Shown one piece after another: positions 1-64,000 of a DNA stretch of 64,000 bases; within the stretch, counting starts at the first letter, position 1; each line of letters begins with the position of its first letter. Origin of the DNA: Clostridia bacterium. Its GTDB lineage: Bacteria; Bacillota; Clostridia; UBA1381; UBA9506. The DNA is taken from contig JAFQAZ010000024.1 in assembly GCA_017416855.1 (NCBI GenBank), positions 62,001 through 126,000 of the forward strand. The letters are read 5' to 3'. The notes beneath the pieces are model-generated. The model did no database searches, was not told the origin of the DNA, and was given only the letters and a program-made list of their open reading frames with translations. Position numbers and translations under genes: made by a program.

Positions 1-710
1 TGAAGTGTGATTTGCATCTCCATTCTGCCTTGTCGCCCTGTGGTGATATGGATATGACGCCCAACAACATTGTGAATATGGCTGTGCTGAACGGTTTGGA
101 TATCATTGCGTTGACAGACCACAATTCGGTGGGCAATGTGCGGGCAGTATTGGAGTGTGCACAGGATAAGCCTCTTTGTGTGGTGCCTGGTTTGGAATTG
201 GAAACCGTGGAAGAAGCGCACTTTGTATGTCTGTTTCCAACAATTGAACAGGCGGAACAATTTATTGAATTTTTAGAGCCATACCGGATGCCCATTGAAA
301 ACCGTCCGGATATTTTTGGTGAACAGGCCTATATGAATGCGCAGGATGAAATTGTGTGGCACGAGCCGCAGCTGCTCACAACAGCGCTGGGATGCTCTGT
401 TTATGATGCGGCACCGGTTGTCTTTAGTCTGGGTGGTGCTATGGTACCGGCTCATGTGGATAAACAGTCTTACAGCATTATCTCTAATCTGGGTATGGTG
501 CCGGAGGATCTGGGTTTTAAAACAGTTGAAATTTCAAAAAATACAACGAAGGAAGAGGCACTCAGCCGGTTTCCTTATTTAGAATCATATCGGCTGATCA
601 CCGATTCAGATGCTCACTATCTGTGGGATATGTACGAGGAACAAAATGTTCTGGAATTAGAAGAAATCAGCGCAAAATGTCTGGTTGAAACGTTGAGAAA
701 GGGGCGATAA
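1..710 (+). CDS. PHP-domain metal-dependent phosphoesterase, 5' end cut by window edge
   Basis: PHP (polymerase and histidinol phosphatase) family hydrolase of about 236 residues. The reading frame starts at the window edge: the first two bases are TG in frame, so the start codon is probably an NTG whose first base lies just outside. It then reads K-C-D-L-H-L-H-S, the metal-binding HxH motif 1. Further PHP signatures are ALTDHNS (motif 2), HVDKQSYS, and the C-terminal DSDAH motif, all expected to bind a multinuclear metal centre that hydrolyses a phosphoester. Substrate unknown. The yjbQ gene follows after 2 bases, so they are co-transcribed. In Clostridia such PHP proteins often sit beside Fe-S hydrogenase genes, but the upstream neighbour is not visible. 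Confidence 0.85.
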
Positions 711-712
711 GT

Positions 713-1129
713 ATGAAATCATACCGCAAAGAATTATTTTTTGAAGCAAACCGCCGCAGAGAAATTTTTCGGATTACCGATGATGTTCAGCAGGCGATTA
801 ATGAAAGTGGCATAAAAGAGGGCTTTGTGCTGGTGAATGCTATGCATATTACCGCCAGCGTGTTCATTAACGATAACGAATCCGGCCTGCACCATGATTA
901 TGAGGTGTGGCTGGAGAAACTGGCACCGGAAAAACCTTATGATCAATATTGGCACAATGGCTATGAGGATAATGCCGATGCACACTTAAAACGCACCATT
1001 ATGGGACGTGAGGTTATGTGCGCCATCACAGGCGGCAAATTGGATTTTGGCCCCTGGGAACAGATTTTTTACTATGAATTAGATGGTAAACGCAGAAAAA
1101 GAGTATTGATTAAAATCATTGGTGAATAA
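713..1129 (+). CDS. YjbQ / UPF0047 family protein
   Basis: 138-residue protein of the YjbQ (UPF0047) family, annotated elsewhere as a secondary thiamine-phosphate synthase-like enzyme; the physiological role is unsettled. Family features visible are the [18 protein letters not shown] segment, [18 protein letters not shown], and the C-terminal [29 protein letters not shown] strand-rich tail with conserved His and Glu residues. Length is normal for the family. ATG start, 2 bases after the PHP stop with GGGGCGATAAGT just before it. A strong terminator follows, so this is the last gene of its operon. Confidence 0.85.
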
Positions 1130-1139
1130 GAAAAATGCG

Positions 1140-1174
1140 GGCTGTAGCATAATGACCTTCGCTACAGCCTTTTT
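1140..1174 (+). terminator. Rho-independent terminator after yjbQ
   Basis: Perfect 9-bp stem GGCTGTAGC (1140-1148) / GCTACAGCC (1161-1169) with a 12-base loop, followed by five T. It closes the PHP-yjbQ operon 18 bases before the next start codon. Confidence 0.85.
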
Positions 1175-1191
1175 GAATATCCGGAGGGAGT

Positions 1192-3816
1192 ATGAAACAG
1201 ATTGCTGTCGGCATTCTGGCCCATGTAGATGCCGGAAAAACCACACTTTCAGAAGGGTTTTTATATACGGCGGGGGCTATACGAAAATTGGGCAGAGTGG
1301 ATGCAAAGGACACCTTTTTAGATACAGATGAAATAGAGAGAAAACGTGGCATTACCATTTTTTCGAAGCAGGCTGTGATGACGCTGGAAAACACAGTGAT
1401 AACATTACTGGATACGCCGGGTCACGTGGACTTTGTAGCGGAAGCTGAACGGACGCTTTCTGTGCTTGATTATGCCATTTTGGTGGTTAGTGGCACCGAT
1501 GGGGTGCAAAGCCACACCAAAACCGTTTGGGAAATGTTGAAAAAACACAACATTCCTGCGTTTGTTTTTATTAATAAGCTGGATTTATCCGGTAGCGATA
1601 AGGAACAGGTTTTGCAGTCTTTAAAAACAGAACTGACAGGTAATTTTGTTGATTTTACAGACGGTGAAGATATTCTTTCTGAAAATCTGGGCATGTGCAG
1701 CGAAGAATTAATGGATGAATTTTTAGCTGGTGGGTTATCTCAAAAAACAGTTGCTGCGGCCATTCAGAAAAGACAGGTTTTTCCCTGCTTTGCAGGCTCT
1801 GCTCTGAAAATGGAGGGCGTTGAGTTCTTTTTAAAAGCCTTCGACTGTTTAACGGAAGAAACGCCGGGGATGAATGAGTTTGGCGCCAAGATATTTAAAA
1901 TCGGTCAGGATGATAAAGGTAACCGCCTGACATATATGAAGGTGACCGGTGGCAGCTTAAAGGTTAAAAGCATGATTGAATCAGCGGAGGGGATAACGGA
2001 AAAAGTGAATGAAATCCGTATTTACTCCGGCGAAAAATATAAAACAGAGGATGAGGTATTTCCCGGCTGTGTTTGTGCGGTGACGGGGCTTAAAAAAACG
2101 GTGGCCGGTCAGGGGCTCGGCTTTGAAAAAAATGCTTCTTCGCTCACGGCAGAGCCGATTTTTAACTATCGTGTCATTTTGCCGAAGGGGGTTGAACCCT
2201 CTGTGGCTTTGGAAAAGTTTAAGGAATTAGAGCAGGAGGAAACTCAGCTTCGGGTAACTTGGAATGCCCAGTTGAAAGAGATTCAGCTTCGTTTAATGGG
2301 TGAAATTCAACTGGAGATTTTAAAACAGTTGGTTTTTAAGCGCTTCGATATGGTGGTGGAGTTTGAAGAAGGTCGCATAGTCTATAAAGAAACCATTGAA
2401 AACGTCGTAGAAGGGGTGGGGCATTTTGAACCACTCAGGCATTATGCTGAGGTGCATCTGGTGTTGAGTCCCTTGCCGACCGGCAGCGGACTGCAGTTTG
2501 AAGCAGAGTGTCCGGAGAGCGTTCTGGATAAAAACTGGCAACGGCTAGTGCTGACCCATCTGATGGAAAAACAGCATATCGGCGTGCTGACAGGTTCTCC
2601 CATTACAGATATGAAAATCACATTAAAGTCCGGAGCGGCACACATAAAGCACACGGAGGGCGGCGATTTCAGACAGGCAACCTACCGCGCTGTGCGTCAC
2701 GGTCTGCGACAGGCAAAGTCAGTTTTGTTGGAGCCTTATTACGATTTTGTCATTGACCTTCCTTTGGAAAATGTGGGTAAGGCCATGACGGACTTAGATA
2801 TGATGGGTGCCGATTTTACCATCGGTCACCCCAGAGGTGATATGACGCAAATTACCGGCAATGCACCGGCAGAAGCCATAAGAAACTATCAGAAGCAAAT
2901 CACCGGCTATACCCACGGTAAAGGCCGGATCAGCTGTCAGTTCGCATCTTACGGCAAGTGTCATAATGCAGAAGCAGTGATAGCAGCAATCGGATATGAT
3001 GTTGATGCCGATGTTGAGAATACAGCCGATTCCGTTTTTTGCGAACACGGTGCCGGTTTTACGGTGAAGTGGGACGAAGTGACGGACTATATGCATTTAG
3101 AAAGTGTGCTAAAGCCTAAAAAAGCTGTCAGCGAAAGTGCAGGTGCTCCCAGAGGCGGTATGGCGTTTCGCGGATCTGATGAGGAGCTTCTGAAAATTTT
3201 TGAAAAAACCTATGGTAAGGTGGAAACAAAGCTTCCCAATCAGGCTATGCGCACGCGAAAAGAGGTCAGTGAATCCAAATACAGCGCTGGACCGAAAAAA
3301 CGGTATGATAAGCATTATTTGCTGATTGATGGCTATAACATTATTTTTGCCTGGGATGAGCTGAAAAAAATGGCGACGGATAATTTAGAGACGGCTCGAA
3401 AAGCCCTAATTGACCGACTTTCTGTCTATAAGGTATTTAAAGGCTATGAAATTCTGTTGGTGTTTGATGCCTATAAAGTGAAAGGTAACCGCGGAGAAGT
3501 GGAACAGGAGCAGGGCATAACCGTTGTTTACACAAAGGAAGCACAAACGGCAGATGCTTACATTGAAAAAGCAGTCAAAGAGTTGACCAAAGAATATAAT
3601 GTAACTGTTGCTACATCCGATGCACTTGAGCAGTTGATTATTTTCGGCAGTGGTGCATACAGAATGCCGGCCAGCCATTTGGAGGCAGAAGTAAAAGGCG
3701 TTGAAAAAGATGTAAAGCAAATGGTGGAGCGGTACAATATGGAAACAGAAGCCCAGGGATTTTTAAAGGTTTTAGAAGAAAAACTGGCAGACTGGAAAGA
3801 GCGTTCTAAGGAATAA
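1192..3816 (+). CDS. TetM-like ribosomal GTPase fused to C-terminal NYN (YacP-like) nuclease domain
   Basis: 874 residues. The N-terminal 640 or so residues are an EF-G paralogue of the TetM/TetO ribosome-protection class: G1 AHVDAGKT at 10-17, RGITI switch I, DTPGH G3, NKLD G4, then EF-G domains II-V. From about residue 700 comes a separate domain, KHYLLIDGYNIIFAW (Asp713) then LLVFDAYKVKGN and VATSDALEQ, matching the PIN-like NYN/YacP fold with its acidic metal site. I infer a translation factor that acts on the ribosome and carries a putative RNase. TetM itself is about 640 residues and lacks this tail. Whether it protects against tetracycline cannot be told; chromosomal copies in Clostridia are generally called translation-factor GTPases. 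RBS GGAGGGAG. Single-gene unit between two terminators. Confidence 0.85.
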   Translation: MKQIAVGILAHVDAGKTTLSEGFLYTAGAIRKLGRVDAKDTFLDTDEIERKRGITIFSKQAVMTLENTVITLLDTPGHVDFVAEAERTLSVLDYAILVVSGTDGVQSHTKTVWEMLKKHNIPAFVFINKLDLSGSDKEQVLQSLKTELTGNFVDFTDGEDILSENLGMCSEELMDEFLAGGLSQKTVAAAIQKRQVFPCFAGSALKMEGVEFFLKAFDCLTEETPGMNEFGAKIFKIGQDDKGNRLTYMKVTGGSLKVKSMIESAEGITEKVNEIRIYSGEKYKTEDEVFPGCVCAVTGLKKTVAGQGLGFEKNASSLTAEPIFNYRVILPKGVEPSVALEKFKELEQEETQLRVTWNAQLKEIQLRLMGEIQLEILKQLVFKRFDMVVEFEEGRIVYKETIENVVEGVGHFEPLRHYAEVHLVLSPLPTGSGLQFEAECPESVLDKNWQRLVLTHLMEKQHIGVLTGSPITDMKITLKSGAAHIKHTEGGDFRQATYRAVRHGLRQAKSVLLEPYYDFVIDLPLENVGKAMTDLDMMGADFTIGHPRGDMTQITGNAPAEAIRNYQKQITGYTHGKGRISCQFASYGKCHNAEAVIAAIGYDVDADVENTADSVFCEHGAGFTVKWDEVTDYMHLESVLKPKKAVSESAGAPRGGMAFRGSDEELLKIFEKTYGKVETKLPNQAMRTRKEVSESKYSAGPKKRYDKHYLLIDGYNIIFAWDELKKMATDNLETARKALIDRLSVYKVFKGYEILLVFDAYKVKGNRGEVEQEQGITVVYTKEAQTADAYIEKAVKELTKEYNVTVATSDALEQLIIFGSGAYRMPASHLEAEVKGVEKDVKQMVERYNMETEAQGFLKVLEEKLADWKERSKE

Positions 3817-3856
3817 AAAAGTCCCCGCAACAGAATGAATTTGCGGGGATTTCGTT
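3815..3856. terminator. Bidirectional terminator between the TetM-like gene and araC-type gene
   Basis: Perfect 9-bp stem TCCCCGCAA (3822-3830) / TTGCGGGGA (3841-3849). T-rich on the plus side (TTTCGTTTT) and A-run on the left (AAAAAA), so it can terminate both converging genes. Confidence 0.85.
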
Positions 3857-4654
3857 TTATGCACGGTGCGTTTTCCGGTAACCGAGAGGCGAAGCGCCCA
3901 TTATACTTTTAAAGGTTTTACAAAAATGGTTTGAGGAGTTAAACCCGGTAGCAAAAGCGATTTCTGTCACATTTTTCTTTGTGCTGATCAATAACTCAAC
4001 TGCTTTTTTTATACGGTACTTATTCAAATATTCCGAAAAAGTAAAACCGGTATTTTCTTTAAATAATCGGCTTAAATAAGAAGGATTCATAAAAAAACGG
4101 TTAGCCACTGCTGTTAAAGTAAGCTCTGAAGCATAAGCTTCATTGATATAGGCAACCACATCTAAAATACGGTTGGAGGTTACATTGCTTTCGGAAAGAA
4201 CAGAAACCGTTTTTTGTCGGTTTAACAGAATCAGCAATTCACATATCAGCGCCTTTAGCATCAGGGGGTTATCTTCTTCGTTAAATTCCGTTAAAAGTTC
4301 AGTGAAAATACTTTGCAACCGCAGCTGGGTGCCGATTTGGAAAATAGCCGCTTCTGTCTGCAAAAGGTCGACAGCCGGGGGAAACTCCTGCAGAAATTCT
4401 TTATCTAAATAAAACAGAATCCGTTTCCGTTTCGGGTTTTTCAAGGTGATACTTTTGTGGATGGTGTTTGGGGGAATGATAATGACGTCACCTTTTTTAA
4501 CGGTATAAATTTTATCGTCAATAAAATAGGCAATTTCACCCTGGCACAGGTAATAGAACTCATAAAGAGCGTGAAAATGACGGTCGGTGGCAAGACTGCC
4601 GCCTATGTGTTCTTCAATGGTAAATTTTGTGTTTTCCTGAAAGAATTTTTCCAT
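3857..4654 (-). CDS. AraC family transcriptional regulator (cupin + HTH)
   Basis: 265 residues. N-terminal cupin-like sensor (HFHALYEFYYLCQGEIAYFIDDKIYTVKKGDVIIIPP at about 27-64) and C-terminal AraC double HTH from about 165 (LTAVANRFFMNPSYLSRLFKENTGFTF and the second helix pair ending GFNSSNHFCKTFKSIMGASPLGYRK). It is divergent from nagB, sharing a 149-base control region, so it probably regulates amino-sugar use; the effector is not identifiable. Start ATG at 4654 with RBS AAGGGGA 5 bases upstream. Confidence 0.9.
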   Translation of the reverse strand: MEKFFQENTKFTIEEHIGGSLATDRHFHALYEFYYLCQGEIAYFIDDKIYTVKKGDVIIIPPNTIHKSITLKNPKRKRILFYLDKEFLQEFPPAVDLLQTEAAIFQIGTQLRLQSIFTELLTEFNEEDNPLMLKALICELLILLNRQKTVSVLSESNVTSNRILDVVAYINEAYASELTLTAVANRFFMNPSYLSRLFKENTGFTFSEYLNKYRIKKAVELLISTKKNVTEIAFATGFNSSNHFCKTFKSIMGASPLGYRKTHRA

Positions 4655-4803
4655 TCAAACATCCCCTTAATGTCATTTGTATTCATTGTACCACAAAAAA
4701 GTAAAAAAAAGAATATAAAATTGAAAAAATGTTAAAAAAAACATAGAAAATTTGATTTTTTTATTATATGATTATCATATATAATTACAGGAGGTACATC
4801 ATT
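4655..4803. promoter_or_regulatory. Divergent control region between araC-type gene and nagBA
   Basis: Very AT-rich 149-base gap. On the plus strand there are competing promoter-like pairs, TTGAAA (4721) - N17 - TAGAAA (4744) and TTGATT (4752) followed by TATCAT (4773); I cannot choose between them. TATAAT at 4780 is too close to the nagB RBS (AGGAGG, 4789-4794) to serve it. Operators for the AraC protein are expected here but none is obvious. Confidence 0.4.
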
Positions 4804-5529
4804 ATGGAAATTATTAAAAGTAAAACTGCGGCTGACTTAGGTAAAGCAGCAGGCGAATTTGCAGCGAAAAAACTGCGTGAAGCGATTGCAGAGAAGGGCA
4901 ATGCCAGACTGATTCTCTCCACCGGTGCATCTCAGTTTGAAACTTTGGCAACTTTGGTTAAGGAAGATGTTGACTGGTCTAAAGTTGAAATGTTCCACTT
5001 AGATGAATATGTTAACCTGCCCGAAACCCATCCGGCAAGCTTCCGTAAATATTTAAAAGAACGCTTCATTAACATTGTTAACCCCCAAAAGGCTTATCTG
5101 GTAGATGGTAATAATCCTGAAGAAGCAATCCGTTACCTGACAGAAGAGATCACCAAGGCTCCCATTGATGTAGCCCTGATCGGTGTTGGTGAAAATGCTC
5201 ACATTGCCTTTAACGACCCACCGGCAAATTTTGATACCAAAGAGTCTTACTTTGTTGTAGATTTAGATGAAAAATGCCGTATGCAGCAGGTTGGAGAAGG
5301 CTGGTTTGCAGGTCTTTCCGATGTACCGGCACAGGCTATTTCTATGACACCGTATCGCATTATGCAGAGTAAAACCATCATTTCTGCTGTTCCTCATGCT
5401 GTGAAGGCAAATGCAATTAAATTGATGATGGAAAACGACACCACTAACATGATTCCGGCAACGCTGTTAAAGGAACATCCCGATTGTCATCTGTTTGTGG
5501 ATGAAAACTCCGCCGGAGACACGCTGTAA
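4804..5529 (+). CDS. nagB: Glucosamine-6-phosphate deaminase (NagB family)
   Basis: 241 residues, normal NagB length. Converts glucosamine-6-phosphate to fructose-6-phosphate and ammonia. Visible are the phosphate-binding LSTGASQFETL, HLDEYV with the catalytic Asp, and GVGENAHIAFNDPP with the catalytic His. Where E. coli NagB has NDGHIAFNEP this protein has ENAHIAFNDP, so the Asp and Glu near the ring-opening His are Asn and Asp; this is a COG0363 subfamily pattern rather than decay. Start ATG 4804 is preferred over an upstream in-frame ATG because AGGAGG lies 9 bases before it. It forms an operon with nagA (15-base gap). Confidence 0.85.
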   Translation: MEIIKSKTAADLGKAAGEFAAKKLREAIAEKGNARLILSTGASQFETLATLVKEDVDWSKVEMFHLDEYVNLPETHPASFRKYLKERFINIVNPQKAYLVDGNNPEEAIRYLTEEITKAPIDVALIGVGENAHIAFNDPPANFDTKESYFVVDLDEKCRMQQVGEGWFAGLSDVPAQAISMTPYRIMQSKTIISAVPHAVKANAIKLMMENDTTNMIPATLLKEHPDCHLFVDENSAGDTL

Positions 5530-5544
5530 GAAGAGGCTTTTGCT

Positions 5545-6711
5545 ATGATTACAAAAATTAAAAACGGCCGTTTTCTTTTGCCACAGGGTGAAGTGACGGA
5601 TGTTTGCTTATATTTTGAAAATGATACCATTATGGCTATTACCAAAGAGGAACTGCCCTTTGATGTGGAGATAGATGCCGGTGGTCAGTATGTGTCCCCG
5701 GGGTTTATTGATATCCATTCTCACGGCGGGGGCGGCTTTGATGTGATGGATGGCGGCGTGGAGCCTATTGTCAGAGCAGCTAATCTGCACGTGCAGCACG
5801 GCACCACTTGTTATATGCCCACCAGTCTTGCCTGTTCCACAGGGGTACTGTTGGATTTTTTAAAAGACCTTTCCGAAGTTATGTCTGAGGGTCTTGCCAA
5901 AAGTCGCATTGTAGGTGCTCATTTAGAAGGTCCTTATTTTTCTCATGCCCAGAGCGGTGCGCAGAATCCGGACTACATTATTCCGCCCAATCCGGCAGAA
6001 TATAAAGAGATTATCAGACAGTATGGCAACATCATTAAGCGCTGGAGCTTTGCGCCGGAACATGAAGGCAGCAGAGAATTCTGTAAGACTTTGACGGATA
6101 ACGGCATTTCTCCGTCAATCGCTCATAGCGATGCGGTTTATGATGATGTGCTGGCGGCCTATGAAGAAGGCTGTCGCACAGTCACTCATCTGTATTCCGG
6201 TATGTCTACCATTACCCGAAAGGGTGGTTTCCGCCGGTTGGGCGTGGTGGAATCGACCTATCTGTTAGATGATATGACGGCTGAGGTCATTGCCGACGGT
6301 TGCCATCTGCCTCCTGAACTGCTACAGCTCATTGTGAAGCAGCTGGGAAAAGACCATGTGTGCCTGGTGACCGATGCCATGCGCGGTGCCGGTATGCCGG
6401 ATGGTCCTTCCTATTTAGGGAGAAAGGACGAGGCAATGGAATGTGTTATTGAAGATGGTGTTGCCAAGTTGCTGGATAAGAGCGGTTTTGCAGGCAGTGT
6501 CGCAACGGCTGACCGCCTGGTGCGCACTATGGTGCAAAAAGTTGGCTTAACGGTGGCTGATGCTGTTCATATGATGACGGCGACTCCTGTCCGTGTGCTG
6601 GGCATGTGCGATATCGGAGCCCTTGAGACAGGATGCAAAGCGGATATCATTTTCTTTGATGATAACATTACCGTCAATCATGTCATTGTAAACGGTAAAA
6701 CAGTAAAATAA
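5545..6711 (+). CDS. nagA: N-acetylglucosamine-6-phosphate deacetylase
   Basis: 388-residue amidohydrolase-superfamily enzyme that removes acetate from GlcNAc-6-P, feeding NagB. Motifs: GFIDIHSHGGGGFDVMDG (metal HxH), HLEGPYFS (metal Glu), AHSDAVYDD, THLYSGMS, and TDAMRGAGMPDG (catalytic Asp). The C-terminal strand reads TVNHVIVNGKTVK. Second gene of nagBA, RBS GAAGAGG. Its last codons and terminator are duplicated 2.6 kb downstream (9266-9355), which brackets a foreign-looking insertion. Confidence 0.93.
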   Translation: MITKIKNGRFLLPQGEVTDVCLYFENDTIMAITKEELPFDVEIDAGGQYVSPGFIDIHSHGGGGFDVMDGGVEPIVRAANLHVQHGTTCYMPTSLACSTGVLLDFLKDLSEVMSEGLAKSRIVGAHLEGPYFSHAQSGAQNPDYIIPPNPAEYKEIIRQYGNIIKRWSFAPEHEGSREFCKTLTDNGISPSIAHSDAVYDDVLAAYEEGCRTVTHLYSGMSTITRKGGFRRLGVVESTYLLDDMTAEVIADGCHLPPELLQLIVKQLGKDHVCLVTDAMRGAGMPDGPSYLGRKDEAMECVIEDGVAKLLDKSGFAGSVATADRLVRTMVQKVGLTVADAVHMMTATPVRVLGMCDIGALETGCKADIIFFDDNITVNHVIVNGKTVK

Positions 6712-6720
6712 TAAAACTTC

Positions 6721-6761
6721 GGGCCATTCGGCAGACAAATTCCTGCTGAATGGCTCTTTTT
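6721..6761 (+). terminator. Terminator after nagA
   Basis: 14-bp stem GGGCCATTCGGCAG (6721-6734) / CTGCTGAATGGCTC (6743-6756) with two G-T pairs, followed by a T-run. The right arm is identical to that of the terminator at 9315-9355. Confidence 0.88.
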
Positions 6762-6805
6762 GCGTACATAGCAATTTTTGGATTCTTTAACAGCAATTTT
6801 TGATA

Positions 6806-6834
6806 TTGTGTTTTTTTATTCCGATTGTTACAAT
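6806..6834 (+). promoter_or_regulatory. Probable promoter of the ceramidase-like gene
   Basis: TTGTGT (6806-6811) - 17 bases - TACAAT (6829-6834), with TG one base before the -10 (extended -10). The gap also holds a direct repeat AGCAATTTTTG at 6770 and 6792. Confidence 0.45.
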
Positions 6835-6929
6835 GATTACATTAAATGCTGATAATAGAAATTTATGGTTTATCATTACATGCTATAGCAGAATACTTTG
6901 TCAGCATCATACGAATAAAGGAGATTTTT

Positions 6930-8264
6930 ATGAAAACAGGTTTTTCAAAAATATGTATTAATCCACCATATGGATCACCTATTGTAGGATATTATGAGCC
7001 ACGATTTACAAAAGGGATATTGGATAATTTGTATGTTAGAGCAGTTGCATTTAATGATGGTGAAAATAAAGCGTTAATTATTTCGCTGGATTTAATTGAA
7101 TTGGGGCAAAAGTACTTTGATGCTTTAAAGGATACTGTCAATCAAGCAACAGGTGTTAAAAAAGATGCAATATTTATTAACTGTTCTCACACTCACACCG
7201 GACCGCTTGTGGGCAAGGACCCTGCATCTGATAAAGAAAGTGATGAAGTATATGATGCTTTTTTAATTTCTTGTGTGCGTGATGCGGCGATATATGCGAT
7301 TGATGATCTTAAAGAAGCTACAATCGAAACGGCAGAGGCTCAGGCAAAGAATATTTCCTTCATACGCCGTTACCGCATGAAAGATGGCTCAGTTGCCACG
7401 AATCCCGGTGTAAACAACAAAAATATTGATTGCCCGTTGGGAAAGCCTAATGAAACTGTAAAGCTTGTCAAAATAATCAGAGAGAATGCAGATGATATAT
7501 TTATTGTCAATTTTGGGACACATCCGGACACTGTAGGCGGTGAATATATCAGTGCAGATTATATGGGATATGTATGTTCAATTATAGAAAATGCTATTCA
7601 TCATACGCAATGTATGTTTTTGCAGGCACCCCAGGGAGATGTTAACCATGTAAATGTTAGTCCTTCAAAGGGTGAAGCATCGATTTCTGAAATAGACTTT
7701 GATGGCGTTCCCAGAGGGATAAAACACGCAGAGCATATGGGCAGAGTAATTGCCGGAGCGGTTCTTTCAGTCTGCTCTGTTACAGAAAAAGTTAAAAGTG
7801 ACAAAATATCATTTAAAACAAAAACAGTCGAGCTTCCGTCTAATCAGGAAAATAATCGTCTTGAGGAAGCGAAAACAATACACATATTGTATGAAACAGG
7901 CAGAGCCAATGAACTTCCCTATAAGGAAATGGCCCTTACAACAGCGGTAGCAGAGGCAGAACGAATTATAAAGCTTCAAAATGGTCCTGCAGCATTTACA
8001 TTTACTTTGTCGGCAATTAGAATTGGGGACATCGTGTTTGCAGGAATAGGGGGAGAGCCTTTCACAGAGGTGGGAAACCGTATATGCAGACAGTCTCCTT
8101 TTGGGCAGACCATTTTATGTTGCCTTACAAGCAGTGCAGGCACATATATCCCTGCAAATGAAAACTACGCAGAAGGCGGCTATGAAGTGAAAAGCTCTGT
8201 CATCAAGCCAGGCGGCGATGATATCATCGTAGAAGGCATGATAGAACTGCTTAATGAACTTTAA
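6930..8264 (+). CDS. Neutral/alkaline ceramidase-like hydrolase, N-terminal domain only, cytoplasmic
   Basis: 444 residues with the neutral/alkaline non-lysosomal ceramidase N-terminal fold. Evidence: TGFSKICINPPYGSPIVGYY start, NCSHTHTGP (zinc-binding His pair), NFGTHPDTVGG, QAPQGDVNHVN, and the closing SSAGTYIPANENYAEGGYEV. Classical ceramidases are about 650 residues, secreted, and have a C-terminal Ig-like domain; here both signal peptide and C-terminal domain are missing, so the substrate may be a small amide rather than ceramide. Start ATG 6930 is chosen over an upstream in-frame ATG because AAGGAG lies 6 bases before it. Composition is clearly AT-richer than nagA. The AEC permease follows, suggesting uptake plus hydrolysis of one compound. 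Confidence 0.78.
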   Translation: MKTGFSKICINPPYGSPIVGYYEPRFTKGILDNLYVRAVAFNDGENKALIISLDLIELGQKYFDALKDTVNQATGVKKDAIFINCSHTHTGPLVGKDPASDKESDEVYDAFLISCVRDAAIYAIDDLKEATIETAEAQAKNISFIRRYRMKDGSVATNPGVNNKNIDCPLGKPNETVKLVKIIRENADDIFIVNFGTHPDTVGGEYISADYMGYVCSIIENAIHHTQCMFLQAPQGDVNHVNVSPSKGEASISEIDFDGVPRGIKHAEHMGRVIAGAVLSVCSVTEKVKSDKISFKTKTVELPSNQENNRLEEAKTIHILYETGRANELPYKEMALTTAVAEAERIIKLQNGPAAFTFTLSAIRIGDIVFAGIGGEPFTEVGNRICRQSPFGQTILCCLTSSAGTYIPANENYAEGGYEVKSSVIKPGGDDIIVEGMIELLNEL

Positions 8265-8322
8265 TTTGAGCTTGGTTTACAATATTGATTATCGTTGGAT
8301 AAAAGAGGGAGACAAAAAGTTT

Positions 8323-9267
8323 ATGATTGATAGTTTTTTAGGGGCCTTATCCCCATTGCTTATGTTGTTTTTATGTATGTTGTCAGGGTATCTTCTCAAT
8401 AAGCTTAAGCTTATGCCGGAAGCTACAGCAACGGTACTTTCTAAATGTGAAAAATACTTATTTATGCCTGCTTTGGGATATGCAACTTTCTCAAAATATT
8501 GCACAGTGGCAACAATTAGTGAAAATGCAAATATTGTTATATATTCTATGATTGCAATCACGATTGCAATCATAATAGCAATACCGCTTTCTAAAGCGTT
8601 TGAAAAACACGACCTTAATCAGCGTAACATTTACAAATATGCATTGGTTTTTGCAAATCACGGCTTTATGGGCAATGCTATTGTTCCGCTTGTTTTGGGA
8701 GGACAGGAGCATTTGTATAAATATCTTCTTTTTACCTTGCCGTTGAATTTTTTGACTTACATATGGGGAATTAATATTTTGACACCAAAAGAGTTGCGTT
8801 CAGGAAGTTTGCTTAAAAATCTGCTAAACGCACCCATGGTTGGTATGCTTTTGGGAATGGTTGTCGGTCTGACGGGTACACAAAAGCTAATGCCCGGATT
8901 CATCATTACTACCGTAGAATCACTACAGAACTGTATGGGACCGGTTGCCATGATACTTACCGGCTTTGTTATAGGAAATTATTCATTTAAGAGCTTGCTT
9001 TCTCAAAAAAAAGTTTATATAGTAACCGCATTAAGATTAGTGGCTCTGCCGGTTGTTATTTTGACAATTCTTCTATTGTGCGGGGCAAATGAATATATAA
9101 TGATGCTTTCATTATTTGCTTATGCAACACCGCTGGGATTAAATACGGTTGTTTTTCCGGCGATTTACGGCGGAGATACTCAAACAGGAGCCAGTATGGC
9201 GATGATCAGCCATGTTTTTTGCGTTATAACGATTCCTGTTATGTACGGATTACTTACATTGCTATGA
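8323..9267 (+). CDS. AEC family (auxin efflux carrier-like) permease
   Basis: 314-residue membrane protein with about ten hydrophobic segments in two halves, typical of AEC transporters of organic anions such as malate. Seen: SPLLMLFLCMLSGYLLNKLKLMP at the N-terminus, ANHGFMGNAIVPLVLGG in the middle, and LFAYATPLGLNTVVFPAIYGGD near the end. Start ATG 8323 follows AGAGGGAGA; an upstream in-frame ATG overlapping the ceramidase stop has no better RBS. Co-transcribed with the ceramidase-like gene. Its stop codon runs directly into a nagA 3'-end remnant. Confidence 0.83.
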   Translation: MIDSFLGALSPLLMLFLCMLSGYLLNKLKLMPEATATVLSKCEKYLFMPALGYATFSKYCTVATISENANIVIYSMIAITIAIIIAIPLSKAFEKHDLNQRNIYKYALVFANHGFMGNAIVPLVLGGQEHLYKYLLFTLPLNFLTYIWGINILTPKELRSGSLLKNLLNAPMVGMLLGMVVGLTGTQKLMPGFIITTVESLQNCMGPVAMILTGFVIGNYSFKSLLSQKKVYIVTALRLVALPVVILTILLLCGANEYIMMLSLFAYATPLGLNTVVFPAIYGGDTQTGASMAMISHVFCVITIPVMYGLLTLL

Positions 9268-9316
9268 TGTTTCCGTAAATTATGCCATTGTGAACGGTAA
9301 AATAATAGAATTTTGA
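9266..9316 (+). pseudogene. Remnant of a nagA 3' end
   Basis: Reading from 9266 in frame gives D-V-S-V-N-Y-A-I-V-N-G-K-I-I-E-F-stop, matching the intact NagA C-terminus D-N-I-T-V-N-H-V-I-V-N-G-K-T-V-K-stop at 6661-6711. The DNA also aligns (CATTGTGAACGGTAAA versus CATTGTAAACGGTAAA), and a homologous terminator follows. Only about 16 codons remain, fused directly to the end of the AEC gene. Confidence 0.75.
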
Positions 9317-9355
9317 GTTGTTTGGCAGAAAAACCTGCTGAATGGCTCTTTTTTT
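9315..9355 (+). terminator. Terminator after nagA remnant
   Basis: 14-bp stem GAGTTGTTTGGCAG (9315-9328) / CTGCTGAATGGCTC (9335-9348), all positions paired if G-T pairs are allowed, then seven T. The right arm is identical to the nagA terminator at 6743-6756. Confidence 0.85.
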
Positions 9356-9375
9356 GTTTTTTTAAGAACAAATGT

Positions 9376-9404
9376 TTGATTTTTGGAGCTGTATGTGATA
9401 TAAT
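9376..9404 (+). promoter_or_regulatory. Promoter of the glycosidase pair
   Basis: TTGATT (9376-9381) - 17 bases - TATAAT (9399-9404), with TGTGA just before the -10 giving an extended -10. Confidence 0.7.
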
Positions 9405-9467
9405 TAATACATATAGAATCTCGTCATATAAAAATCATAATCAGATTATAAAATAAGGAGCATGAAT

Positions 9468-10436
9468 ATGAGCCGGGTTGATGAAATCAAAAACAGAACA
9501 GTATTCCCCAAGAAACCTGTTATCAGAAAGCTGGGGACAATTTCTTGTAATTGTATTGTTGAAACAACGCCCATTGTGTATCGCGGAGAACTTTACCGCT
9601 TTGAGGTGGTGCGCAGAAAGAGCTTTACGTCTGCAACAAAGGGTTCCTGGCGCGATGTTGAGGATAGTCCCTGCCTTCGCTTTGTTAATGTAAGGACAAA
9701 TGAAGCCACTCCGATTTTTGCTGAAGACCATACCTTTGGGTTCCCCATTGTTGTTGATGACAAGATGTATGTTGTGACCGGCAAAAGCAAAACCTGGGGT
9801 GCAGATACCTTGGTGTTTATGCGCTCTGATGATCTTGTGAGCTGGGAAACATATCAGGAACTCCCGATGCCCGGATTTAAAATTTACAATATGAATATTG
9901 CGAAAAAGGACGGCAAATTCACTCTTTTGATTGAAATCAGTGCCCCTTTAGAGGAGTGCGGACCCCACCATTATACCTTCCGCTTCCTGCAGTCTGACGA
10001 CATGACCCATTGGACGCTTATGCCACAGGAATGTGTCTTTCAGAAAGACCGTTATGCAGGCTCACCGGGGCTCTACACATTGGATGACGACCCTTACTAT
10101 TATGTGACCTATCTGGAAGAATATCCTATGTGTTGTTATGCCAACTGCATTGCCCGTTCAAAGGATTTTATTAACTGGGAATACAGCCTGCTGAATCCGG
10201 TTCTTATGTATGATGAATATGAGGATAAGAAAATAGCCTCTCCCTTCCTTACGGAGGCAGATCGCGCCCTGATTGATGCGGCACTGGATATAAATAACAG
10301 CGATTTGGAAATCTGTGAGTTTTTAGGCAGAACCATTATCTATTATAGCTGGGGTGATCAGCTGGGACATGAATTTCTTGCTGAAGCGTGCTACGAAGGA
10401 ACGGTGAAAGAATTCTTTCAGGGCTTCTTCGAATAA
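9468..10436 (+). CDS. Five-bladed beta-propeller glycosidase-like protein (GH43/GH32-like fold)
   Basis: 322 residues. Repeating blade motifs of the type SDDLVSWETYQELP, SDDMTHWTLMPQECVF and SKDFINWEYSLLNPVL mark a five-bladed propeller of the GH43/GH32/GH117 type. Acidic residues that could be catalytic exist, but I cannot assign a triad or a substrate. No signal peptide, so it would act on an imported oligosaccharide. Start ATG 9468 is preferred over ATG 9462 because AAGGAG (9455-9460) is 7 bases away from the former and 1 from the latter. Paired with the GH94-like gene downstream (39-base gap). Confidence 0.65.
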   Translation: MSRVDEIKNRTVFPKKPVIRKLGTISCNCIVETTPIVYRGELYRFEVVRRKSFTSATKGSWRDVEDSPCLRFVNVRTNEATPIFAEDHTFGFPIVVDDKMYVVTGKSKTWGADTLVFMRSDDLVSWETYQELPMPGFKIYNMNIAKKDGKFTLLIEISAPLEECGPHHYTFRFLQSDDMTHWTLMPQECVFQKDRYAGSPGLYTLDDDPYYYVTYLEEYPMCCYANCIARSKDFINWEYSLLNPVLMYDEYEDKKIASPFLTEADRALIDAALDINNSDLEICEFLGRTIIYYSWGDQLGHEFLAEACYEGTVKEFFQGFFE

Positions 10437-10475
10437 AAGCATTTTATGAATAGATATACGAAACGAGGCGCTTAT

Positions 10476-12782
10476 ATGTACGGAAAATTTATAGAGAACA
10501 CAGCAGGATATGAAATCAATACCTTTGACCTGCCGACCTCCTGGGAATACATATATGAAAACAAAGACATTTTGCTGAAGGTTGATCAGTTTGGTCCGGC
10601 TTATGCCCAGGCAAATCCACCGGGGGATATTGTGCTTTTTAAAAGAGAACAGCATCAGAAATATTCTCCCTGGTTGGTTCATATTGTAACAGAATCCGGG
10701 GAATGCTTCAGCAATTTTTTTAAGCCTTACAGTACAGCTATTCAGCCTGAGAATGTCAGAATACAGTATTTGCCCGAATGTGCCAGATATGGCTTTTCGC
10801 ATAACGGATTACGGTTTGAAACGGAGATTTTTATTCCCGATAGCGGCATTAAGGTTATATATAAATTTAAAGCGAAAAATACAACCGACGAAGCAAGGTC
10901 TGTTGGCATCAGGCCGCAACTGGTGCCGTATCTTAATCAGGCACAGATGACACCCTGGGATAAATATGAATGGTATCTTGATACAAAATGCCGGTTAGAA
11001 GACCGCATAACAGTATCCTCGGAGGTTTTAGACCCGAGTGGGCAAAGCGAGAAAAGAAGATGTGCCTGTTTGGTATCGGACGGTAAGGAATTGTCTGGCT
11101 ATGAAATAAGCCTTGAAAAGTATATTGGCTTTGGTGATGTGCTGGCGCCCGATATGAACTATACAAACGATGAAAGGCTTTATGCCTATCCGCCGGTTTA
11201 TGCGTTTGCCTATGACTGGGCGCTGGCTCCTGGTGAGGAAAAGGAACTGACGCAGGTGTTTACGCTGGATGACAGTGATGTTGGCTGTTATTTTGAAAAA
11301 GAACAGTATTTAGCTGAAAAAGAGAAGAGAAAAGCAGTATTTGACCGGCTTTTTTCTAAAAACAGAATCAACACCGGCGATGAAATGTTTGATTATTATG
11401 CAAATTACTGGGTGCCTCTTCAGATGAATTGGGTGGCATCCTTAGATAGAGGCTGGCCAACAGGTATGCGAGGCGCAAGGGATTCTGCCCAGGATTATAC
11501 AGCCCTTTTATATACCGATACAGATGCCTGCAAGCAAATCATATTCAAAATGCTTACGTGCCAGCGACGTGACGGTTGGTTTCCGCGCCAGTATTCCGAT
11601 GCCGGCAGACACGGCAAGCACGATTTGAGAGAATATGTTGATGGTGGCGTTTTCTTTTTAGAATTTATATGGAAATATCTTGCACATACCCACGATTTTG
11701 ACATATTGAATGAGGAACTTCCATGGCTTGACGGCGATGACCGAAACACGGTTTTAGAACACGTTATACAAGCGGCTGAATACTATCTGAAAGCAGATAA
11801 CATTGGTGAACATGGTCTTTGCAAAATTCGCGAGGGTGATTGGCTGGATTCTGTAAACAGAGCCGGTTTAGAGGGCCGGGGCGAATCAGTTACGGTGAGT
11901 CAGCAATTGGTCATGGGGCTTACATATCTGGCGAATATATTAAACCATATTCATTACCGGGGAGATATTCAGAAGTATCTTACTTTTGCAGAAAGGCTGG
12001 CAGAGAATATCAATCAACACGCCTTTAACGGAGCTTTCTATAACGGCTGTTTTAATGATAACGGCCAATGGATTTTTTCTCAAAACGATCCTGACGGAGA
12101 AGAGAGACAATACGCTGTGTCAAATTACTATGCCGTTATTGCCGGTGTAGCTAAAGCGGATAAATATGAACATGTTTTAAATGTTGCTGAAAGTCTTAGG
12201 TGCGATATGGGCTACAGACTGTTTTATCCACCATTGGGAGGAAAACCGATTGAGAAGGTTGGCAGAATTGCCAGCGGTGATACACCACCCTTTATGATCG
12301 AAAATGGTAATGTGTATAATCACGGTTCCCAAGGCTTTTTAGCCAGGGCACTTGCTGTTATGGGCGAGGGTGAGAAGCTGCTTGATGTGCTGAAATGGAT
12401 TATGCCTTATGATCAGAGTAAGCATCCTACGGAAAAAGTTCTCACATCGCCTTATGCCATAACAAACTGCTATCAGCAATTACCCAGTTTTGAAAACAGA
12501 AGTCTTATGTGTTTTCTCACCGGTAGCATAGCTATGGCAGTGCGAGGTGTTTATGAATGGATGTTCGGCATAAAGCCTGCTCTTGACGGACTTGAGATTG
12601 CCCCCTGTCTGCCGGCGGGAATGGATTGTGCTCAAGCAGAGTTTGCCTATATGGGTAAGCAATATAACCTCAGTATTAGCGGCGATAAGGTGTTTTTAAA
12701 CGGAAAAGAACTTATGAATCAACGGCCGGATCTTATAACGGGCAAGATGGTGTGGTATATCTCTACGGAATCAGAAGTATAA
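10476..12782 (+). CDS. GH94-like glycoside phosphorylase
   Basis: 768 residues. N-terminal beta-sandwich (to about 280), then an (alpha/alpha)6 barrel with RGARDSAQD at 332-340, GDWLD at 454-458 (cellobiose-phosphorylase-type general acid region, normally GDWND) and RGESVTVSQQ just after, and a C-terminal beta-sandwich. This is the architecture of cellobiose/chitobiose/laminaribiose phosphorylases, which release sugar-1-phosphate using phosphate. Near nagBA, an amino-sugar disaccharide is possible but unproven. No signal peptide. Start ATG 10476 follows CGAGG at 7 bases; the in-frame ATG at 10446 has no RBS. Confidence 0.75.
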   Translation: MYGKFIENTAGYEINTFDLPTSWEYIYENKDILLKVDQFGPAYAQANPPGDIVLFKREQHQKYSPWLVHIVTESGECFSNFFKPYSTAIQPENVRIQYLPECARYGFSHNGLRFETEIFIPDSGIKVIYKFKAKNTTDEARSVGIRPQLVPYLNQAQMTPWDKYEWYLDTKCRLEDRITVSSEVLDPSGQSEKRRCACLVSDGKELSGYEISLEKYIGFGDVLAPDMNYTNDERLYAYPPVYAFAYDWALAPGEEKELTQVFTLDDSDVGCYFEKEQYLAEKEKRKAVFDRLFSKNRINTGDEMFDYYANYWVPLQMNWVASLDRGWPTGMRGARDSAQDYTALLYTDTDACKQIIFKMLTCQRRDGWFPRQYSDAGRHGKHDLREYVDGGVFFLEFIWKYLAHTHDFDILNEELPWLDGDDRNTVLEHVIQAAEYYLKADNIGEHGLCKIREGDWLDSVNRAGLEGRGESVTVSQQLVMGLTYLANILNHIHYRGDIQKYLTFAERLAENINQHAFNGAFYNGCFNDNGQWIFSQNDPDGEERQYAVSNYYAVIAGVAKADKYEHVLNVAESLRCDMGYRLFYPPLGGKPIEKVGRIASGDTPPFMIENGNVYNHGSQGFLARALAVMGEGEKLLDVLKWIMPYDQSKHPTEKVLTSPYAITNCYQQLPSFENRSLMCFLTGSIAMAVRGVYEWMFGIKPALDGLEIAPCLPAGMDCAQAEFAYMGKQYNLSISGDKVFLNGKELMNQRPDLITGKMVWYISTESEV

Positions 12783-12917
12783 AGCTTTCGTCCGGTGAAA
12801 AGGGTGAATTATATTTTAGAAGATTCTGATTGTTCAGTTCATACATAACATCAATTTTATAGAAAACATATAAAAAATAGAAGTGTTAGGGAGTGTTTAA
12901 ACGGAGGGACGCTTTAT

Positions 12918-13436
12918 ATGGCACATATATTGGGAGTGCTGGCGGTTGTAACGTTTCTTCTGAGTTTTCAGTTTAAAACAAGAAGAAACATTATAGCAGT
13001 TAATTTAACCTCAAGGCTGTTGTATATCCTGCAATATATATGCTTGGGAGCCTTTGAAGGTGCTGTTCTGGATTTTATGGGGCTTTTGCTGTCTTTCTTT
13101 GCAGGGCTTAAAGAAAAAGAGTTTATAACAAAGCATATTAAGAGTATTATGGTTGTGAATATTCTGCTTTTGCTTGGCGTAGGATTTGCGATGTATCAAA
13201 ATATTTTTAGCCTGTTTGCTATTTTGGGGATTGTTTTTGAAATCATAGCATTATGGCTAACAAAAGAGAAACACATCAGAGTCCTTTCTCTGATTGCCGC
13301 ACCATTCTGGTTTGCTTATAATCTGGCAAATACAGCATATGGCTCTGTGGTGGGGAATGTTTTTACGATGGTTTCAATCGGAATCGCTATGGCAAGGCTG
13401 GATTTCAATCGAAAAGAAAAGAATCTTTCTGTATAA
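12918..13436 (+). CDS. YgjV family inner-membrane protein
   Basis: 172 residues with about six hydrophobic segments. The start MAHILGVLAVVTFLLSFQFKTRR and the LTSRLLYILQYICLGAFEGAVLDFMG segment fit the YgjV family of small membrane proteins of unknown function. RBS GGAGGG at 12902-12907. The 135-base gap before it is AT-rich with no clear terminator or promoter. Confidence 0.7.
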   Translation: MAHILGVLAVVTFLLSFQFKTRRNIIAVNLTSRLLYILQYICLGAFEGAVLDFMGLLLSFFAGLKEKEFITKHIKSIMVVNILLLLGVGFAMYQNIFSLFAILGIVFEIIALWLTKEKHIRVLSLIAAPFWFAYNLANTAYGSVVGNVFTMVSIGIAMARLDFNRKEKNLSV

Positions 13437-13453
13437 TTCTTGAAAGGGGCTTT

Positions 13454-13669
13454 ATGGTGATTACAATCTTCAACAGGCAACAACTGATTGTTACGTATGA
13501 TATGACGATCCAATCCAAGATCAGAGATATCCTGGCGGCCAATAAAGTGGATTACACGATTAATCCTTTTATGGGATGGTTTGGTTCTTTGCAACCTGAA
13601 TATAAAATTTATGTTCATAAAAAAGACTATGAACAAGCCTGTTATTTAATTAAAGATGTTTTTAAGTAA
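13454..13669 (+). CDS. Small DUF2007-like protein
   Basis: 71 residues; soluble, with the pattern KIRDILAANKVDYTI ... YKIYVHKKDYEQACYLIKDVF, resembling short ferredoxin-fold signal-transducing proteins (DUF2007-like). Function unknown. ATG 13454 with RBS AAAGGGG; 17 bases after the YgjV gene, so probably co-transcribed. Confidence 0.55.
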   Translation: MVITIFNRQQLIVTYDMTIQSKIRDILAANKVDYTINPFMGWFGSLQPEYKIYVHKKDYEQACYLIKDVFK

Positions 13670-13770
13670 AGAAGAAAGGCTTTAGTTCAGAGCTGTGATT
13701 CAATCTGAGACAACAACCTTATGTAATTGTAAATACAGAAGTGAATTTAATACATACAGGAGAAAGTTTT

Positions 13771-14196
13771 ATGTGGAATATGATATGGCCGTTGATTTTA
13801 ATTGTTGGGTCTAATTGCTTTTACAATATCTGCACCAAGTCAATGCCGGGCAGTGCCAATGCATTCGGAGCACTAACGGTAACCTATCTTGTGGGGGCGG
13901 TGCTTTCTGCCATTCTCTTTGTGGCTGGTGTGAAACCGGCTAATGTGGCAGGGGAACTGGCGAAGGTAAACTGGACATCACTTGTGCTGGGTGTGGCCAT
14001 TGTAGGGCTTGAAGTGGGATATGTATTTTTATACCGTAACGGCTTGAAAATAGGAAGTGGTGCCCTGACGGCCAATATCTGTCTGGCGGTGGCGCTGCTT
14101 GTGATTGGCTTTTTGTTCTATAAAGAAACAGTTTCCCTGCGTCAGATTATCGGTATTTTGGTATGCAGCGTTGGACTGTTTTTAATTAACGGATAG
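13771..14196 (+). CDS. Small EamA-type (4-5 TM) membrane transporter
   Basis: 141 residues, half the length of a typical EamA (DMT superfamily) exporter and close to small-multidrug-resistance size. Hydrophobic helices: MIWPLILIVGSNCFYNICTK, ALTVTYLVGAVLSAILFVAG, LVLGVAIVGLEVGYVFLYR, LTANICLAVALLVIGFLFY, IIGILVCSVGLFLI. It would act as a dimer. Start ATG 13771 preceded by CAGGAGAAAG; an upstream GTG in frame has no RBS. Confidence 0.65.
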   Translation: MWNMIWPLILIVGSNCFYNICTKSMPGSANAFGALTVTYLVGAVLSAILFVAGVKPANVAGELAKVNWTSLVLGVAIVGLEVGYVFLYRNGLKIGSGALTANICLAVALLVIGFLFYKETVSLRQIIGILVCSVGLFLING

Positions 14197-14238
14197 AATG
14201 ATAAAAGAAAAAGATAGCTTTAAAGAAAGGAAATGATT

Positions 14239-14856
14239 ATGGCTAAACGTGTGAATCGTGAGCAGGAAATTTTAGATTTTATCAATGAACAGGTGCGTGA
14301 TAAGGGTTATCCGCCATCAATACGTGAAATTTGCGCTGCGGTAGGTCTCAATTCGCCTTCAACTGTGCATACCTATTTAAAAAAACTGGAGGAGAAGGGG
14401 CAACTGGTGAAGGATGGGTCCAAAACCCGTGCTATCCGTTTAACAGAGACCGAAGCGGAGCGTATGGCAGAGCCAATCTCTGAGTATCTTTCTGTGCCGG
14501 TTGTGGGCAGTGTAGCTGCCGGTACGCCTATTTTGGCTGAAGAAAATGTGACGGATACATTTCCCCTTCCAATGATTTTTGCTAAAAACAAAAATGTTTT
14601 TATGCTAAAGGTTAAGGGCGACAGTATGATCAATGCCGGTATTTTTCACGGTGATTATGTCATTGTTACTCAGCAGGAAACCGCACGGAACGGCGATATC
14701 GTGGTGGCGCTGTTAGATGATTCGGCCACGGTGAAAACCTTTTATCAGGAAAAGGATTACATCCGCCTGCAGCCGGAAAATGATGCCTTGTCACCCATTT
14801 TGGTTAAAGATGTGCGCATTGTAGGTAAGGTGTCAGGTGTGTTCAGAATTTACTAA
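14239..14856 (+). CDS. lexA: SOS repressor LexA
   Basis: 205 residues. N-terminal winged HTH (PPSIREICAAVGLNSPSTVHTYLKKLEEKG) and C-terminal S24 autoprotease: cleavage site Ala94-Gly95 (SVAAGTP), Ser129 in KGDSM, Lys166 in SATVKTF. Represses DNA-damage genes until RecA-stimulated self-cleavage. Start ATG 14239 is chosen over ATG 14233, since GAAAGG lies 8 and 2 bases upstream respectively. The next gene begins 17 bases after the stop. Confidence 0.95.
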   Translation: MAKRVNREQEILDFINEQVRDKGYPPSIREICAAVGLNSPSTVHTYLKKLEEKGQLVKDGSKTRAIRLTETEAERMAEPISEYLSVPVVGSVAAGTPILAEENVTDTFPLPMIFAKNKNVFMLKVKGDSMINAGIFHGDYVIVTQQETARNGDIVVALLDDSATVKTFYQEKDYIRLQPENDALSPILVKDVRIVGKVSGVFRIY

Positions 14857-14872
14857 GTCAAGGAGAAATAAA

Positions 14873-16045
14873 ATGGAAGAAATTAAACGAATTGCAGAAG
14901 AAATATTTGAAGAAATCGTCAACATCAGAAGAACCTTGCATCGTCATCCGGAGCTGGGCTTTCGCGAATTCAAAACAGCAGAGCTGATTTGCCAACATTT
15001 GGAGGCACTGGGCATTCCTTATGAAAAAAATGTGGCGCAAACCGGTGTGGTAGGCCTTTTGGAAGTGGATAAGAATGCAAAAACCCTGCTGATGCGCGCC
15101 GATATGGATGCACTTCCTACGAGGGAGGAATCCAATTGTCCCTTTAAATCAGAAATTGACGGGCAAATGCATGCTTGTGGTCACGATGCTCATGTTTCGA
15201 TTGTGCTGGGTGCAGCGACTATTTTATCCCGCTTAAAAGACAAATTGCAATGCAATGTTAAGTTCGTTTTTCAACCGGCTGAAGAGGTTGAAGGCGGTGC
15301 TGAACCCATGATTGCAGAAGGGGTTATGGAGAACCCGAAAGTGGATGCTGCTGTAGGCGGTCATGTTATGAATAGCGTGGAGGCAGGAACAATAGGAATT
15401 AAATATGGTGAAATGATGGCTTGCCCTGATGATTTTCATATGGATATTCACGGTCGCGGCGGCCACGGAGCATATCCTCACAACTGTATTGATCCCATTG
15501 CTATTGGTGTGCAGATTCTGACGGCCTGGAATGCTCTTTCTGCCCGTTATACCACTCCTGTTGAAAAACACTTGATTTCCACCAATGTTTTTCAGGCAGG
15601 CACTTGCTTTAACATTATTCCTGATGATGTACATATAGAAGGCACAGTTCGTGTTTTTAATGAAGATTTACGCCAACAGCTGGCTAAAAGAATGAAAGAA
15701 CTGGCAGAGCAGATTGCAGCTGCCTTTGGTGCTACTTGCGACTTTGAATATGTTTTCCGTTACCCGCCTCTGGTGAATGATAAGAGTATGGTAGATGCCG
15801 TTCGCGATAGTGCGGCAAAAATTATCGGAGCAGATAATGTTGTGGAGTTGACAGAACCTTCCATGGGTGGAGAAGACTTTGCTTATTTTGGACAGTTGGT
15901 TCCTTCTTGCTTTATTAATTATGGTACTGGGAACAAGGCGCAAGGTATTACACAGCCGTTGCACAACTCAAAGTTTACTATTGATGAAGCAGGTATTAAA
16001 ACCGGCATGATGGTGTTGAGTCAATTTGCTTTAGATTTCGCTTAG
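14873..16045 (+). CDS. M20 family amidohydrolase (hippurate/IAA-amino-acid hydrolase type)
   Basis: 390-residue M20D-type zinc amidohydrolase. Motifs: LHRHPELGFREF, RADMDALP, HACGHDAHV (metal), FQPAEEVEGGAEPMI (general-base Glu pair), MGGEDFAYF and a C-terminal LHNSKFTIDE. Hydrolyses N-acyl amino acids or a related amide; exact substrate not determinable. Start ATG 14873 with AAGGAGA 6 bases upstream. A terminator follows; lexA lies immediately upstream. Confidence 0.9.
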   Translation: MEEIKRIAEEIFEEIVNIRRTLHRHPELGFREFKTAELICQHLEALGIPYEKNVAQTGVVGLLEVDKNAKTLLMRADMDALPTREESNCPFKSEIDGQMHACGHDAHVSIVLGAATILSRLKDKLQCNVKFVFQPAEEVEGGAEPMIAEGVMENPKVDAAVGGHVMNSVEAGTIGIKYGEMMACPDDFHMDIHGRGGHGAYPHNCIDPIAIGVQILTAWNALSARYTTPVEKHLISTNVFQAGTCFNIIPDDVHIEGTVRVFNEDLRQQLAKRMKELAEQIAAAFGATCDFEYVFRYPPLVNDKSMVDAVRDSAAKIIGADNVVELTEPSMGGEDFAYFGQLVPSCFINYGTGNKAQGITQPLHNSKFTIDEAGIKTGMMVLSQFALDFA

Positions 16046-16057
16046 AAAATATATAAT

Positions 16058-16084
16058 AACAGCCCGGTAACGGGCTGTTCTTTT
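16058..16084 (+). terminator. Terminator after M20 hydrolase
   Basis: Perfect 9-bp stem AACAGCCCG (16058-16066) / CGGGCTGTT (16071-16079) with a GTAA loop and TCTTTT after. Confidence 0.88.
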
Positions 16085-16105
16085 CGGTTATAGGTTGGTG
16101 ATTAT

Positions 16106-17863
16106 ATGAAAACAAAAAGAAAAAAAGGATTAATTGGGCGTTTTTTGCCTTATTTTATCAAGTATAAATGGATTTTAATATTAGATTTGCTTTGCGCATC
16201 TTTAACCACGGTTTGCGAATTGGTGTTGCCGCTTATTGTACGGCTCATTACGGATAAAGCGACCAATGCACCGGAAACCTTAACGGTGCGGCTCATTCTT
16301 TCGGTTGGTGTGTTTTATCTGGTGCTCCGTGTAATTGATACCCTGGCCAGTTATTATATGGCCAACACCGGCCATGTGATGGGGGCGCGGATTGAAGCCG
16401 ATATGCGCCGCGATTTGTTCGGGCACCTTTCCAAACTGTCTTTTTCTTATTATGATGAGGCCAAAGTGGGTTCTTTAATGTCCCGTTTAACAAGCGACTT
16501 ATTTGATGTAACGGAGTTCGCCCACCACGGACCGGAAGAGGTATTTATTTCACTGATTAAAATTGTTGCGGCCTTTTGTATTTTGTGCACGGTGAATGTG
16601 TGGCTGACTTTGATTATCTTTTCCTTTCTGCCATTTTTGTTTTTAGTATCTTTTGTGCTGAACAAAAAAATGCGGCGGAATTTTAAAGAATCCCGTGTGC
16701 AGATAGGTGAACTGAATTCGCAAATTGAGGACAGTCTACTGGGAATTCGCGTGGTGAAGTCTTTTGCTAATGAGAGTATTGAAGTAGAGAAGTTTGAGCA
16801 AGGCAATAACAAATTTTTGGGCATTAAGCGGCTCTCTTATTTATATATGGGCTTGTTTCAGAGCAGCACCCGCTCCTTTGACGGTGTGATGTATCTGGCT
16901 GTATTGGTTTCCGGTTCTCTGTTTATGATTAACGGCAAAATTGCACCGGCCGATGTAATTGCCTATTTGTTATATGTAACCACACTCTTAACCTCTATCC
17001 GTCGGCTGGTGGAATTTACAGAACAGTTCCAGCGGGGGATGACGGGCATTGAGCGATTCTGCGAAATTATGGATGAACCCATTGAGATTCAAGATAAAGA
17101 AAATGCTGTACTTTTACCTGCTGTAAAAGGTCATGTGGAGTTTTCGCATGTTACCTTCCGGTATGCCGAAGGATTGGATGATGTTCTTGCAGACATCAAT
17201 TTATCCATCGCCCCGGGAGAGAGTGTGGCTTTGGTTGGCCCCTCCGGTGGAGGAAAAACCACACTTTGCAGTCTGATTCCCCGGTTTTATGAGGTGACGG
17301 ATGGAACCATCACCGTTGATGGGTATAACATTCAGGATGTGACGTTAGAGTCGTTGCGATCTCAGATTGGCGTGGTGCAACAGGATATTTATATGTTCTC
17401 CGGCACGGTGCTTGAAAACATTGAATATGGCAGGCCGGGGGCCACTATGGAGGATATTATAGAAGCCGCTAAAATGGCTGGCGCTCACGAGTTTATTATG
17501 CAATTGAAGGATGGATACAACACTTATGTGGGCGAGCGGGGCGTGAAGCTTTCCGGCGGACAAAAACAGCGTATCGGCATTGCCAGAGTGTTTTTGAAAA
17601 ATCCGCCTGTTCTCATTCTGGATGAGGCCACCTCTGCTCTCGATAACGAGAGCGAGCGGCTGGTACAACAATCTCTGGAGCGGCTGGCGAAAGGCAGAAC
17701 AACCTTTACCATTGCTCACAGACTGTCTACCATCCGTAATGCTAATCTGATTCTGGTGTTAACGGAAGAAGGTATTGTAGAGCAGGGGAACCATGAAAGC
17801 CTGATGGAACAACAGGGTCTGTATTACAATTTGTATCAGGCAGCAATGAATGTGGAGCAATAA
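16106..17863 (+). CDS. ABC exporter, fused permease-ATPase (MsbA/multidrug type)
   Basis: 585 residues. Six TM helices in residues 1-320, then an ATPase: GPSGGGKTT Walker A, Q-loop VVQQDIYMFSG, LSGGQKQ signature, VLILDEATSALD Walker B, and IAHRLST H-loop. Works as a homo- or heterodimer exporting lipids or drugs. No partner half is adjacent, so a homodimer is more likely. Weak RBS (GGTTGGTGAT) before ATG 16106. Confidence 0.9.
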   Translation: MKTKRKKGLIGRFLPYFIKYKWILILDLLCASLTTVCELVLPLIVRLITDKATNAPETLTVRLILSVGVFYLVLRVIDTLASYYMANTGHVMGARIEADMRRDLFGHLSKLSFSYYDEAKVGSLMSRLTSDLFDVTEFAHHGPEEVFISLIKIVAAFCILCTVNVWLTLIIFSFLPFLFLVSFVLNKKMRRNFKESRVQIGELNSQIEDSLLGIRVVKSFANESIEVEKFEQGNNKFLGIKRLSYLYMGLFQSSTRSFDGVMYLAVLVSGSLFMINGKIAPADVIAYLLYVTTLLTSIRRLVEFTEQFQRGMTGIERFCEIMDEPIEIQDKENAVLLPAVKGHVEFSHVTFRYAEGLDDVLADINLSIAPGESVALVGPSGGGKTTLCSLIPRFYEVTDGTITVDGYNIQDVTLESLRSQIGVVQQDIYMFSGTVLENIEYGRPGATMEDIIEAAKMAGAHEFIMQLKDGYNTYVGERGVKLSGGQKQRIGIARVFLKNPPVLILDEATSALDNESERLVQQSLERLAKGRTTFTIAHRLSTIRNANLILVLTEEGIVEQGNHESLMEQQGLYYNLYQAAMNVEQ

Positions 17864-17904
17864 AAAACCAGTAGCAAAATGAATTCATTTTGCTACTGGT
17901 TTTT
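17864..17904. terminator. Bidirectional palindromic terminator
   Basis: A long perfect palindrome centred on GAATTC (17881-17886), with arms AAAACCAGTAGCAAAATGAA and TTCATTTTGCTACTGGTTTT. A-run and T-run on the two sides let it stop both the ABC gene and the convergent SLH gene. Confidence 0.9.
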
Positions 17905-17921
17905 ATTATGCGTTATTTACA

Positions 17922-19532
17922 TTATTTAACATATACAATTTGCTCTGCAAATGCTTTTTCATCTGTTACATATACAGATTTAAAGGTTTCGCCTGAGGCT
18001 AAGTCAAAGTAAACCAAAGAGCCTTTGGAAAGCTGGGTATCTGCTTTTTCCATGCCGTCTGCCACAACGAAAAGATCGCTGAACGCCTTAGTGCCCTCAA
18101 GCTCAACAACTTCACAAGCGATACGCATGGTGAATCCGTTGCCGTTGTCGCATACCAAAGAGGGGTAGTAGGTAAAGCGAACATCAGCACCCCGTTCATG
18201 AACAGATTCTTTTAAACTCATCAGCAAGCTTGCAAAAATTGAGTTATATTCACGGGCAAAGTCATAGCTTTCAATGGGAGCAGAAACCTGAGTCTTGAAG
18301 GGTGTGCTATACAGAGCAGAAGGCATTCCTTCCAGTTTTACACGGAAGTTGCCGTAAGGAACTTCGGTCATAAAGAGAGAATGGTCTTTCTTAACATAAT
18401 TGCCGGTAATGGAGTTTAAGTCAGTTGTAATATCTGTCTGAGAGCCGATAACGTCATCCAACAGCAGGCAGATAACAGTAAAATCACGAAGAGTAATCGG
18501 CGCATTTAGATCTTCTTTCAAAGTGATAATGCCGTTGTCTTTAGCATAGGTTAAACAAATGTTGGCAATTTTTGATACTTTGCCCGACAGACTGTCTGTG
18601 GTGGAACCATACACCAGTGTTTTCTTTGCCTTAGTAAAATACTGATGAACCAAAGCGGCAACAGCGTCACCATAGGTGGCTTTTTTATCGATGAATTCCG
18701 GTGTGTTCTTTTCAGCACCGATGCACTGGGAAATAACAGCCAGGTCCAAAGCGTATGTATGTTCAAAAGCTTTTGCAGCGTTTAAACCATAATAAGAAAG
18801 GGTGTGTGCTTCGCCACCAATACGAAGGGCTGCACGGGCCATTTCACCGTTGGTGATGGTGGCGTTGGGGTCATAGGCTTTATCATCAAACAGATGTAAA
18901 CCGTTATAAACGTTTTCGAGAATTTTCGGGCTGACAGTTTCGTTGAAAGAAACATTAGCATCCTTTACGTTACGGGAGCGAACAATTAAGGTTGCAGCTT
19001 CTGCACGGCTTAAGGTGTCATTCAAACGAAGGTTAATACCATCGTCACCTTTGATTAAGCCGGTTGCATATACCCAGGCAATAGCCTGAGGAACCTTTTT
19101 ATACTGAGAAGTAATAATGGCAGGAGCAAAAGCATCATTCACTTTACCGCCACGAATCCATAACAGTTCAGCAACCAGACCACGGGTGATAGGAAGGTCG
19201 GGGAAAAACATGTTAGTGTCGTCTTCCGGGAAATTTGCATTCATAATGTAAGGATAGGCCCAATGTGTGACGGAAACATCACTGTAGTCTCTGGTACGGG
19301 TTACATCGCTTTTTCCCAGCATTTTAACAAATTCTGCGCGAGTAACCGTACCGTTGGGACGAAATGAACCGTCTTCATAACCGGACACAGTACCGTCGGT
19401 CACTAAGGTCTGTACATTTTCATAGGCCCAGTGAGATGCATCGATATCTGTAAAAGTCAAAGCAGAAGCGCTGAAGCTTACAACAGAAAGAAGCATCGAA
19501 ACAACCAAAACCAAAACTAAAGATTTTTTCAT
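17922..19532 (-). CDS. Secreted S-layer-homology (SLH) domain protein
   Basis: 536 residues. Signal peptide with KK, a hydrophobic core (LVLVLVVSMLLSVVSFSA) and a likely cut after ASA around residue 24. Three or more SLH repeats follow: FTDIDASHWAYENVQTLV...GYEDGSFRPNGTVTRAEF (about 26-70), YSDVSVTHWAYPYIMNA...LPITRGLVAELL, and AIAWVYATGLIKG...LNDTLSRAEAATLIV. SLH repeats bind pyruvylated wall polymers. The C-terminal 250 residues are not recognised. RBS AAGGAGGTT at 19538-19546. Confidence 0.85.
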   Translation of the reverse strand: MKKSLVLVLVVSMLLSVVSFSASALTFTDIDASHWAYENVQTLVTDGTVSGYEDGSFRPNGTVTRAEFVKMLGKSDVTRTRDYSDVSVTHWAYPYIMNANFPEDDTNMFFPDLPITRGLVAELLWIRGGKVNDAFAPAIITSQYKKVPQAIAWVYATGLIKGDDGINLRLNDTLSRAEAATLIVRSRNVKDANVSFNETVSPKILENVYNGLHLFDDKAYDPNATITNGEMARAALRIGGEAHTLSYYGLNAAKAFEHTYALDLAVISQCIGAEKNTPEFIDKKATYGDAVAALVHQYFTKAKKTLVYGSTTDSLSGKVSKIANICLTYAKDNGIITLKEDLNAPITLRDFTVICLLLDDVIGSQTDITTDLNSITGNYVKKDHSLFMTEVPYGNFRVKLEGMPSALYSTPFKTQVSAPIESYDFAREYNSIFASLLMSLKESVHERGADVRFTYYPSLVCDNGNGFTMRIACEVVELEGTKAFSDLFVVADGMEKADTQLSKGSLVYFDLASGETFKSVYVTDEKAFAEQIVYVK

Positions 19533-19573
19533 TTTTTAACCTCCTTGAACGAGTGTAAAATATAAGTATTTAT

Positions 19574-19602
19574 ATTATAACACAATATGAGCAGATTCGC
19601 AA
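19574..19602 (-). promoter_or_regulatory. Promoter of the SLH gene
   Basis: On the minus strand TTGCGA - 17 bases - TATAAT, with TG upstream of the -10 (TGTTATAAT). About 28 bases then lead to AAGGAGGTT. Confidence 0.72.
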
Positions 19603-19655
19603 GTAGAGTTTTCTTTGATTTTAAAAGTTTATGTCAGATGACGTAAAAAATACTC

Positions 19656-19684
19656 TTGTTTTTTTGAGTGTTTTATAGTACAAT
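19656..19684 (+). promoter_or_regulatory. Promoter of the pqqD-like operon
   Basis: TTGTTT (19656-19661) - 17 bases - TACAAT (19679-19684). An imperfect hairpin (AAAATACTC / GAGTGTTTT, 19647-19674) overlaps the -35 and could be an operator. Confidence 0.5.
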
Positions 19685-19724
19685 ATTTTATGTATATATA
19701 TTGTAAGAATTGAGGGTTGATAAT

Positions 19725-19994
19725 ATGAAAATTAAAGAGGGTTTTATATTAAAGGATATTGCGGGCAAAACAGTCGCCGTGCCTGCCGGAGAAAATCTTG
19801 TGAATTTGCAGTTGATGCTCACTTTAAATGAAAGCGGTGCTTTTTTATGGAAGTGCTTGCAGAAGCCCTGTAGCCAAGAGAATCTGGTTGCAGCTTTAAC
19901 GGGAGAATATAATGTTGATGCAGAAACCGCCGGAAAAGATGTACAGGAATTCATTACCATTTTAAAGGAGAATCAGATTTTAGATGAAGCCTGA
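19725..19994 (+). CDS. PqqD family peptide-chaperone-like protein
   Basis: 89 residues of the PqqD fold: ILKDIAGKTVAVPAGENLVNLQLMLTLNESGAFLWKCLQ then a helical half ending VQEFITILKENQIL. PqqD-type domains bind RiPP precursor peptides and hand them to maturases or proteases. ATG 19725 with GAGGG 8 bases upstream. Its stop overlaps the start of the peptidase gene by 11 bases, so translation is coupled. No radical-SAM or cyclase gene is adjacent. Confidence 0.8.
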   Translation: MKIKEGFILKDIAGKTVAVPAGENLVNLQLMLTLNESGAFLWKCLQKPCSQENLVAALTGEYNVDAETAGKDVQEFITILKENQILDEA

Positions 19995-20466
19995 AGTCGG
20001 TCATGAACAAATTGAAATGCAATTGCTGTTGCCCTTTTTAAAGGAAATGCTGGCTGAAGGTCGTGAGATCAAAATGACTGTAACCGGAAACAGTATGTAT
20101 CCTTTACTGCGCGACAGGCAGGATAGTGTGTTGCTCACAACAACCGGGCAACCAAAAAAATTTGATATTGCTTTGTTTGTACGAACAAACGGCGAAGCGG
20201 TGCTGCACCGGATTGTTGCATGCGGTGATGACGGCTTTATTATGCTGGGAGATAACCAGTATGAAAAGGAAGGGCCGATTGGTCCCGAGCAGATTGTAGC
20301 GGTCGCCAAAGGCTTTTATCGTGGAACCCGCTTTATTCCTTTTGAGACTTGGTGGTGCAGGCTGTATACCTTCATATGGGGCAATGCCTGCGGAATGAGA
20401 AGAGTGCTTAAACCTTTTGTAATATGGGTTGGCAAGATGATTAAACGAGCAGAGCGAATGGAGTAA
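19984..20466 (+). CDS. S24/S26-like (signal peptidase type) protein, Ser/His form
   Basis: 160 residues. TVTGNSMYPLL holds the serine (Ser37) and VLHRIVACGDDGFIMLGDN has His75, the Ser-His arrangement of ER/archaeal-type signal peptidases, rather than the bacterial Ser-Lys pair. The C-terminal part has a hydrophobic stretch (YTFIWGNACGMRRVLKPFVIWVGKMI) that could anchor it. It is likely to cut a peptide handled by the PqqD-like protein or exported by the ABC protein. Overlaps pqqD; the ABC gene starts 4 bases after its stop. Confidence 0.75.
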   Translation: MKPEVGHEQIEMQLLLPFLKEMLAEGREIKMTVTGNSMYPLLRDRQDSVLLTTTGQPKKFDIALFVRTNGEAVLHRIVACGDDGFIMLGDNQYEKEGPIGPEQIVAVAKGFYRGTRFIPFETWWCRLYTFIWGNACGMRRVLKPFVIWVGKMIKRAERME

Positions 20467-20470
20467 CCTG

Positions 20471-22123
20471 ATGAAACGGATTATTAAGAAAGCGCAATAT
20501 GTTTTGCCCGGTATTATCGGGCTGACGCTGGTTGGCACCATCATATCAATGATGGGTGTTGTTTTTGCGTTCCTTTCTAAACGGGTATTGGATGTGGCAA
20601 CCGGTCAGGCAGAGGGTAACCTGCTTACAGAAGGGCTTTTATTATTTGGTTTTCTGGCTATTCAGTTGCTTTTGGATGTAGTGATGTCCATGCTGGATGT
20701 CCGTGTCAGCGGAAGATTTCAAATCCGTGAAAAAACAAACCTGTTCAATATCATTATGAAAAAGAATTATATGCAGATTTCGGGGTATCATTCCGGTGAA
20801 TTGTTGAATCGAATCAACAGCGATGTCAATGTTGTGACCACCGGCTTGATTCAGATGCTTCCGAATCTGTTTTTTTATGTTACCAAAATTATTTTCTCGT
20901 TTTGTGCCCTATATGTTTTAGACAGAACATTTGCATTTTTATGTCTTTTGGTAGGGCCGCTGATTTTTGTGACGGCATGCGTATACAGAAAATATATGAA
21001 AAAGCTTCATAAAGAGCATCAGGAAGCGGATGGACGGGTTAAATCCTTTATGCAGGAGACTCTGAAAAATATTTTAGTGATTAAGTCATTCGGCTGTGGG
21101 GAAGCGGCTGCAGACAAAAGCCGCAACTTGCAGTTTAAACTGTTTAAACTGAGCTTAAAGCGAAATCGAATCAGTATTCTTGCTCATGTTTTCTTTTATG
21201 TAGGGTTAACTGCCGGTTACTACATTGCGTTGGCTTGGGGTGCTTATAAGATTTCAAAGGGCCTTATGACATTTGGTACTTTAACGGCGTTATTACAGTT
21301 GGTTGGTCAGATTCAATCGCCGTTTCAGGGAATTTCTTCTTTGTTACCGCAGTACTATGCAATGCAGGCATCCGGAGAACGGTTGGCAGAAATTGAAGAC
21401 TTACCGGAGGATACAGCCACCGCTTTTGTGGAGGGGTTAGAAAAGGACTGGTCATCTATCGAGCTTTCCGGGGTGGATTTTGCCTATCAGACAGACAAGG
21501 TTTTGGATGCTGTGAATTTTACAGTTCATCAGGGTGAGTTTATCGTGATTACCGGTACATCCGGTACGGGTAAAAGCACTTTGTTAAAACTGATGTTAGG
21601 CATTTTACCGCCGAACGCCGGAAAAGCATCCGTAACGTTGAAAAATGGCATGGTATTACCTTTGGAACAGGCGGCCAAACAGCTGTTTTCCTATGTGCCA
21701 CAGGGTAATTTGATTGTATCCGGCTCCATTCGGGAAAATCTTGCATTTTTTAAAACAAATGTATCAGAAGGCGATATGATTGAAGCGGCTAAAACAGCTC
21801 AGATATGGGATTATATCAGCGAATTGCCTGATGGATTGGATACTGTGTTGGGCGAGGGCGGATTAGGTCTTTCAGAAGGCCAGATTCAGCGCCTTGCAGT
21901 TGCCCGTGCGGTGCTCCACAACTCTCCGGTTTTACTTTTGGATGAGGCAACATCGGCATTGGATGAGCAGACGGAATTGGCCATTTTACAGGCGTTGAAG
22001 GAAAGGCAGGATAAGACCTGTATTTTGGTTTCTCATAAAAAGGCTGCTCTCGATTTTTGCGATACGGTTTTTCACTTTGAAGGTAATCAAATTTTTTCTG
22101 ATAAAAAAAGTGAAAAAAATTAA
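20471..22123 (+). CDS. ABC exporter (permease-ATPase), peptide-export type
   Basis: 550 residues. TM domain to about 310 (LPGIIGLTLVGTIISMMGVVFAFL and others), ATPase with GTSGTGKST Walker A, YVPQGNLIVSG Q-loop, variant signature LSEGQ (instead of LSGGQ), VLLLDEATSALDE, and VSHKKAAL H-loop. It has no N-terminal C39 peptidase, which fits with a separate S26-like peptidase in the same operon. Third and last gene of the pqqD operon. Confidence 0.88.
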   Translation: MKRIIKKAQYVLPGIIGLTLVGTIISMMGVVFAFLSKRVLDVATGQAEGNLLTEGLLLFGFLAIQLLLDVVMSMLDVRVSGRFQIREKTNLFNIIMKKNYMQISGYHSGELLNRINSDVNVVTTGLIQMLPNLFFYVTKIIFSFCALYVLDRTFAFLCLLVGPLIFVTACVYRKYMKKLHKEHQEADGRVKSFMQETLKNILVIKSFGCGEAAADKSRNLQFKLFKLSLKRNRISILAHVFFYVGLTAGYYIALAWGAYKISKGLMTFGTLTALLQLVGQIQSPFQGISSLLPQYYAMQASGERLAEIEDLPEDTATAFVEGLEKDWSSIELSGVDFAYQTDKVLDAVNFTVHQGEFIVITGTSGTGKSTLLKLMLGILPPNAGKASVTLKNGMVLPLEQAAKQLFSYVPQGNLIVSGSIRENLAFFKTNVSEGDMIEAAKTAQIWDYISELPDGLDTVLGEGGLGLSEGQIQRLAVARAVLHNSPVLLLDEATSALDEQTELAILQALKERQDKTCILVSHKKAALDFCDTVFHFEGNQIFSDKKSEKN

Positions 22124-22131
22124 AAAAAATA

Positions 22132-22160
22132 TAGACATAAATCAATATTTGTGATATACT
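22132..22160 (+). promoter_or_regulatory. Promoter of the pyrimidine operon
   Basis: TAGACA (22132-22137) - 17 bases - TATACT (22155-22160), with extended -10 TGATATACT. The same 14-base core TTTGTGATATACTA occurs before rpsB. Confidence 0.75.
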
Positions 22161-22170
22161 ATTTGAAACG

Positions 22171-22290
22171 ACCTTTAAATCGGTACAGAGATGCTGATAA
22201 GGTACTTACAACAGTAAATAGTCTTAAATTCGGTCATGACTATCAGTCTGCCTGCAAGTCCTTGTCGCATTCTGCGGTGAGGATTTTTTT
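22171..22290 (+). promoter_or_regulatory. PyrR-binding leader and attenuator
   Basis: 22171-22204 begins ACCTTTAAATCGG and contains TACAGAGATGCTGATAAGG, closely matching the Bacillus PyrR-binding anti-antiterminator (consensus core CCAGAGAGGCT). Next is a hairpin ATAGTC/GACTAT (22218-22244), an antiterminator partner AAGTCCTT (22256-22263) able to pair with AAGGTACTT (22199-22207), and a terminator stem TCCTTGTCGCA / TGCGGTGAGGA (22259-22283) with seven T. PyrR bound to UMP would favour termination ahead of its own gene. Confidence 0.88.
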
Positions 22291-22325
22291 ATTGCCAAAT
22301 ATTTCTATATGAGGAGGCTGTTTTT

Positions 22326-22886
22326 ATGGAACGAAACCGTTCAATCATTATGGATGAAGCTGCAATGCAACGCGCCATTACCCGTATTGCTTATGAGATT
22401 ATTGAAAAGAATAAGGGTGTGGATAATCTGGCCTTAATCGGCATCCGCCGTCGCGGTGTGTTAATGGCAGACAGATTACAGAAAAAGTTAGAAGAATTAG
22501 AAGGTAAGGAAGTACCGAACGGTATTTTAGATATTACTTTTTACCGTGATGATTTAAGTTTAATGTCTGAAATGCCGGTGATTAACGGCACAGATATTGA
22601 CTTTATGATTATCGGCAAAAAACTGATTTTAGTAGATGATGTGCTCTTTACAGGCCGTACAGCCAGAGCGGCGATGGAAGCTGTTATGGAAATGGGCCGT
22701 CCTGCCAAAATTGAACTGGCAGTTATGGTTGACCGCGGCCACCGCGAACTTCCCATCCGTGCAGATTATGTTGGTAAAAATATGCCTACCTCGCGGAACG
22801 AAGTGGTGCATGTGGATTTTGAAGAATTAGATGGTAAAAACGAGGTTTTCCTGGAGAAACCGTTGTGCAAGGAGGAGCAGGCATGA
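22326..22886 (+). CDS. pyrR: Pyrimidine operon attenuator / uracil phosphoribosyltransferase PyrR
   Basis: 186 residues. PRPP-binding loop LILVDDVLFTGRTARAA; conserved IGIRRRGVLMADRL and LDITFYRDDL; basic MVDRGHRELPIRADYVGKNMPTS. Binds the leader described just upstream, so it autoregulates the operon. RBS GAGGAGG. The stop overlaps the pyrB start (ATGA). Confidence 0.95.
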   Translation: MERNRSIIMDEAAMQRAITRIAYEIIEKNKGVDNLALIGIRRRGVLMADRLQKKLEELEGKEVPNGILDITFYRDDLSLMSEMPVINGTDIDFMIIGKKLILVDDVLFTGRTARAAMEAVMEMGRPAKIELAVMVDRGHRELPIRADYVGKNMPTSRNEVVHVDFEELDGKNEVFLEKPLCKEEQA

Positions 22887-23806
22887 AACTTTCCGGCAAG
22901 GATTTATTAGGGCTTAAGGAGCTTTCTGCAGAAGAAATCCGATATATTTTATATCAGGCAGAAATCATGAAGCAGATTCTGGTGCAGGATGCAAAGAAAA
23001 CACCCCATTTGCAGGGCAGAACCGTGGTAACCCTGTTTTATGAAAACAGTACAAGAACAAGACTTTCCTTTGAACTGGCTTCAAAATATATGAGTGCCAA
23101 TGCGGCCAATATTACCGCATCGGGCTCCAGCGTGGCCAAAGGTGAGAGTCTGATTGATACAGCCAGAACGTTAGATGTAATGGGAACCGATGTTATCGTT
23201 ATCCGTCATCAGATGTCCGGTGCGCCCCACCTCATTGCACAGCACGTGAAAGCGGCCGTTGTCAATGCAGGCGATGGTATGAACGAGCATCCCACTCAGG
23301 CACTTCTTGACATGCTCACCATGAAAGAGAAAAAAGGCAGAATTGAAGGCTTAAAGGTTGCTATTGTTGGTGATGTGGCGCATAGCCGTGTGGCGCGTTC
23401 CAATATTTATGGACTGAACAAAATGGGAGCTGAAGTTGTACTGGGTGGTCCTGCTACTTTAATGCCCCGCGATATTGAATCCCTTGGCGTTACGGCTTAT
23501 GAAGATGTGGACAAGGCCATCAAGGGTGCTGATGTTGTTATGTGTCTGCGTTTGCAGAAAGAACGTCAGCAGAGCGGCCTGCTTCCCAGCATGCGAGAAT
23601 ACTCTAAGTTTTTTGGTGTCGATACAAAGCGCCTGCGTCTTGCAAAAGAAGATGCTCTCATTATGCACCCTGGACCGGTAAACCGTGGCATTGAATTATG
23701 CACAGATGCCATTAATTTAGACCGTGCGGTGATTGATGAGCAGGTAACCAACGGTGTGGCTGTTCGTATGGCAGTACTTAACATTCTGGCAAAGAGAGGT
23801 AACTGA
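22883..23806 (+). CDS. pyrB: Aspartate carbamoyltransferase catalytic subunit
   Basis: 307 residues. Carbamoyl-phosphate site [13 protein letters not shown] and [37 protein letters not shown] for aspartate, MHPGPVNRG. Second step of UMP synthesis. Start ATG 22883 follows AAGGAGG (22869-22875). There is no pyrI regulatory subunit gene, as usual in PyrR-type operons. Confidence 0.95.
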
Positions 23807-25089
23807 TGATGAGTATTTTAATTAAAGGCGGTCGCGTGATGGATCCGGCCAGCGGTCTGGATGCAGTTTGTGATGTGCTTGTAGAAGATGGAAAAATCAA
23901 AGCCATCGGCGAAAATTTGGCAGCAGATGGCACTGTGATTGATGCTGCCGGTAAAATAGTAGCTCCTGGTTTGATTGATATGCATTGTCATTTAAGAGAA
24001 CCCGGTCAGGAATATAAAGAAGATATTGAAAGTGGCACCAGAGCGGCAGCTATGGGTGGTTTTACCTCTGTAGCCTGCATGCCAAATACCAGCCCGGCTC
24101 TGGATAATGCGGCTTTAATTGAATTTGTGAAAAATAAAGCAGAAAAAGTAGGTAGTGCCAACGTGTTCCCCATTGGTGCAGTAACAAAAGGCAGAAAGGG
24201 CGAACAGCTGGCAGAAATCGGCGATATGAAAATGGCCGGTGCTGTTGCTATTTCTGACGATGGCAGTCCGGTAGGCAATCCTGAAATTATGCGTCGCGCA
24301 CTGGAATATTCTGATATGTTTGATATGCTGGTTATTTCTCATTGCGAAGAAATGTCTCTGGCGAATGGATTTATGAACGAGGGCGCTGTGGCAACCAGAT
24401 TAGGATTAAAGGGCATTCCTAATGCGGCAGAAGAAGTGCAGGTGGCTCGTGATGCTATTTTAGCAAAGGAAACCGGCAAGCGGATTCACATCTGTCACAT
24501 CAGCACAGAAGGCAGCGTGGAAATTATCCGTCAGGCAAAGGCTAATGGCGTACGCATCACCGCTGAAACCTGCCCCCATTATTTCACCTTGACAGAAGAT
24601 GCCTGTGAAGGCTTTAATACCAATGCAAAAATGAATCCCCCTCTTCGTACACAAAAGGATGTGGATGCCATTATCAAAGGTCTGGCAGATGGCACAGTAG
24701 ATGCTGTGGCAACCGACCACGCACCCCATCACGTTGATGAAAAAGAAGTGGAATTCGGTGTGGCTGCTAACGGCATTGTGGGTCTTGAAACAGCACTGCC
24801 TCTGGGCGTAACCTATCTTGTGAAGAAGGACAAGCTGAGTCTTGCGGATTTGCTTGCCAAAATGACCTGTAATCCGGCAGATATTTTAAAAATTGCCAAA
24901 GGTCGTCTGGAAGAAAATGCGGATGCAGATATTGTGATTTTTGATATTGATACACCGTTTACGGTAGATGTCAACAATTTTGCCTCTAAGTCCACAAACT
25001 CTCCTTATGACGGATGGGAACTGTATGGTAAAGTGGAGTACACCATTGTAGGCGGTAGAATCGTTGTTAAAGAAGGAAAATTACAGTAA
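23806..25089 (+). CDS. pyrC: Dihydroorotase
   Basis: 427-residue class I dihydroorotase. [16 protein letters not shown] carries the zinc-binding HxH, followed by [35 protein letters not shown] and TDHAPHH. Cyclises carbamoyl-aspartate. The start is ATG 23806 overlapping the pyrB stop, or the adjacent ATG 23809; GAGAGG fits both. Confidence 0.95.
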
Positions 25090-25114
25090 AAATAAAGGGA
25101 AAGAGGTTAGATAG

Positions 25115-26032
25115 ATGTCCATTGATATTTTAATTGAGAAAATTAAAGAAAAAAAGAACCCTACCGTGGCAGGACTGGATCCCTGCTGGGAATATATTCC
25201 CGAGCACATTCAGGCAGAAGCCATTGCCAAGTACGGCAAAACCAATCAGGCTGTAGGAGAGGCACTCCTTACCTTTAATAAGGGTTTAATTGATTCTTTG
25301 TGTGATATTGTACCGGCGGTAAAACCCCAGTCCGCGTATTATGAAATGTATGGTCTGTCCGGTCTTGCTGCTTTGGCAGGCACCATTTCTTATGCTAAAG
25401 AAAAAGGTATGTATGTGGTTTTAGACGGTAAGCGTAACGACATCGGCAAAACTGCCGAAGCATACTCTGCAGCTTACTTAGGCGGCGTTATGGCCGGTGA
25501 TATTGATGTAAAAAATGAGCTGGAAAGTGATGGCTTAACGGTAAATGGTTATTTGGGTACCGACGGTATTCTGCCCTTTGTTAAAGACTGTGACAAAGCC
25601 GGTAAAATCATTTTCGTTTTAGTGAAAACCTCTAACCCCTCATCCGGTGAATTGCAGGATTTAACCGTCGGTGATGAAACCATTTATCAGAAAATGGCCG
25701 GTATGGTTACCCGTTGGGGTGAAGGCTTAGAAGGGAAATACGGCTACACACCGGTGGGTGCTGTGGTAGGCGCAACCTATCCCAAGCAGTTAAAAGAACT
25801 CCGTGGTTTAATGCCGAAATCTTATATTTTAGTACCCGGTTACGGTGCACAGGGTGGCGGCGCACAGGATGTGGCAGGTGCCTTTGATGCAAACGGTCTG
25901 GGTGCTATCATCAACTCTTCCCGCGGGATTATGTGCGCTTGGCAGAAGGGTGACTACAAGCCGGAAGAATTCGGCAAGGCTGCCCGCGATGAAGCTATTC
26001 GTATGCGTGAAGATATTTTGCAATACATCTAA
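25115..26032 (+). CDS. pyrF: Orotidine-5'-phosphate decarboxylase (long form)
   Basis: 305 residues, the long PyrF type. Signature VVLDGKRNDIGKTAEAYSAAYLG (Lys-Asp catalytic network), VKPQSAYYEMYG, LVKTSNPSSGELQD, PGYGAQGGGAQDV and NSSRGIM near the C-terminus for phosphate binding. Last step to UMP. pyrD, pyrK and pyrE are absent from this operon and must lie elsewhere. Confidence 0.94.
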   Translation: MSIDILIEKIKEKKNPTVAGLDPCWEYIPEHIQAEAIAKYGKTNQAVGEALLTFNKGLIDSLCDIVPAVKPQSAYYEMYGLSGLAALAGTISYAKEKGMYVVLDGKRNDIGKTAEAYSAAYLGGVMAGDIDVKNELESDGLTVNGYLGTDGILPFVKDCDKAGKIIFVLVKTSNPSSGELQDLTVGDETIYQKMAGMVTRWGEGLEGKYGYTPVGAVVGATYPKQLKELRGLMPKSYILVPGYGAQGGGAQDVAGAFDANGLGAIINSSRGIMCAWQKGDYKPEEFGKAARDEAIRMREDILQYI

Positions 26033-26089
26033 TTAGCAAGTTTCCGCTTTCGGCGGTTAAGATACAAAAGACAGAAAGGAAGTAAAGCC

Positions 26090-27172
26090 ATGAAAAAAGC
26101 ATTTTTGGCACTGGCTGACGGTACAGTTTTTGAAGGCATCAGCGCCGGCGCAGATGGCACAGCCTTGGGTGAGATTGTGTTCACAACCGGAATGGTTGGC
26201 TATTTAGAAACCGTAACAGACCCAGCTTTTGCCGGTCAGATTGTGACAATGACCTATCCTATTATCGGTAACTACGGCGTTAACCGCGCAGACTGTCAGT
26301 CCGGTAAGGTTCAGGTCAAGGGAATGATAATGAAAGAGATGGCAACCCATCCCAATAATTTCCGATCAGAAGAAACGTTAAAAGATTATCTTCTGAGTGA
26401 AAATGTGGTGGCTATCAGCGGTATAGATACCCGGGCTCTCACAAAGATCATCCGTAATCAGGGCGCTATGAACGGTGTGATTACCACCGATGAGAATTTT
26501 AAATTTGAAAATTATAAAGCGCAAATAGAAGCCTATACAGTAGGTGCTTTGGTCTCCGAGGTAACCTGCAAAGAAAAGTATACGGTAGGAAGTGGCGCAT
26601 TACAGGTGACATTGATTGACTATGGTGTGCAGAAAAATATCATCGAGTCTTTGGTGAAGCGTGGGGCAACCGTAACGGTTTATCCTGCGACCACTAAAGC
26701 TTCTGACATATTGGCGGATAAGCCGGATGGTATTATGCTTTCGGGCGGTCCCGGCAATCCGGCAGACTATCCCGGATTGATTGCGGAGATTAAAGAACTG
26801 CTTGCTTCCGGTACACCTTTATTTGGTACCGGTTTGGGTCACCAGATGGCGGCCATCGCAATGGGCGGTAAAACTGAAAAATTGAAATTCGGTCATCGCG
26901 GTGCTAATCAGCCGGTAAAAGACCTGGCCAAGGATATGACCTTTGCAACCGTACAGAATTGCGGTTATACTGTGGTAAAAGACAGTCTGGAGGAAAGCGT
27001 AGCAACGGTGAGTCATATCAATGTAAATGACGGCACAGTAGAAGGGATTCGTTATAACGGTATTCCGGCATTTACCGTTCAGTACGCACCGGAATGTAAA
27101 CCCGGTCCTAAGAGTATGGAATATATTTTTGATGAATTTATGAATCTGGTAGGAGGGAAGCACAATGCCTAA
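26090..27172 (+). CDS. carA: Carbamoyl-phosphate synthase small subunit with inactivated glutaminase site
   Basis: 360 residues, normal length. The N-terminal CPSase small-chain domain is well conserved (FTTGMVGYLETVTDP, TYPIIGNYGVN). The class I amidotransferase domain is recognisable (LSGGPGNPADYP, KFGHRGAN, DGTVEGIRYNG), but its catalytic residues are replaced: the nucleophile Cys of GICLGHQ is Gly248 (GTGLGHQ), the His of QYHPE is Ala333 (QYAPE), and the His of QNHG is Cys291 (QNCG). Glu335 remains. It should be unable to hydrolyse glutamine, so CarAB would need free ammonia. The ORF is intact and overlaps carB by 8 bases, arguing for a functional structural subunit. Confidence 0.93.
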   Translation: MKKAFLALADGTVFEGISAGADGTALGEIVFTTGMVGYLETVTDPAFAGQIVTMTYPIIGNYGVNRADCQSGKVQVKGMIMKEMATHPNNFRSEETLKDYLLSENVVAISGIDTRALTKIIRNQGAMNGVITTDENFKFENYKAQIEAYTVGALVSEVTCKEKYTVGSGALQVTLIDYGVQKNIIESLVKRGATVTVYPATTKASDILADKPDGIMLSGGPGNPADYPGLIAEIKELLASGTPLFGTGLGHQMAAIAMGGKTEKLKFGHRGANQPVKDLAKDMTFATVQNCGYTVVKDSLEESVATVSHINVNDGTVEGIRYNGIPAFTVQYAPECKPGPKSMEYIFDEFMNLVGGKHNA

Positions 27173-30100
27173 GCGCGAGGATGTTAAAAAAGTACTGGTA
27201 ATTGGCTCTGGTCCGATTATTATCGGTCAGGCAGCTGAGTTTGACTATGCGGGCACACAGGCTTGCCGTGCTCTTTCTGAAGAGGGTATTGAGGTTGTTC
27301 TCTTAAACTCTAACCCTGCTACCATTATGACAGATAAAATGATGGCTGATAAAATTTATGTTGAGCCACTGGTTGTTGATTCTGTTAAAAAAGTGATTGA
27401 AATTGAAAAACCCGACAGTATTCTGCCTACACTGGGCGGTCAGACAGGCCTGAATCTTGCCATGGAACTGGCAGAAGAAGGCTATTTGGATAAAATGGGC
27501 GTTAAGCTTTTGGGTACTGCCACCTCTGCGATTAAAATGGCAGAAGACAGACAGGAATTTAAAGATACCATGGAATCCATTGGCGAGCCCTGTATTGCAT
27601 CTAAGGTTGTGGATAATTACGAGGATGCTCTTTCCTTTGCCAAGGAAATCGGATTCCCGGTTATTGTTCGTCCTGCTTACACATTGGGCGGTACCGGCGG
27701 TGGTATTGCAGCTAATGAAGCAGAACTGGAAGAAATTGCACCTAACGGCCTGCGCCTTTCCCGTGTACATCAGGTTTTAATCGAAAAATGTATTTCCGGC
27801 TGGAAGGAAATTGAGTTTGAAGCCATTCGTGACGGCAAGGGCAATGCCATCACCGTTTGTTCTATGGAAAACCTTGACCCTGTTGGCATCCACACCGGTG
27901 ACTCTGTAGTTGTGGCACCGGCACAGACTTTAGGCAATGCAGAATACAACATGTTGAGAAATGCTTCTTTAAATATTATTCACGCTTTGGGTATTGAAGG
28001 CGGTTGTAACTGTCAGTTTGCTCTTCATCCTGAGAGCATGGAATATGCAGTTATTGAAGTTAACCCCCGTCTTTCCCGCTCTTCTGCACTGGCTTCAAAA
28101 GCAACCGGCTATCCCATTGCTAAAGTTGCTTCTAAAATCGCCATTGGTTATGGTCTGGATGAAATTGTGAATGCGGTTACCAAAAAGACCTATGCTTGTA
28201 ATGAACCCACTGTTGACTACTGTGTTATCAAATACCCCAAATGGCCTTTTGATAAGTTTGTAAAGGCAAAACGTACTTTGGGTACACAGATGAAGGCGAC
28301 CGGTGAGGTTATGGCGATTTCTGACAATATTGAAGGCGCTTTAATGAAAGCGGTTCGTTGTCTGGAATTGAATGTTATGTCCTTTGAACTGAAGAAACTG
28401 AAGAATCTCTCCAAGAAAGAAATTGTAAGACGTCTTTCTCAGGTAGATGACGAGCGTTTCTTTGTCATTTGTGAAGCTTTTCGTCGCGATGTGGATATTG
28501 ATATGATTCACACCATCACCACCATTGATTTATTCTTCTTGAATAAGCTGAAGAACATTGTAGATATGGAAACCCGCCTCCAGCAGGAAGAACTGACACC
28601 GGCACTTCTGCGTGAAGCTAAGCGTATGAGTTTCCCCGATAAGCTGATTGCAAGTCTTTCCGGTGTATCTGAAATCGGTGTTCGTGCTATGCGTGAGCTT
28701 CACAACATTTTCCCGGTTTACAAAATGGTAGATACCTGTGCGGCTGAGTTTGAAGCAGCAACACCGTACTATTATTCTACCTATGATGAATATACTGAAA
28801 CCGTTTCTTCTGCTAAGAAAAAGGTTGTGGTTATTGGTTCCGGTCCCATCCGTATCGGTCAGGGCATTGAGTTTGACTACTGCTCCGTACATGCTGTTTG
28901 GGCACTTAAAGAAGCAGGATATGAAACCATTATCATCAACAACAACCCCGAAACAGTTTCCACAGATTTTGACACAGCTGATAAGCTCTATTTTGAGCCT
29001 TTGACTGCTGAAGATGTGGGCAGTATCTTAGAGATTGAAAAACCTGACGGTGTATTGGTTCAGTTTGGCGGCCAGACGGCTATTAAGCTGACAGAATCCT
29101 TAAAGGAAATGGGTGTTAAAATTCTGGGTACCAAGGCTGAAGATATTGATGCGGCTGAAGACAGAGAAGTGTTTGATGAGATTCTGGAAGCCTGCAACAT
29201 CCGTCGTCCTCAGGGCAGAACCGTATTTACCCATCAGGAAGCTTTAGAGGCGGCCAACGATCTGGGTTATCCTGTTCTGGTTCGTCCTTCTTATGTGTTG
29301 GGTGGTCAGGGCATGGAAATTGCTTATAATGACAATGATGTGCACGAATTTATGGACATCATCACCTTGATCCGTCAGGAACATCCCATTCTGGTTGATA
29401 AATATATGATGGGTAAAGAAATTGAAGTGGATGCCATTTGTGATGGTACTGATATTTTAATTCCCGGTATTATGGAACATTTAGAGCGTGCCGGCGTTCA
29501 CTCCGGTGACTCTATCTCCGTATATCCTGCACCCACAGTAACCAAGGAGATTAAAGAACAGCTGGTGGACTATACCAAGAAACTGGCTCAGGCTCTCCAT
29601 GTAGTGGGTCTTGTAAACATTCAGTTCGTGTTGTATGAAGGTGAAATTTACGTTATAGAAGTAAACCCCCGTTCTTCCCGTACCGTACCATACATCAGCA
29701 AGGTAACCAATGTACCGATGGTTGATCTGGCAACCCGCTGTGTATTGGGCGAAAAACTGAAGGATATGGGCTATGGAACAGGCCTTCATCCCGAAGGCGA
29801 CTATGTAGCGGTTAAAGTGCCTGTGTTCTCCTTTGAAAAGCTCCACAATGTGGACGTTTCCTTAGGACCTGAAATGAAGTCGACCGGTGAAGTGCTTGGT
29901 ATCAGCCATAACTTCTCTGAAGCGCTCTATAAAGGTCTTGTAGGTGCCGGCTTTAAAATGAGCGAGAAGGGCAATGTGCTCATTACCGTTCGTGATACTG
30001 ACAAGGAAGAAATGCTGGATATTGCCAAGGGCTTTGTGGAACTGGGTTATTCTATTTATTCCACATCCGGCACATCTGGATTTTTGGCAAGAAACGGCGT

Positions 30101-30362
30101 TCCCACCATTACAGTTGGCAAAATCGGCGATGGCAGTAACGACATTTTAGACCTTCTGCAGGCAGGTAAGTTTGACCTGGTTATCAACACGGCCACCAAA
30201 GGTCGTCGTCCTGACCGCGACGGTTTCAAAATCAGAAGAAAGACCGTTGAGGTGTCTGTTCCCTGTCTGACCAGTCTGGATACGGCGAAGGCATTCCTTG
30301 CAAGCTTACATTCAGCACTGAACAAAAAAGACCTTACAATGGTGAATTTGTTGGACGTTTAA
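27165..30362 (+). CDS. carB: Carbamoyl-phosphate synthase large subunit
   Basis: 1065 residues. Two ATP-grasp halves, each beginning KVLVIGSGPIIIGQAAEFDYAGTQ and KVVVIGSGPIRIGQGIEFDY, with EVNPRLSRSSALASKATGYP and EVNPRSSRTVPYISKVT substrate motifs, and a C-terminal MGS-like allosteric domain from about 925 (YSIYSTSGTSGFLARNGVP, TATKGRRPDRDGFKIRR). Makes carbamoyl phosphate from bicarbonate, ATP and ammonia delivered from CarA. Both ATP-grasp halves look catalytically complete, in contrast to the CarA partner. Confidence 0.96.
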   Translation: MPKREDVKKVLVIGSGPIIIGQAAEFDYAGTQACRALSEEGIEVVLLNSNPATIMTDKMMADKIYVEPLVVDSVKKVIEIEKPDSILPTLGGQTGLNLAMELAEEGYLDKMGVKLLGTATSAIKMAEDRQEFKDTMESIGEPCIASKVVDNYEDALSFAKEIGFPVIVRPAYTLGGTGGGIAANEAELEEIAPNGLRLSRVHQVLIEKCISGWKEIEFEAIRDGKGNAITVCSMENLDPVGIHTGDSVVVAPAQTLGNAEYNMLRNASLNIIHALGIEGGCNCQFALHPESMEYAVIEVNPRLSRSSALASKATGYPIAKVASKIAIGYGLDEIVNAVTKKTYACNEPTVDYCVIKYPKWPFDKFVKAKRTLGTQMKATGEVMAISDNIEGALMKAVRCLELNVMSFELKKLKNLSKKEIVRRLSQVDDERFFVICEAFRRDVDIDMIHTITTIDLFFLNKLKNIVDMETRLQQEELTPALLREAKRMSFPDKLIASLSGVSEIGVRAMRELHNIFPVYKMVDTCAAEFEAATPYYYSTYDEYTETVSSAKKKVVVIGSGPIRIGQGIEFDYCSVHAVWALKEAGYETIIINNNPETVSTDFDTADKLYFEPLTAEDVGSILEIEKPDGVLVQFGGQTAIKLTESLKEMGVKILGTKAEDIDAAEDREVFDEILEACNIRRPQGRTVFTHQEALEAANDLGYPVLVRPSYVLGGQGMEIAYNDNDVHEFMDIITLIRQEHPILVDKYMMGKEIEVDAICDGTDILIPGIMEHLERAGVHSGDSISVYPAPTVTKEIKEQLVDYTKKLAQALHVVGLVNIQFVLYEGEIYVIEVNPRSSRTVPYISKVTNVPMVDLATRCVLGEKLKDMGYGTGLHPEGDYVAVKVPVFSFEKLHNVDVSLGPEMKSTGEVLGISHNFSEALYKGLVGAGFKMSEKGNVLITVRDTDKEEMLDIAKGFVELGYSIYSTSGTSGFLARNGVPTITVGKIGDGSNDILDLLQAGKFDLVINTATKGRRPDRDGFKIRRKTVEVSVPCLTSLDTAKAFLASLHSALNKKDLTMVNLLDV

Positions 30363-30373
30363 TTAGCATTTGC

Positions 30374-30404
30374 GAGTCCTGCAGTGGTACTGCAGGACTC
30401 CTTT
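30374..30404 (+). terminator. Terminator ending the pyr operon
   Basis: Perfect 11-bp stem GAGTCCTGCAG (30374-30384) / CTGCAGGACTC (30390-30400), loop TGGTA, but only a short CTTTC tail, so read-through into typA is possible. Confidence 0.7.
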
Positions 30405-30437
30405 CAATGATAGTGAATGAAAATCCCGGAGGAATTT

Positions 30438-32255
30438 ATGTTTAAAGAAATCAGAAATATTGCAATTATTGCTCATGTTGACCACGGCAAAACCACCCTG
30501 GTAGACGTGATGCTGAAAGATAGCGGCATTTACAGAGATAATGAGCAGGTCACCGAACGTGTGATGGATTCCAATGACTTAGAGCGTGAACGTGGCATCA
30601 CCATTTTATCAAAGAACACCTCAGTTATGTATAAAGATATTAAAATCAATATCATTGATACCCCAGGTCATGCCGATTTCGGTGGCGAGGTAGAGCGTGT
30701 TTTAGGTATGGTAGATGGTGTGCTGCTGTTAGTGGATGCCTTTGAAGGCCCTATGCCGCAGACCCGCTTTGTACTGAAAAAAGCCTTGTCTTTAGGTATT
30801 AAGCCCATTGTAGTTGTGAATAAAATTGACCGTCCTCAGGCACGGCCTACGGAGGTCGTGGATGAAATCTTTAATCTGTTTATTGATTTGGATGCAACCG
30901 ATGAGCAGGCGGATTTCCCTATTGTATACGCATCGGCGCGCGAGGGAATCAGCGGTCTGGAACCTGATGCTATGACAGGCGGCTTACAGCCTTTGTTTGA
31001 AATGATTGTCAATAATGTACCGGCACCAGCAAGCGATACGGAAGCACCCTTCCGTATGCTGATCTCCAACATCGATTACGATGAATATGTGGGCCGCATT
31101 GCTGTTGGACGTGTTGACAGAGGTACGATAAAGACCGGTCAGGCAGTAACGGTCTGCCGGGCAGACGGTACCACCGCTCAGGCAAAAGCCGGACGGTTGT
31201 ATATGTATGATGGCTTAAAGAGGAATGAGGTGCCCCAGTCCGGCGCCGGTGATGTAGTGCTTATTGCCGGTCTTGGTGAAATCGGCATTGGGGAAACACT
31301 TTGCGCACCTGATTGCATTGAGCCTTTGCCAGTGATTACCGTAGATGAACCTACTATTTCTATGAACTTTCTGGTTAACAACAGTCCATTTGCCGGTAAC
31401 GAAGGGGAATATGTTACCAGTCGCCATCTGCGAGAACGTTTGTTCCGCGAACTGGATACCAATGTGAGTTTGAAGGTGGAGGAGACAGATAGTGCCGATT
31501 GCTTTAAGGTATCCGGACGAGGGGAACTGCATCTTTCCATTTTAATTGAAACCATGCGCCGTCAGGGCTATGAATTTCAGGTGTCCCGCCCGGAGGTTAT
31601 TTTAAAGGAAAAAGACGGCAAGGTCTTAGAACCAGTTGAACTTTTGTTCATTGATCTGCCGGAAGAATATGTGGGTAATGTCATTGAAAAATTAGGGACA
31701 AGAAAAGCTGAAATGCAGAATATGCAACCGGGTGATAACGGCTATATGCGTCTGCAGTTCAGAATCCCATCCCGCGGATTGATTGGTTATCGCAGCGAGT
31801 TTTTAAGCGATACCCGCGGTAATGGCATTATGAACACTATTTTAGACGGCTACAGTCCCTATTGTGGCGAAATTGAAAGCCGTAGTCGTGGCTCTATGAT
31901 TGCCTGGGAAACCGGTGAGAGTGTGACGTATGGTTTATATAACGCCCAGGAGCGTGGTCGCTTGTTCATCGGTCCCGGTGTTCAGGTCTATGAGGGTATG
32001 GTTGTAGGTGAAAATGCTAAGGGTGAGGATATTACCGTTAATGTGTGCAAGAAAAAGCATGTCACCAATATGCGTGCTTCCGGCAGTGATGAAGCCCTGC
32101 GCCTGACACCACCGGATGTGATGAGTCTGGAGCAATGTCTGGAGTTTATTTCCGATGATGAACTGGTGGAAATAACACCGGCAAGTATTCGTCTTCGCAA
32201 AAAGCTTCTGACGAAGATGGAAAGAGATAAAGCGGCAAACAGAAATAAAAAATAA
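30438..32255 (+). CDS. typA: Ribosome-associated GTPase TypA/BipA
   Basis: 605 residues. G1 [37 protein letters not shown]-like domains and the BipA-specific C-terminal domain ([41 protein letters not shown]). Aids 50S assembly and stress translation. Start ATG 30438 with GGAGG 5 bases upstream; the in-frame ATG at 30417 has no RBS. Confidence 0.95.
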
Positions 32256-32265
32256 TATATGCTAT

Positions 32266-32298
32266 GAGGCTGTAAATTAGCTTTTTACAGCCTCTTTT
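32266..32298 (+). terminator. Terminator after typA
   Basis: 11-bp stem GAGGCTGTAAA (32266-32276) / TTTACAGCCTC (32284-32294), then TTTTCT. Confidence 0.87.
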
Positions 32299-32331
32299 CT
32301 CCATTTTCTGACAAAAACCTCAAAAAAATGT

Positions 32332-32361
32332 TTGAAACAGAGAAAAATGGGTATATATACA
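32332..32361 (+). promoter_or_regulatory. Possible dgt promoter
   Basis: TTGAAA (32332-32337) with TATATA at 32354 (spacer 16) or TATACA at 32356 (spacer 18). The exact -10 cannot be chosen. Confidence 0.35.
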
Positions 32362-32414
32362 ACATACCTTCACGATCAGAATGCTATTGTATTTTTGTAT
32401 AAAGGAGCAAAATT

Positions 32415-33413
32415 ATGAATATCAGAACCTATACGGAAGAACTGGAAGAGAAAACCCTATCTCCTTTTGCTGTTTTATCCAAAAATACAAAAGGACGGCA
32501 AAAACCAATGGAGCCCTGTACCATACGAACAGAGTTTCAGCGGGATAGAGACAGAATCATTCATGCTAAGTCTTTTCGCCGTCTGATGCATAAAACACAG
32601 GTTTTTCTGGCTCCTGAAGGGGATCACTACAGAACCCGTTTAACACACACCCTGGAGGTTTCACAAATAGCCCGCACCATAGCCCGTTCCCTCCGGTTAA
32701 ATGAAGATTTAACGGAAGCAATAGCCCTGGGGCACGATCTGGGACATACACCCTTTGGTCATTCCGGCGAATTTGTACTGGATAAAATTTGTGAGGGAGG
32801 ATTCCGTCATTATGAACAGAGCCTTCGTGTTGTGGATGTGCTTGAGGGTGGCAAAGGCCTGAATTTAACTTTTGAGGTCCGGGACGGTATTGTGAATCAC
32901 GCCGGAGAAAACGAGGCTTCAACATTAGAGGGCAGGATTATTAAACTGGCCGACCGTATCGCGTATATCAATCATGATATTGATGATGCTATCCGGGGAG
33001 GCGTGATTGCTCCGGAGAGTATTCCCAAAGAATGCAGAAATGTTCTGGGCAACACACACGGGGAACGGCTGCAGACCTTGATTTTAGATGTGATTCATAA
33101 CAGTCAGGATAAGCCAGAGGTTTCAATGAGCCGCGAAATTCACGAGGCAATGATGGAACTGCGGGATTATATGTTTGCCAATGTCTACACCAATTCGATT
33201 GCCAAAACTGAGGAGGAGAAGGCAAAAGGCATTGTGGAAACCCTGTTTGAAACCGTTTTGCATCATCCTGAACGCTTGAGGGAGGAAAATCTGGGCGATG
33301 GTTTGTTTGCCGATGAGCGTGAAGTGTGCGATTACATTGCAGGTATGACAGATAATTATGCCATTTATGTTTTCAAAACGTTGTTTGAGCCAAGAGGGTG
33401 GCAAACCAGATAG
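32415..33413 (+). CDS. dgt: dGTP triphosphohydrolase-like HD protein
   Basis: 332 residues of the dNTP triphosphohydrolase family. HD motif: RTRLTHTLEVSQIARTIAR (His), ALGHDLGHTPFGHSGE (HD pair), NHAGENEASTLEGRIIKLADRIAYINHDIDDA (second Asp). Cleaves dNTP to nucleoside and triphosphate, controlling dNTP pools. Shorter than E. coli Dgt (about 505), typical of the Clostridial form. Sits directly upstream of dnaG-rpoD, the conserved order in Clostridia. RBS AAAGGAG. Confidence 0.92.
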   Translation: MNIRTYTEELEEKTLSPFAVLSKNTKGRQKPMEPCTIRTEFQRDRDRIIHAKSFRRLMHKTQVFLAPEGDHYRTRLTHTLEVSQIARTIARSLRLNEDLTEAIALGHDLGHTPFGHSGEFVLDKICEGGFRHYEQSLRVVDVLEGGKGLNLTFEVRDGIVNHAGENEASTLEGRIIKLADRIAYINHDIDDAIRGGVIAPESIPKECRNVLGNTHGERLQTLILDVIHNSQDKPEVSMSREIHEAMMELRDYMFANVYTNSIAKTEEEKAKGIVETLFETVLHHPERLREENLGDGLFADEREVCDYIAGMTDNYAIYVFKTLFEPRGWQTR

Positions 33414-33502
33414 AAATTTATTTGCATAAAATGTAAAATAATGGGTATTATAAAACAGAATGGCAGATTTTTTCTGATTTTAAAAGAAAAATTTAAAATT
33501 AT

Positions 33503-33530
33503 GAAGGAAATTTTTAAATTCTGTCGAATA
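33503..33530 (+). promoter_or_regulatory. Sigma-H-like promoter before dnaG
   Basis: GAAGGAAAT (33503-33511) - 11 bases - GTCGAAT (33523-33529) fits the sigma-H pattern RnAGGAwww - N11-12 - RnnGAAT. The -10 also contains TGTCGAA (33522-33528), identical to the Spo0A box core. No good sigma-A promoter was found in this gap. Confidence 0.4.
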
Positions 33531-33596
33531 CATTATGGGAGCATTAAACAAGCGGTTTGTTAAACTGTGAAATTTTGTGAACAGGAGAGAAAGGCT

Positions 33597-35375
33597 TTGG
33601 CACGTTATAAACAAAGTTCTATTAACGAAGTCAGCAGACGAAGCAATTTGGCAGAGCTTGTTTCCGGCTATGTGCATTTGAAACGAAATGGAACAAGTCA
33701 TATAGGCTTATGCCCGTTTCACAAAGAAAAAACGCCATCTTTCCATGTAGATGAAGATAAACAGTTATTTTATTGTTTTGGCTGCGGTGCCGGCGGTAAT
33801 GTTTTTGATTTTGTTATGCGGGCGGAGAATTTAGATTTTGTGGATGCATTGCAGTTTTTAGCACAACGTGCCGGTGTTACCTTAGAAGAGGAACAACAAT
33901 CCGGCGGACGGCACGACAGGGATGCAGAACAAAGAAAACGTCTTTTGGAACTGAATCGTCTGGCGGCTCGCCATTTTTATGAAAACTTAAGCAAGCCATC
34001 AGCCAAAATTGCTGTCGACTATATGAATAAACGCGGTCTTGATAAAAAAACAGCCATTAAATTTGGTGTTGGCTTTGCTCAGGAATCCTGGTCTGATCTG
34101 CTGGATGCTATGCAGGCAAAAGGCTTTACGAAAGACGAACTGGTGCTGGCAGGTCTGGCTGTGAAAAACGAAAAGGGAAGAGTGTATGACAAGTTCAGGA
34201 ACCGCCTGATGTTCCCCATTATTGATGTGCGTGGCAATGTCATTGGTTTCAGCGGCCGCGCGTTGGGTGATGATGCGGCAAAATATATGAACTCACCGGA
34301 AACACCGGTATTCCATAAAGGCAGAAATCTGTTTGCTTTAAATCTGGCAAAACAGAGCGGATTAAAAGAAGGCATCATTCTGGTGGAAGGCAATATGGAT
34401 GTTGTTTCTTTGTATCAGCGTGGCATCACCAATGTGGTGGCAGGTTTAGGTACGGCCTTAACGGAAGAACAGGCACGACTGCTGAAACGATATGCCAGCC
34501 AGGTGTATGTTTGTTATGATGGTGATGAAGCGGGACAGAAAGCGGCTCAAAAAGCCATCGGTCTCTTAACAGAGGCAGGCAACGTTGTTAAGGTTGTCAG
34601 TTTTACAGGAGCAAAAGATCCGGATGAATATATTTTAAAAAACGGACCGGAGAGTTTCAGAGCATTACTCAAGGAGGCTCATGAGTCTGTAGAATATAAA
34701 TTACTTCGGTTGCGTAAGCAATACGATATTTATGATTTAAGTCAAAAAATCAGCTTTTTAAATGAAGCAGCCGGCGTGCTGGCTGAAATAGACAGCGAAG
34801 TGGCTCGCGAAGCTTATATGAAGCGGATATCCGCTGAAACAGATATTACGGTTGAAGCGATCCGGGCTGAGGTTTTAAAGTTGGTTTATTATAGGAATAA
34901 AAAACAGGTGAACAAGGAGCTGCTCAAGGAACGGACACCGGAGCGACTGACACAGGACCGGGCAGATTTAAGTCACGGTCAGAGTACGGCTACATATAAG
35001 ACGGAACGAACACTTCTGAACCTGATTTTTTATCACCGCCGTGCTTTCGAATTTGCGAAGGAAAAGGTGCAGGCTGAATGGTTTTCAGGTGAGTTACACA
35101 GGCAGTTGTTCAGTCAGATTATGGCTTTTCGTGCAGAGAATGATGACCCTCATGCCGCTGAGTTTTTAACCGGTCTTTCAGAAGAAACGGTTAAACAGGC
35201 AGCAACATCCTTATTGTATATTAATTTTGAGGGAGACAGTCTGCAGGGAATAAAAGAAGCTGCGAGTAAACTGGAAACCGAATATTTAAGAAAACAGGCC
35301 GTTAAACTGGCCGGGGAAGGTAAAGTGAAAGAAGCTAATGAAATCTACCGAAGACTTAACGAGAGGAGAGGGTAA
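33597..35375 (+). CDS. dnaG: DNA primase
   Basis: 592 residues. Zinc finger [32 protein letters not shown]-polymerase domain with RNRLMFPI and TOPRIM ([23 protein letters not shown]), and a C-terminal DnaB-binding region. Start is read as TTG 33597: it gives M-A-R-Y-K..., aligning with the usual primase N-terminus, and has AGGAG 9 bases upstream; the earlier in-frame GTG at 33567 has none. rpoD follows after 1 base. Confidence 0.93.
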
Positions 35376-35376
35376 C

Positions 35377-36498
35377 ATGTCTCAGGAACTGGAAACTAAA
35401 AAGCAACAAGCCATTAATGACATTGTTGCCAAGGGAAAGGCCAGTGGAATTTTAACATATAAGGAAATTATGGACGCCCTTTCTGAATTTGAACTGGAGC
35501 CGGAACAAATTGAATTGGTTTACGAAACGCTGGAAAAAGAAAGCGTTGAAGTCGTAGCCGATATGGACAAGGAAATGGAAAAGATAGAGGAAGAAATCGG
35601 CGATTTGCCGCCTCTTGAAGAAGTGGATATCAATGCAGAAGTGTTGGAAATATCCAATGTGGAAGGCGTTTCTGTGGATGACCACGTTAAAATGTATTTG
35701 AAAGAAATTGGTAAAGTACCGCTGCTTGCTCCCGATGAAGAAATGAAGCTTGCCAAAGCTATGGCCACCGGTGATGCTTCGGCTCGTCAGCGTCTTTCGG
35801 AAGCAAACCTGCGTTTGGTTGTATCCATTGCTAAGCGTTATGTTGGACGCGGTATGCTGTTTCTTGATCTGATTCAGGAAGGAAATCTGGGTCTGATTAA
35901 GGCTGTTGAAAAATTTGATTACACCAAAGGTTATAAATTCAGCACTTATGCTACCTGGTGGATTCGTCAGGCCATTACCCGTGCGATAGCGGATCAGGCT
36001 CGCACCATCCGTATTCCGGTGCATATGGTTGAAACCATCAACAAGCTGATTCGCGTATCCCGTCAGTTAGTACAGGAACTGGGTCGTGATCCTCATCCCA
36101 ACGAAATTGCCAAGGAATTGAATATGTCCATTGACAAGGTTCGGGAGATTATGAAAATTGCTCAGGAACCGGTGTCTTTGGAAACACCTATCGGTGAAGA
36201 AGAAGACAGCCATCTGGGTGATTTTATTCCCGATGATGATGCACCGGCACCCTCTGAAGCAGCATCCTTTATGCTTTTAAAGGAACAGCTTGGTGATGTG
36301 CTTGACACGTTAACCCCCAGAGAATCTATGGTGTTGAAACTGCGCTTTGGTCTGGAAGATGGTCGTGCCAGAACGCTGGAAGAAGTGGGTAAGGAATTTA
36401 ATGTTACCCGTGAACGTATCCGTCAGATTGAAGCAAAAGCGCTGCGCAAATTACGGCATCCCAGCCGCAGTAAAAAGCTGAAGGATTATCTGGAGTAA
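35377..36498 (+). CDS. rpoD: Primary sigma factor RpoD (sigma-A)
   Basis: 373 residues. Region 1.1 short and acidic, then [17 protein letters not shown] (1.2), region 2 ([22 protein letters not shown] ... [21 protein letters not shown]), region 3 ([14 protein letters not shown]) and region 4 HTH ([28 protein letters not shown]). Binds core polymerase and recognises TTGACA/TATAAT, matching the promoters seen here. Start ATG 35377 with GAGGAGAGGG, immediately after dnaG. Confidence 0.97.
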
Positions 36499-36515
36499 AG
36501 AATCGCATAAACAAT

Positions 36516-36553
36516 ACCCCGTTTTCGTATATATGAAAACGGGGTGATTTTTT
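36516..36553 (+). terminator. Terminator after rpoD, overlapping the next gene's RBS
   Basis: Perfect 11-bp stem ACCCCGTTTTC (36516-36526) / GAAAACGGGGT (36535-36545) with eight-base loop, then GATTTTTT. The right arm GGGGTGAT is also the only good Shine-Dalgarno for the TTG start at 36552. Confidence 0.85.
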
Positions 36554-37394
36554 GTTTATAAATAAAAGAAGCTTATTCATTTGTATAAAGATAAGTCATA
36601 TTATGTTGTTCTTTCTTCTGCTTGCTGGCGGTTGCTTGCTATCTGCCTGGATTGGGTTATCAGCCGGAGAAGAGGCAGATGGAACGGCCGGTGGCCGCCT
36701 GGCAATTGTAATTGATGATTTTGGCCAGCAACGCAAGGGCGTTTCTGAAATGCTGCACCTTGATTGTAAACTGACGGCGGCGGTTATTCCATTTTTAGAA
36801 TATACAGAGGACGATGTGGAAGATGCATTGGAAAACGGAAAAGAAGTGATTATTCACATTCCTATGCAAGCCACAACACATGATAATCCGCGGCATTTAG
36901 GGCCACGACCTGTCACGACAGGTATGACACGGGAGGAAATTCTTTCCTGGATGAAGGATGCCCTCGATGAAATTCCTGAGGCTGTGGGCGCTAATATTCA
37001 CATGGGGACCCTTTGTAGTACGAAGCAAGACGTTATGAGTCCGATTTTTGAATTTCTCCAAGAAAAACAGATGTATTTTTTGGATTCAAAAACCAGCTCC
37101 AAGAGCATTTGCCGGGAGGTGGCGCAAACAACGACGGTTGCTTTCTATGAAAACAGGGTGTTTTTGGAGCACGAAAGAAAAACAAAGGATTATGTGAAAA
37201 AAAGATTGAGAAAAGCTATGGACATTGCATTGTCGGAAGGGGAATGTATTGCCATTGGTCATGTGGGAAATGAGGGCGGTATGATAACTGTGGAGGCTAT
37301 CCGGGAGCTTATGCCGGAGTTTGAAGAGAATCATGTGTCATTGGTCTTTTTGTCTGAGCTAACGCCGTTTGCCTGCCGTGAGGCAGGAAAATGA
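36552..37394 (+). CDS. Divergent polysaccharide deacetylase (YibQ-like, DUF610)
   Basis: 280 residues. N-terminal membrane anchor or signal (about 17-38, IMLFFLLLAGGCLLSAWIGL), then LAIVIDDFGQQRKG, VIPFLEYTEDDVEDALENGKEVIIHIPMQA, GANIHMGTLCSTKQDVM, FLDSKTSSKSI, and IAIGHVGNEGG, the pattern of the divergent polysaccharide deacetylase family acting at the envelope. Start is probably TTG 36552, whose SD lies in the rpoD terminator stem; ATG 36603 is the alternative but has a weak RBS. Confidence 0.8.
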   Translation: MFINKRSLFICIKISHIMLFFLLLAGGCLLSAWIGLSAGEEADGTAGGRLAIVIDDFGQQRKGVSEMLHLDCKLTAAVIPFLEYTEDDVEDALENGKEVIIHIPMQATTHDNPRHLGPRPVTTGMTREEILSWMKDALDEIPEAVGANIHMGTLCSTKQDVMSPIFEFLQEKQMYFLDSKTSSKSICREVAQTTTVAFYENRVFLEHERKTKDYVKKRLRKAMDIALSEGECIAIGHVGNEGGMITVEAIRELMPEFEENHVSLVFLSELTPFACREAGK

Positions 37395-37412
37395 GTATTT
37401 TTGGTAAATCAC

Positions 37413-37441
37413 TTGTAAATTATATTTTTTTGTGATACAAT
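37413..37441 (+). promoter_or_regulatory. Promoter of the DUF2232-gdpP-rplI-dnaB operon
   Basis: TTGTAA (37413-37418) - 17 bases - TACAAT (37436-37441) with TGTGA before the -10 (extended -10). A second TATAAT lies at 37446. Confidence 0.6.
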
Positions 37442-37519
37442 AAGATATAATGGAGTATTGTATGTACCGAAATGAAACTATAATTTTCAGCTCATGGCCA
37501 GGGATAAAGGAGAATTAGA

Positions 37520-38470
37520 GTGAACGAAAAAAGATGGACCCCTTATATGATGAATACGTTATTGACCATTGCTCTCTGCGGTGCTTACGGCTTCCTGCAG
37601 GGGCCGTTGTCTTTAGTGCTTGGCGTGTTGCTCAGTGCTCTTTTGGGTGTAGTGCTTTATAAAGAGCATTACCTTTTGGGTATTCTTAATGCGGCTTTGG
37701 TGCTGGGAATTTTTATCTTTTGTTTCGACTTTACATTAGCCTTAACCAACAGCATCCCCATTATTTTGCTGGGTGCAGCACTGGCTTTAGGAACGAGGTT
37801 TAAAATGCCTGTGCATTTATTGCTTCTTTTGTGTGCCGGGTTATATATGGCAGATCTGATGGTGGGTATGGAGCTGATTGAGCACAGCTCCGGTGGAGAG
37901 GTTTCCATTCAGAGTATTATGTTAGAAAGCGGCAACATGGTGAGTGAGATGTTCGTGTCTCAGTATCCGGGACCTGAAGCTGAAATGCTGGAAGACATCA
38001 TCCGCTCGGCAATTGATTTATCAATTATGCTGGCTCCGGGTATGTTTATGATTATCAGCTCCGTTTTTGCCTTTGTTTTAGTTGTGGTGTATAAAAAAAT
38101 GATGCAGAAAAACCATGTAGATATGTCTTTTCTGCTTCCCTTTGAGCAGTTTCAGGCAGAACGTGTGATTTCGGTGTTGTATCTTGTGTTGTTTGTTATT
38201 GTTTTATCAGCACCGTCGGGTAAATTTCTGGCAATGTCCCTGAATGTTTTGCTGATTCTGAGTTTTATATTTATTGTGTTTGGTATGTCTGTTTTTGACA
38301 ATATTTTTAAGAAAAAAGGTATAAAAAAGGGATTACGGCGTCTGGTGATTGTTTTATTGCTGATATTTTCAAATACATTTTTAATGATTCCTGTATTTGC
38401 TTATTTGATTTGCGGCTTGTTGGACAGTTTCTTTGACTACCGGCATCTGCGAACAAAAGAAGAACAGTAA
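37520..38470 (+). CDS. DUF2232 (YybS-like) integral membrane protein
   Basis: 316 residues, about eight TM helices, e.g. TLLTIALCGAYGFLQGPLSLVLGVLLSALLG and VISVLYLVLFVIVLSAPSGKF. The YybS/DUF2232 family is regularly found just upstream of gdpP and rplI in Firmicutes, as here; function unknown. GTG start at 37520 preceded by AAAGGAGAA. First gene of a probable operon through tilS. Confidence 0.83.
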   Translation: MNEKRWTPYMMNTLLTIALCGAYGFLQGPLSLVLGVLLSALLGVVLYKEHYLLGILNAALVLGIFIFCFDFTLALTNSIPIILLGAALALGTRFKMPVHLLLLLCAGLYMADLMVGMELIEHSSGGEVSIQSIMLESGNMVSEMFVSQYPGPEAEMLEDIIRSAIDLSIMLAPGMFMIISSVFAFVLVVVYKKMMQKNHVDMSFLLPFEQFQAERVISVLYLVLFVIVLSAPSGKFLAMSLNVLLILSFIFIVFGMSVFDNIFKKKGIKKGLRRLVIVLLLIFSNTFLMIPVFAYLICGLLDSFFDYRHLRTKEEQ

Positions 38471-38499
38471 GTCGCATTGCGGCGGAATGGAGTTACGGT

Positions 38500-40491
38500 A
38501 TGGAAGTGAACCCAAAATCCGGATTATATTATATGACCGGCGGTTTTTACATTGTGATTATTTTTCTGTTGGGTATAGTCACTTTTTTTGTGAACCGCTA
38601 TCTGGCTATGGCAGAAATTCTGTTAGGGCTTTCTTTGTGTATCTTTAATTATATTTACAAAAAGCATAAAGAAAAAAAGATTTCCGATATGTTTGAGCAA
38701 ATGACGCTGCGTATCGGTTCGGCTACCCGGAATGCCTTGATGCAGTTTCCGTTGCCTACACTAATCATTGAGTCAAATGGCAAAATAAAGTGGTATAATG
38801 AGTCTTTTTGCGAAACCTTTGGAGAAAACCATTTATACGATAAAGTGATTGGTGAAATTTTGCCGGAATTGGATACGGAAAATATTTTTCAGGATCCGCC
38901 GGTGCCTGTGCAGACCACTTTAAGCAGTAATGGAAGAACCTTCCGTGTGTTTGGCAGTCAGCCGCAAAAAGAAGAGAAAAGAAGCATTGTTATTCTCTAT
39001 TTTGATGAAATTACGGAGTATGCTGATTATAAACAGAAATATCAGGAAGAACGCCCGGTTTCCTGTATGATTTTCGTGGATAATTACGAGGAGCTGCTGG
39101 CATCTACAACCAATGCTTTCCGTCCCCATTTAGAGGCGCAGATTTATAAACAGATCAACGATTGGGCAGGGGAACACGGCGGCGTTTTGATTAAGTATGA
39201 AAAAGATAAATATAATGTTTTGTTCGAATACCGTTATTTAGAAAAAATGGTGCAGAACAAGTTTGAAATTCTAAGCAGAATCCGGGGAATTTCGGAGGGC
39301 AATACCATTCCCGCCAGCGTTAGTATTGGTGTAGGTGCCTGCGGACAGAATGTTGCAGAAAACGATGCTTTTGCCAAAACGGCAATCAATATGGCCTTGG
39401 GCCGTGGTGGAGATCAGGCCGTTGTGAAAGAAAGTGACCAACTGAACTTTTATGGTGGAAACAGCAAAGAATATGAAAAAAGCACCCGCGTGAAGGCCCG
39501 CGTTGTCAGTGTGGCGCTCAGCGGTCTGATAGAAAATGCCAACAACGTTATTGTGATGAGTCATAAACGGGCAGATATGGATTCTTTGGGGGCGGCTTTT
39601 GGTGTTTACCGTATGTGCCGTATGCAGGATAAACCGGTGAACATACTTCTGGAAAGCTATGACGAAACAGTAAAAAATATGCTGGATCGCTTAGAAAATG
39701 TGGATGATTATGCCGGTGTATTGTTAAATACCCAGCAAGCAGCTGCGCGTACGAACGGCACAACCCTGCTGGTTGTGGTAGATGCTCATAAGCCAAGTTT
39801 ATTGGAAGCACCTGCTCTTTTAAAGAAAGCTGGCCAGATAGTGGTCATTGACCATCATCGTCGCGGTGCGGAATTTATTGAAAATACGGCGCTGATTTAT
39901 CACGAACCCTATGCATCTTCAGCTTGTGAAATGATGACGGAAATTTTGCAGTATGTTACTAAGAAAGTATCCTTAACCAAGCTGGAAGCAGAGTGTTTAT
40001 ATGCAGGTATGGTTGTGGACACCAAGCATTTCACCTTCAAAACCGGTGTAAGAACCTTTGAAGCGGCATCCTTCCTGAGAAAACAAGGGGTAGATACCGT
40101 TGCGATTAAAACTATGTTCCAGCAGGATTTAGGCACTTATATCAAGCGCGCTATGATTATTCAGAATGCAGAAATTTTCCGTGATCATATTGCAGTCAGC
40201 GCCTATCATGAATTTGAGGAAAATATTCATATCACCATTGCCCAGGCGGCAGATGAACTGCTTAACATTAAAGGCATTACCGCTTCGTTTGTGCTTTCTA
40301 AAACAGAAAATGGCGTCAGCATCAGCGGCCGGTCTTTAGGCGGTATTAATGTGCAGGTGATTCTGGAAAAACTGGGTGGTGGCGGTCATATGACCATTGC
40401 CGGTGCACAGCTTGCAGAACTATCCATAGAAGAGGCAAGAGAAAAGCTGTATCAGGCTATTGATGATTATTATTTGGAAACAGTGAACTAA
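38500..40491 (+). CDS. gdpP: Cyclic-di-AMP phosphodiesterase GdpP
   Basis: 663 residues. Two N-terminal TM helices (about 13-55), PAS-like domain (LPTLIIESNGKIKWYN), degenerate GGDEF (about 170-300, ASVSIGVGACGQN), then DHH (VMSHKRADMDSLGAAFG, VVVIDHHRRG) and DHHA1 (LGGGGHMTIAGAQL). Hydrolyses c-di-AMP to control turgor and wall homeostasis. RBS GGAG before ATG 38500. rplI follows after 19 bases. Confidence 0.94.
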   Translation: MEVNPKSGLYYMTGGFYIVIIFLLGIVTFFVNRYLAMAEILLGLSLCIFNYIYKKHKEKKISDMFEQMTLRIGSATRNALMQFPLPTLIIESNGKIKWYNESFCETFGENHLYDKVIGEILPELDTENIFQDPPVPVQTTLSSNGRTFRVFGSQPQKEEKRSIVILYFDEITEYADYKQKYQEERPVSCMIFVDNYEELLASTTNAFRPHLEAQIYKQINDWAGEHGGVLIKYEKDKYNVLFEYRYLEKMVQNKFEILSRIRGISEGNTIPASVSIGVGACGQNVAENDAFAKTAINMALGRGGDQAVVKESDQLNFYGGNSKEYEKSTRVKARVVSVALSGLIENANNVIVMSHKRADMDSLGAAFGVYRMCRMQDKPVNILLESYDETVKNMLDRLENVDDYAGVLLNTQQAAARTNGTTLLVVVDAHKPSLLEAPALLKKAGQIVVIDHHRRGAEFIENTALIYHEPYASSACEMMTEILQYVTKKVSLTKLEAECLYAGMVVDTKHFTFKTGVRTFEAASFLRKQGVDTVAIKTMFQQDLGTYIKRAMIIQNAEIFRDHIAVSAYHEFEENIHITIAQAADELLNIKGITASFVLSKTENGVSISGRSLGGINVQVILEKLGGGGHMTIAGAQLAELSIEEAREKLYQAIDDYYLETVN

Positions 40492-40510
40492 CCACAAAGG
40501 AGTGTTTAAT

Positions 40511-40957
40511 ATGAAAGTAATTTTAACAGCCGATGTTAAAGGCCACGGCAAAAAAGGTGATATGGTAGAGGCTTCAGACGGATATGCAAGAAACTTTTTG
40601 CTTCCGAAAGGCCTGGCCATTGTTGCTGATAAAACTGCCGTAAACGAAATGGAAAACAAAAAAAGCGCACAGGCTTTTCATAAAAATCAGGAAAAAATGC
40701 AGGCTATGGAGCTTGCTGAAAAGTTAAATGAGGCTGTGGTAACATTTACAGCCAAAGCCGGTGAAAATGGCAAGCTTTTCGGCTCTATCACAGCTAAAGA
40801 TGTTGCAGAGCAGCTTAAAATGCAATGCCACCTGGTTGTAGATAAGAAAAAAATCCAGTTGCCGGACGGGATCAAGGTTTTAGGAGATACCAAGGTAACT
40901 GTTAAGGTGTATCCTGAAATTACGGCAGAAATTAAGGTCAGAGTAAAAGCACAGTAA
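40511..40957 (+). CDS. rplI: Ribosomal protein bL9
   Basis: 148 residues. N-terminal MKVILTADVKGHGKKGDMVEASDGYARNFLLPKGLA is the L9 signature; central helix and C-terminal domain (ENGKLFGSITAKDVAEQL). Start ATG 40511 with AAAGGAG 8 bases upstream. Confidence 0.96.
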   Translation: MKVILTADVKGHGKKGDMVEASDGYARNFLLPKGLAIVADKTAVNEMENKKSAQAFHKNQEKMQAMELAEKLNEAVVTFTAKAGENGKLFGSITAKDVAEQLKMQCHLVVDKKKIQLPDGIKVLGDTKVTVKVYPEITAEIKVRVKAQ

Positions 40958-40981
40958 GAAAAGCAGAGGAAGGAAATCGCT

Positions 40982-42313
40982 ATGGAAAACGGTGTACCTA
41001 AGGTTATGCCCCACAATAAGGAAGCAGAGCAATCCATTTTGGGTGCTATGCTGATTGATGCAAACTGCGTCACCTTGGTGTTTGAAAATTTAACAAGCGG
41101 TGATTTTTATATTGAAGCTAACAAGCTGATCTATGAGTCTATGCAGGATCTGTTCAATCGGGATATGCCCATTGATCTGGTGACGGTATCGGAAGAATTG
41201 ACTCTTCGCGAACAGCTTGCAGCTGTAGGCGGCGTAGAATATCTGGGTTATCTGGCATCCACATTACCCACAACAGCCAACATCCGGCAGTATGTGGATA
41301 TTGTGCAGGATAAAGCTATGCTCAGGCGGCTCATCCGTGCTTCCGGCGAAATTATGGATATGGGTTATTCTCCCGGCGGCGACACAAAAAACATTGCCGA
41401 CGAAGCGGGGAGACTCATTTTTGATGTGCTGGAGAATCAGCAGCAGCGCGGTGTGGTACATATTAAAGATGTGCTGCTACAGACCAATGAAGCATTGGCA
41501 GAAATTTACCGTAACAAGGGCAAACTGACCGGTGTGCCTACCGGCATTACGGAACTGGATAAAAACTTATTCGGCTTGCAAAAATCAGATTTTATTCTGA
41601 TTGCGGCCCGTCCTTCAATGGGTAAAACCAGCTTTGCTTTAAATATTGCCACATATGCTGCCGTACACGGTCAGGTGCCTGTGGTTATTTTCAGTTTGGA
41701 AATGTCCAGCGTACAGCTTGTATCCCGTATTATCAGCTCAGAAATGCTGATCGACAGCAATCACCTTCGTACCGGTGAACTGACAGATGATGACTGGGAA
41801 AAAATTGCTGCCTCTTTATCTACCTTGGGGCAGGCACCCATTTATATTAATGACTCTACGAATGTAACCATTAGTGATATCCGTGCCAAGTGCCGGCGTT
41901 TGAAGTTGGAAAGAGGTCTTGGCCTTGTGGTGATTGACTATTTGCAGTTGATGCAGGGCACGCGTGCTGAAAGCCGTCAGCAGGAAATTTCAGATATTTC
42001 CCGCTCACTTAAAATTCTGGCAAAGGAGCTGGATGTGCCCATTATTGCCTTGTCACAGCTTTCACGTGCGCCTGAACAGCGTTCCGAACACCGGCCGATG
42101 CTCAGTGACCTTCGTGAATCCGGTGCCATTGAGCAGGATGCGGATATTGTTATGTTTTTATACCGTGATGATGTGTATAATCCTGACACAGAGAAAAAGA
42201 ATGTGGCAGAGTGTATCATCGCCAAGCACAGAGCCGGTGAACTGGGCACGATTGAAATGGCGTGGATGGGTCAGTATACCCGTTTTATGAATCTGGATAA
42301 GGGACATGATTGA
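40982..42313 (+). CDS. dnaB: Replicative DNA helicase DnaB
   Basis: 443 residues. N-terminal PHNKEAEQSILGAMLI domain that binds primase, RecA-like core with RPSMGKTSFALN Walker A, FSLEMSSVQL, VVIDYLQLM Walker B, SQLSRAPEQR and RESGAIEQDADIVMFLYR. Forms the hexameric helicase at the fork. No intein. tilS overlaps its 3' end by 8 bases. Confidence 0.96.
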   Translation: MENGVPKVMPHNKEAEQSILGAMLIDANCVTLVFENLTSGDFYIEANKLIYESMQDLFNRDMPIDLVTVSEELTLREQLAAVGGVEYLGYLASTLPTTANIRQYVDIVQDKAMLRRLIRASGEIMDMGYSPGGDTKNIADEAGRLIFDVLENQQQRGVVHIKDVLLQTNEALAEIYRNKGKLTGVPTGITELDKNLFGLQKSDFILIAARPSMGKTSFALNIATYAAVHGQVPVVIFSLEMSSVQLVSRIISSEMLIDSNHLRTGELTDDDWEKIAASLSTLGQAPIYINDSTNVTISDIRAKCRRLKLERGLGLVVIDYLQLMQGTRAESRQQEISDISRSLKILAKELDVPIIALSQLSRAPEQRSEHRPMLSDLRESGAIEQDADIVMFLYRDDVYNPDTEKKNVAECIIAKHRAGELGTIEMAWMGQYTRFMNLDKGHD

Positions 42314-43676
42314 TATGCTGGCAAAAGTAAAAGAAACCATTAACCGTTATGCCTTGTTTCAACCGGGTGACAAAGTGCTTGTTGCGTTGTCCGGTGGTGC
42401 TGATTCAGTTTGCTTGCTGTCGGTTTTAAAAGCAATGTCCCGGGAATTGCAAATCTCTCTGTTTGCGGCTCATGTCAATCACGGCCTGAGAGGGAAAGAG
42501 TCAGATGAAGACGAAGCTTTTGTCAGAAAGCTATGCTTTGAATCTGAGGTTCCTCTCTTTGTTTGTCGGGCAGATGTGGCGGCATTAGCCAAAGAAAATA
42601 AATGTGGTCTGGAAGAAGCCGGAAGGAATAAACGGTATTCTTTTTTTCAGGAACTTGCAGACAGGGAACAACTGAATAAAATTGCAACAGCTCATCACGC
42701 CGGTGATAACGTGGAAACTGTTTTAATGCGGCTGATCAGGGGAACAGGACCTTTAGGTTTAGGCGGAATTCCATGCCGGAACGGCCAGGTGGTGAGACCG
42801 CTTTTATATGTAAACAGAACAGACATTGAAACGTATTTACAAATTAACGGATTAGCTTGGCGGGAAGATAGCTCAAACAAAGAAACAGTTTACACCCGCA
42901 ACCGTGTCCGTCATCAACTGGTTCCTATGTTGGAAACAGAGTTCAATCCTGATTTCAGGAACAATTTTTCTGAGCAGATCGAATTGTATGCAGCCGGAGC
43001 AGCATATTTAGAAGAAGAAGTGCAAAAACTATTCACAGCATTAGCAATATCGGTAACCGGTGGTTTTGGTTTTAACTGTCAGGATTTACGAATGGAAAAT
43101 GAGTTTTTGGTGAGCATGCTGTTGCATAAAACCATTGTCTTTCTTGCCGGTGGCCGTGAAACAGGTATGACAGCGGTGAGGCGGGCAAAAGAACTGTCGT
43201 CACATTCTCAGGGGGAGATTCAATTAGGTGGCGGCGTGGTTGCGCAAATGTGTCATGGTGTTTTATATATCCGCAAGAAAATGGATGCCAAACCGTTTTC
43301 TTATGAGGTGAAACCGGAGGGAGATTTTTTATTTGGCGACAGAAAAATTGTTTTTTCTGCCGCAGAAACAGTGCCGGAACATCCTGATACAAAGCAGGCC
43401 TATATTAATGCTGAAGCTTTAAAAGGGAAAAAATTGGTTCTTCGCTCCCGTAGGGAAGGGGATTGTTTTTATCCTGTAGGCATGGACGGAAAACAAAAAT
43501 TGAAAGACTATTTAATTAATAAAAAAATTCCCCGTTTTATGCGCAATTCGGTTCCGCTTCTTGCAGCAGATGATGACATTGTCTGGGTGGTGGGTGAGCG
43601 TGCAGATGCTCGTTATGCGGCCCGTAAAGAAGATAAAAATATTATTTGCGTGACAGTAGAAAATCATAAAAAATAG
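42306..43676 (+). CDS. tilS: tRNA(Ile)-lysidine synthase
   Basis: 456 residues. PP-loop motif LVALSGGADSVCLL, AHVNHGLRGKESDEDE, TAHHAGDNVETVLMRLIRGTG, TRNRVRHQLVPML, and a C-terminal domain with LVLRSRREGDCFYPVGMDGKQKLKDYLINKKIP. Converts C34 of tRNA-Ile(CAU) to lysidine. Start is ATG 42306 inside dnaB or ATG 42315. The hpt gene that normally separates tilS and ftsH in Firmicutes is missing here. Confidence 0.93.
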   Translation: MIDMLAKVKETINRYALFQPGDKVLVALSGGADSVCLLSVLKAMSRELQISLFAAHVNHGLRGKESDEDEAFVRKLCFESEVPLFVCRADVAALAKENKCGLEEAGRNKRYSFFQELADREQLNKIATAHHAGDNVETVLMRLIRGTGPLGLGGIPCRNGQVVRPLLYVNRTDIETYLQINGLAWREDSSNKETVYTRNRVRHQLVPMLETEFNPDFRNNFSEQIELYAAGAAYLEEEVQKLFTALAISVTGGFGFNCQDLRMENEFLVSMLLHKTIVFLAGGRETGMTAVRRAKELSSHSQGEIQLGGGVVAQMCHGVLYIRKKMDAKPFSYEVKPEGDFLFGDRKIVFSAAETVPEHPDTKQAYINAEALKGKKLVLRSRREGDCFYPVGMDGKQKLKDYLINKKIPRFMRNSVPLLAADDDIVWVVGERADARYAARKEDKNIICVTVENHKK

Positions 43677-43715
43677 AGTAAAAAATGAATAGAAAGTTAA
43701 TTATTTATATAATTC

Positions 43716-43744
43716 TTGTATTTTATTTGGTTTTGTGTTAAACT
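43716..43744 (+). promoter_or_regulatory. Probable ftsH promoter
   Basis: TTGTAT (43716-43721) - 17 bases - TAAACT (43739-43744), with TGT before the -10 (extended). Confidence 0.5.
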
Positions 43745-43778
43745 AAGTTTTATTCGAGACCTAAGAGGGGTGACATGA

Positions 43779-45674
43779 TTGAAAAAGAAGTTTTTAGGCG
43801 GTATAGGTTTTTATGTATTGCTGTTTTTAATTGTGCTTTTCATGTTCGGCATTTTCAATTATGAGCCGGGTATTAAAAGTATCCGTTATTCAGATTTGTT
43901 AACCTTGATTAAAAATGAACAGGTATCTGAATTGGTTCTGACAGACAGGACAGCAACCGTAACCCTACGCGGCCAGGAAGAAAAATATGTTAACGAGAAT
44001 AAGCGTATTGCTGATATTTCTTCTATATTTATTTTATATGAAGATGCCGGAGAAGAAATTCGCACACAGATTAATGAAAATAAGCTGGTGGTTGAAACAC
44101 CGGCGCCTCAGCAGATGCCCTGGTGGCTGTCTCTCTTGCCTACGTTGCTGACTGTCGGCATTTTTGTGCTGTTCTGGTTTGTGTTTATGCGTCAGTCACA
44201 AGGTGGCGGCAAGGTGATGACCTTTGGCAAGAGTAATGCAAGAATGACGCAAAATGGCGACACACATGTAACCTTTAAGGATGTTGCCGGTGCAGATGAA
44301 GAAAAGGAAGAACTGGCTGAAATTGTTGACTTTCTGCGGGATTCTTCTAAGTTTATTGAACTTGGTGCCCGTATTCCCAAGGGCGTACTTCTTGTGGGAC
44401 CGCCGGGTACCGGTAAAACCTTGCTGGCCAAAGCAGTAGCCGGCGAGGCAAAGGCGCCGTTTTTCAGCATCAGCGGTTCTGATTTTGTAGAAATGTTTGT
44501 GGGCGTGGGTGCTTCCCGTGTCCGTGATTTGTTTGATAAGGCAAAGCAGAATTCCCCCAGTATTATTTTTCTTGATGAAATTGATGCTGTTGGTCGCCAT
44601 CGTGGTGCAGGTTTAGGTGGCGGTCACGATGAAAGAGAGCAAACCTTAAACCAGCTGCTGGTTGAAATGGATGGCTTTGGTGCCAATGAAGGCATTATTG
44701 TCATTGCGGCAACCAACCGACCGGATATTTTAGACCCGGCTTTATTGCGCCCCGGCCGTTTTGACCGTCAGGTGGTTGTGAATTATCCCGATGTGAAGGG
44801 CCGCGAAGAAATTTTAAAGGTGCATTGCCGCGCGAAACCTTTGGCATCTGATGTTGACCTTTCTGTGATTGCTAAAACAACCACAGGCTTTACAGGCGCC
44901 GATCTTGAAAACCTGATGAACGAGGCTGCATTGTTAGCTGCTAAAACCGGTAAAAAGAAAATCAATATGGCCGATATTGAAAACTCGATTATGAAGGTTA
45001 TTGCCGGACCTGAAAAGAAATCTAAAACCGTAACAGAACGGGAAAACCGATTAACGGCTTATCACGAAGCCGGCCATGCGATTATGCACAAGGTGTTACC
45101 GCATTGTGATGCTGTGCATGAAATTTCTATTATTCCCCGTGGTCGTGCAGGCGGTTACACATTGGCGTTGCCGAAGGATGATAAGAGTTATGTTTCCAAA
45201 AAGGAAATGCTGGATCAGATTGCATCCCTTTTGGGTGGCCGTATGGCAGAAAAACTGGTGCTGGATGACATCAGTACCGGTGCTTCTAACGACATTATGC
45301 GTGCCACTAAAACTGCCAGAGACATGGTTATGAAATACGGCATGAGTGACGTGCTCGGCCCCATGAGTTTTGGTTCAGATAACGATGAGGTCTTTTTGGG
45401 CAGAAGCTATGCGCAGACACGGGATTACAGCGAGCAGGTGGCTGCAGAGATCGATGCTGAAGTGAAAAAGATTATTGATAATGCCTATGCCCTTTGCGAA
45501 AAAGAATTGACAGAACACAAAGAACAGCTGGTTCGTGTGGCAGAAGCACTTCTTTCCAAAGAAAAACTTTCCGGCGAAGAATTTGAAACATTGTTTAACG
45601 GTGAAACAGAGCCGGAGGAGCAGGAAACAGCAGAAGTCTCTGCTGAAACAGAAGACACAACAGAAAATATATAA
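43779..45674 (+). CDS. ftsH: ATP-dependent zinc metalloprotease FtsH
   Basis: 631 residues. Two TM helices (about 7-27 and 112-135), AAA+ module with GPPGTGKT at 207-214, [15 protein letters not shown] and RPGRFDRQV, and peptidase with HEAGH at 429-433. Acidic tail. Degrades membrane proteins and regulators. Start is read as TTG 43779, in frame and 5 bases after AGGGGTGA; the ATG at 43775 is in another frame and gives a 29-codon ORF. Confidence 0.95.
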
Positions 45675-45680
45675 AAAGAA

Positions 45681-45717
45681 AAACCGCAGCGAAAATTCAG
45701 TTTTTACTGCGGTTTTT
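45681..45717 (+). terminator. Terminator after ftsH
   Basis: 9-bp stem AAACCGCAG (45681-45689) / CTGCGGTTT (45707-45715), with A-rich/T-rich inner pairing, then TTTTT. Confidence 0.82.
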
Positions 45718-45790
45718 GCTTGTTTGCATAAAAAAAGATGTAAAATTCATTGCTTTTTGTGAAATTTTCTTTAAAATTTGCAAATAAATC

Positions 45791-45819
45791 TTGCAAAATC
45801 GCAAAAAAAAGTATATGAT
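45791..45819 (+). promoter_or_regulatory. Promoter of CdaR-like gene
   Basis: TTGCAA (45791-45796) - 17 bases - TATGAT (45814-45819). Confidence 0.55.
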
Positions 45820-45882
45820 ATTTAATGGAGTATTAAGTTTACTTTTGGAATTTCTTTGATTGTGTGAACGGAGGAAGAAAAA

Positions 45883-46962
45883 ATGCTTGGTCAAATTTTT
45901 CAACCGATGCTGGAACAAATGAGAGCAGTGTCCGGAAAAAGTATAGGTGTTTTAAATAATTATGGTGCTGTTATTGCATATGCGGGAGAGGTTATTTCTG
46001 AAGAAATTTCCTACGATGCAGTTACAAATAATGCCAACAACGGCAAACCGTATGTTTTAGGGAACTATACATTTGTTGCTTTCGGTATGCGTAACACAAT
46101 GGATTACATTGTTTATGTTCAGGGAACAGATGCAGAAGCACAAAAGCTCTGCTTACTGTTGTCTGTCAGCCTGTCTAATCTGCAGATTCATTGTGGAGAT
46201 AAATATGATAAAACCAATTATTTAAAGAGTGTTTTGCTTGGCAATGTGTTGCCGGGCGATGTATTTATCCGTTCTGATGAACTGCAAATTGATACAGAAA
46301 TCCCCCGCGCGGTGTTCATTATTCAGTTGCAGGAGAATGCTGATGTATCTGTACAGCATCTTTTGCAGAATATGTTTCCTGAACAGGATTTCGTCATTGG
46401 CATTGATAATCTGAATGTTGTTCTGATTAAAGCCCTGACAGCTGGTTATAACCGGGAAAGCCTGACAAAAATAGCCAGGAGCATTGTGGAAACAGTGAAT
46501 TCTGAACTGATGTTGCAGGTTTATGTTGGTATGGGTACACCCACAGAATCCATTCGCGATATTGCACGCTCTTATTCTGAAGCGCAGATTGCATTGGAAA
46601 TTGGTCGTGTTTTTGAAGGGGATAAGTACATATTAAGCTACGATACATTGGGTATTGGCCGTTTGATTTATCAGCTGCCCAGCAAATTGTGCGAACTATT
46701 TTTGGAAGAAATTTTCAAAAAGGAAAGCATTAATGTATTGGATGAAGAAACCATTCAGACGATTTATAAATTCTTTGAAAACAATCTGAATGTCAGCGAA
46801 ACATCCCGTCAGTTATTCGTTCACAGAAACACATTGGTTTACCGTCTGGATAAAATTGAACGGTTAACCGGACTTGATTTGCGGAACTTTGATGATGCAG
46901 TCATCTTTAAGGTGGCTATTTTGGTTAACAAGTATTTGCATGCCAATTCTCCCAAGTTCTAA
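45883..46962 (+). CDS. PucR/CdaR-like transcriptional regulator
   Basis: 359 residues. N-terminal sensor-like region of unclear fold (GKSIGVLNNYGAVIAYAGEV), central GGDEF-like CdaR domain (VYVGMGTPTESIRDIARSYSEAQIALEIGRVF), C-terminal PucR HTH (FFENNLNVSETSRQLFVHRNTLVYRLDKIERLTGLDLRNFDDAVIFKVA). Ligand and targets unknown. RBS GGAGG before ATG 45883. ftsEX follow after 22 bases, possibly in the same transcript. Confidence 0.85.
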   Translation: MLGQIFQPMLEQMRAVSGKSIGVLNNYGAVIAYAGEVISEEISYDAVTNNANNGKPYVLGNYTFVAFGMRNTMDYIVYVQGTDAEAQKLCLLLSVSLSNLQIHCGDKYDKTNYLKSVLLGNVLPGDVFIRSDELQIDTEIPRAVFIIQLQENADVSVQHLLQNMFPEQDFVIGIDNLNVVLIKALTAGYNRESLTKIARSIVETVNSELMLQVYVGMGTPTESIRDIARSYSEAQIALEIGRVFEGDKYILSYDTLGIGRLIYQLPSKLCELFLEEIFKKESINVLDEETIQTIYKFFENNLNVSETSRQLFVHRNTLVYRLDKIERLTGLDLRNFDDAVIFKVAILVNKYLHANSPKF

Positions 46963-46984
46963 AAACAGATGATTAGGAGTTATT

Positions 46985-47671
46985 ATGATTATTTTCAGCA
47001 ATGTTTCCAAGGTGTATGAAAACGGTTCAACAGCACTTAACGGAGTCAGTTTTTTTATTGAACGCGGTGAGTTTGTTTTTGTTGTTGGCCCTTCCGGTGC
47101 CGGTAAATCAACATTGATTAAATTACTGATGCACGAAGAAACAGCCACCTCCGGAGAAGTGATTATTGATGGTGTTACGGTAAATGGCTTGAAGCAAAAC
47201 CAAATTCCTTATCTGCGTAGGAATATGGGTGTTGTTTTTCAGGATTTCCGTTTGCTTCCTAAAAAAACAGTCTATGAAAATGTTTCCTTTGCTATGGAGA
47301 TCGTAGGTGCCAGCCGTCGTGAAATCCGTCGGCAGGTTCCGACTGTGTTAAGTCTGGTTGGTCTTTCTCATAAAGCGAAATCTTTTCCATCACAGTTGTC
47401 CGGTGGAGAACAGCAGCGTGTGGCATTGGCCAGAGCGCTGGTCAACAATCCTTCTTTCCTGATTGCTGATGAACCGACGGGTAACTTAAACCCCAAAACA
47501 GCACAGGAAATTATGGAGCTTTTAAATGATATCAACAAACGTGGCACAACCATTATTATGGCAACACATGCCAAAGATATTGTGGATCAAATGAAAAAGC
47601 GGGTTATTGCCATTGAAGACGGCGTAATTGTCAGAGATGAAGCCAGGGGTGTGTACGGATATGAAAATTAA
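46985..47671 (+). CDS. ftsE: Cell-division ATP-binding protein FtsE
   Basis: 228 residues. GPSGAGKST Walker A, VFQDFRLLPKKTVYENV Q-loop (typical FtsE), LSGGEQQR signature, LIADEPTGNLNP Walker B, ATHAKDIV H-loop. With FtsX it controls peptidoglycan hydrolases during division or sporulation. RBS TAGGAGT. Overlaps ftsX by 11 bases. Confidence 0.95.
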   Translation: MIIFSNVSKVYENGSTALNGVSFFIERGEFVFVVGPSGAGKSTLIKLLMHEETATSGEVIIDGVTVNGLKQNQIPYLRRNMGVVFQDFRLLPKKTVYENVSFAMEIVGASRREIRRQVPTVLSLVGLSHKAKSFPSQLSGGEQQRVALARALVNNPSFLIADEPTGNLNPKTAQEIMELLNDINKRGTTIIMATHAKDIVDQMKKRVIAIEDGVIVRDEARGVYGYEN

Positions 47672-48554
47672 CAGTGTAAAGTACTTTATGAAAGAGGCCG
47701 GCCGTAATGTCTTTTCCAATGGATGGATGAGTGTGGCTTCTATGTTTACAGTGGTAGCCAGTCTTTTGGTCTTCGGCATTTTTATGGTGCTTGCGTTGAA
47801 TGTGAACCATATGGTGGACAAGCAGGAAAAAGACTATGAAATTACGCTGACTGTAGATGAAAACTGTACGCAGGAAGAAACGGAGCAGTTGGGCAGAAAT
47901 CTGGCGGCGGTAACAAATGTTTCTGAAGTTATTTTTGAATCTAAAGAAGTGCGCATGGAATATCTTCGGGAACGGTTCGGAGAAGATGCAGCTCTTTTAG
48001 ATGCCTATCAGGGTGAAGAAAATCCTTTGCGAAACTGGTATAAGATCCGCTGTGAGGATTTGAATCTGTCTGATGACACTGTGGCTATCATTAAAGAGCT
48101 TAATGGTGTTGCTCGCGTCATCAGCAGTGGCGAAACGATTAATAAACTGACGACAGTATCTAAATACATCAGCACGGCCAGCATATGGATTATGCTTGCG
48201 CTTGCTGTCATATCAATCTTTATTATTGCCAACACCATTAAACTGGCAGTATTTTCAAGACGTAAAGAGATTAACATTATGAAATATGTGGGTGCAACCG
48301 ACTGGTTTATTCGTTGGCCCTTCATCATTGAAGGTATGATTATTGGTCTTTTGGGTGCCATTGCTTCCGGTTTGTTTATTGCCCTGAGCTATGAAGGAAT
48401 CATTGGGGTGTTTGCAACCTTAAAAATTGCCTTTATGGATTTTATTCCGTTAAATGATATTATGGCGTATATCGGTGCTATCTTCCTGCTGATGGGGCTT
48501 GGTCTGGGTGCGTTGGGTAGCTTGATAGCTGTTCGCAAGCATTTAAAAGTATGA
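47661..48554 (+). CDS. ftsX: Cell-division permease-like protein FtsX
   Basis: 297 residues. N-terminal cytoplasmic MKINSVKYFMKEAGRNVFSNGWMS, first TM about 20-45, extracellular domain, then three TM helices (IWIMLALAVISIFIIANTIKLAVF and others) and RRKEINIMKYVGATDWFIRWPF. Start ATG 47661 overlaps the ftsE stop; longer upstream starts lie within ftsE without an RBS. Confidence 0.93.
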   Translation: MKINSVKYFMKEAGRNVFSNGWMSVASMFTVVASLLVFGIFMVLALNVNHMVDKQEKDYEITLTVDENCTQEETEQLGRNLAAVTNVSEVIFESKEVRMEYLRERFGEDAALLDAYQGEENPLRNWYKIRCEDLNLSDDTVAIIKELNGVARVISSGETINKLTTVSKYISTASIWIMLALAVISIFIIANTIKLAVFSRRKEINIMKYVGATDWFIRWPFIIEGMIIGLLGAIASGLFIALSYEGIIGVFATLKIAFMDFIPLNDIMAYIGAIFLLMGLGLGALGSLIAVRKHLKV

Positions 48555-48577
48555 TACAATCGAATAGATGTATTTTC

Positions 48578-48615
48578 GGGGGAATGCAAAATTTACTTGC
48601 ATTTTCCCTTTATTT
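48578..48615 (+). terminator. Terminator after ftsX
   Basis: 12-bp stem GGGGGAATGCAA (48578-48589) / TTGCATTTTCCC (48597-48608) with two G-T pairs, then TTTATTT. Confidence 0.75.
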
Positions 48616-48625
48616 GTGATATACT
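48597..48625 (+). promoter_or_regulatory. rpsB-tsf promoter, embedded in the ftsX terminator
   Basis: TTGCAT (48597-48602) - 17 bases - TATACT (48620-48625), extended by TGTGA. The -35 lies in the right arm of the ftsX terminator. Confidence 0.65.
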
Positions 48626-48655
48626 ATTTTGGCAAATACGCACGCATTGTGATTT

Positions 48656-48732
48656 TGCGGGTGGTGCCGGATGTACCGGTTCCCGCAGGAGCTGAGCAGT
48701 GCGGAGGTGAATGCAAATAAAACCGGAGGTGA
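48656..48732 (+). promoter_or_regulatory. Structured rpsB leader with two Shine-Dalgarno sites
   Basis: Hairpin TGCGGG (48656-48661) / CCCGCA (48682-48687) enclosing CCGG-ATGTA-CCGG (48667-48679). Then GGAGGTGA occurs twice (48703-48710 and 48725-48732). It may be an autoregulatory S2 leader; I cannot match it to a named class. Confidence 0.45.
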
Positions 48733-48737
48733 CAGAA

Positions 48738-49475
48738 ATGTCAGTAATTTCAATGAAACAACTGCTGGAAGCAGGCGTCCATTTCGGACATCAGACCAGA
48801 AGATGGAACCCCAAAATGGCTGAGTACATCTTCACAGAACGTAACGGTATCTACATCATCGACTTGCAGAAAACCGTTAAGAAAATCGAAGAAGCTTACA
48901 GCTTCATTCGTGACATCGCTCAGGATGGCGGTGAAATCCTCTTTGTAGGTACCAAAAAGCAGGCTCAGGATTCCATTAAGGAAGAAGCTGAACGTGTTGG
49001 TATGTACTGGGTAAATGCAAGATGGTTAGGCGGTATGCTGACCAACTTCAAAACCATTACAAAGCGTATTGAACGTTTAGAGCAGCTTTGTCGTATGGAA
49101 GAAGACGGCACCTTTGATCTGCTTCCGAAAAAGGAAGTTATCAACTTAAAGAACGAAAGAGAAAAGCTGGAAAAATTCTTAGGCGGTATCAGAACCATGA
49201 AGAAGTTGCCCAGCGCTCTGTTCATTGTTGACCCCAGAAAAGAAAAGATTGCTATTGCAGAAGCTAAGAAACTGGGTATCCCCGTTGTTGCTATCGTTGA
49301 TACCAACTGCGACCCTGAAGAAGTTGATTATGTAATCCCCGGCAACGATGATGCTATCCGTGCCGTAAAACTGATTGCTTCTACCATTGCCAACGCAATT
49401 ATTGAAGGTCGTCAGGGTACAGATGCTGTAGCTGAAGTTGAAGCTGAAGCTGCAGAAGAAGCAGATGCTGAATAA
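48738..49475 (+). CDS. rpsB: Ribosomal protein uS2
   Basis: 245 residues. [27 protein letters not shown] start, [48 protein letters not shown]. The acidic Ala/Glu-rich tail is normal. ATG 48738 is chosen: it has GGAGGTGA 5 bases upstream and aligns with the usual S2 start, while ATG 48711 touches its own SD. In operon with tsf. Confidence 0.96.
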
Positions 49476-49507
49476 TTCAATTTTTGAATAGAAAAGAGGA
49501 GATAAAC

Positions 49508-50404
49508 ATGGCATTTACAGCTGCTGATGTTAAAAATTTAAGAGAAATGACCGGTTGCGGCATGATGGACTGCAAAAAAGCCTTGACTGCTGTAGACGGT
49601 GATGTTGATAAAGCTATTGAATTTCTGCGTGAAAAAGGTCTTGCAACTGCTGCTAAGAAATCCGGCAGAATTGCATCTGAAGGTATCGTTAAGTCTTACA
49701 TGACTGATGACAAGAAAATCGGCGTTCTGCTGGAAGTTAACTCTGAAACAGACTTCGTAGCAAAGAACGACGAATTCCAGACCTTTGTTAGCAATGTAGC
49801 TAAAATTGTTGCTGATGCTAACCCTGCAGATGTTGAAGCATTAAAGGCAATGACTTATGAAGGTGCTACCACTGTTGGTGATGCTTTAACCAATCTGATT
49901 GCTAAAATCGGTGAAAATATGAATATCAGAAGATTCGCAAGAATCGAAGGCAATGTTTGCTCTTATATCCATGGCGGCGGCAGAATCGGCGTTATGGTTG
50001 AAGCGGAAGGCAGCCTGGCTGATGAAACAGCTTACGAAGCTGCAAGAGATGTTGCAATGCAGATTGCTGCTATTAACCCCTTATATCTGTCTAAGGACGT
50101 TGTTCCTGCTGAAGATGTTGAAAAAGAAAAGAACATCATTTTAGCTCAGATTAAGGAAGATCCTAAGAATGCTAGCAAACCCGAAAACATCCTTGAAAAG
50201 ATGGTTGGCGGTAAAATTAATAAGTTCTTTGAACAGAACTGCTTACTGCAGCAGGAATTCGTTAAGGATAGCGAATTCAAGGTTGAAGCATATCTTGCAT
50301 CCAAAGGCGTTAAGCTCATCAATTTCGTAAGATTTGAAAAGGGCGAAGGCCTTGAAAAACGTGAAGATGACTTCGCAAACGAAGTTGCAAACATGATTAA
50401 ATAA
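49508..50404 (+). CDS. tsf: Elongation factor Ts
   Basis: 298 residues. UBA-like MAFTAADVKNLREMTGCGMMDCKKAL at the N-terminus and EVNSETDFVAKNDEF core motif; exchanges GDP on EF-Tu. Start ATG 49508 with AGGAGA upstream. Confidence 0.96.
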   Translation: MAFTAADVKNLREMTGCGMMDCKKALTAVDGDVDKAIEFLREKGLATAAKKSGRIASEGIVKSYMTDDKKIGVLLEVNSETDFVAKNDEFQTFVSNVAKIVADANPADVEALKAMTYEGATTVGDALTNLIAKIGENMNIRRFARIEGNVCSYIHGGGRIGVMVEAEGSLADETAYEAARDVAMQIAAINPLYLSKDVVPAEDVEKEKNIILAQIKEDPKNASKPENILEKMVGGKINKFFEQNCLLQQEFVKDSEFKVEAYLASKGVKLINFVRFEKGEGLEKREDDFANEVANMIK

Positions 50405-50417
50405 TTAAGCTGATGTT

Positions 50418-50449
50418 AAAGAGCCACCGATTTTGGTGGCTCTTTTTTT
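50418..50449 (+). terminator. Terminator after tsf
   Basis: 11-bp stem AAAGAGCCACC (50418-50428) / GGTGGCTCTTT (50435-50445) with a long T-run; the left A-run also helps the convergent HEAT gene. Confidence 0.88.
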
Positions 50450-50453
50450 GTGC

Positions 50454-50795
50454 TCAATCTTTGGAATGTCTTATTTTTGTCATGGCATTCATAATTGCCT
50501 CGTGAATTTCAGTATCTTCTTCCGGGGTATGTTGTTTCAGCCAGCTGATATGTGTTCTGGCAGTATCGCGACCCAATTCGCCCAAACCGCGAATGGCGGC
50601 TAATTTGATTTCTCGGCTCTCACTCTTCATCAGCTGAATCAGAATATTGTAAGAACCGTCGTCGTTAACCGTTCCGCAGGCTTCAGCAACAATAGAACTG
50701 ATTTTCGGGTCGTTTTTGCTTAATTTTTTCATCAGCTTTTCCCATTGCTTTTTTTCTGCCAATTTTTTTGCTTTTTCAAGAGTTAATTCAAACAC
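50454..50795 (-). CDS. HEAT-repeat protein
   Basis: 113 residues, all helical; repeats visible as SYNILIQLMKSESREIKLAAIRGLGELGRDTARTHISWLKQHTPEEDTEIHEAIMNAM. Probably a protein-protein scaffold; function unknown. GTG start at 50795 with AGGATGGGA upstream. Confidence 0.75.
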   Translation of the reverse strand: MFELTLEKAKKLAEKKQWEKLMKKLSKNDPKISSIVAEACGTVNDDGSYNILIQLMKSESREIKLAAIRGLGELGRDTARTHISWLKQHTPEEDTEIHEAIMNAMTKIRHSKD

Positions 50796-50828
50796 AATGA
50801 TCCCATCCTTTTTTAGATATTATAATGC

Positions 50829-50857
50829 ATTGTAAACCAGACTGCTCATTTAGTCAA
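50829..50857 (-). promoter_or_regulatory. Promoter of the HEAT gene
   Basis: Minus strand TTGACT - 17 bases - TACAAT. Confidence 0.62.
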
Positions 50858-50930
50858 TTCCTTATGAGGAAACTTTACAAAGAGTTAAAAAAATATCCGA
50901 TTTCGTGTCATTTTTTGGTGTATATTACAA

Positions 50931-50959
50931 TTGACACAGCCTATTTTTCGTTGTATAAT
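50931..50959 (+). promoter_or_regulatory. Consensus sigma-A promoter of anion permease
   Basis: TTGACA (50931-50936) - 17 bases - TATAAT (50954-50959), perfect consensus. Confidence 0.85.
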
Positions 50960-50999
50960 ACATAAGGTTTGAACTATTATACAGTAGGGGATTGTTTGT

Positions 51000-52109
51000 A
51001 TGAAATTTCTTCGTTTTTTTAAAGATAATATTGTCATGACAATCGCATTTTTGGCGGCTATTATCACATGTTTTTTTGTGCCGCCGGATGCATCGTATCT
51101 CGGTTATTTTGATTTTAAAACCCTGACCTGTCTGTTTTGCACGCTGGCGGTGGTTTGCGCCCTTAAAAACATTTATTTTTTTCGCATTGTGGCACATAAA
51201 ATTGTTTGTCTGTTTAAAACCGACCGTTCGGCTATACTGGCATTGGTTTATATTACGTTTATCGGTTCTATGCTTATTGCTAACGATATGGCCCTTTTAA
51301 CCTTTTTACCTTTAGGCTATTTTGTGCTGAGCAGTACCGGCAAAACAAGACTTTTGAGCTTTACTTTTATTATGCAAACCATTGCAGCTAATCTGGGCGG
51401 TATGCTGACGCCTTTTGGGAATCCGCAGAATTTGTATTTGTATTCATATTTTTCCATCACTAATGGTGAATTTGTCAAAATTATGTTCCTGCCATTTATT
51501 ATTGCCATAGTGCTGATTACCCTTTGTTGCATTGTCTTTGTTAAAAATGAGCCACTAGTTCCACGAGAAGGGGATTATGGTAAATTGAATAAAGGACGCA
51601 CCGCAATATACCTCGCATTGTTTGCCTTTTCCATTGCCATTGTTTTTCGTTCAATACCATATTATTATGGTTTGATTATTATCCCGCTTGCTCTTCTGTT
51701 TTTGGATAGAAAAGCCTTGTCGGCAGTAGATTACCCCTTGCTACTAACTTTTTGTGCATTCTTTGTATTTTCCGGTAATTTGGCCCGTATTCCGGCGGTG
51801 CAGAACCTTTTAGGTGGTTTGGTTGAGAAAAACACGTTATTGTTTGGCGTGCTTTCCTGCCAGTTTATCAGTAATGTTCCCAGTGCGGTGCTGTTGTCTA
51901 AATTTACACAGAATTATCAGCAACTCCTGGTAGCGGTTAATATCGGCGGGGCCGGTACACTGATTGCTTCTCTGGCAAGCCTGATTACCTTTAAAGAATA
52001 TAACCGACATGAACCTGGCCATACTATGCAATATATCGGCAAATATTCAGCCTATAACTTTGGCATTTTGTCTGTGTTAATGGTTGTTATGACGGTTATT
52101 TTGCGATGA
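51000..52109 (+). CDS. SLC13/ArsB/NhaD-type anion or ion permease
   Basis: 369 residues, about ten TM helices. Ion-transporter superfamily features: FIGSMLIANDMALLTFLPLG, NLGGMLTPFGNPQNLYLYS (the GNPQN hairpin), and QFISNVPSAVLLSKFT, the second-half mirror. Substrate (dicarboxylate, arsenite or sodium) cannot be assigned. Monocistronic under a consensus promoter. Confidence 0.82.
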   Translation: MKFLRFFKDNIVMTIAFLAAIITCFFVPPDASYLGYFDFKTLTCLFCTLAVVCALKNIYFFRIVAHKIVCLFKTDRSAILALVYITFIGSMLIANDMALLTFLPLGYFVLSSTGKTRLLSFTFIMQTIAANLGGMLTPFGNPQNLYLYSYFSITNGEFVKIMFLPFIIAIVLITLCCIVFVKNEPLVPREGDYGKLNKGRTAIYLALFAFSIAIVFRSIPYYYGLIIIPLALLFLDRKALSAVDYPLLLTFCAFFVFSGNLARIPAVQNLLGGLVEKNTLLFGVLSCQFISNVPSAVLLSKFTQNYQQLLVAVNIGGAGTLIASLASLITFKEYNRHEPGHTMQYIGKYSAYNFGILSVLMVVMTVILR

Positions 52110-52204
52110 AAAAACATATTTTTTGTGTTGATTCATCAAAATAATTATCGAAAACGGCTTTTTATAAATAATTTAAAAAATATAAAGAAATTTAGAAAAT
52201 TATA

Positions 52205-52213
52205 TGTTATAAT
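52205..52213 (+). promoter_or_regulatory. Extended -10 of PFOR promoter
   Basis: TGTTATAAT (extended -10) 63 bases before the start codon; no clear -35 in the AT-rich sequence upstream. Confidence 0.5.
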
Positions 52214-52275
52214 ATTCTGTGGTGTATTATATTTATTTATATATTACTTATACTTAATATGAGGAGGCTACAAAA

Positions 52276-55200
52276 ATGGCAAAGAAAATGAAAACCATGG
52301 ATGGTAACTGTGCTGCTGCTCATTGCGCGTATGCGTTTTCTGAAGTAGCATCTATCTATCCGATCACGCCTTCATCCACAATGGCTGAGTACGTTGATGA
52401 ATGGAGCGCAAAAGGCCAGAAAAACATTTTTGGTCAAACCGTTGATGTATGCGAAATGCAGTCTGAAGCAGGTGCAGCTGGTGCTGTTCACGGCTCTCTG
52501 CAGGGCGGTGCATTAACCACAACCTTTACAGCTTCTCAGGGTCTGTTACTCATGATCCCCAATATGTACAAAATCGCCGGTGAATTACTCCCCGGTGTGT
52601 TCCATGTTAGTGCTCGTGCAATTGCTGCTCATGCACTGTCTATCTTCGGTGACCATCAGGACGTTATGGCTTGCCGTCAGACCGGTTTTGCTATGCTGGC
52701 ATCCGGTAGTGTTCAGGAAGTTATGGACTTAGGTGGCGTTGCTCACTTAGCAGCTATCCGCGGTCGCGTTCCTTTCCTGCATTTCTTTGATGGTTTCAGA
52801 ACCTCTCACGAAGTTCAGAAAATCGAAGTTATGGACTATGAAGATCTGGCTAAATTAGTTGACCAGAAAGCACTGAAAGAATTTAAAGACAGAGCTCTGA
52901 ATCCTGAACATCCCGTTCTGCGCGGTACTGCTCAGAACCCGGATGTATACTTCCAGGGCAGAGAAGCTGCTAACAAATTCTATGATGCTATTCCTGACAT
53001 TGTTGCTGATTACATGAAGGAAATCACCAAGATTACCGGTCGTGAGTACAAGCCCTTTAATTACTATGGTGCAGCTGACGCTGAAGAAATCATCGTAGCA
53101 ATGGGTTCTGCTTGCGAAGCAATCGAAGAAACCGTTGATTTCTTAAATGCTCAGGGCAGAAAAGTGGGCGTTATCAAAGTTCATCTGTATCGTCCGTTCT
53201 CTGCTAAATACTTCTTTGATGTACTGCCTGCAACTGTTAAGAAGATTGCAGTATTAGACAGAACCAAGGAGCCCGGTTCTTTGGGCGAACCCCTGTATCT
53301 GGATATCTGCAACCTGTTCTACGGTAAGGAAAATGCTCCTGTAATCGTTGGCGGTCGTTACGGTTTAGGTTCTAAGGACACCACTCCGACTCATATTAAA
53401 GCTGTTTTTGACAATCTGCAGCTGGATGTTCCTAAGAACAACTTCACCATCAGCATTGTTGACGATGTAACCAACCTGTCTCTGCCCGTTGGCGAAACCA
53501 TCAACGCTGCTCCCGAAGGTACAACACGTTGTAAGTTCTGGGGCTTCGGTTCCGATGGTACTGTTGGTGCTAACAAAGATGCTATCAAGATCATTGGTGA
53601 CAATACCGATCTGTATGCACAGGCATACTTTGATTACGACTCCAAGAAGTCCGGTGGCGTAACCATGTCTCACTTGCGTTTCGGTAAAAAGCCCATCAAG
53701 TCCACTTATCTCCTGGACGAGGCTGACTATATCGCTTGCCACAAGCCCTCTTATGTATATCAGTATGATGTACTGGAAGGCCTGAAGAAGGGCGGTACCT
53801 TCCTTCTGAACTGCGTATGGTCTCCCGAAGAATTAGACGAAAAACTGCCTGCTAAGGTTAAACGTTACCTGGCTGAAAATGACATTAACTTCTACACCAT
53901 TAACGCTGTTAAGATTGCTTCTGAAATCGGCTTAGGCAGCAGAATTAACATGGTAACCCAAGCTGCTTTCTTCAAACTGTCTGAAGTTATTGAACTGTCT
54001 CAGGCTGTTCCCCTCTTAAAGGACGCTATTAACAGAACCTATGGTAAGAAGGGTCAGAACATTGTTGATATGAACTGTCAGGCTGTTGACCTTGCTCTTG
54101 ATGCTCTCGTTAAGATTGATGTTCCGGCTAGCTGGAAAGACGCTAAGGATGAAGCTAAGGCAGATGCTTCCTTCCGTCCTGACTTCGTTAAGAAAATTGC
54201 CGATCCTATCTCTGCTCAGCAGGGTAATAAGCTGCCTGTCAGCGTATTCGACGGCGTTGAAGACGGTACTTTCGAACAGGGCACCGCTCAGTACGAAAAA
54301 CGTACCATCGCAATCAACGTTCCCAGCTGGATTCCTGAAAATTGTATCCAGTGTAACCAGTGTTCTTTAGTATGTCCTCATGCTACCATCCGTCCCTTCC
54401 TCTTAACTGAAGAAGAAGCAGCTTCTGCTCCGGCTGGTATGGCTCTGAAGGATGCTACCGGTCCTCAGCTGAAGGGTCTGAAGTTCCGCATCCAGGTTTC
54501 TCCCAAGGATTGTACCGGTTGTGGCGTTTGTGCTCAGGTATGTCCTGCTAAGGAAAAGGCTCTGGTTATGAAGCCGGTTGACGATATGGTTGCTCAGGAA
54601 GCAGCTAATTGGGACTTTGCTTCCAAACTGGGTTACAAAGATAACCTGATGGATAAGTCCACCATCAAGGGCTCTCAGTTTGCTCGTCCGCTTCTCGAGT
54701 TCTCCGGTGCTTGTGCAGGCTGTGGTGAAACACCTTACATCAAGCTGATCACTCAGCTGTTTGGTGACCGTATGACCATTGCTAATGCTACCGGTTGTAC
54801 TTCTATCTGGGGCGGCTCCGCACCTTCAACTCCTTACACTGTTAACGAAAAGGGTCAGGGTCCTGCTTGGGCTAACTCCCTGTTCGAAGACAATGCTGAG
54901 TTTGGTCTGGGTATGGCTCTTGCTTCCAAGAAGATCCGTAACACTCTGAAAGACAAGATGGAAGAAGCTATTGCTTCCGGCATCGACGCAGCTTTGGCTG
55001 ACGCATTCCGTAACTGGATTGAAAATAAAGACAATGCAGAAGGCTCTAAGGCTGCTGCAGAAGCAATCTATGAACTGATTGCAAAGGCTGATACTACTTC
55101 CGGTCCTTTAAAAGACATCGCAGAGAGAACTGACTATTTAGTAAAACGTTCTCACTGGGCATTCGGTGGCGACGGTTGGGCATACGACATCGGTTACGGC

Positions 55201-55794
55201 GGCTTAGACCATGTACTGGCTTCCGGTGAAGACATCAACATCTTTGTTGTTGATACCGAAGTTTATTCCAATACCGGCGGTCAGTCCTCCAAGGCTACCC
55301 CGACTGCTGCTGTTGCTAAGTTTGCTGCTTCCGGTAAGAAAGTGAAGAAGAAAGACTTAGGTATGATTGCAAGCACCTACGGTTATGTATATGTAGCTCA
55401 GATTTCTCTGGGTGCTAACATGAACCAGGCATTAAAGGCAATCCGTGAAGCTGAAGCTTATCCGGGTCCGTCTCTGATCATCGCTTATGCTCCTTGTATC
55501 AACCACGGTATCAAGACCGGTATGTCCACAACAATCTTAGAAGAAAAGAAAGCTGTTGAAACCGGTTACTGGCATCTGTGGAGATTCAACCCCGAACTGA
55601 AGGAAGAGGGTAAGAATCCGTTCATCTTAGATTCTAAGGAACCCACAGGCGACATTAAGAGCTTCTTAGAAGGCGAAAACCGTTACATCATGCTCCAGAA
55701 GTTCTATCCTACTATTGCTGAAGAACTCTTCACCAAGGCAGAAAAAGATCTGATGGATCGTTATGAAACTTACAAGAAAATGGCTTCTCTCTAA
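52276..55794 (+). CDS. nifJ: Pyruvate:ferredoxin (flavodoxin) oxidoreductase
   Basis: 1172-residue single-chain PFOR. Domain I start with YPITPSSTMAEYVDEW, domain III, two [4Fe-4S] ferredoxin motifs (CIQCNQCSLVCP and CTGCGVCAQVCPAKEKA), and the TPP domain with GACAGCGETPY, ATGCTSIWGGSAPSTPY and GGDGWAYDIGYGGLDH. Oxidises pyruvate to acetyl-CoA plus CO2 and reduces ferredoxin, marking an anaerobe. Codon use is more biased than the neighbours, consistent with high expression. RBS GAGGAGG. Confidence 0.97.
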   Translation: MAKKMKTMDGNCAAAHCAYAFSEVASIYPITPSSTMAEYVDEWSAKGQKNIFGQTVDVCEMQSEAGAAGAVHGSLQGGALTTTFTASQGLLLMIPNMYKIAGELLPGVFHVSARAIAAHALSIFGDHQDVMACRQTGFAMLASGSVQEVMDLGGVAHLAAIRGRVPFLHFFDGFRTSHEVQKIEVMDYEDLAKLVDQKALKEFKDRALNPEHPVLRGTAQNPDVYFQGREAANKFYDAIPDIVADYMKEITKITGREYKPFNYYGAADAEEIIVAMGSACEAIEETVDFLNAQGRKVGVIKVHLYRPFSAKYFFDVLPATVKKIAVLDRTKEPGSLGEPLYLDICNLFYGKENAPVIVGGRYGLGSKDTTPTHIKAVFDNLQLDVPKNNFTISIVDDVTNLSLPVGETINAAPEGTTRCKFWGFGSDGTVGANKDAIKIIGDNTDLYAQAYFDYDSKKSGGVTMSHLRFGKKPIKSTYLLDEADYIACHKPSYVYQYDVLEGLKKGGTFLLNCVWSPEELDEKLPAKVKRYLAENDINFYTINAVKIASEIGLGSRINMVTQAAFFKLSEVIELSQAVPLLKDAINRTYGKKGQNIVDMNCQAVDLALDALVKIDVPASWKDAKDEAKADASFRPDFVKKIADPISAQQGNKLPVSVFDGVEDGTFEQGTAQYEKRTIAINVPSWIPENCIQCNQCSLVCPHATIRPFLLTEEEAASAPAGMALKDATGPQLKGLKFRIQVSPKDCTGCGVCAQVCPAKEKALVMKPVDDMVAQEAANWDFASKLGYKDNLMDKSTIKGSQFARPLLEFSGACAGCGETPYIKLITQLFGDRMTIANATGCTSIWGGSAPSTPYTVNEKGQGPAWANSLFEDNAEFGLGMALASKKIRNTLKDKMEEAIASGIDAALADAFRNWIENKDNAEGSKAAAEAIYELIAKADTTSGPLKDIAERTDYLVKRSHWAFGGDGWAYDIGYGGLDHVLASGEDINIFVVDTEVYSNTGGQSSKATPTAAVAKFAASGKKVKKKDLGMIASTYGYVYVAQISLGANMNQALKAIREAEAYPGPSLIIAYAPCINHGIKTGMSTTILEEKKAVETGYWHLWRFNPELKEEGKNPFILDSKEPTGDIKSFLEGENRYIMLQKFYPTIAEELFTKAEKDLMDRYETYKKMASL

Positions 55795-55813
55795 GATTTA
55801 GCTTAAATCATTT

Positions 55814-55844
55814 ACGGCGACTGCAATTTGCAGTCGCCGTTTTT
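55814..55844 (+). terminator. Terminator after nifJ
   Basis: 11-bp stem ACGGCGACTGC (55814-55824) / GCAGTCGCCGT (55830-55840), loop AATTT, then TTTT. Confidence 0.9.
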
Positions 55845-55855
55845 GCGTTATAAAA

Positions 55856-55884
55856 TTGCCAGCAAGATTGTTTTGTGATATACT
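55856..55884 (+). promoter_or_regulatory. Promoter at the head of the accessory island
   Basis: TTGCCA (55856-55861) - 17 bases - TATACT (55879-55884), extended by TGTGA. The nearest gene start is 380 bases downstream, so it would transcribe through the whole repeat region. Confidence 0.6.
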
Positions 55885-55970
55885 ACTTTATAGAAGGTTT
55901 ATTTGTTGTAGTTTTAAACTTGGGAATGACGAAAGCTAATACATCACGTTTGACATAATAGATTTTTAGC

Positions 55971-56252
55971 CTGACTTGAAGTGAACTATTGCGTTGCATA
56001 AGCAACGCAGCGATATAAATTCCTGACGGAATTTGCGATATATCCTTGCGGATGCGATATACCTAAAGGTGCGATATGTCCCTTCGGGACGAGAAAAGGG
56101 AATTTATATTATATCGCAACGGAGCAAAGCGGAGTTATATCGCATTTGAACAGAGTGAAAATATATCGCACGAACAGAGTGAGTATATCGCCAAAATAAG
56201 TTGCATCTAAACCTTATGTGTCGCAATATAGAGATTGTCGAAATTTGTTGAA
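55971..56252 (+). repeat. Junction repeat copy R0, split by an inserted hairpin array
   Basis: Left half CTGACTTGAAGTGAAC (55971-55986) and right half TTGCATCTAAACCTTATGTG (56201-56220) with TGTCGAA / TGTTGAA (56236-56252) match copies R1 and R2, but about 200 bases of array sequence separate the halves. The 55885-55970 stretch before it holds no recognisable gene. Confidence 0.65.
55991..56191. repeat. GCGATAT / ATATCGC hairpin array
   Basis: Starts with hairpin GCGTTGC-ATAA-GCAACGC. Then four GCGATAT units (56010, 56035, 56054, 56071) separated by small hairpins: AAATTCC/GGAATTT, ATCC/GGAT, ACCT/AGGT, GTCCC/GGGAC. Four inverted ATATCGC units follow (ending at 56117, 56143, 56169, 56191) separated by CGGAGCAAAGCGGAG and CAGAGTGA-type spacers. 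The whole is an overall inverted arrangement with no ORF. Confidence 0.8.
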
Positions 56253-56265
56253 GGGAAGTGGAAGA

Positions 56266-56802
56266 ATGAAAGTTGATTTACAAGATTTTAGATATATTGA
56301 CATTTATGTAAATGAAGAAAAAGACATAGTGATTTTTCCACATAGTAAGGCAAAGGAGCCATTAGAATTAGCAGATGGTTCTGTATTGGACGAGCCATGG
56401 TTTTGTACAGCGTATTATCCTATTGAATTGAAATATCCGTATACGAAAGAAGAATTGGCGGAAAAAATTCGATATGGTATTGAGCAATGGGATAAACATG
56501 AGCCATACAATGATTTTTCTGGAAATAATACTTTTGAGGAAAAATATTATGGAATTAAAGGATTCAAAAAAGCAATCAAAGGCAAAAGAAATATACACCT
56601 TGGTTGGGATGATATACAAGGCAAGTATGCTTCTTTAATGATTCCCTGCAAAAGTGGGTATTGTTATTTGGGTGTGGACGAAGTAATATTGGACGAAGAT
56701 GCAGATTGGATTGAATATGCTAATGTTGTAATAAAATTTATTGAAACTGATATTGAACATATTCCTTATGCAAGGCAAAATAAAGGAAAGCTCAATTTAT
56801 AA
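56266..56802 (+). CDS. Orphan cytoplasmic protein, unrecognised (cassette 1)
   Basis: 178 residues, AT-rich, acidic and aromatic-rich (DLQDFRYIDIYVNEEKDIVIFPHSK; WFCTAYYPIELKYPYTKEELAEKIRYGIEQWDKHEPY). No signal peptide, TM helix or catalytic motif. Size and composition recall polymorphic-toxin immunity proteins, but I do not recognise a family. Start ATG 56266 lies after AAGGGAAG at the end of repeat R0. Flanked by R0 and R1. Confidence 0.6.
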   Translation: MKVDLQDFRYIDIYVNEEKDIVIFPHSKAKEPLELADGSVLDEPWFCTAYYPIELKYPYTKEELAEKIRYGIEQWDKHEPYNDFSGNNTFEEKYYGIKGFKKAIKGKRNIHLGWDDIQGKYASLMIPCKSGYCYLGVDEVILDEDADWIEYANVVIKFIETDIEHIPYARQNKGKLNL

Positions 56803-56810
56803 TTTTTAAT

Positions 56811-56897
56811 CCTAACTTGATATGAACCTTCGTTAAAAAGGTTTGCATCTAAACCTTATGTGTCGCAATATGGATATGTCGAATGTTGTCGAAAGGA
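56811..56897 (+). repeat. Junction repeat copy R1
   Basis: CCTAACTTGATATGAACC (56811-56828), apical hairpin AAGGTTT-GCATCT-AAACCTT (56838-56857), TGTGTCGCAATAT, then TGTCGAA (56877-56883) and TGTCGAA (56887-56893) 10 bases apart, running into AAAGGA, the RBS of the next gene. Confidence 0.8.
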
Positions 56898-56906
56898 AAT
56901 GTTTGT

Positions 56907-57221
56907 ATGAAAATTGATTTTAGTGATTATAAAAGTTTGACTCAAAAAGATATAATCAAAATTGATAATGCGGGTATTGAATGTACCATCGGTAAAATTC
57001 TTTTTGCTGAATGTCAAATTAACTTTAAAGAGTGTCGCAACATAGACGGTAATTATGTTGGTGAATTTGATTGTAGCGGTTCACATTTTTCGATTGGTTT
57101 ATATACAGCACCAAAAACAACACACATTTTCTTTATGGATGATGAAAGTCTATTTAATCAGGTAATTGAAACTATAAAAGAATATGGATACGAGTTTATT
57201 GATATCGAAAAAATACAATGA
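56907..57221 (+). CDS. Orphan small protein, unrecognised (cassette 2)
   Basis: 104 residues, soluble: MKIDFSDYKSLTQKDIIK at the start, a Cys-containing beta-rich centre (ECTIGKILFAECQINFKECRN) and ETIKEYGYEFIDIEKIQ at the end. No recognised domain. ATG 56907 with AAAGGA about 9 bases upstream. Flanked by R1 and R2. Confidence 0.55.
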   Translation: MKIDFSDYKSLTQKDIIKIDNAGIECTIGKILFAECQINFKECRNIDGNYVGEFDCSGSHFSIGLYTAPKTTHIFFMDDESLFNQVIETIKEYGYEFIDIEKIQ

Positions 57222-57230
57222 TTTTTCGTT

Positions 57231-57314
57231 CCTAGCTCGACACGAACTATCATCCAAAAAGGTTTGCATCTAAACCTTATGTGTCGCAATGTAAGAATGT
57301 CGAAATAAGTCGAA
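57231..57314 (+). repeat. Junction repeat copy R2
   Basis: CCTAGCTCGACACGAACT (57231-57248), AAGGTTT-GCATCT-AAACCTT (57259-57278), GTGTCG (57281-57286) complementary to CGACAC (57238-57243), then TGTCGAA (57298) and AGTCGAA (57308). Instead of leading to a gene it runs into the inverted-repeat element at 57319. Confidence 0.8.
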
Positions 57315-57318
57315 TTTT

Positions 57319-57944
57319 AAAAGCCTTCCCCTTGAGGGGAAGGTGTCAGCGGTAGCTGACGGATGAGGTGAAAAAATGATAATAATAATTACAGGTGCAT
57401 CACATACAGGTAAAACTGTTTTGGCACAGAAATTACTTGAAAAATATAAATATCCTTATCTGTCAATAGACCATTTGAAAATGGGATTGATTCGTAGCAA
57501 ACAAACTGACCTTACGCCTATGAGTGAGGATTCAGAGCTCACAAAGTATTTATGGCCTATTGTCCGTGAAATAATTAAAACCGCTATAGAAAACAATCAA
57601 AATTTGATTATAGAGGGATGTTACATTCCTTTTAATTGGGAAAAAGATTTTGAAAATGACTACCTTAAAAATATCAAATATTACTGTCTTGTAATGAGCC
57701 AAAACTATATCAAGAATCATTACAAAGATATAACAACGTATGCGAATGTGATTGAAAATCGTTTGAACGATGAAGATTACACAATAGAATGCGCTATTAA
57801 GGAAAACGGCTTGATTTTGGAAATGGCAGAAAAACACAATGTTCATTATATACTTATTGATGATGAATATAGTGTAAATGTTGATTTAGAATATTAACAC
57901 CTCATCAGTCACTTCGTGACAGCTTCCCCTCAAGGGGAAGTCTT
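57319..57944. mobile_element. Inverted-repeat (MITE-like) element carrying a kinase-like gene
   Basis: Left end 57319-57370 contains CTTCCCCTTGAGGGGAAG and GTCAGC-GGTA-GCTGAC and ends GGATGAGGTG. Right end 57898-57944 is its imperfect reverse complement: CACCTCATC, GTCACTTCGTGAC, CTTCCCCTCAAGGGGAAG. The only content is one ORF, whose RBS (GAGGTGA) is supplied by the left repeat. No transposase. Confidence 0.75.
57376..57897 (+). CDS. P-loop nucleotide/small-molecule kinase-like protein (cargo)
   Basis: 173 residues. Walker A GASHTGKT at about 7-14, then YLSIDHLKMGLIRSK (acidic substrate motif), NLIIEGCYIPFNW (Walker-B-like), ending YILIDDEYSVN. Resembles the adenylate kinase/AAA_33-type small kinases that phosphorylate nucleotides or antibiotics; substrate unknown. 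Start ATG 57376 a few bases after GAGGTGA of the left inverted repeat; its stop is adjacent to the right repeat. Confidence 0.7.
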   Translation: MIIIITGASHTGKTVLAQKLLEKYKYPYLSIDHLKMGLIRSKQTDLTPMSEDSELTKYLWPIVREIIKTAIENNQNLIIEGCYIPFNWEKDFENDYLKNIKYYCLVMSQNYIKNHYKDITTYANVIENRLNDEDYTIECAIKENGLILEMAEKHNVHYILIDDEYSVNVDLEY

Positions 57945-57950
57945 TAATGT

Positions 57951-58006
57951 TTGGCATCCAGATTATACAGTCTTTATAAGAAGAATGTCGAAATTTGGCG
58001 AAAGGA
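57951..58006 (+). repeat. Junction repeat copy R3 (variant form, right half)
   Basis: TTGGCATCCAGATTATACAG then TCTTTATAAG, TGTCGAA (57986-57992) and TGGCGAA (57996-58002), then AAGGAG, the RBS of the next gene. The left half is absent, apparently displaced by the inverted-repeat element. Confidence 0.7.
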
Positions 58007-58015
58007 GAATGAGCG

Positions 58016-58561
58016 ATGGCTAACATATTTGCAATGGGTTATTATGTTTTTTCTATACTTTTTGGAATAGTACAATTTGTAGCAATTATTGGACTTATTA
58101 TTTGGGGAATTGCAAAACTAATAAAATTGATAAAAAAGAATAATCTTGTAGGAAATAAAAAGTCGTTGGTTTTATCTATAATTTGTATTATTGTTGCTAC
58201 TGCATCATTGGTACTTAATATGGGTTGGATTAGATTTGGTATGATATTTATGCTAATACCTATCATACAACCAATATTGTTTTTAATGACAAATTTATAT
58301 GCATCACAATTTTTTGTTGAATCTCCAAGATTAAGGATAATAAATTATCTTTTTATTATTACATATTTGATTTTCTGGGTTTTATTGCCGGACGGTGGTG
58401 ATATAGGTCCATCATATTGTTTGTTTAATTTGGTTCGTAATGATGTTTTTACAGATGTGGCTTGGCAGATATCAGGAATAGGAGGAACAGCCCATATAGT
58501 ATTTTTCGTCTTACAAATTATTCAATTTGTGAAAATTAAAAAGAAGAAAGAAAATAATTGA
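58016..58561 (+). CDS. Orphan integral membrane protein (cassette 4)
   Basis: 181 residues with about five TM helices: YYVFSILFGIVQFVAIIGLIIWGIAKLI, LVLSIICIIVATASLVLNMG, FGMIFMLIPIIQPILFLM, YLFIITYLIFWVLLP, IVFFVLQIIQFVKI. No family recognised. ATG 58016 with AGGAG 8 bases upstream; the ATG at 58009 is out of frame and stops after four codons. Confidence 0.6.
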   Translation: MANIFAMGYYVFSILFGIVQFVAIIGLIIWGIAKLIKLIKKNNLVGNKKSLVLSIICIIVATASLVLNMGWIRFGMIFMLIPIIQPILFLMTNLYASQFFVESPRLRIINYLFIITYLIFWVLLPDGGDIGPSYCLFNLVRNDVFTDVAWQISGIGGTAHIVFFVLQIIQFVKIKKKKENN

Positions 58562-58570
58562 TTTTTTGAT

Positions 58571-58640
58571 TTAACTCTATATAAACTAACATCAAAAATG
58601 ACTGGCATCCAGTTTATACAGTCTTTATGCAGAAATGTAC
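58571..58640 (+). repeat. Junction repeat copy R4, terminal copy with no gene after it
   Basis: TTAACTCTATATAAACT then CTGG-CAT-CCAG hairpin (58602-58612) and AGTTTATACAG (58611-58621), the latter complementary to CTATATAAACT (58577-58587) apart from one mismatch. Then TCTTTATGCAG and a degenerate TGTACTTCAA in place of TGTCGAA. Confidence 0.65.
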
Positions 58641-58680
58641 TTCAAAAGACAGAACAAGTTAGATATAATCCATATGATAA

Positions 58681-58713
58681 AAAAGTCGGCTGTTAAAACA
58701 ACAGCCGACTTTT
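58681..58713. terminator. Bidirectional terminator closing island and gatB operon
   Basis: Stem AAAAGTCGGCTGTT (58681-58694) / AACAGCCGACTTTT (58700-58713), with A-run and T-run on opposite sides. Confidence 0.9.
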
Positions 58714-58724
58714 AGTCTTATCAC

Positions 58725-60143
58725 TTATTTTAATTTTTCTTCTAACAGAGTTTTAATCATAGCGGGGTCGCCTGCGCCCTTTAATTCCTTCATACAAGCA
58801 CCGAAGAGAGCCTGCAGGGCTTTCACCTTACCACCTTTAAAGTCTGCAACAGACTGGGGATTTTCGGCGATTGCCTTATCAATCACCGCTTCAATGGCAG
58901 AGGCGTCAAATTTCTTATCCAGGCCTTGTTCTTTGCAGTAAGCAATCGGGTCAACATCCTGCTCAACAACGGCGATAAGTATCTTTTTGCCCGCGTTACG
59001 GTTAATATCACCATTATCTACCATTCTAATCACGGCATAGAGCTTTTCAGCGGTGATAACAAGGTCATTTAAGGTTTTGCCGTCTTTACGCAAAATACCG
59101 GCACAGTCGGTTAAAATCCAGGCAGCACCATCCTTGGGGTTAGCACCCATAGCCACAATGTCATCTAACAGCTTGCTGATTTTTTGGTTGGAAATCAGCA
59201 TATCGATTTCCTTGTCGGAAATACCGGCCAGGCGATAATCTTCAGCCTTTTCATCCACAGCGGCAGGCTTGTTGGCCTTGATTTCTTCCAGCCATTCATC
59301 ATCAATGATAATGGGCATTAAGTTGGCATCAGGGAAGTAGCGGTAGTCTGCTTCAGTTTCTTTGTTGCGCATGGCCATAGTCTTGCCGCTTGCATCATCA
59401 TAACGTCTGGTTTCCTGCACCAGTTCTTCAGTTTCAAATTCCAGAGCATCCATATGACGCTGCGCCTCGTAACGGATGGCTTTTTCAATGGCTTCAAAGG
59501 AGCTCATATTCTTGATTTCGGTACGAACACCGAATTCTTCACTACCTTCAGGACGAACAGAAATGTTAACATCGCAACGCATTGCGCCTTCTTCACATTC
59601 TGAAATACCACCGGAGCGGAACATAGATTTCAGCTTGTTTAAGTAGGTTACAACCTCTTCAGCACTTCTGAAATCAGGTTGGGTAACAATTTCAATGAGG
59701 GGCACGCTGGTACGGTTAAAGTCTACATAAGAATATTTACCGCCGTGAACCAGTTTGCCGGCATCTTCTTCCATATGAATCTGCTTAATGCGGATATCAC
59801 GGGTGCCTGCGGAGGTTTTTAAGGTCACACAACCGTTGGTGCAAATGGGGTGGTTCAGCTGTGTAATCTGATAAGCGCAAGGCAGGTCGGGGTAGTAGTA
59901 ATTCTTTTTATCGAAGGTGGTGTAGCGATTGATTTCACAGTTTAACATAAGTCCTGCTGTTACTGCCAGTTCCACAACGTGTTTGTTCATAATAGGGAGC
60001 ATACCGGGCATACCGCTGCAGGCAGGGCACACACAGTCATTGGGCTCGTTGGCAGCAGAATGACCGCCGCAGGAACAGAATATTTTAGATTCGGTAGAAA
60101 GCTCTACGTGAGTCTCTAAACCGATAACCAATTCATAATTCAT
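58725..60143 (-). CDS. gatB: Asp-tRNA(Asn)/Glu-tRNA(Gln) amidotransferase subunit B
   Basis: 472 residues. Kinase/amidase cradle start YELVIGLETHVELSTESKIFCSCGG with the zinc-type CxC and CVCPACSGMPG cysteines, KKNYYYPDLPCAYQITQ, EEDAGKLVHG, RCDVNISVRPEG, and a C-terminal YqeY-like tail. Phosphorylates the mischarged Asp/Glu and adds ammonia. The kinase and amination residues look intact, unlike those of its GatA partner. Starts 2 bases after the gatA stop with AGGGTGA. Confidence 0.95.
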   Translation of the reverse strand: MNYELVIGLETHVELSTESKIFCSCGGHSAANEPNDCVCPACSGMPGMLPIMNKHVVELAVTAGLMLNCEINRYTTFDKKNYYYPDLPCAYQITQLNHPICTNGCVTLKTSAGTRDIRIKQIHMEEDAGKLVHGGKYSYVDFNRTSVPLIEIVTQPDFRSAEEVVTYLNKLKSMFRSGGISECEEGAMRCDVNISVRPEGSEEFGVRTEIKNMSSFEAIEKAIRYEAQRHMDALEFETEELVQETRRYDDASGKTMAMRNKETEADYRYFPDANLMPIIIDDEWLEEIKANKPAAVDEKAEDYRLAGISDKEIDMLISNQKISKLLDDIVAMGANPKDGAAWILTDCAGILRKDGKTLNDLVITAEKLYAVIRMVDNGDINRNAGKKILIAVVEQDVDPIAYCKEQGLDKKFDASAIEAVIDKAIAENPQSVADFKGGKVKALQALFGACMKELKGAGDPAMIKTLLEEKLK

Positions 60144-60145
60144 GA

Positions 60146-61324
60146 TTATTCACCCTTCCTTTCAACGCTGTCTGCAAGGCTAAGCAGCAGACCTTCGGAA
60201 AAATGCTTGCCCATAAGCTGTACACCGCCGGAAATTAAAGCCGGAACGCCGATTAAGTTTGCCAGCGCGGTGAAGATGCTTTCATTAAACACTTTGCCGA
60301 AAGCTTCGTGAATGTCATAAGCCTCGTAAGCAGTCTGGCTAGCGGCAGGCATTAAAACAGCATCATACTGTTTCATCAGCTCTTCAAACTTTTCAGCCAT
60401 CACGCGACGAACCTTTAAGGATTTATCGTAGCAGGCCTCATAACGATTTTTGGAGAGTACATCAGAACCATACATAATCACGGCCTTGGTTAAGAAGTTA
60501 AAGCCTTCAGTACGGGAGTTTACATATAACTCATCAATGTTTTTATATTCCTTGGCCCGATGACCGAATTTTACACCGTCATAACGAGAAATGTTGTTAC
60601 AGGTTTCAGCAGTCATCAAAATCTGCCAGGCTGTGTTCACAACAGCAAACACATCAAATGAAATTTCTTCTATGGTTACACCCTGGGCACGGAGAGCGTC
60701 AGCAAAAGCATTGATGCGTTTTTTTGTTTCATCATCTGCTTTTTCAACCAGTTCTTTGATAATGGCAACCTTTTTGCCGGAAACAGAGTGGAAAGAGTAG
60801 TCGTAGCTTTCGTTTTTCAGGCTAGTGCCGTCCTTTTCATCGTGGCCGGCAATCACATCCATAATCTCTTTTACGCCGGATGCATTCTGTGCATACACGC
60901 CGATTTGTTCACCGGAAGCAGCACAGGAAATCACGCCGTAACGGGAAACTGTACCATAGGTGGGTTTTAAAAAGTCAATGCCTGAGATAGCAGCGGCACG
61001 TCTTGCGGCACCGTTCATATCCACAGCCAAAGCGGCTTTTACTTCGCCGGAAGCAACTGCTTCAGCAGCGGCGCCCTTTAATGTGCCTTCTGCTTCAGCA
61101 CCGTAAGAGAATTCACCCAAAAGGTCAAGACCGAATTCACCCACATTGGTTTTGCCGGCAATTTTATAGCCTTTGTTCTCTAAACGGGTTACGGCTTCAG
61201 CGCTAAAGAGAGGTTTAAAGCCTGTGAGCATTTTAGAACCTGCTGAAGCCTCTGCATCTTTTACTAAAATCATATCGTCAACGGCGATGTTACCGTCAGC
61301 GATTTTTGTTTTATAATAATTCAT
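60146..61324 (-). CDS. gatA: GatA-like subunit without catalytic serines (predicted inactive glutaminase)
   Basis: 392 residues against about 485 for normal GatA; roughly 55-60 N-terminal residues are missing and the region between the catalytic Lys and the Ser loop is shorter. Homology is clear: GKTNVGEF, LKPTYGTVSRYGVISCAASGEQIG, NISRYDGVKFGHRAKEY, LMPAASQTAYEAYDIHEAFG. Of the amidase Ser-cisSer-Lys triad, Lys22 (LVKDA) remains, but the GGSSGGS loop reads GTLKGAA (cis-Ser to Leu82) and DTGGSIR reads DMNGAAR (nucleophile Ser to Ala106). The usual Asp before IFT is Ser. It cannot release ammonia from glutamine by this mechanism, yet stays in the operon. Start ATG 61324 with GAGGTG. Confidence 0.85.
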   Translation of the reverse strand: MNYYKTKIADGNIAVDDMILVKDAEASAGSKMLTGFKPLFSAEAVTRLENKGYKIAGKTNVGEFGLDLLGEFSYGAEAEGTLKGAAAEAVASGEVKAALAVDMNGAARRAAAISGIDFLKPTYGTVSRYGVISCAASGEQIGVYAQNASGVKEIMDVIAGHDEKDGTSLKNESYDYSFHSVSGKKVAIIKELVEKADDETKKRINAFADALRAQGVTIEEISFDVFAVVNTAWQILMTAETCNNISRYDGVKFGHRAKEYKNIDELYVNSRTEGFNFLTKAVIMYGSDVLSKNRYEACYDKSLKVRRVMAEKFEELMKQYDAVLMPAASQTAYEAYDIHEAFGKVFNESIFTALANLIGVPALISGGVQLMGKHFSEGLLLSLADSVERKGE

Positions 61325-61334
61325 TGTTCGCACC

Positions 61335-63413
61335 TCACTTTACAAGTCTGGGCACCTGCCAGCTGTCTTCACTACGTTCAGGAGCACCTTCTAACAGGCT
61401 CTCACGGGTAAAGGGCTGGTGGCGGACATCTTCGCGCAACACGTTGGTCATAGGCATAACGTGAACCATGGGTTCAACACCTTCGGTATTCACGTCGTTT
61501 AAGAGTTTTTCACTTTCACTCATAGAAGTGAAAATATCCTGCACAACCTTTTCTTCATCATCAGTTAGTGCAATCTGATTCAGCTGCTGTGCATTGGAGA
61601 AGGTGGAACGCTTGCCGGCAGAGGTTTTTCCTTGGGTAACAGGGCCTGCGGCGCGCTGAGCCAAAACATTGGTGCTTCCTAACAGATGAACATCTTCAAG
61701 TTGCTGGTTGGTAACAAAGCTGGGTGCGCCTAACAATAAATCCTGAGCGTTGCCGTTTAAGGGGAAGGCAATAACATCCAGAATCTTTTCTTCGTCAGTT
61801 AAGAGCATTACCATACGGTCAATACCCGGTGCCATACCGGCATGAGGAGGTGCTCCGTACTGGAATGCTGTATACAAAGCATTGAACCTGCTCTTTAGTT
61901 CATTTTCGGAGTAACCGGCAATTTCAAAGGCCTTCTTCATAATGCTGATATCGTGGTTACGAACCGCACCGGAGGCAAGCTCAATACCGTTACCAACTAA
62001 GTCATACTGATAAGCAAGAACTTCGGTGGGGTCTTTGGTGAGCAACGCTTCCATACCGCCCTGAGGCATAGAGAAGGGGTTATGAGTGAAGATGGTTTCG
62101 CCGGTTTCTTCATCGTTTTCATACATGGGGAAGTCTACAACAAAGCAGAATTCAAATGCATCTTCATTAATTAAATCGAGCTGTTCCTTTTTAGCCAGCC
62201 ATGTACGGATTAAGCCGGCTTTTTTCTCTGTGTCGTTCTTTTTATCATCACAGATGAAGAACAGGGTTTCGCCCTCTTTTACACCGGTTAAGGTAATGAT
62301 TTCTTCTTTCTGTGCATCGCTTAAGAACTTGGCAATGGGGCCTGCAAACACACCCTCTTTTAAGGTGATGTAACCAAGACCGCCCAGACCAACCTCAGGA
62401 GAGGTTGCATATTTTAAGGAATCTTCAAAGAACTTTTTGGATTTACCCTGACAGCCGGCAACAATACCACGCACCGGCTTACCCTTAAAGGCAGGGAAGT
62501 CAACCCCTTCAAAGAAGGCAGTTAAATCGCAGATGAGCAAGGGGTTGCGGAGATCCGGCTTATCGGAGCCGTATGTCATCATGGCGTCGGCATAGGTAAT
62601 GCGACGGAAGGGCTTCGGTGTGATTTTCTTATCAGAGAAGGTTTTGAAGGTGTCGTAAATAACATCTTCGCACACATCTAAAACTTCTTCCTGTGTGGCA
62701 AATGCCATTTCAAAGTCTAACTGATAGAACTCACCGGGAGAACGGTCAGCACGGGCATCTTCGTCACGGAAGCAGGGGGCTATCTGAAAATATCTGTCAA
62801 AGCCGGACACCATCAAAAGCTGTTTGAACTGCTGAGGCGCCTGGGGCAGAGCATAGAACTTACCAGGATGCTTACGGCTGGGCACCAAAAAGTCTCTGGC
62901 ACCTTCCGGTGAAGAAGCTGTCAGAATGGGTGTCTGCATATCTAAAAAGCCTTTTTCCTCCATTTTGTTTCTTAAATGGCGGATAATCTGAGAACGCTTT
63001 ACCAGATTTTCATGGTTTTTGGGATTACGCAAATCCAGATAACGGTATTTTAAACGAAGTTCATCCTTGCTCAAGCGAGAGCCACGGACATCAAAGGGGA
63101 GTTTATTTAAACTCTTACCCAAAATATCGAGGCTATCAGCCACCAGTTCAACGGTACCGGTTTCGATTTTATCGTTTACGGTTTCAGGGTCGCGTTTGCT
63201 GACAACACCGCTGACAGAAATAACAGTTTCACGGTTAACCTCTTTCACTAAAGATTCATTGTGGATAACCACCTGGGTCACGCCGGTGTAATCACGAAGG
63301 TCAATAAAAATAACACCGCCGTGGTCACGGACAACATCCACCCAGCCAGCAAGCTGAACGGTTTTGCCAATGTGCTCATCACGTATGTCATTACAATATA
63401 GGGTTCTATACAT
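61335..63413 (-). CDS. aspS: Aspartyl-tRNA synthetase fused to GatC
   Basis: 692 residues. Bacterial-type AspRS: OB fold (GWVDVVRDHGGVIFIDLRDYTG), motif 2 FRDEDARADRSPGEFYQLDFEMAF, GAD insertion, motif 3 GMAPGIDRMVMLL. His31 in RDHGG is the residue seen in non-discriminating enzymes that also charge tRNA-Asn. From about residue 605, LTDDEEKVVQDIFTSMSE ... VEPMVHVMPMTNVLREDV is a GatC domain. The chain thus combines tRNA mischarging and the GatC clamp. Overlaps nothing; gatA begins 10 bases after its stop. Fusions of this type are known. Confidence 0.93.
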   Translation of the reverse strand: MYRTLYCNDIRDEHIGKTVQLAGWVDVVRDHGGVIFIDLRDYTGVTQVVIHNESLVKEVNRETVISVSGVVSKRDPETVNDKIETGTVELVADSLDILGKSLNKLPFDVRGSRLSKDELRLKYRYLDLRNPKNHENLVKRSQIIRHLRNKMEEKGFLDMQTPILTASSPEGARDFLVPSRKHPGKFYALPQAPQQFKQLLMVSGFDRYFQIAPCFRDEDARADRSPGEFYQLDFEMAFATQEEVLDVCEDVIYDTFKTFSDKKITPKPFRRITYADAMMTYGSDKPDLRNPLLICDLTAFFEGVDFPAFKGKPVRGIVAGCQGKSKKFFEDSLKYATSPEVGLGGLGYITLKEGVFAGPIAKFLSDAQKEEIITLTGVKEGETLFFICDDKKNDTEKKAGLIRTWLAKKEQLDLINEDAFEFCFVVDFPMYENDEETGETIFTHNPFSMPQGGMEALLTKDPTEVLAYQYDLVGNGIELASGAVRNHDISIMKKAFEIAGYSENELKSRFNALYTAFQYGAPPHAGMAPGIDRMVMLLTDEEKILDVIAFPLNGNAQDLLLGAPSFVTNQQLEDVHLLGSTNVLAQRAAGPVTQGKTSAGKRSTFSNAQQLNQIALTDDEEKVVQDIFTSMSESEKLLNDVNTEGVEPMVHVMPMTNVLREDVRHQPFTRESLLEGAPERSEDSWQVPRLVK

Positions 63414-63429
63414 GATATATTCCTCCTAC

Positions 63430-63665
63430 AATAATATACTAAAAAAATAAAAGTCCCGGAAATATATTTGCATATATTTCCGGGACGAGTAAACAAAACA
63501 TTTAACCCGCGGTGCCACCCGCATTGATGCTTAAAAAGCATCCGCTTTTCTATTCAATTAAAAAACATGGAGTGTTCCCAAACTTACTACTCATCTCAAA
63601 TGCGCTTTCAGTCCATGACGCATTCTCCCTTTCAGACTTTCCACAAAAGCCGAGTCTCCACTAAT
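63430..63665 (-). promoter_or_regulatory. T-box leader of aspS::gatC-gatA-gatB
   Basis: Minus strand: stem I closing pair TGGAG (63656-63660) / CTCCA (63568-63572); next to its 3' arm is GAAC (63574-63577), the likely specifier, holding overlapping GAA (Glu) and AAC (Asn). Stem III GATGC/GCATC follows, then T-box GGGTGGCACCGCGGG (63506-63520). The base after TGG is C, matching discriminator G73 of tRNA-Asn, -Asp and -Glu. The terminator is GTCCCGGAAATATAT / ATATATTTCCGGGAC (63453-63486) followed on the minus strand by a T-rich run. Confidence 0.9.
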
Positions 63666-63666
63666 C

Positions 63667-63695
63667 ATTATAGCAAACAAAGTTTTTATTGTCAA
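63667..63695 (-). promoter_or_regulatory. Consensus promoter of the aspS operon
   Basis: Minus strand TTGACA - 17 bases - TATAAT, perfect consensus, 6-7 bases before the T-box stem I. Confidence 0.85.
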
Positions 63696-63794
63696 CAATA
63701 TTTTGCCCGTAAAATGTAAATATATTTGTGTAGAAAATTTTGAATACGATATTTTTTCAATTTGATTTTGTTGCGATATATTCGTTGCAGGGCA

Positions 63795-64000
63795 TCAATT
63801 TTTAGAATAAAGATTTTTATATTCCCGGGGGGACATTCCCATAATTTTGTTAAAATTTCTGTTAAAGGTAGAAAAATCGTTATAGCCGCACAAGCCGTAA
63901 ATGGCGGTTATCTTATAACCTTTTTTAATGTATGAAGTTGCGGCCTTAATCCGGCAGGTATTTAAGTAACCGGTAAAGGAATGACCGGTAATTTTAAAAA
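63795..64000 (-). CDS. AraC family regulator, C-terminal HTH only (5' part outside the window)
   Basis: About 67 residues up to a TGA stop at 63795-63797. Minus-strand translation gives FKITGHSFTGYLNTCRIKAA, then YKITAIYGLCGYNDFSTFN and RNFNKIMGMSPREYKNLYSKN, the second HTH and closing helix of an AraC-type regulator. The N-terminus lies beyond the window edge. Target unknown. Confidence 0.8.
   Translation of the reverse strand, partial: FKITGHSFTGYLNTCRIKAATSYIKKGYKITAIYGLCGYNDFSTFNRNFNKIMGMSPREYKNLYSKN

Follow-up and report, generated by a model that had tools for sequence, protein, structure and literature searches.

GatCAB is described as glutamine-dependent, and textbooks explain its architecture by the ammonia tunnel. 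One operon in the 64,000-nucleotide stretch of clostridial DNA analysed here (the window) does not fit this description easily: its GatA was predicted to be a pseudo-amidase that has lost both serines of the amidase signature. If such a complex still amidates tRNA, where does its ammonia come from?

The altered GatA and its operon

The gene in question (60146–61324, minus strand) encodes 392 amino acids from an ATG; a GTG at 61333 is a possible alternative start. A profile search with Pfam Amidase gave 196 bits and places the protein in the amidase-signature fold, and TIGR00132 gave 276 bits, below its GatA equivalog cut-off of 481. The TIGR00132 alignment begins at profile position 57, so that about 56 N-terminal residues are missing, close to the 55–60 originally predicted; about 10 residues are also absent from a C-terminal loop in the alignment. 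Residue roles were taken from an alignment with solved GatA structures and canonical clostridial GatA. As had been predicted, the catalytic Lys is kept (Lys22, 61259–61261), while the cis-Ser position is occupied by Leu82 (61079–61081) and that of the nucleophile by Ala106 (61007–61009), leaving the Ser-cisSer-Lys set incomplete. Met103 stands at the Thr of DTGGS, and Ser349 corresponds, by our alignment, to D418 of yeast GatA, the Asp that recognises and binds the amide of glutamine (PMC4027206). Judged by these residues, the protein (pseudo-GatA, pGatA) lacks the catalytic set that defines GatA, and its complex would be a variant of GatCAB.

The fold itself seems little affected. AlphaFold gave a pLDDT of 55.5 with 11 close sequences and of 93.9 (pTM 0.93) with 100 sequences. 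The best structural match of the latter model is GatA 2df4_A (Z 50.5, 1.8 Å, 392 residues aligned), and further best matches are the GatA subunits of the Asn transamidosomes 3kfu and 4wj3. In the model, then, the GatA scaffold is retained, in line with the original prediction. Many columns invariant in canonical GatA hold other conserved residues in pGatA, which argues for remodelling rather than decay.

A conserved sigma-70-type promoter (63667–63695, minus strand; TTGACA 63690–63695, TATAAT 63667–63672) precedes the operon, which consists of a T-box leader, an AspRS-GatC fusion, pGatA and GatB, in this order. The fusion (61335–63413, minus strand, 692 aa) is a bacterial AspRS with His31 in the motif RDHGG. 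Its residues 604–691 (61341–61604, minus strand) form a GatC domain, identified by TIGR00135 (52.2 bits, cut-off 47.1), by Pfam GatC (residues 616–686 of 692) and by its position within an AspRS fusion near GatA and GatB. Thus, the operon expected to be an intact GatCAB operon does contain GatB and GatC, but GatC is the C-terminus of AspRS and the arrangement departs from a simple gatCAB. In bacterial-type AspRS, His at position 31 marks non-discriminating enzymes; it is present in the window and in 69 of 69 fused AspRS, the signature expected of a non-discriminating AspRS.

GatB (58725–60143, minus strand, 472 aa) scores 565 bits with the GatB equivalog model NF004012, whose cut-off is 338. 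Its kinase/transamidase residues are intact (E10, H12, E125, E126, D191, E209); together with N212, these residues of the Mg and ATP sites do not vary among 79 GatB of pseudo-operons and 37 other GatB. The tunnel residue Lys89, invariant in canonical GatB, is Cys in the window (59877–59879) and in 79/79 pseudo-operon GatB, and Asn in L209, a more distant relative. At the tunnel mouth of GatA, the Thr is replaced by Met, Val or Leu in pGatA. In H. pylori, mutation of GatB Lys89 or of GatA Thr149, which by our alignment we take to be the Thr of DTGGS, reportedly lowers kinase activity (work of Zhao et al. from 2012). Both tunnel residues have been lost along with the glutaminase.

The leader (63442–63661, minus strand) comprises a specifier AAC (63574–63576), an antiterminator with a UGGC box (63506–63520) and a terminator (63442–63486), and is conserved in relatives. 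It scores 51.7 bits (E 2e-9) with the Rfam T-box model, below the gathering score of 93, so standard annotation would miss it; L209 has an intact T-box of 119.8 bits. Since the Rfam placement in the window starts in the promoter, the specifier was read against L209 with the frame rule of PMC7778990. Ahead of the stem, L209 reads AAC-G-CUCC and the window AAC-A-CUCC, and the rule gives AAC, asparagine, as specifier. The antiterminator GGGUGGCACCGCGG and AAC-A-CUCC, both conserved, mark the leader as an Asn T-box. RNAalifold produced no convincing classical Stem I in the leader aptamer. tRNA-Asn has a G discriminator base, which the UGGC box fits.

The AAC specifier overlaps a GAA codon (GAAC), and a two-codon T-box with overlapping codons is known in Clostridium acetobutylicum (PMC4052509). 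Saad 2012 and 2013, as cited in PMC4206432 and PMC4052509, reportedly describe a T-box-controlled, working transamidation operon in that species. Compared by description, in both operons a T-box precedes the genes of a tRNA-dependent route to Asn, and both share the GAAC overlap; they differ in that the two citing texts mention no dead GatA.

Conservation in relatives and the genome census

Across GTDB genomes, 165 loci with a pGatA relative were detected, nearly all in MAGs from the gut or rumen of herbivores, and the best 80 of the 165 were read. None of these 80 loci has Ser in the cis-Ser column, where 75 have Leu and 5 have Ile; the catalytic Lys is invariant (80/80). The nucleophile column (81 rows) holds Ala 52, Ser 25, Thr 3 and Phe 1 times. 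The description as pseudo-amidase therefore extends to all loci read; of the two predicted serine losses, that of the cis-Ser is invariant, but the nucleophile Ser survives in about one third of homologues. The same GatA state in 80 loci is neither a sequencing artefact nor chance.

The order AspRS-GatC, pGatA, GatB is constant in loci long enough to show neighbours. In a quick tree pGatA forms one clade with full SH-aLRT support; it includes L209, where the same operon has AspRS and GatC as separate genes. Median dN/dS is 0.148 for pGatA, 0.074 for GatB and 0.073 for AspRS-GatC, indicating purifying selection on the operon with about twofold less constraint on pGatA. These data bear directly on the view that the locus is a redundant GatCAB copy in ordinary decay, a pseudogene on its way out. 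It would account for the lost catalytic residues, and the window genome does hold an intact copy; yet full-length open frames in 80 loci of several families, dN/dS near 0.15, constant synteny and a single fully supported clade make it hardly credible, and for the pGatA clade the dN/dS values refute it.

The gene fusion and order of the window recur in the AspRS-GatC fusion model NF009460 (PRK12820) and in the clostridial loci L206–L208 and L210, where the fusion is followed by an intact GatA, which falls outside the pGatA clade, and then by GatB. There GatA keeps GGSSGG and DTGGSIR, and AspRS is of Met type (RDMGG) where its N-terminus is present; NF009460 requires 1379 bits, and the window protein scores 457. 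The genomes with these four Met-type fusions also carry the pseudo-operon.

Among the families that adjoin the operon, the commonest is a divergent type I asparaginase-like gene, which lies beside it in 23 of 79 loci, in all orientations and with four arrangements (for example L121:8658-9713, L103, L107, L122 and L123); in 15 loci it lies right after gatB on the same strand. With GatD models the operon-linked protein reaches 81–82 bits (cut-offs 310–324) and is not a GatD equivalog. An apparent GatB-asparaginase fusion in L105 (834 aa) proved to be an artefact of a masked run of N. Another gene, of about 388 aa and resembling AlaX or the C-terminal part of AlaRS (alanyl-tRNA editing), lies behind the operon in 22 of the 79 loci and shares its strand each time (for example L121:9694-10872, L110, L113 and L115).

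Elsewhere in the window genome, a separate operon encodes a second GatA with all catalytic residues and its own GatC and GatB. Besides the fusion, the class IIb synthetases comprise an AspRS of 595 aa and a LysRS (the latter assigned by length and score), and there is one GluRS; neither AsnRS, GlnRS nor a PF00710 asparaginase was found in this genome. As no GlnRS was found, the canonical GatCAB would then be needed for Gln-tRNA-Gln. The original prediction was to be given up if a second intact GatA existed, or if AsnRS and GlnRS made the complex dispensable and selection on the gene was relaxed: the intact GatA is there, so that amidation in this genome could do without the pseudo-complex, whereas neither synthetase was found and selection is not neutral. 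The dead GatA of this genome alone thus proves nothing, and the relatives decide. That ammonia must come from elsewhere, as predicted, is not forced in the window genome; relatives that yielded no AsnRS, and no tRNA amidotransferase besides the pseudo-complex, do suggest it strongly.

Among 57 distinct pGatA genomes, 32 have no canonical GatA, 24 have one, and the last has a fragment at a contig edge. The informative genomes are nearly all MAGs, in which each absence may be a gap; LysRS, however, is certain to be missing from just about 4 of 54 genomes, so assembly gaps do not explain the 32 of 57. In 17 of the 32 pGatA-only genomes, those with every PF00152 match listed, no AsnRS was found: all matches, classed by length and score, are AspRS, AspRS-GatC or LysRS. 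The other 15, with unlisted low-scoring matches or missing genes, were excluded from this count. GlnRS is present in 15 of the 17. In these genomes, at least 17 without another amidotransferase or AsnRS found, an essential step probably runs on ammonia from elsewhere.

Two candidate AsnRS were rejected. The synthetase of 444–449 aa beside the operon in G003/G004 is an archaeal-type AspRS (431 bits, cut-off 353), and reaches 203 bits with the AsnRS model, which requires 343; the PF00152 match in G019 (about 462–464 aa; L216:1352-2740, minus strand) reads as a LysRS-like paralogue. Archaeal-type AspRS of 444–449 aa occurs in a few genomes of the family (L121:2255-3589, L123:2251-3600, L218:717-2057, L056), and in two genomes lies directly upstream of the pseudo-operon.

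Within the window's family, 17 genomes have canonical GatA and no GlnRS, and 3 have GlnRS and no canonical GatA. This mutual exclusion is confined to the family; in the wider census many genomes hold canonical GatA beside GlnRS. The simplest account assigns glutamine to canonical GatCAB, which a genome with GlnRS can afford to lose, and asparagine to the pseudo-complex, which stays. Family genomes without pGatA also have no AsnRS, and their only AspRS is of Leu type. Four genomes that are 93–97% complete (G001, G008, G013, G016) have one Leu-type AspRS and canonical GatA, with neither AsnRS nor pseudo-operon found, so their route to Asn-tRNA must use the Leu-type AspRS. Being the sole AspRS in such genomes, this enzyme may be non-discriminating, and since they must combine it with canonical GatCAB, the window genome may have two Asn-tRNA routes. 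Nine genomes from a genus of the same order (G080–G088) gave no GatA match at all.

Source of the ammonia

Read from the genes, the locus combines a dead glutaminase site, a retained fold, an intact GatB kinase site, changed tunnel residues, the fusion, the T-box and conservation of the whole. We consider it quite likely that these describe a GatC-tethered, Asn-controlled transamidosome making Asn-tRNA-Asn with ammonia that does not come from GatA. Covalently tied to the amidotransferase through GatC, AspRS would be part of a dedicated Asn-tRNA-Asn transamidosome, and uncharged tRNA-Asn would turn the operon on through the T-box. The His31-type AspRS would charge tRNA-Asn with Asp, and GatB would phosphorylate the Asp side chain and then amidate it. 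In this complex pGatA would keep GatB and GatC in place as a purely structural subunit, unable to hydrolyse glutamine, so that ammonia would have to enter from outside. Misacylation of tRNA-Asn, assembly of the complex and free ammonia as its probable donor are what we infer here. The most likely supply would be the free ammonium pool, the rumen and hindgut of the source animals being ammonia-rich; in some lineages the neighbouring asparaginase would perhaps raise ammonia locally and also yield Asp. Free ammonia is favoured because GatFAB accepts ammonium chloride in place of Gln as its amide donor, and one NTD truncation that lowered the glutaminase activity of GatFAB raised transamidation with ammonium chloride (PMC4027206). 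The donor could instead be a separate glutaminase.

Ammonia might also be delivered by a committed partner, the L-asparaginase-like protein or another stand-alone amidase docking on the complex, in the way that archaeal GatD joins GatE. Adjacency of the asparaginase-like gene is indeed commoner without canonical GatA (15/32) than with it (2/24; Fisher p 0.003, kinship ignored), and no other family neighbours the operon as often. Most loci have no copy nearby, however, and its absence from the window genome leaves it at most an accessory role; with scores so far from GatD as well, we regard a committed partner as possible though unlikely. A new non-Ser amidase site or ligand-sensing pocket in pGatA, still supplying or gating ammonia, has conserved candidates in Cys242-Asn243-Asn244, Trp233 and Cys298 of pGatA and Cys89 of GatB, and the replacement of the canonical set by a near-invariant one (C242, N243, W233, D67, K292) is more than decay would give. 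We nevertheless find it improbable: Cys134 and Cys298 are not kept in L209, whose GatB lacks Cys89, and we recognised no known hydrolase arrangement in pGatA. It is still a little harder to believe that the complex no longer amidates and is an AspRS with a vestigial scaffold for tRNA binding, Asn-tRNA being made by canonical GatCAB where present. Such an enzyme is at hand in the window genome and in 24 of 57, but the GatB kinase and Mg residues are invariant in 79/79, GatB is more constrained than pGatA, the T-box has an Asn specifier, and the 17 genomes discussed above have no canonical GatA or AsnRS that we could find.

Relation to known systems and significance

All four components are homologous to those of canonical GatCAB and AspRS, with the GatB active site and the GatA fold kept and the AspRS product as substrate; the differences are a GatA without glutaminase residues, Cys in place of GatB Lys89, and AspRS and GatC in one polypeptide. 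Archaeal GatDE likewise pairs a GatB-like kinase with an ammonia source other than GatA, of asparaginase fold, but the pseudo-operon has no GatD equivalog and its asparaginase neighbour is not universal. Ammonia-dependent NadE and AsnA are also amidating enzymes without glutaminase that use free ammonia, with folds unrelated to GatB and no dependence on tRNA. A survey of 490 gatABC genomes contained none without glutaminase, and of the families it lists only NAD synthetase has members that do without one (PMC3376133, Table 1). Our literature search for inactive GatA, mostly confined to openly accessible papers, returned nothing relevant, which does not prove novelty.

On balance, we lean towards the view that an AspRS-tethered family, widespread in gut Clostridia, gave up glutamine and turned GatA into a remodelled scaffold that perhaps senses ammonium or amide, with whole lineages making their Asn-tRNA-Asn from free ammonia. 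If true, a natural GatCAB family without glutaminase would mean that scaffold and glutaminase are separable, and would offer a clean system for testing the purpose of the tunnel and of GatA-GatB communication. In many gut bacteria, translation would also depend at one essential step directly on the ammonia around the cell.
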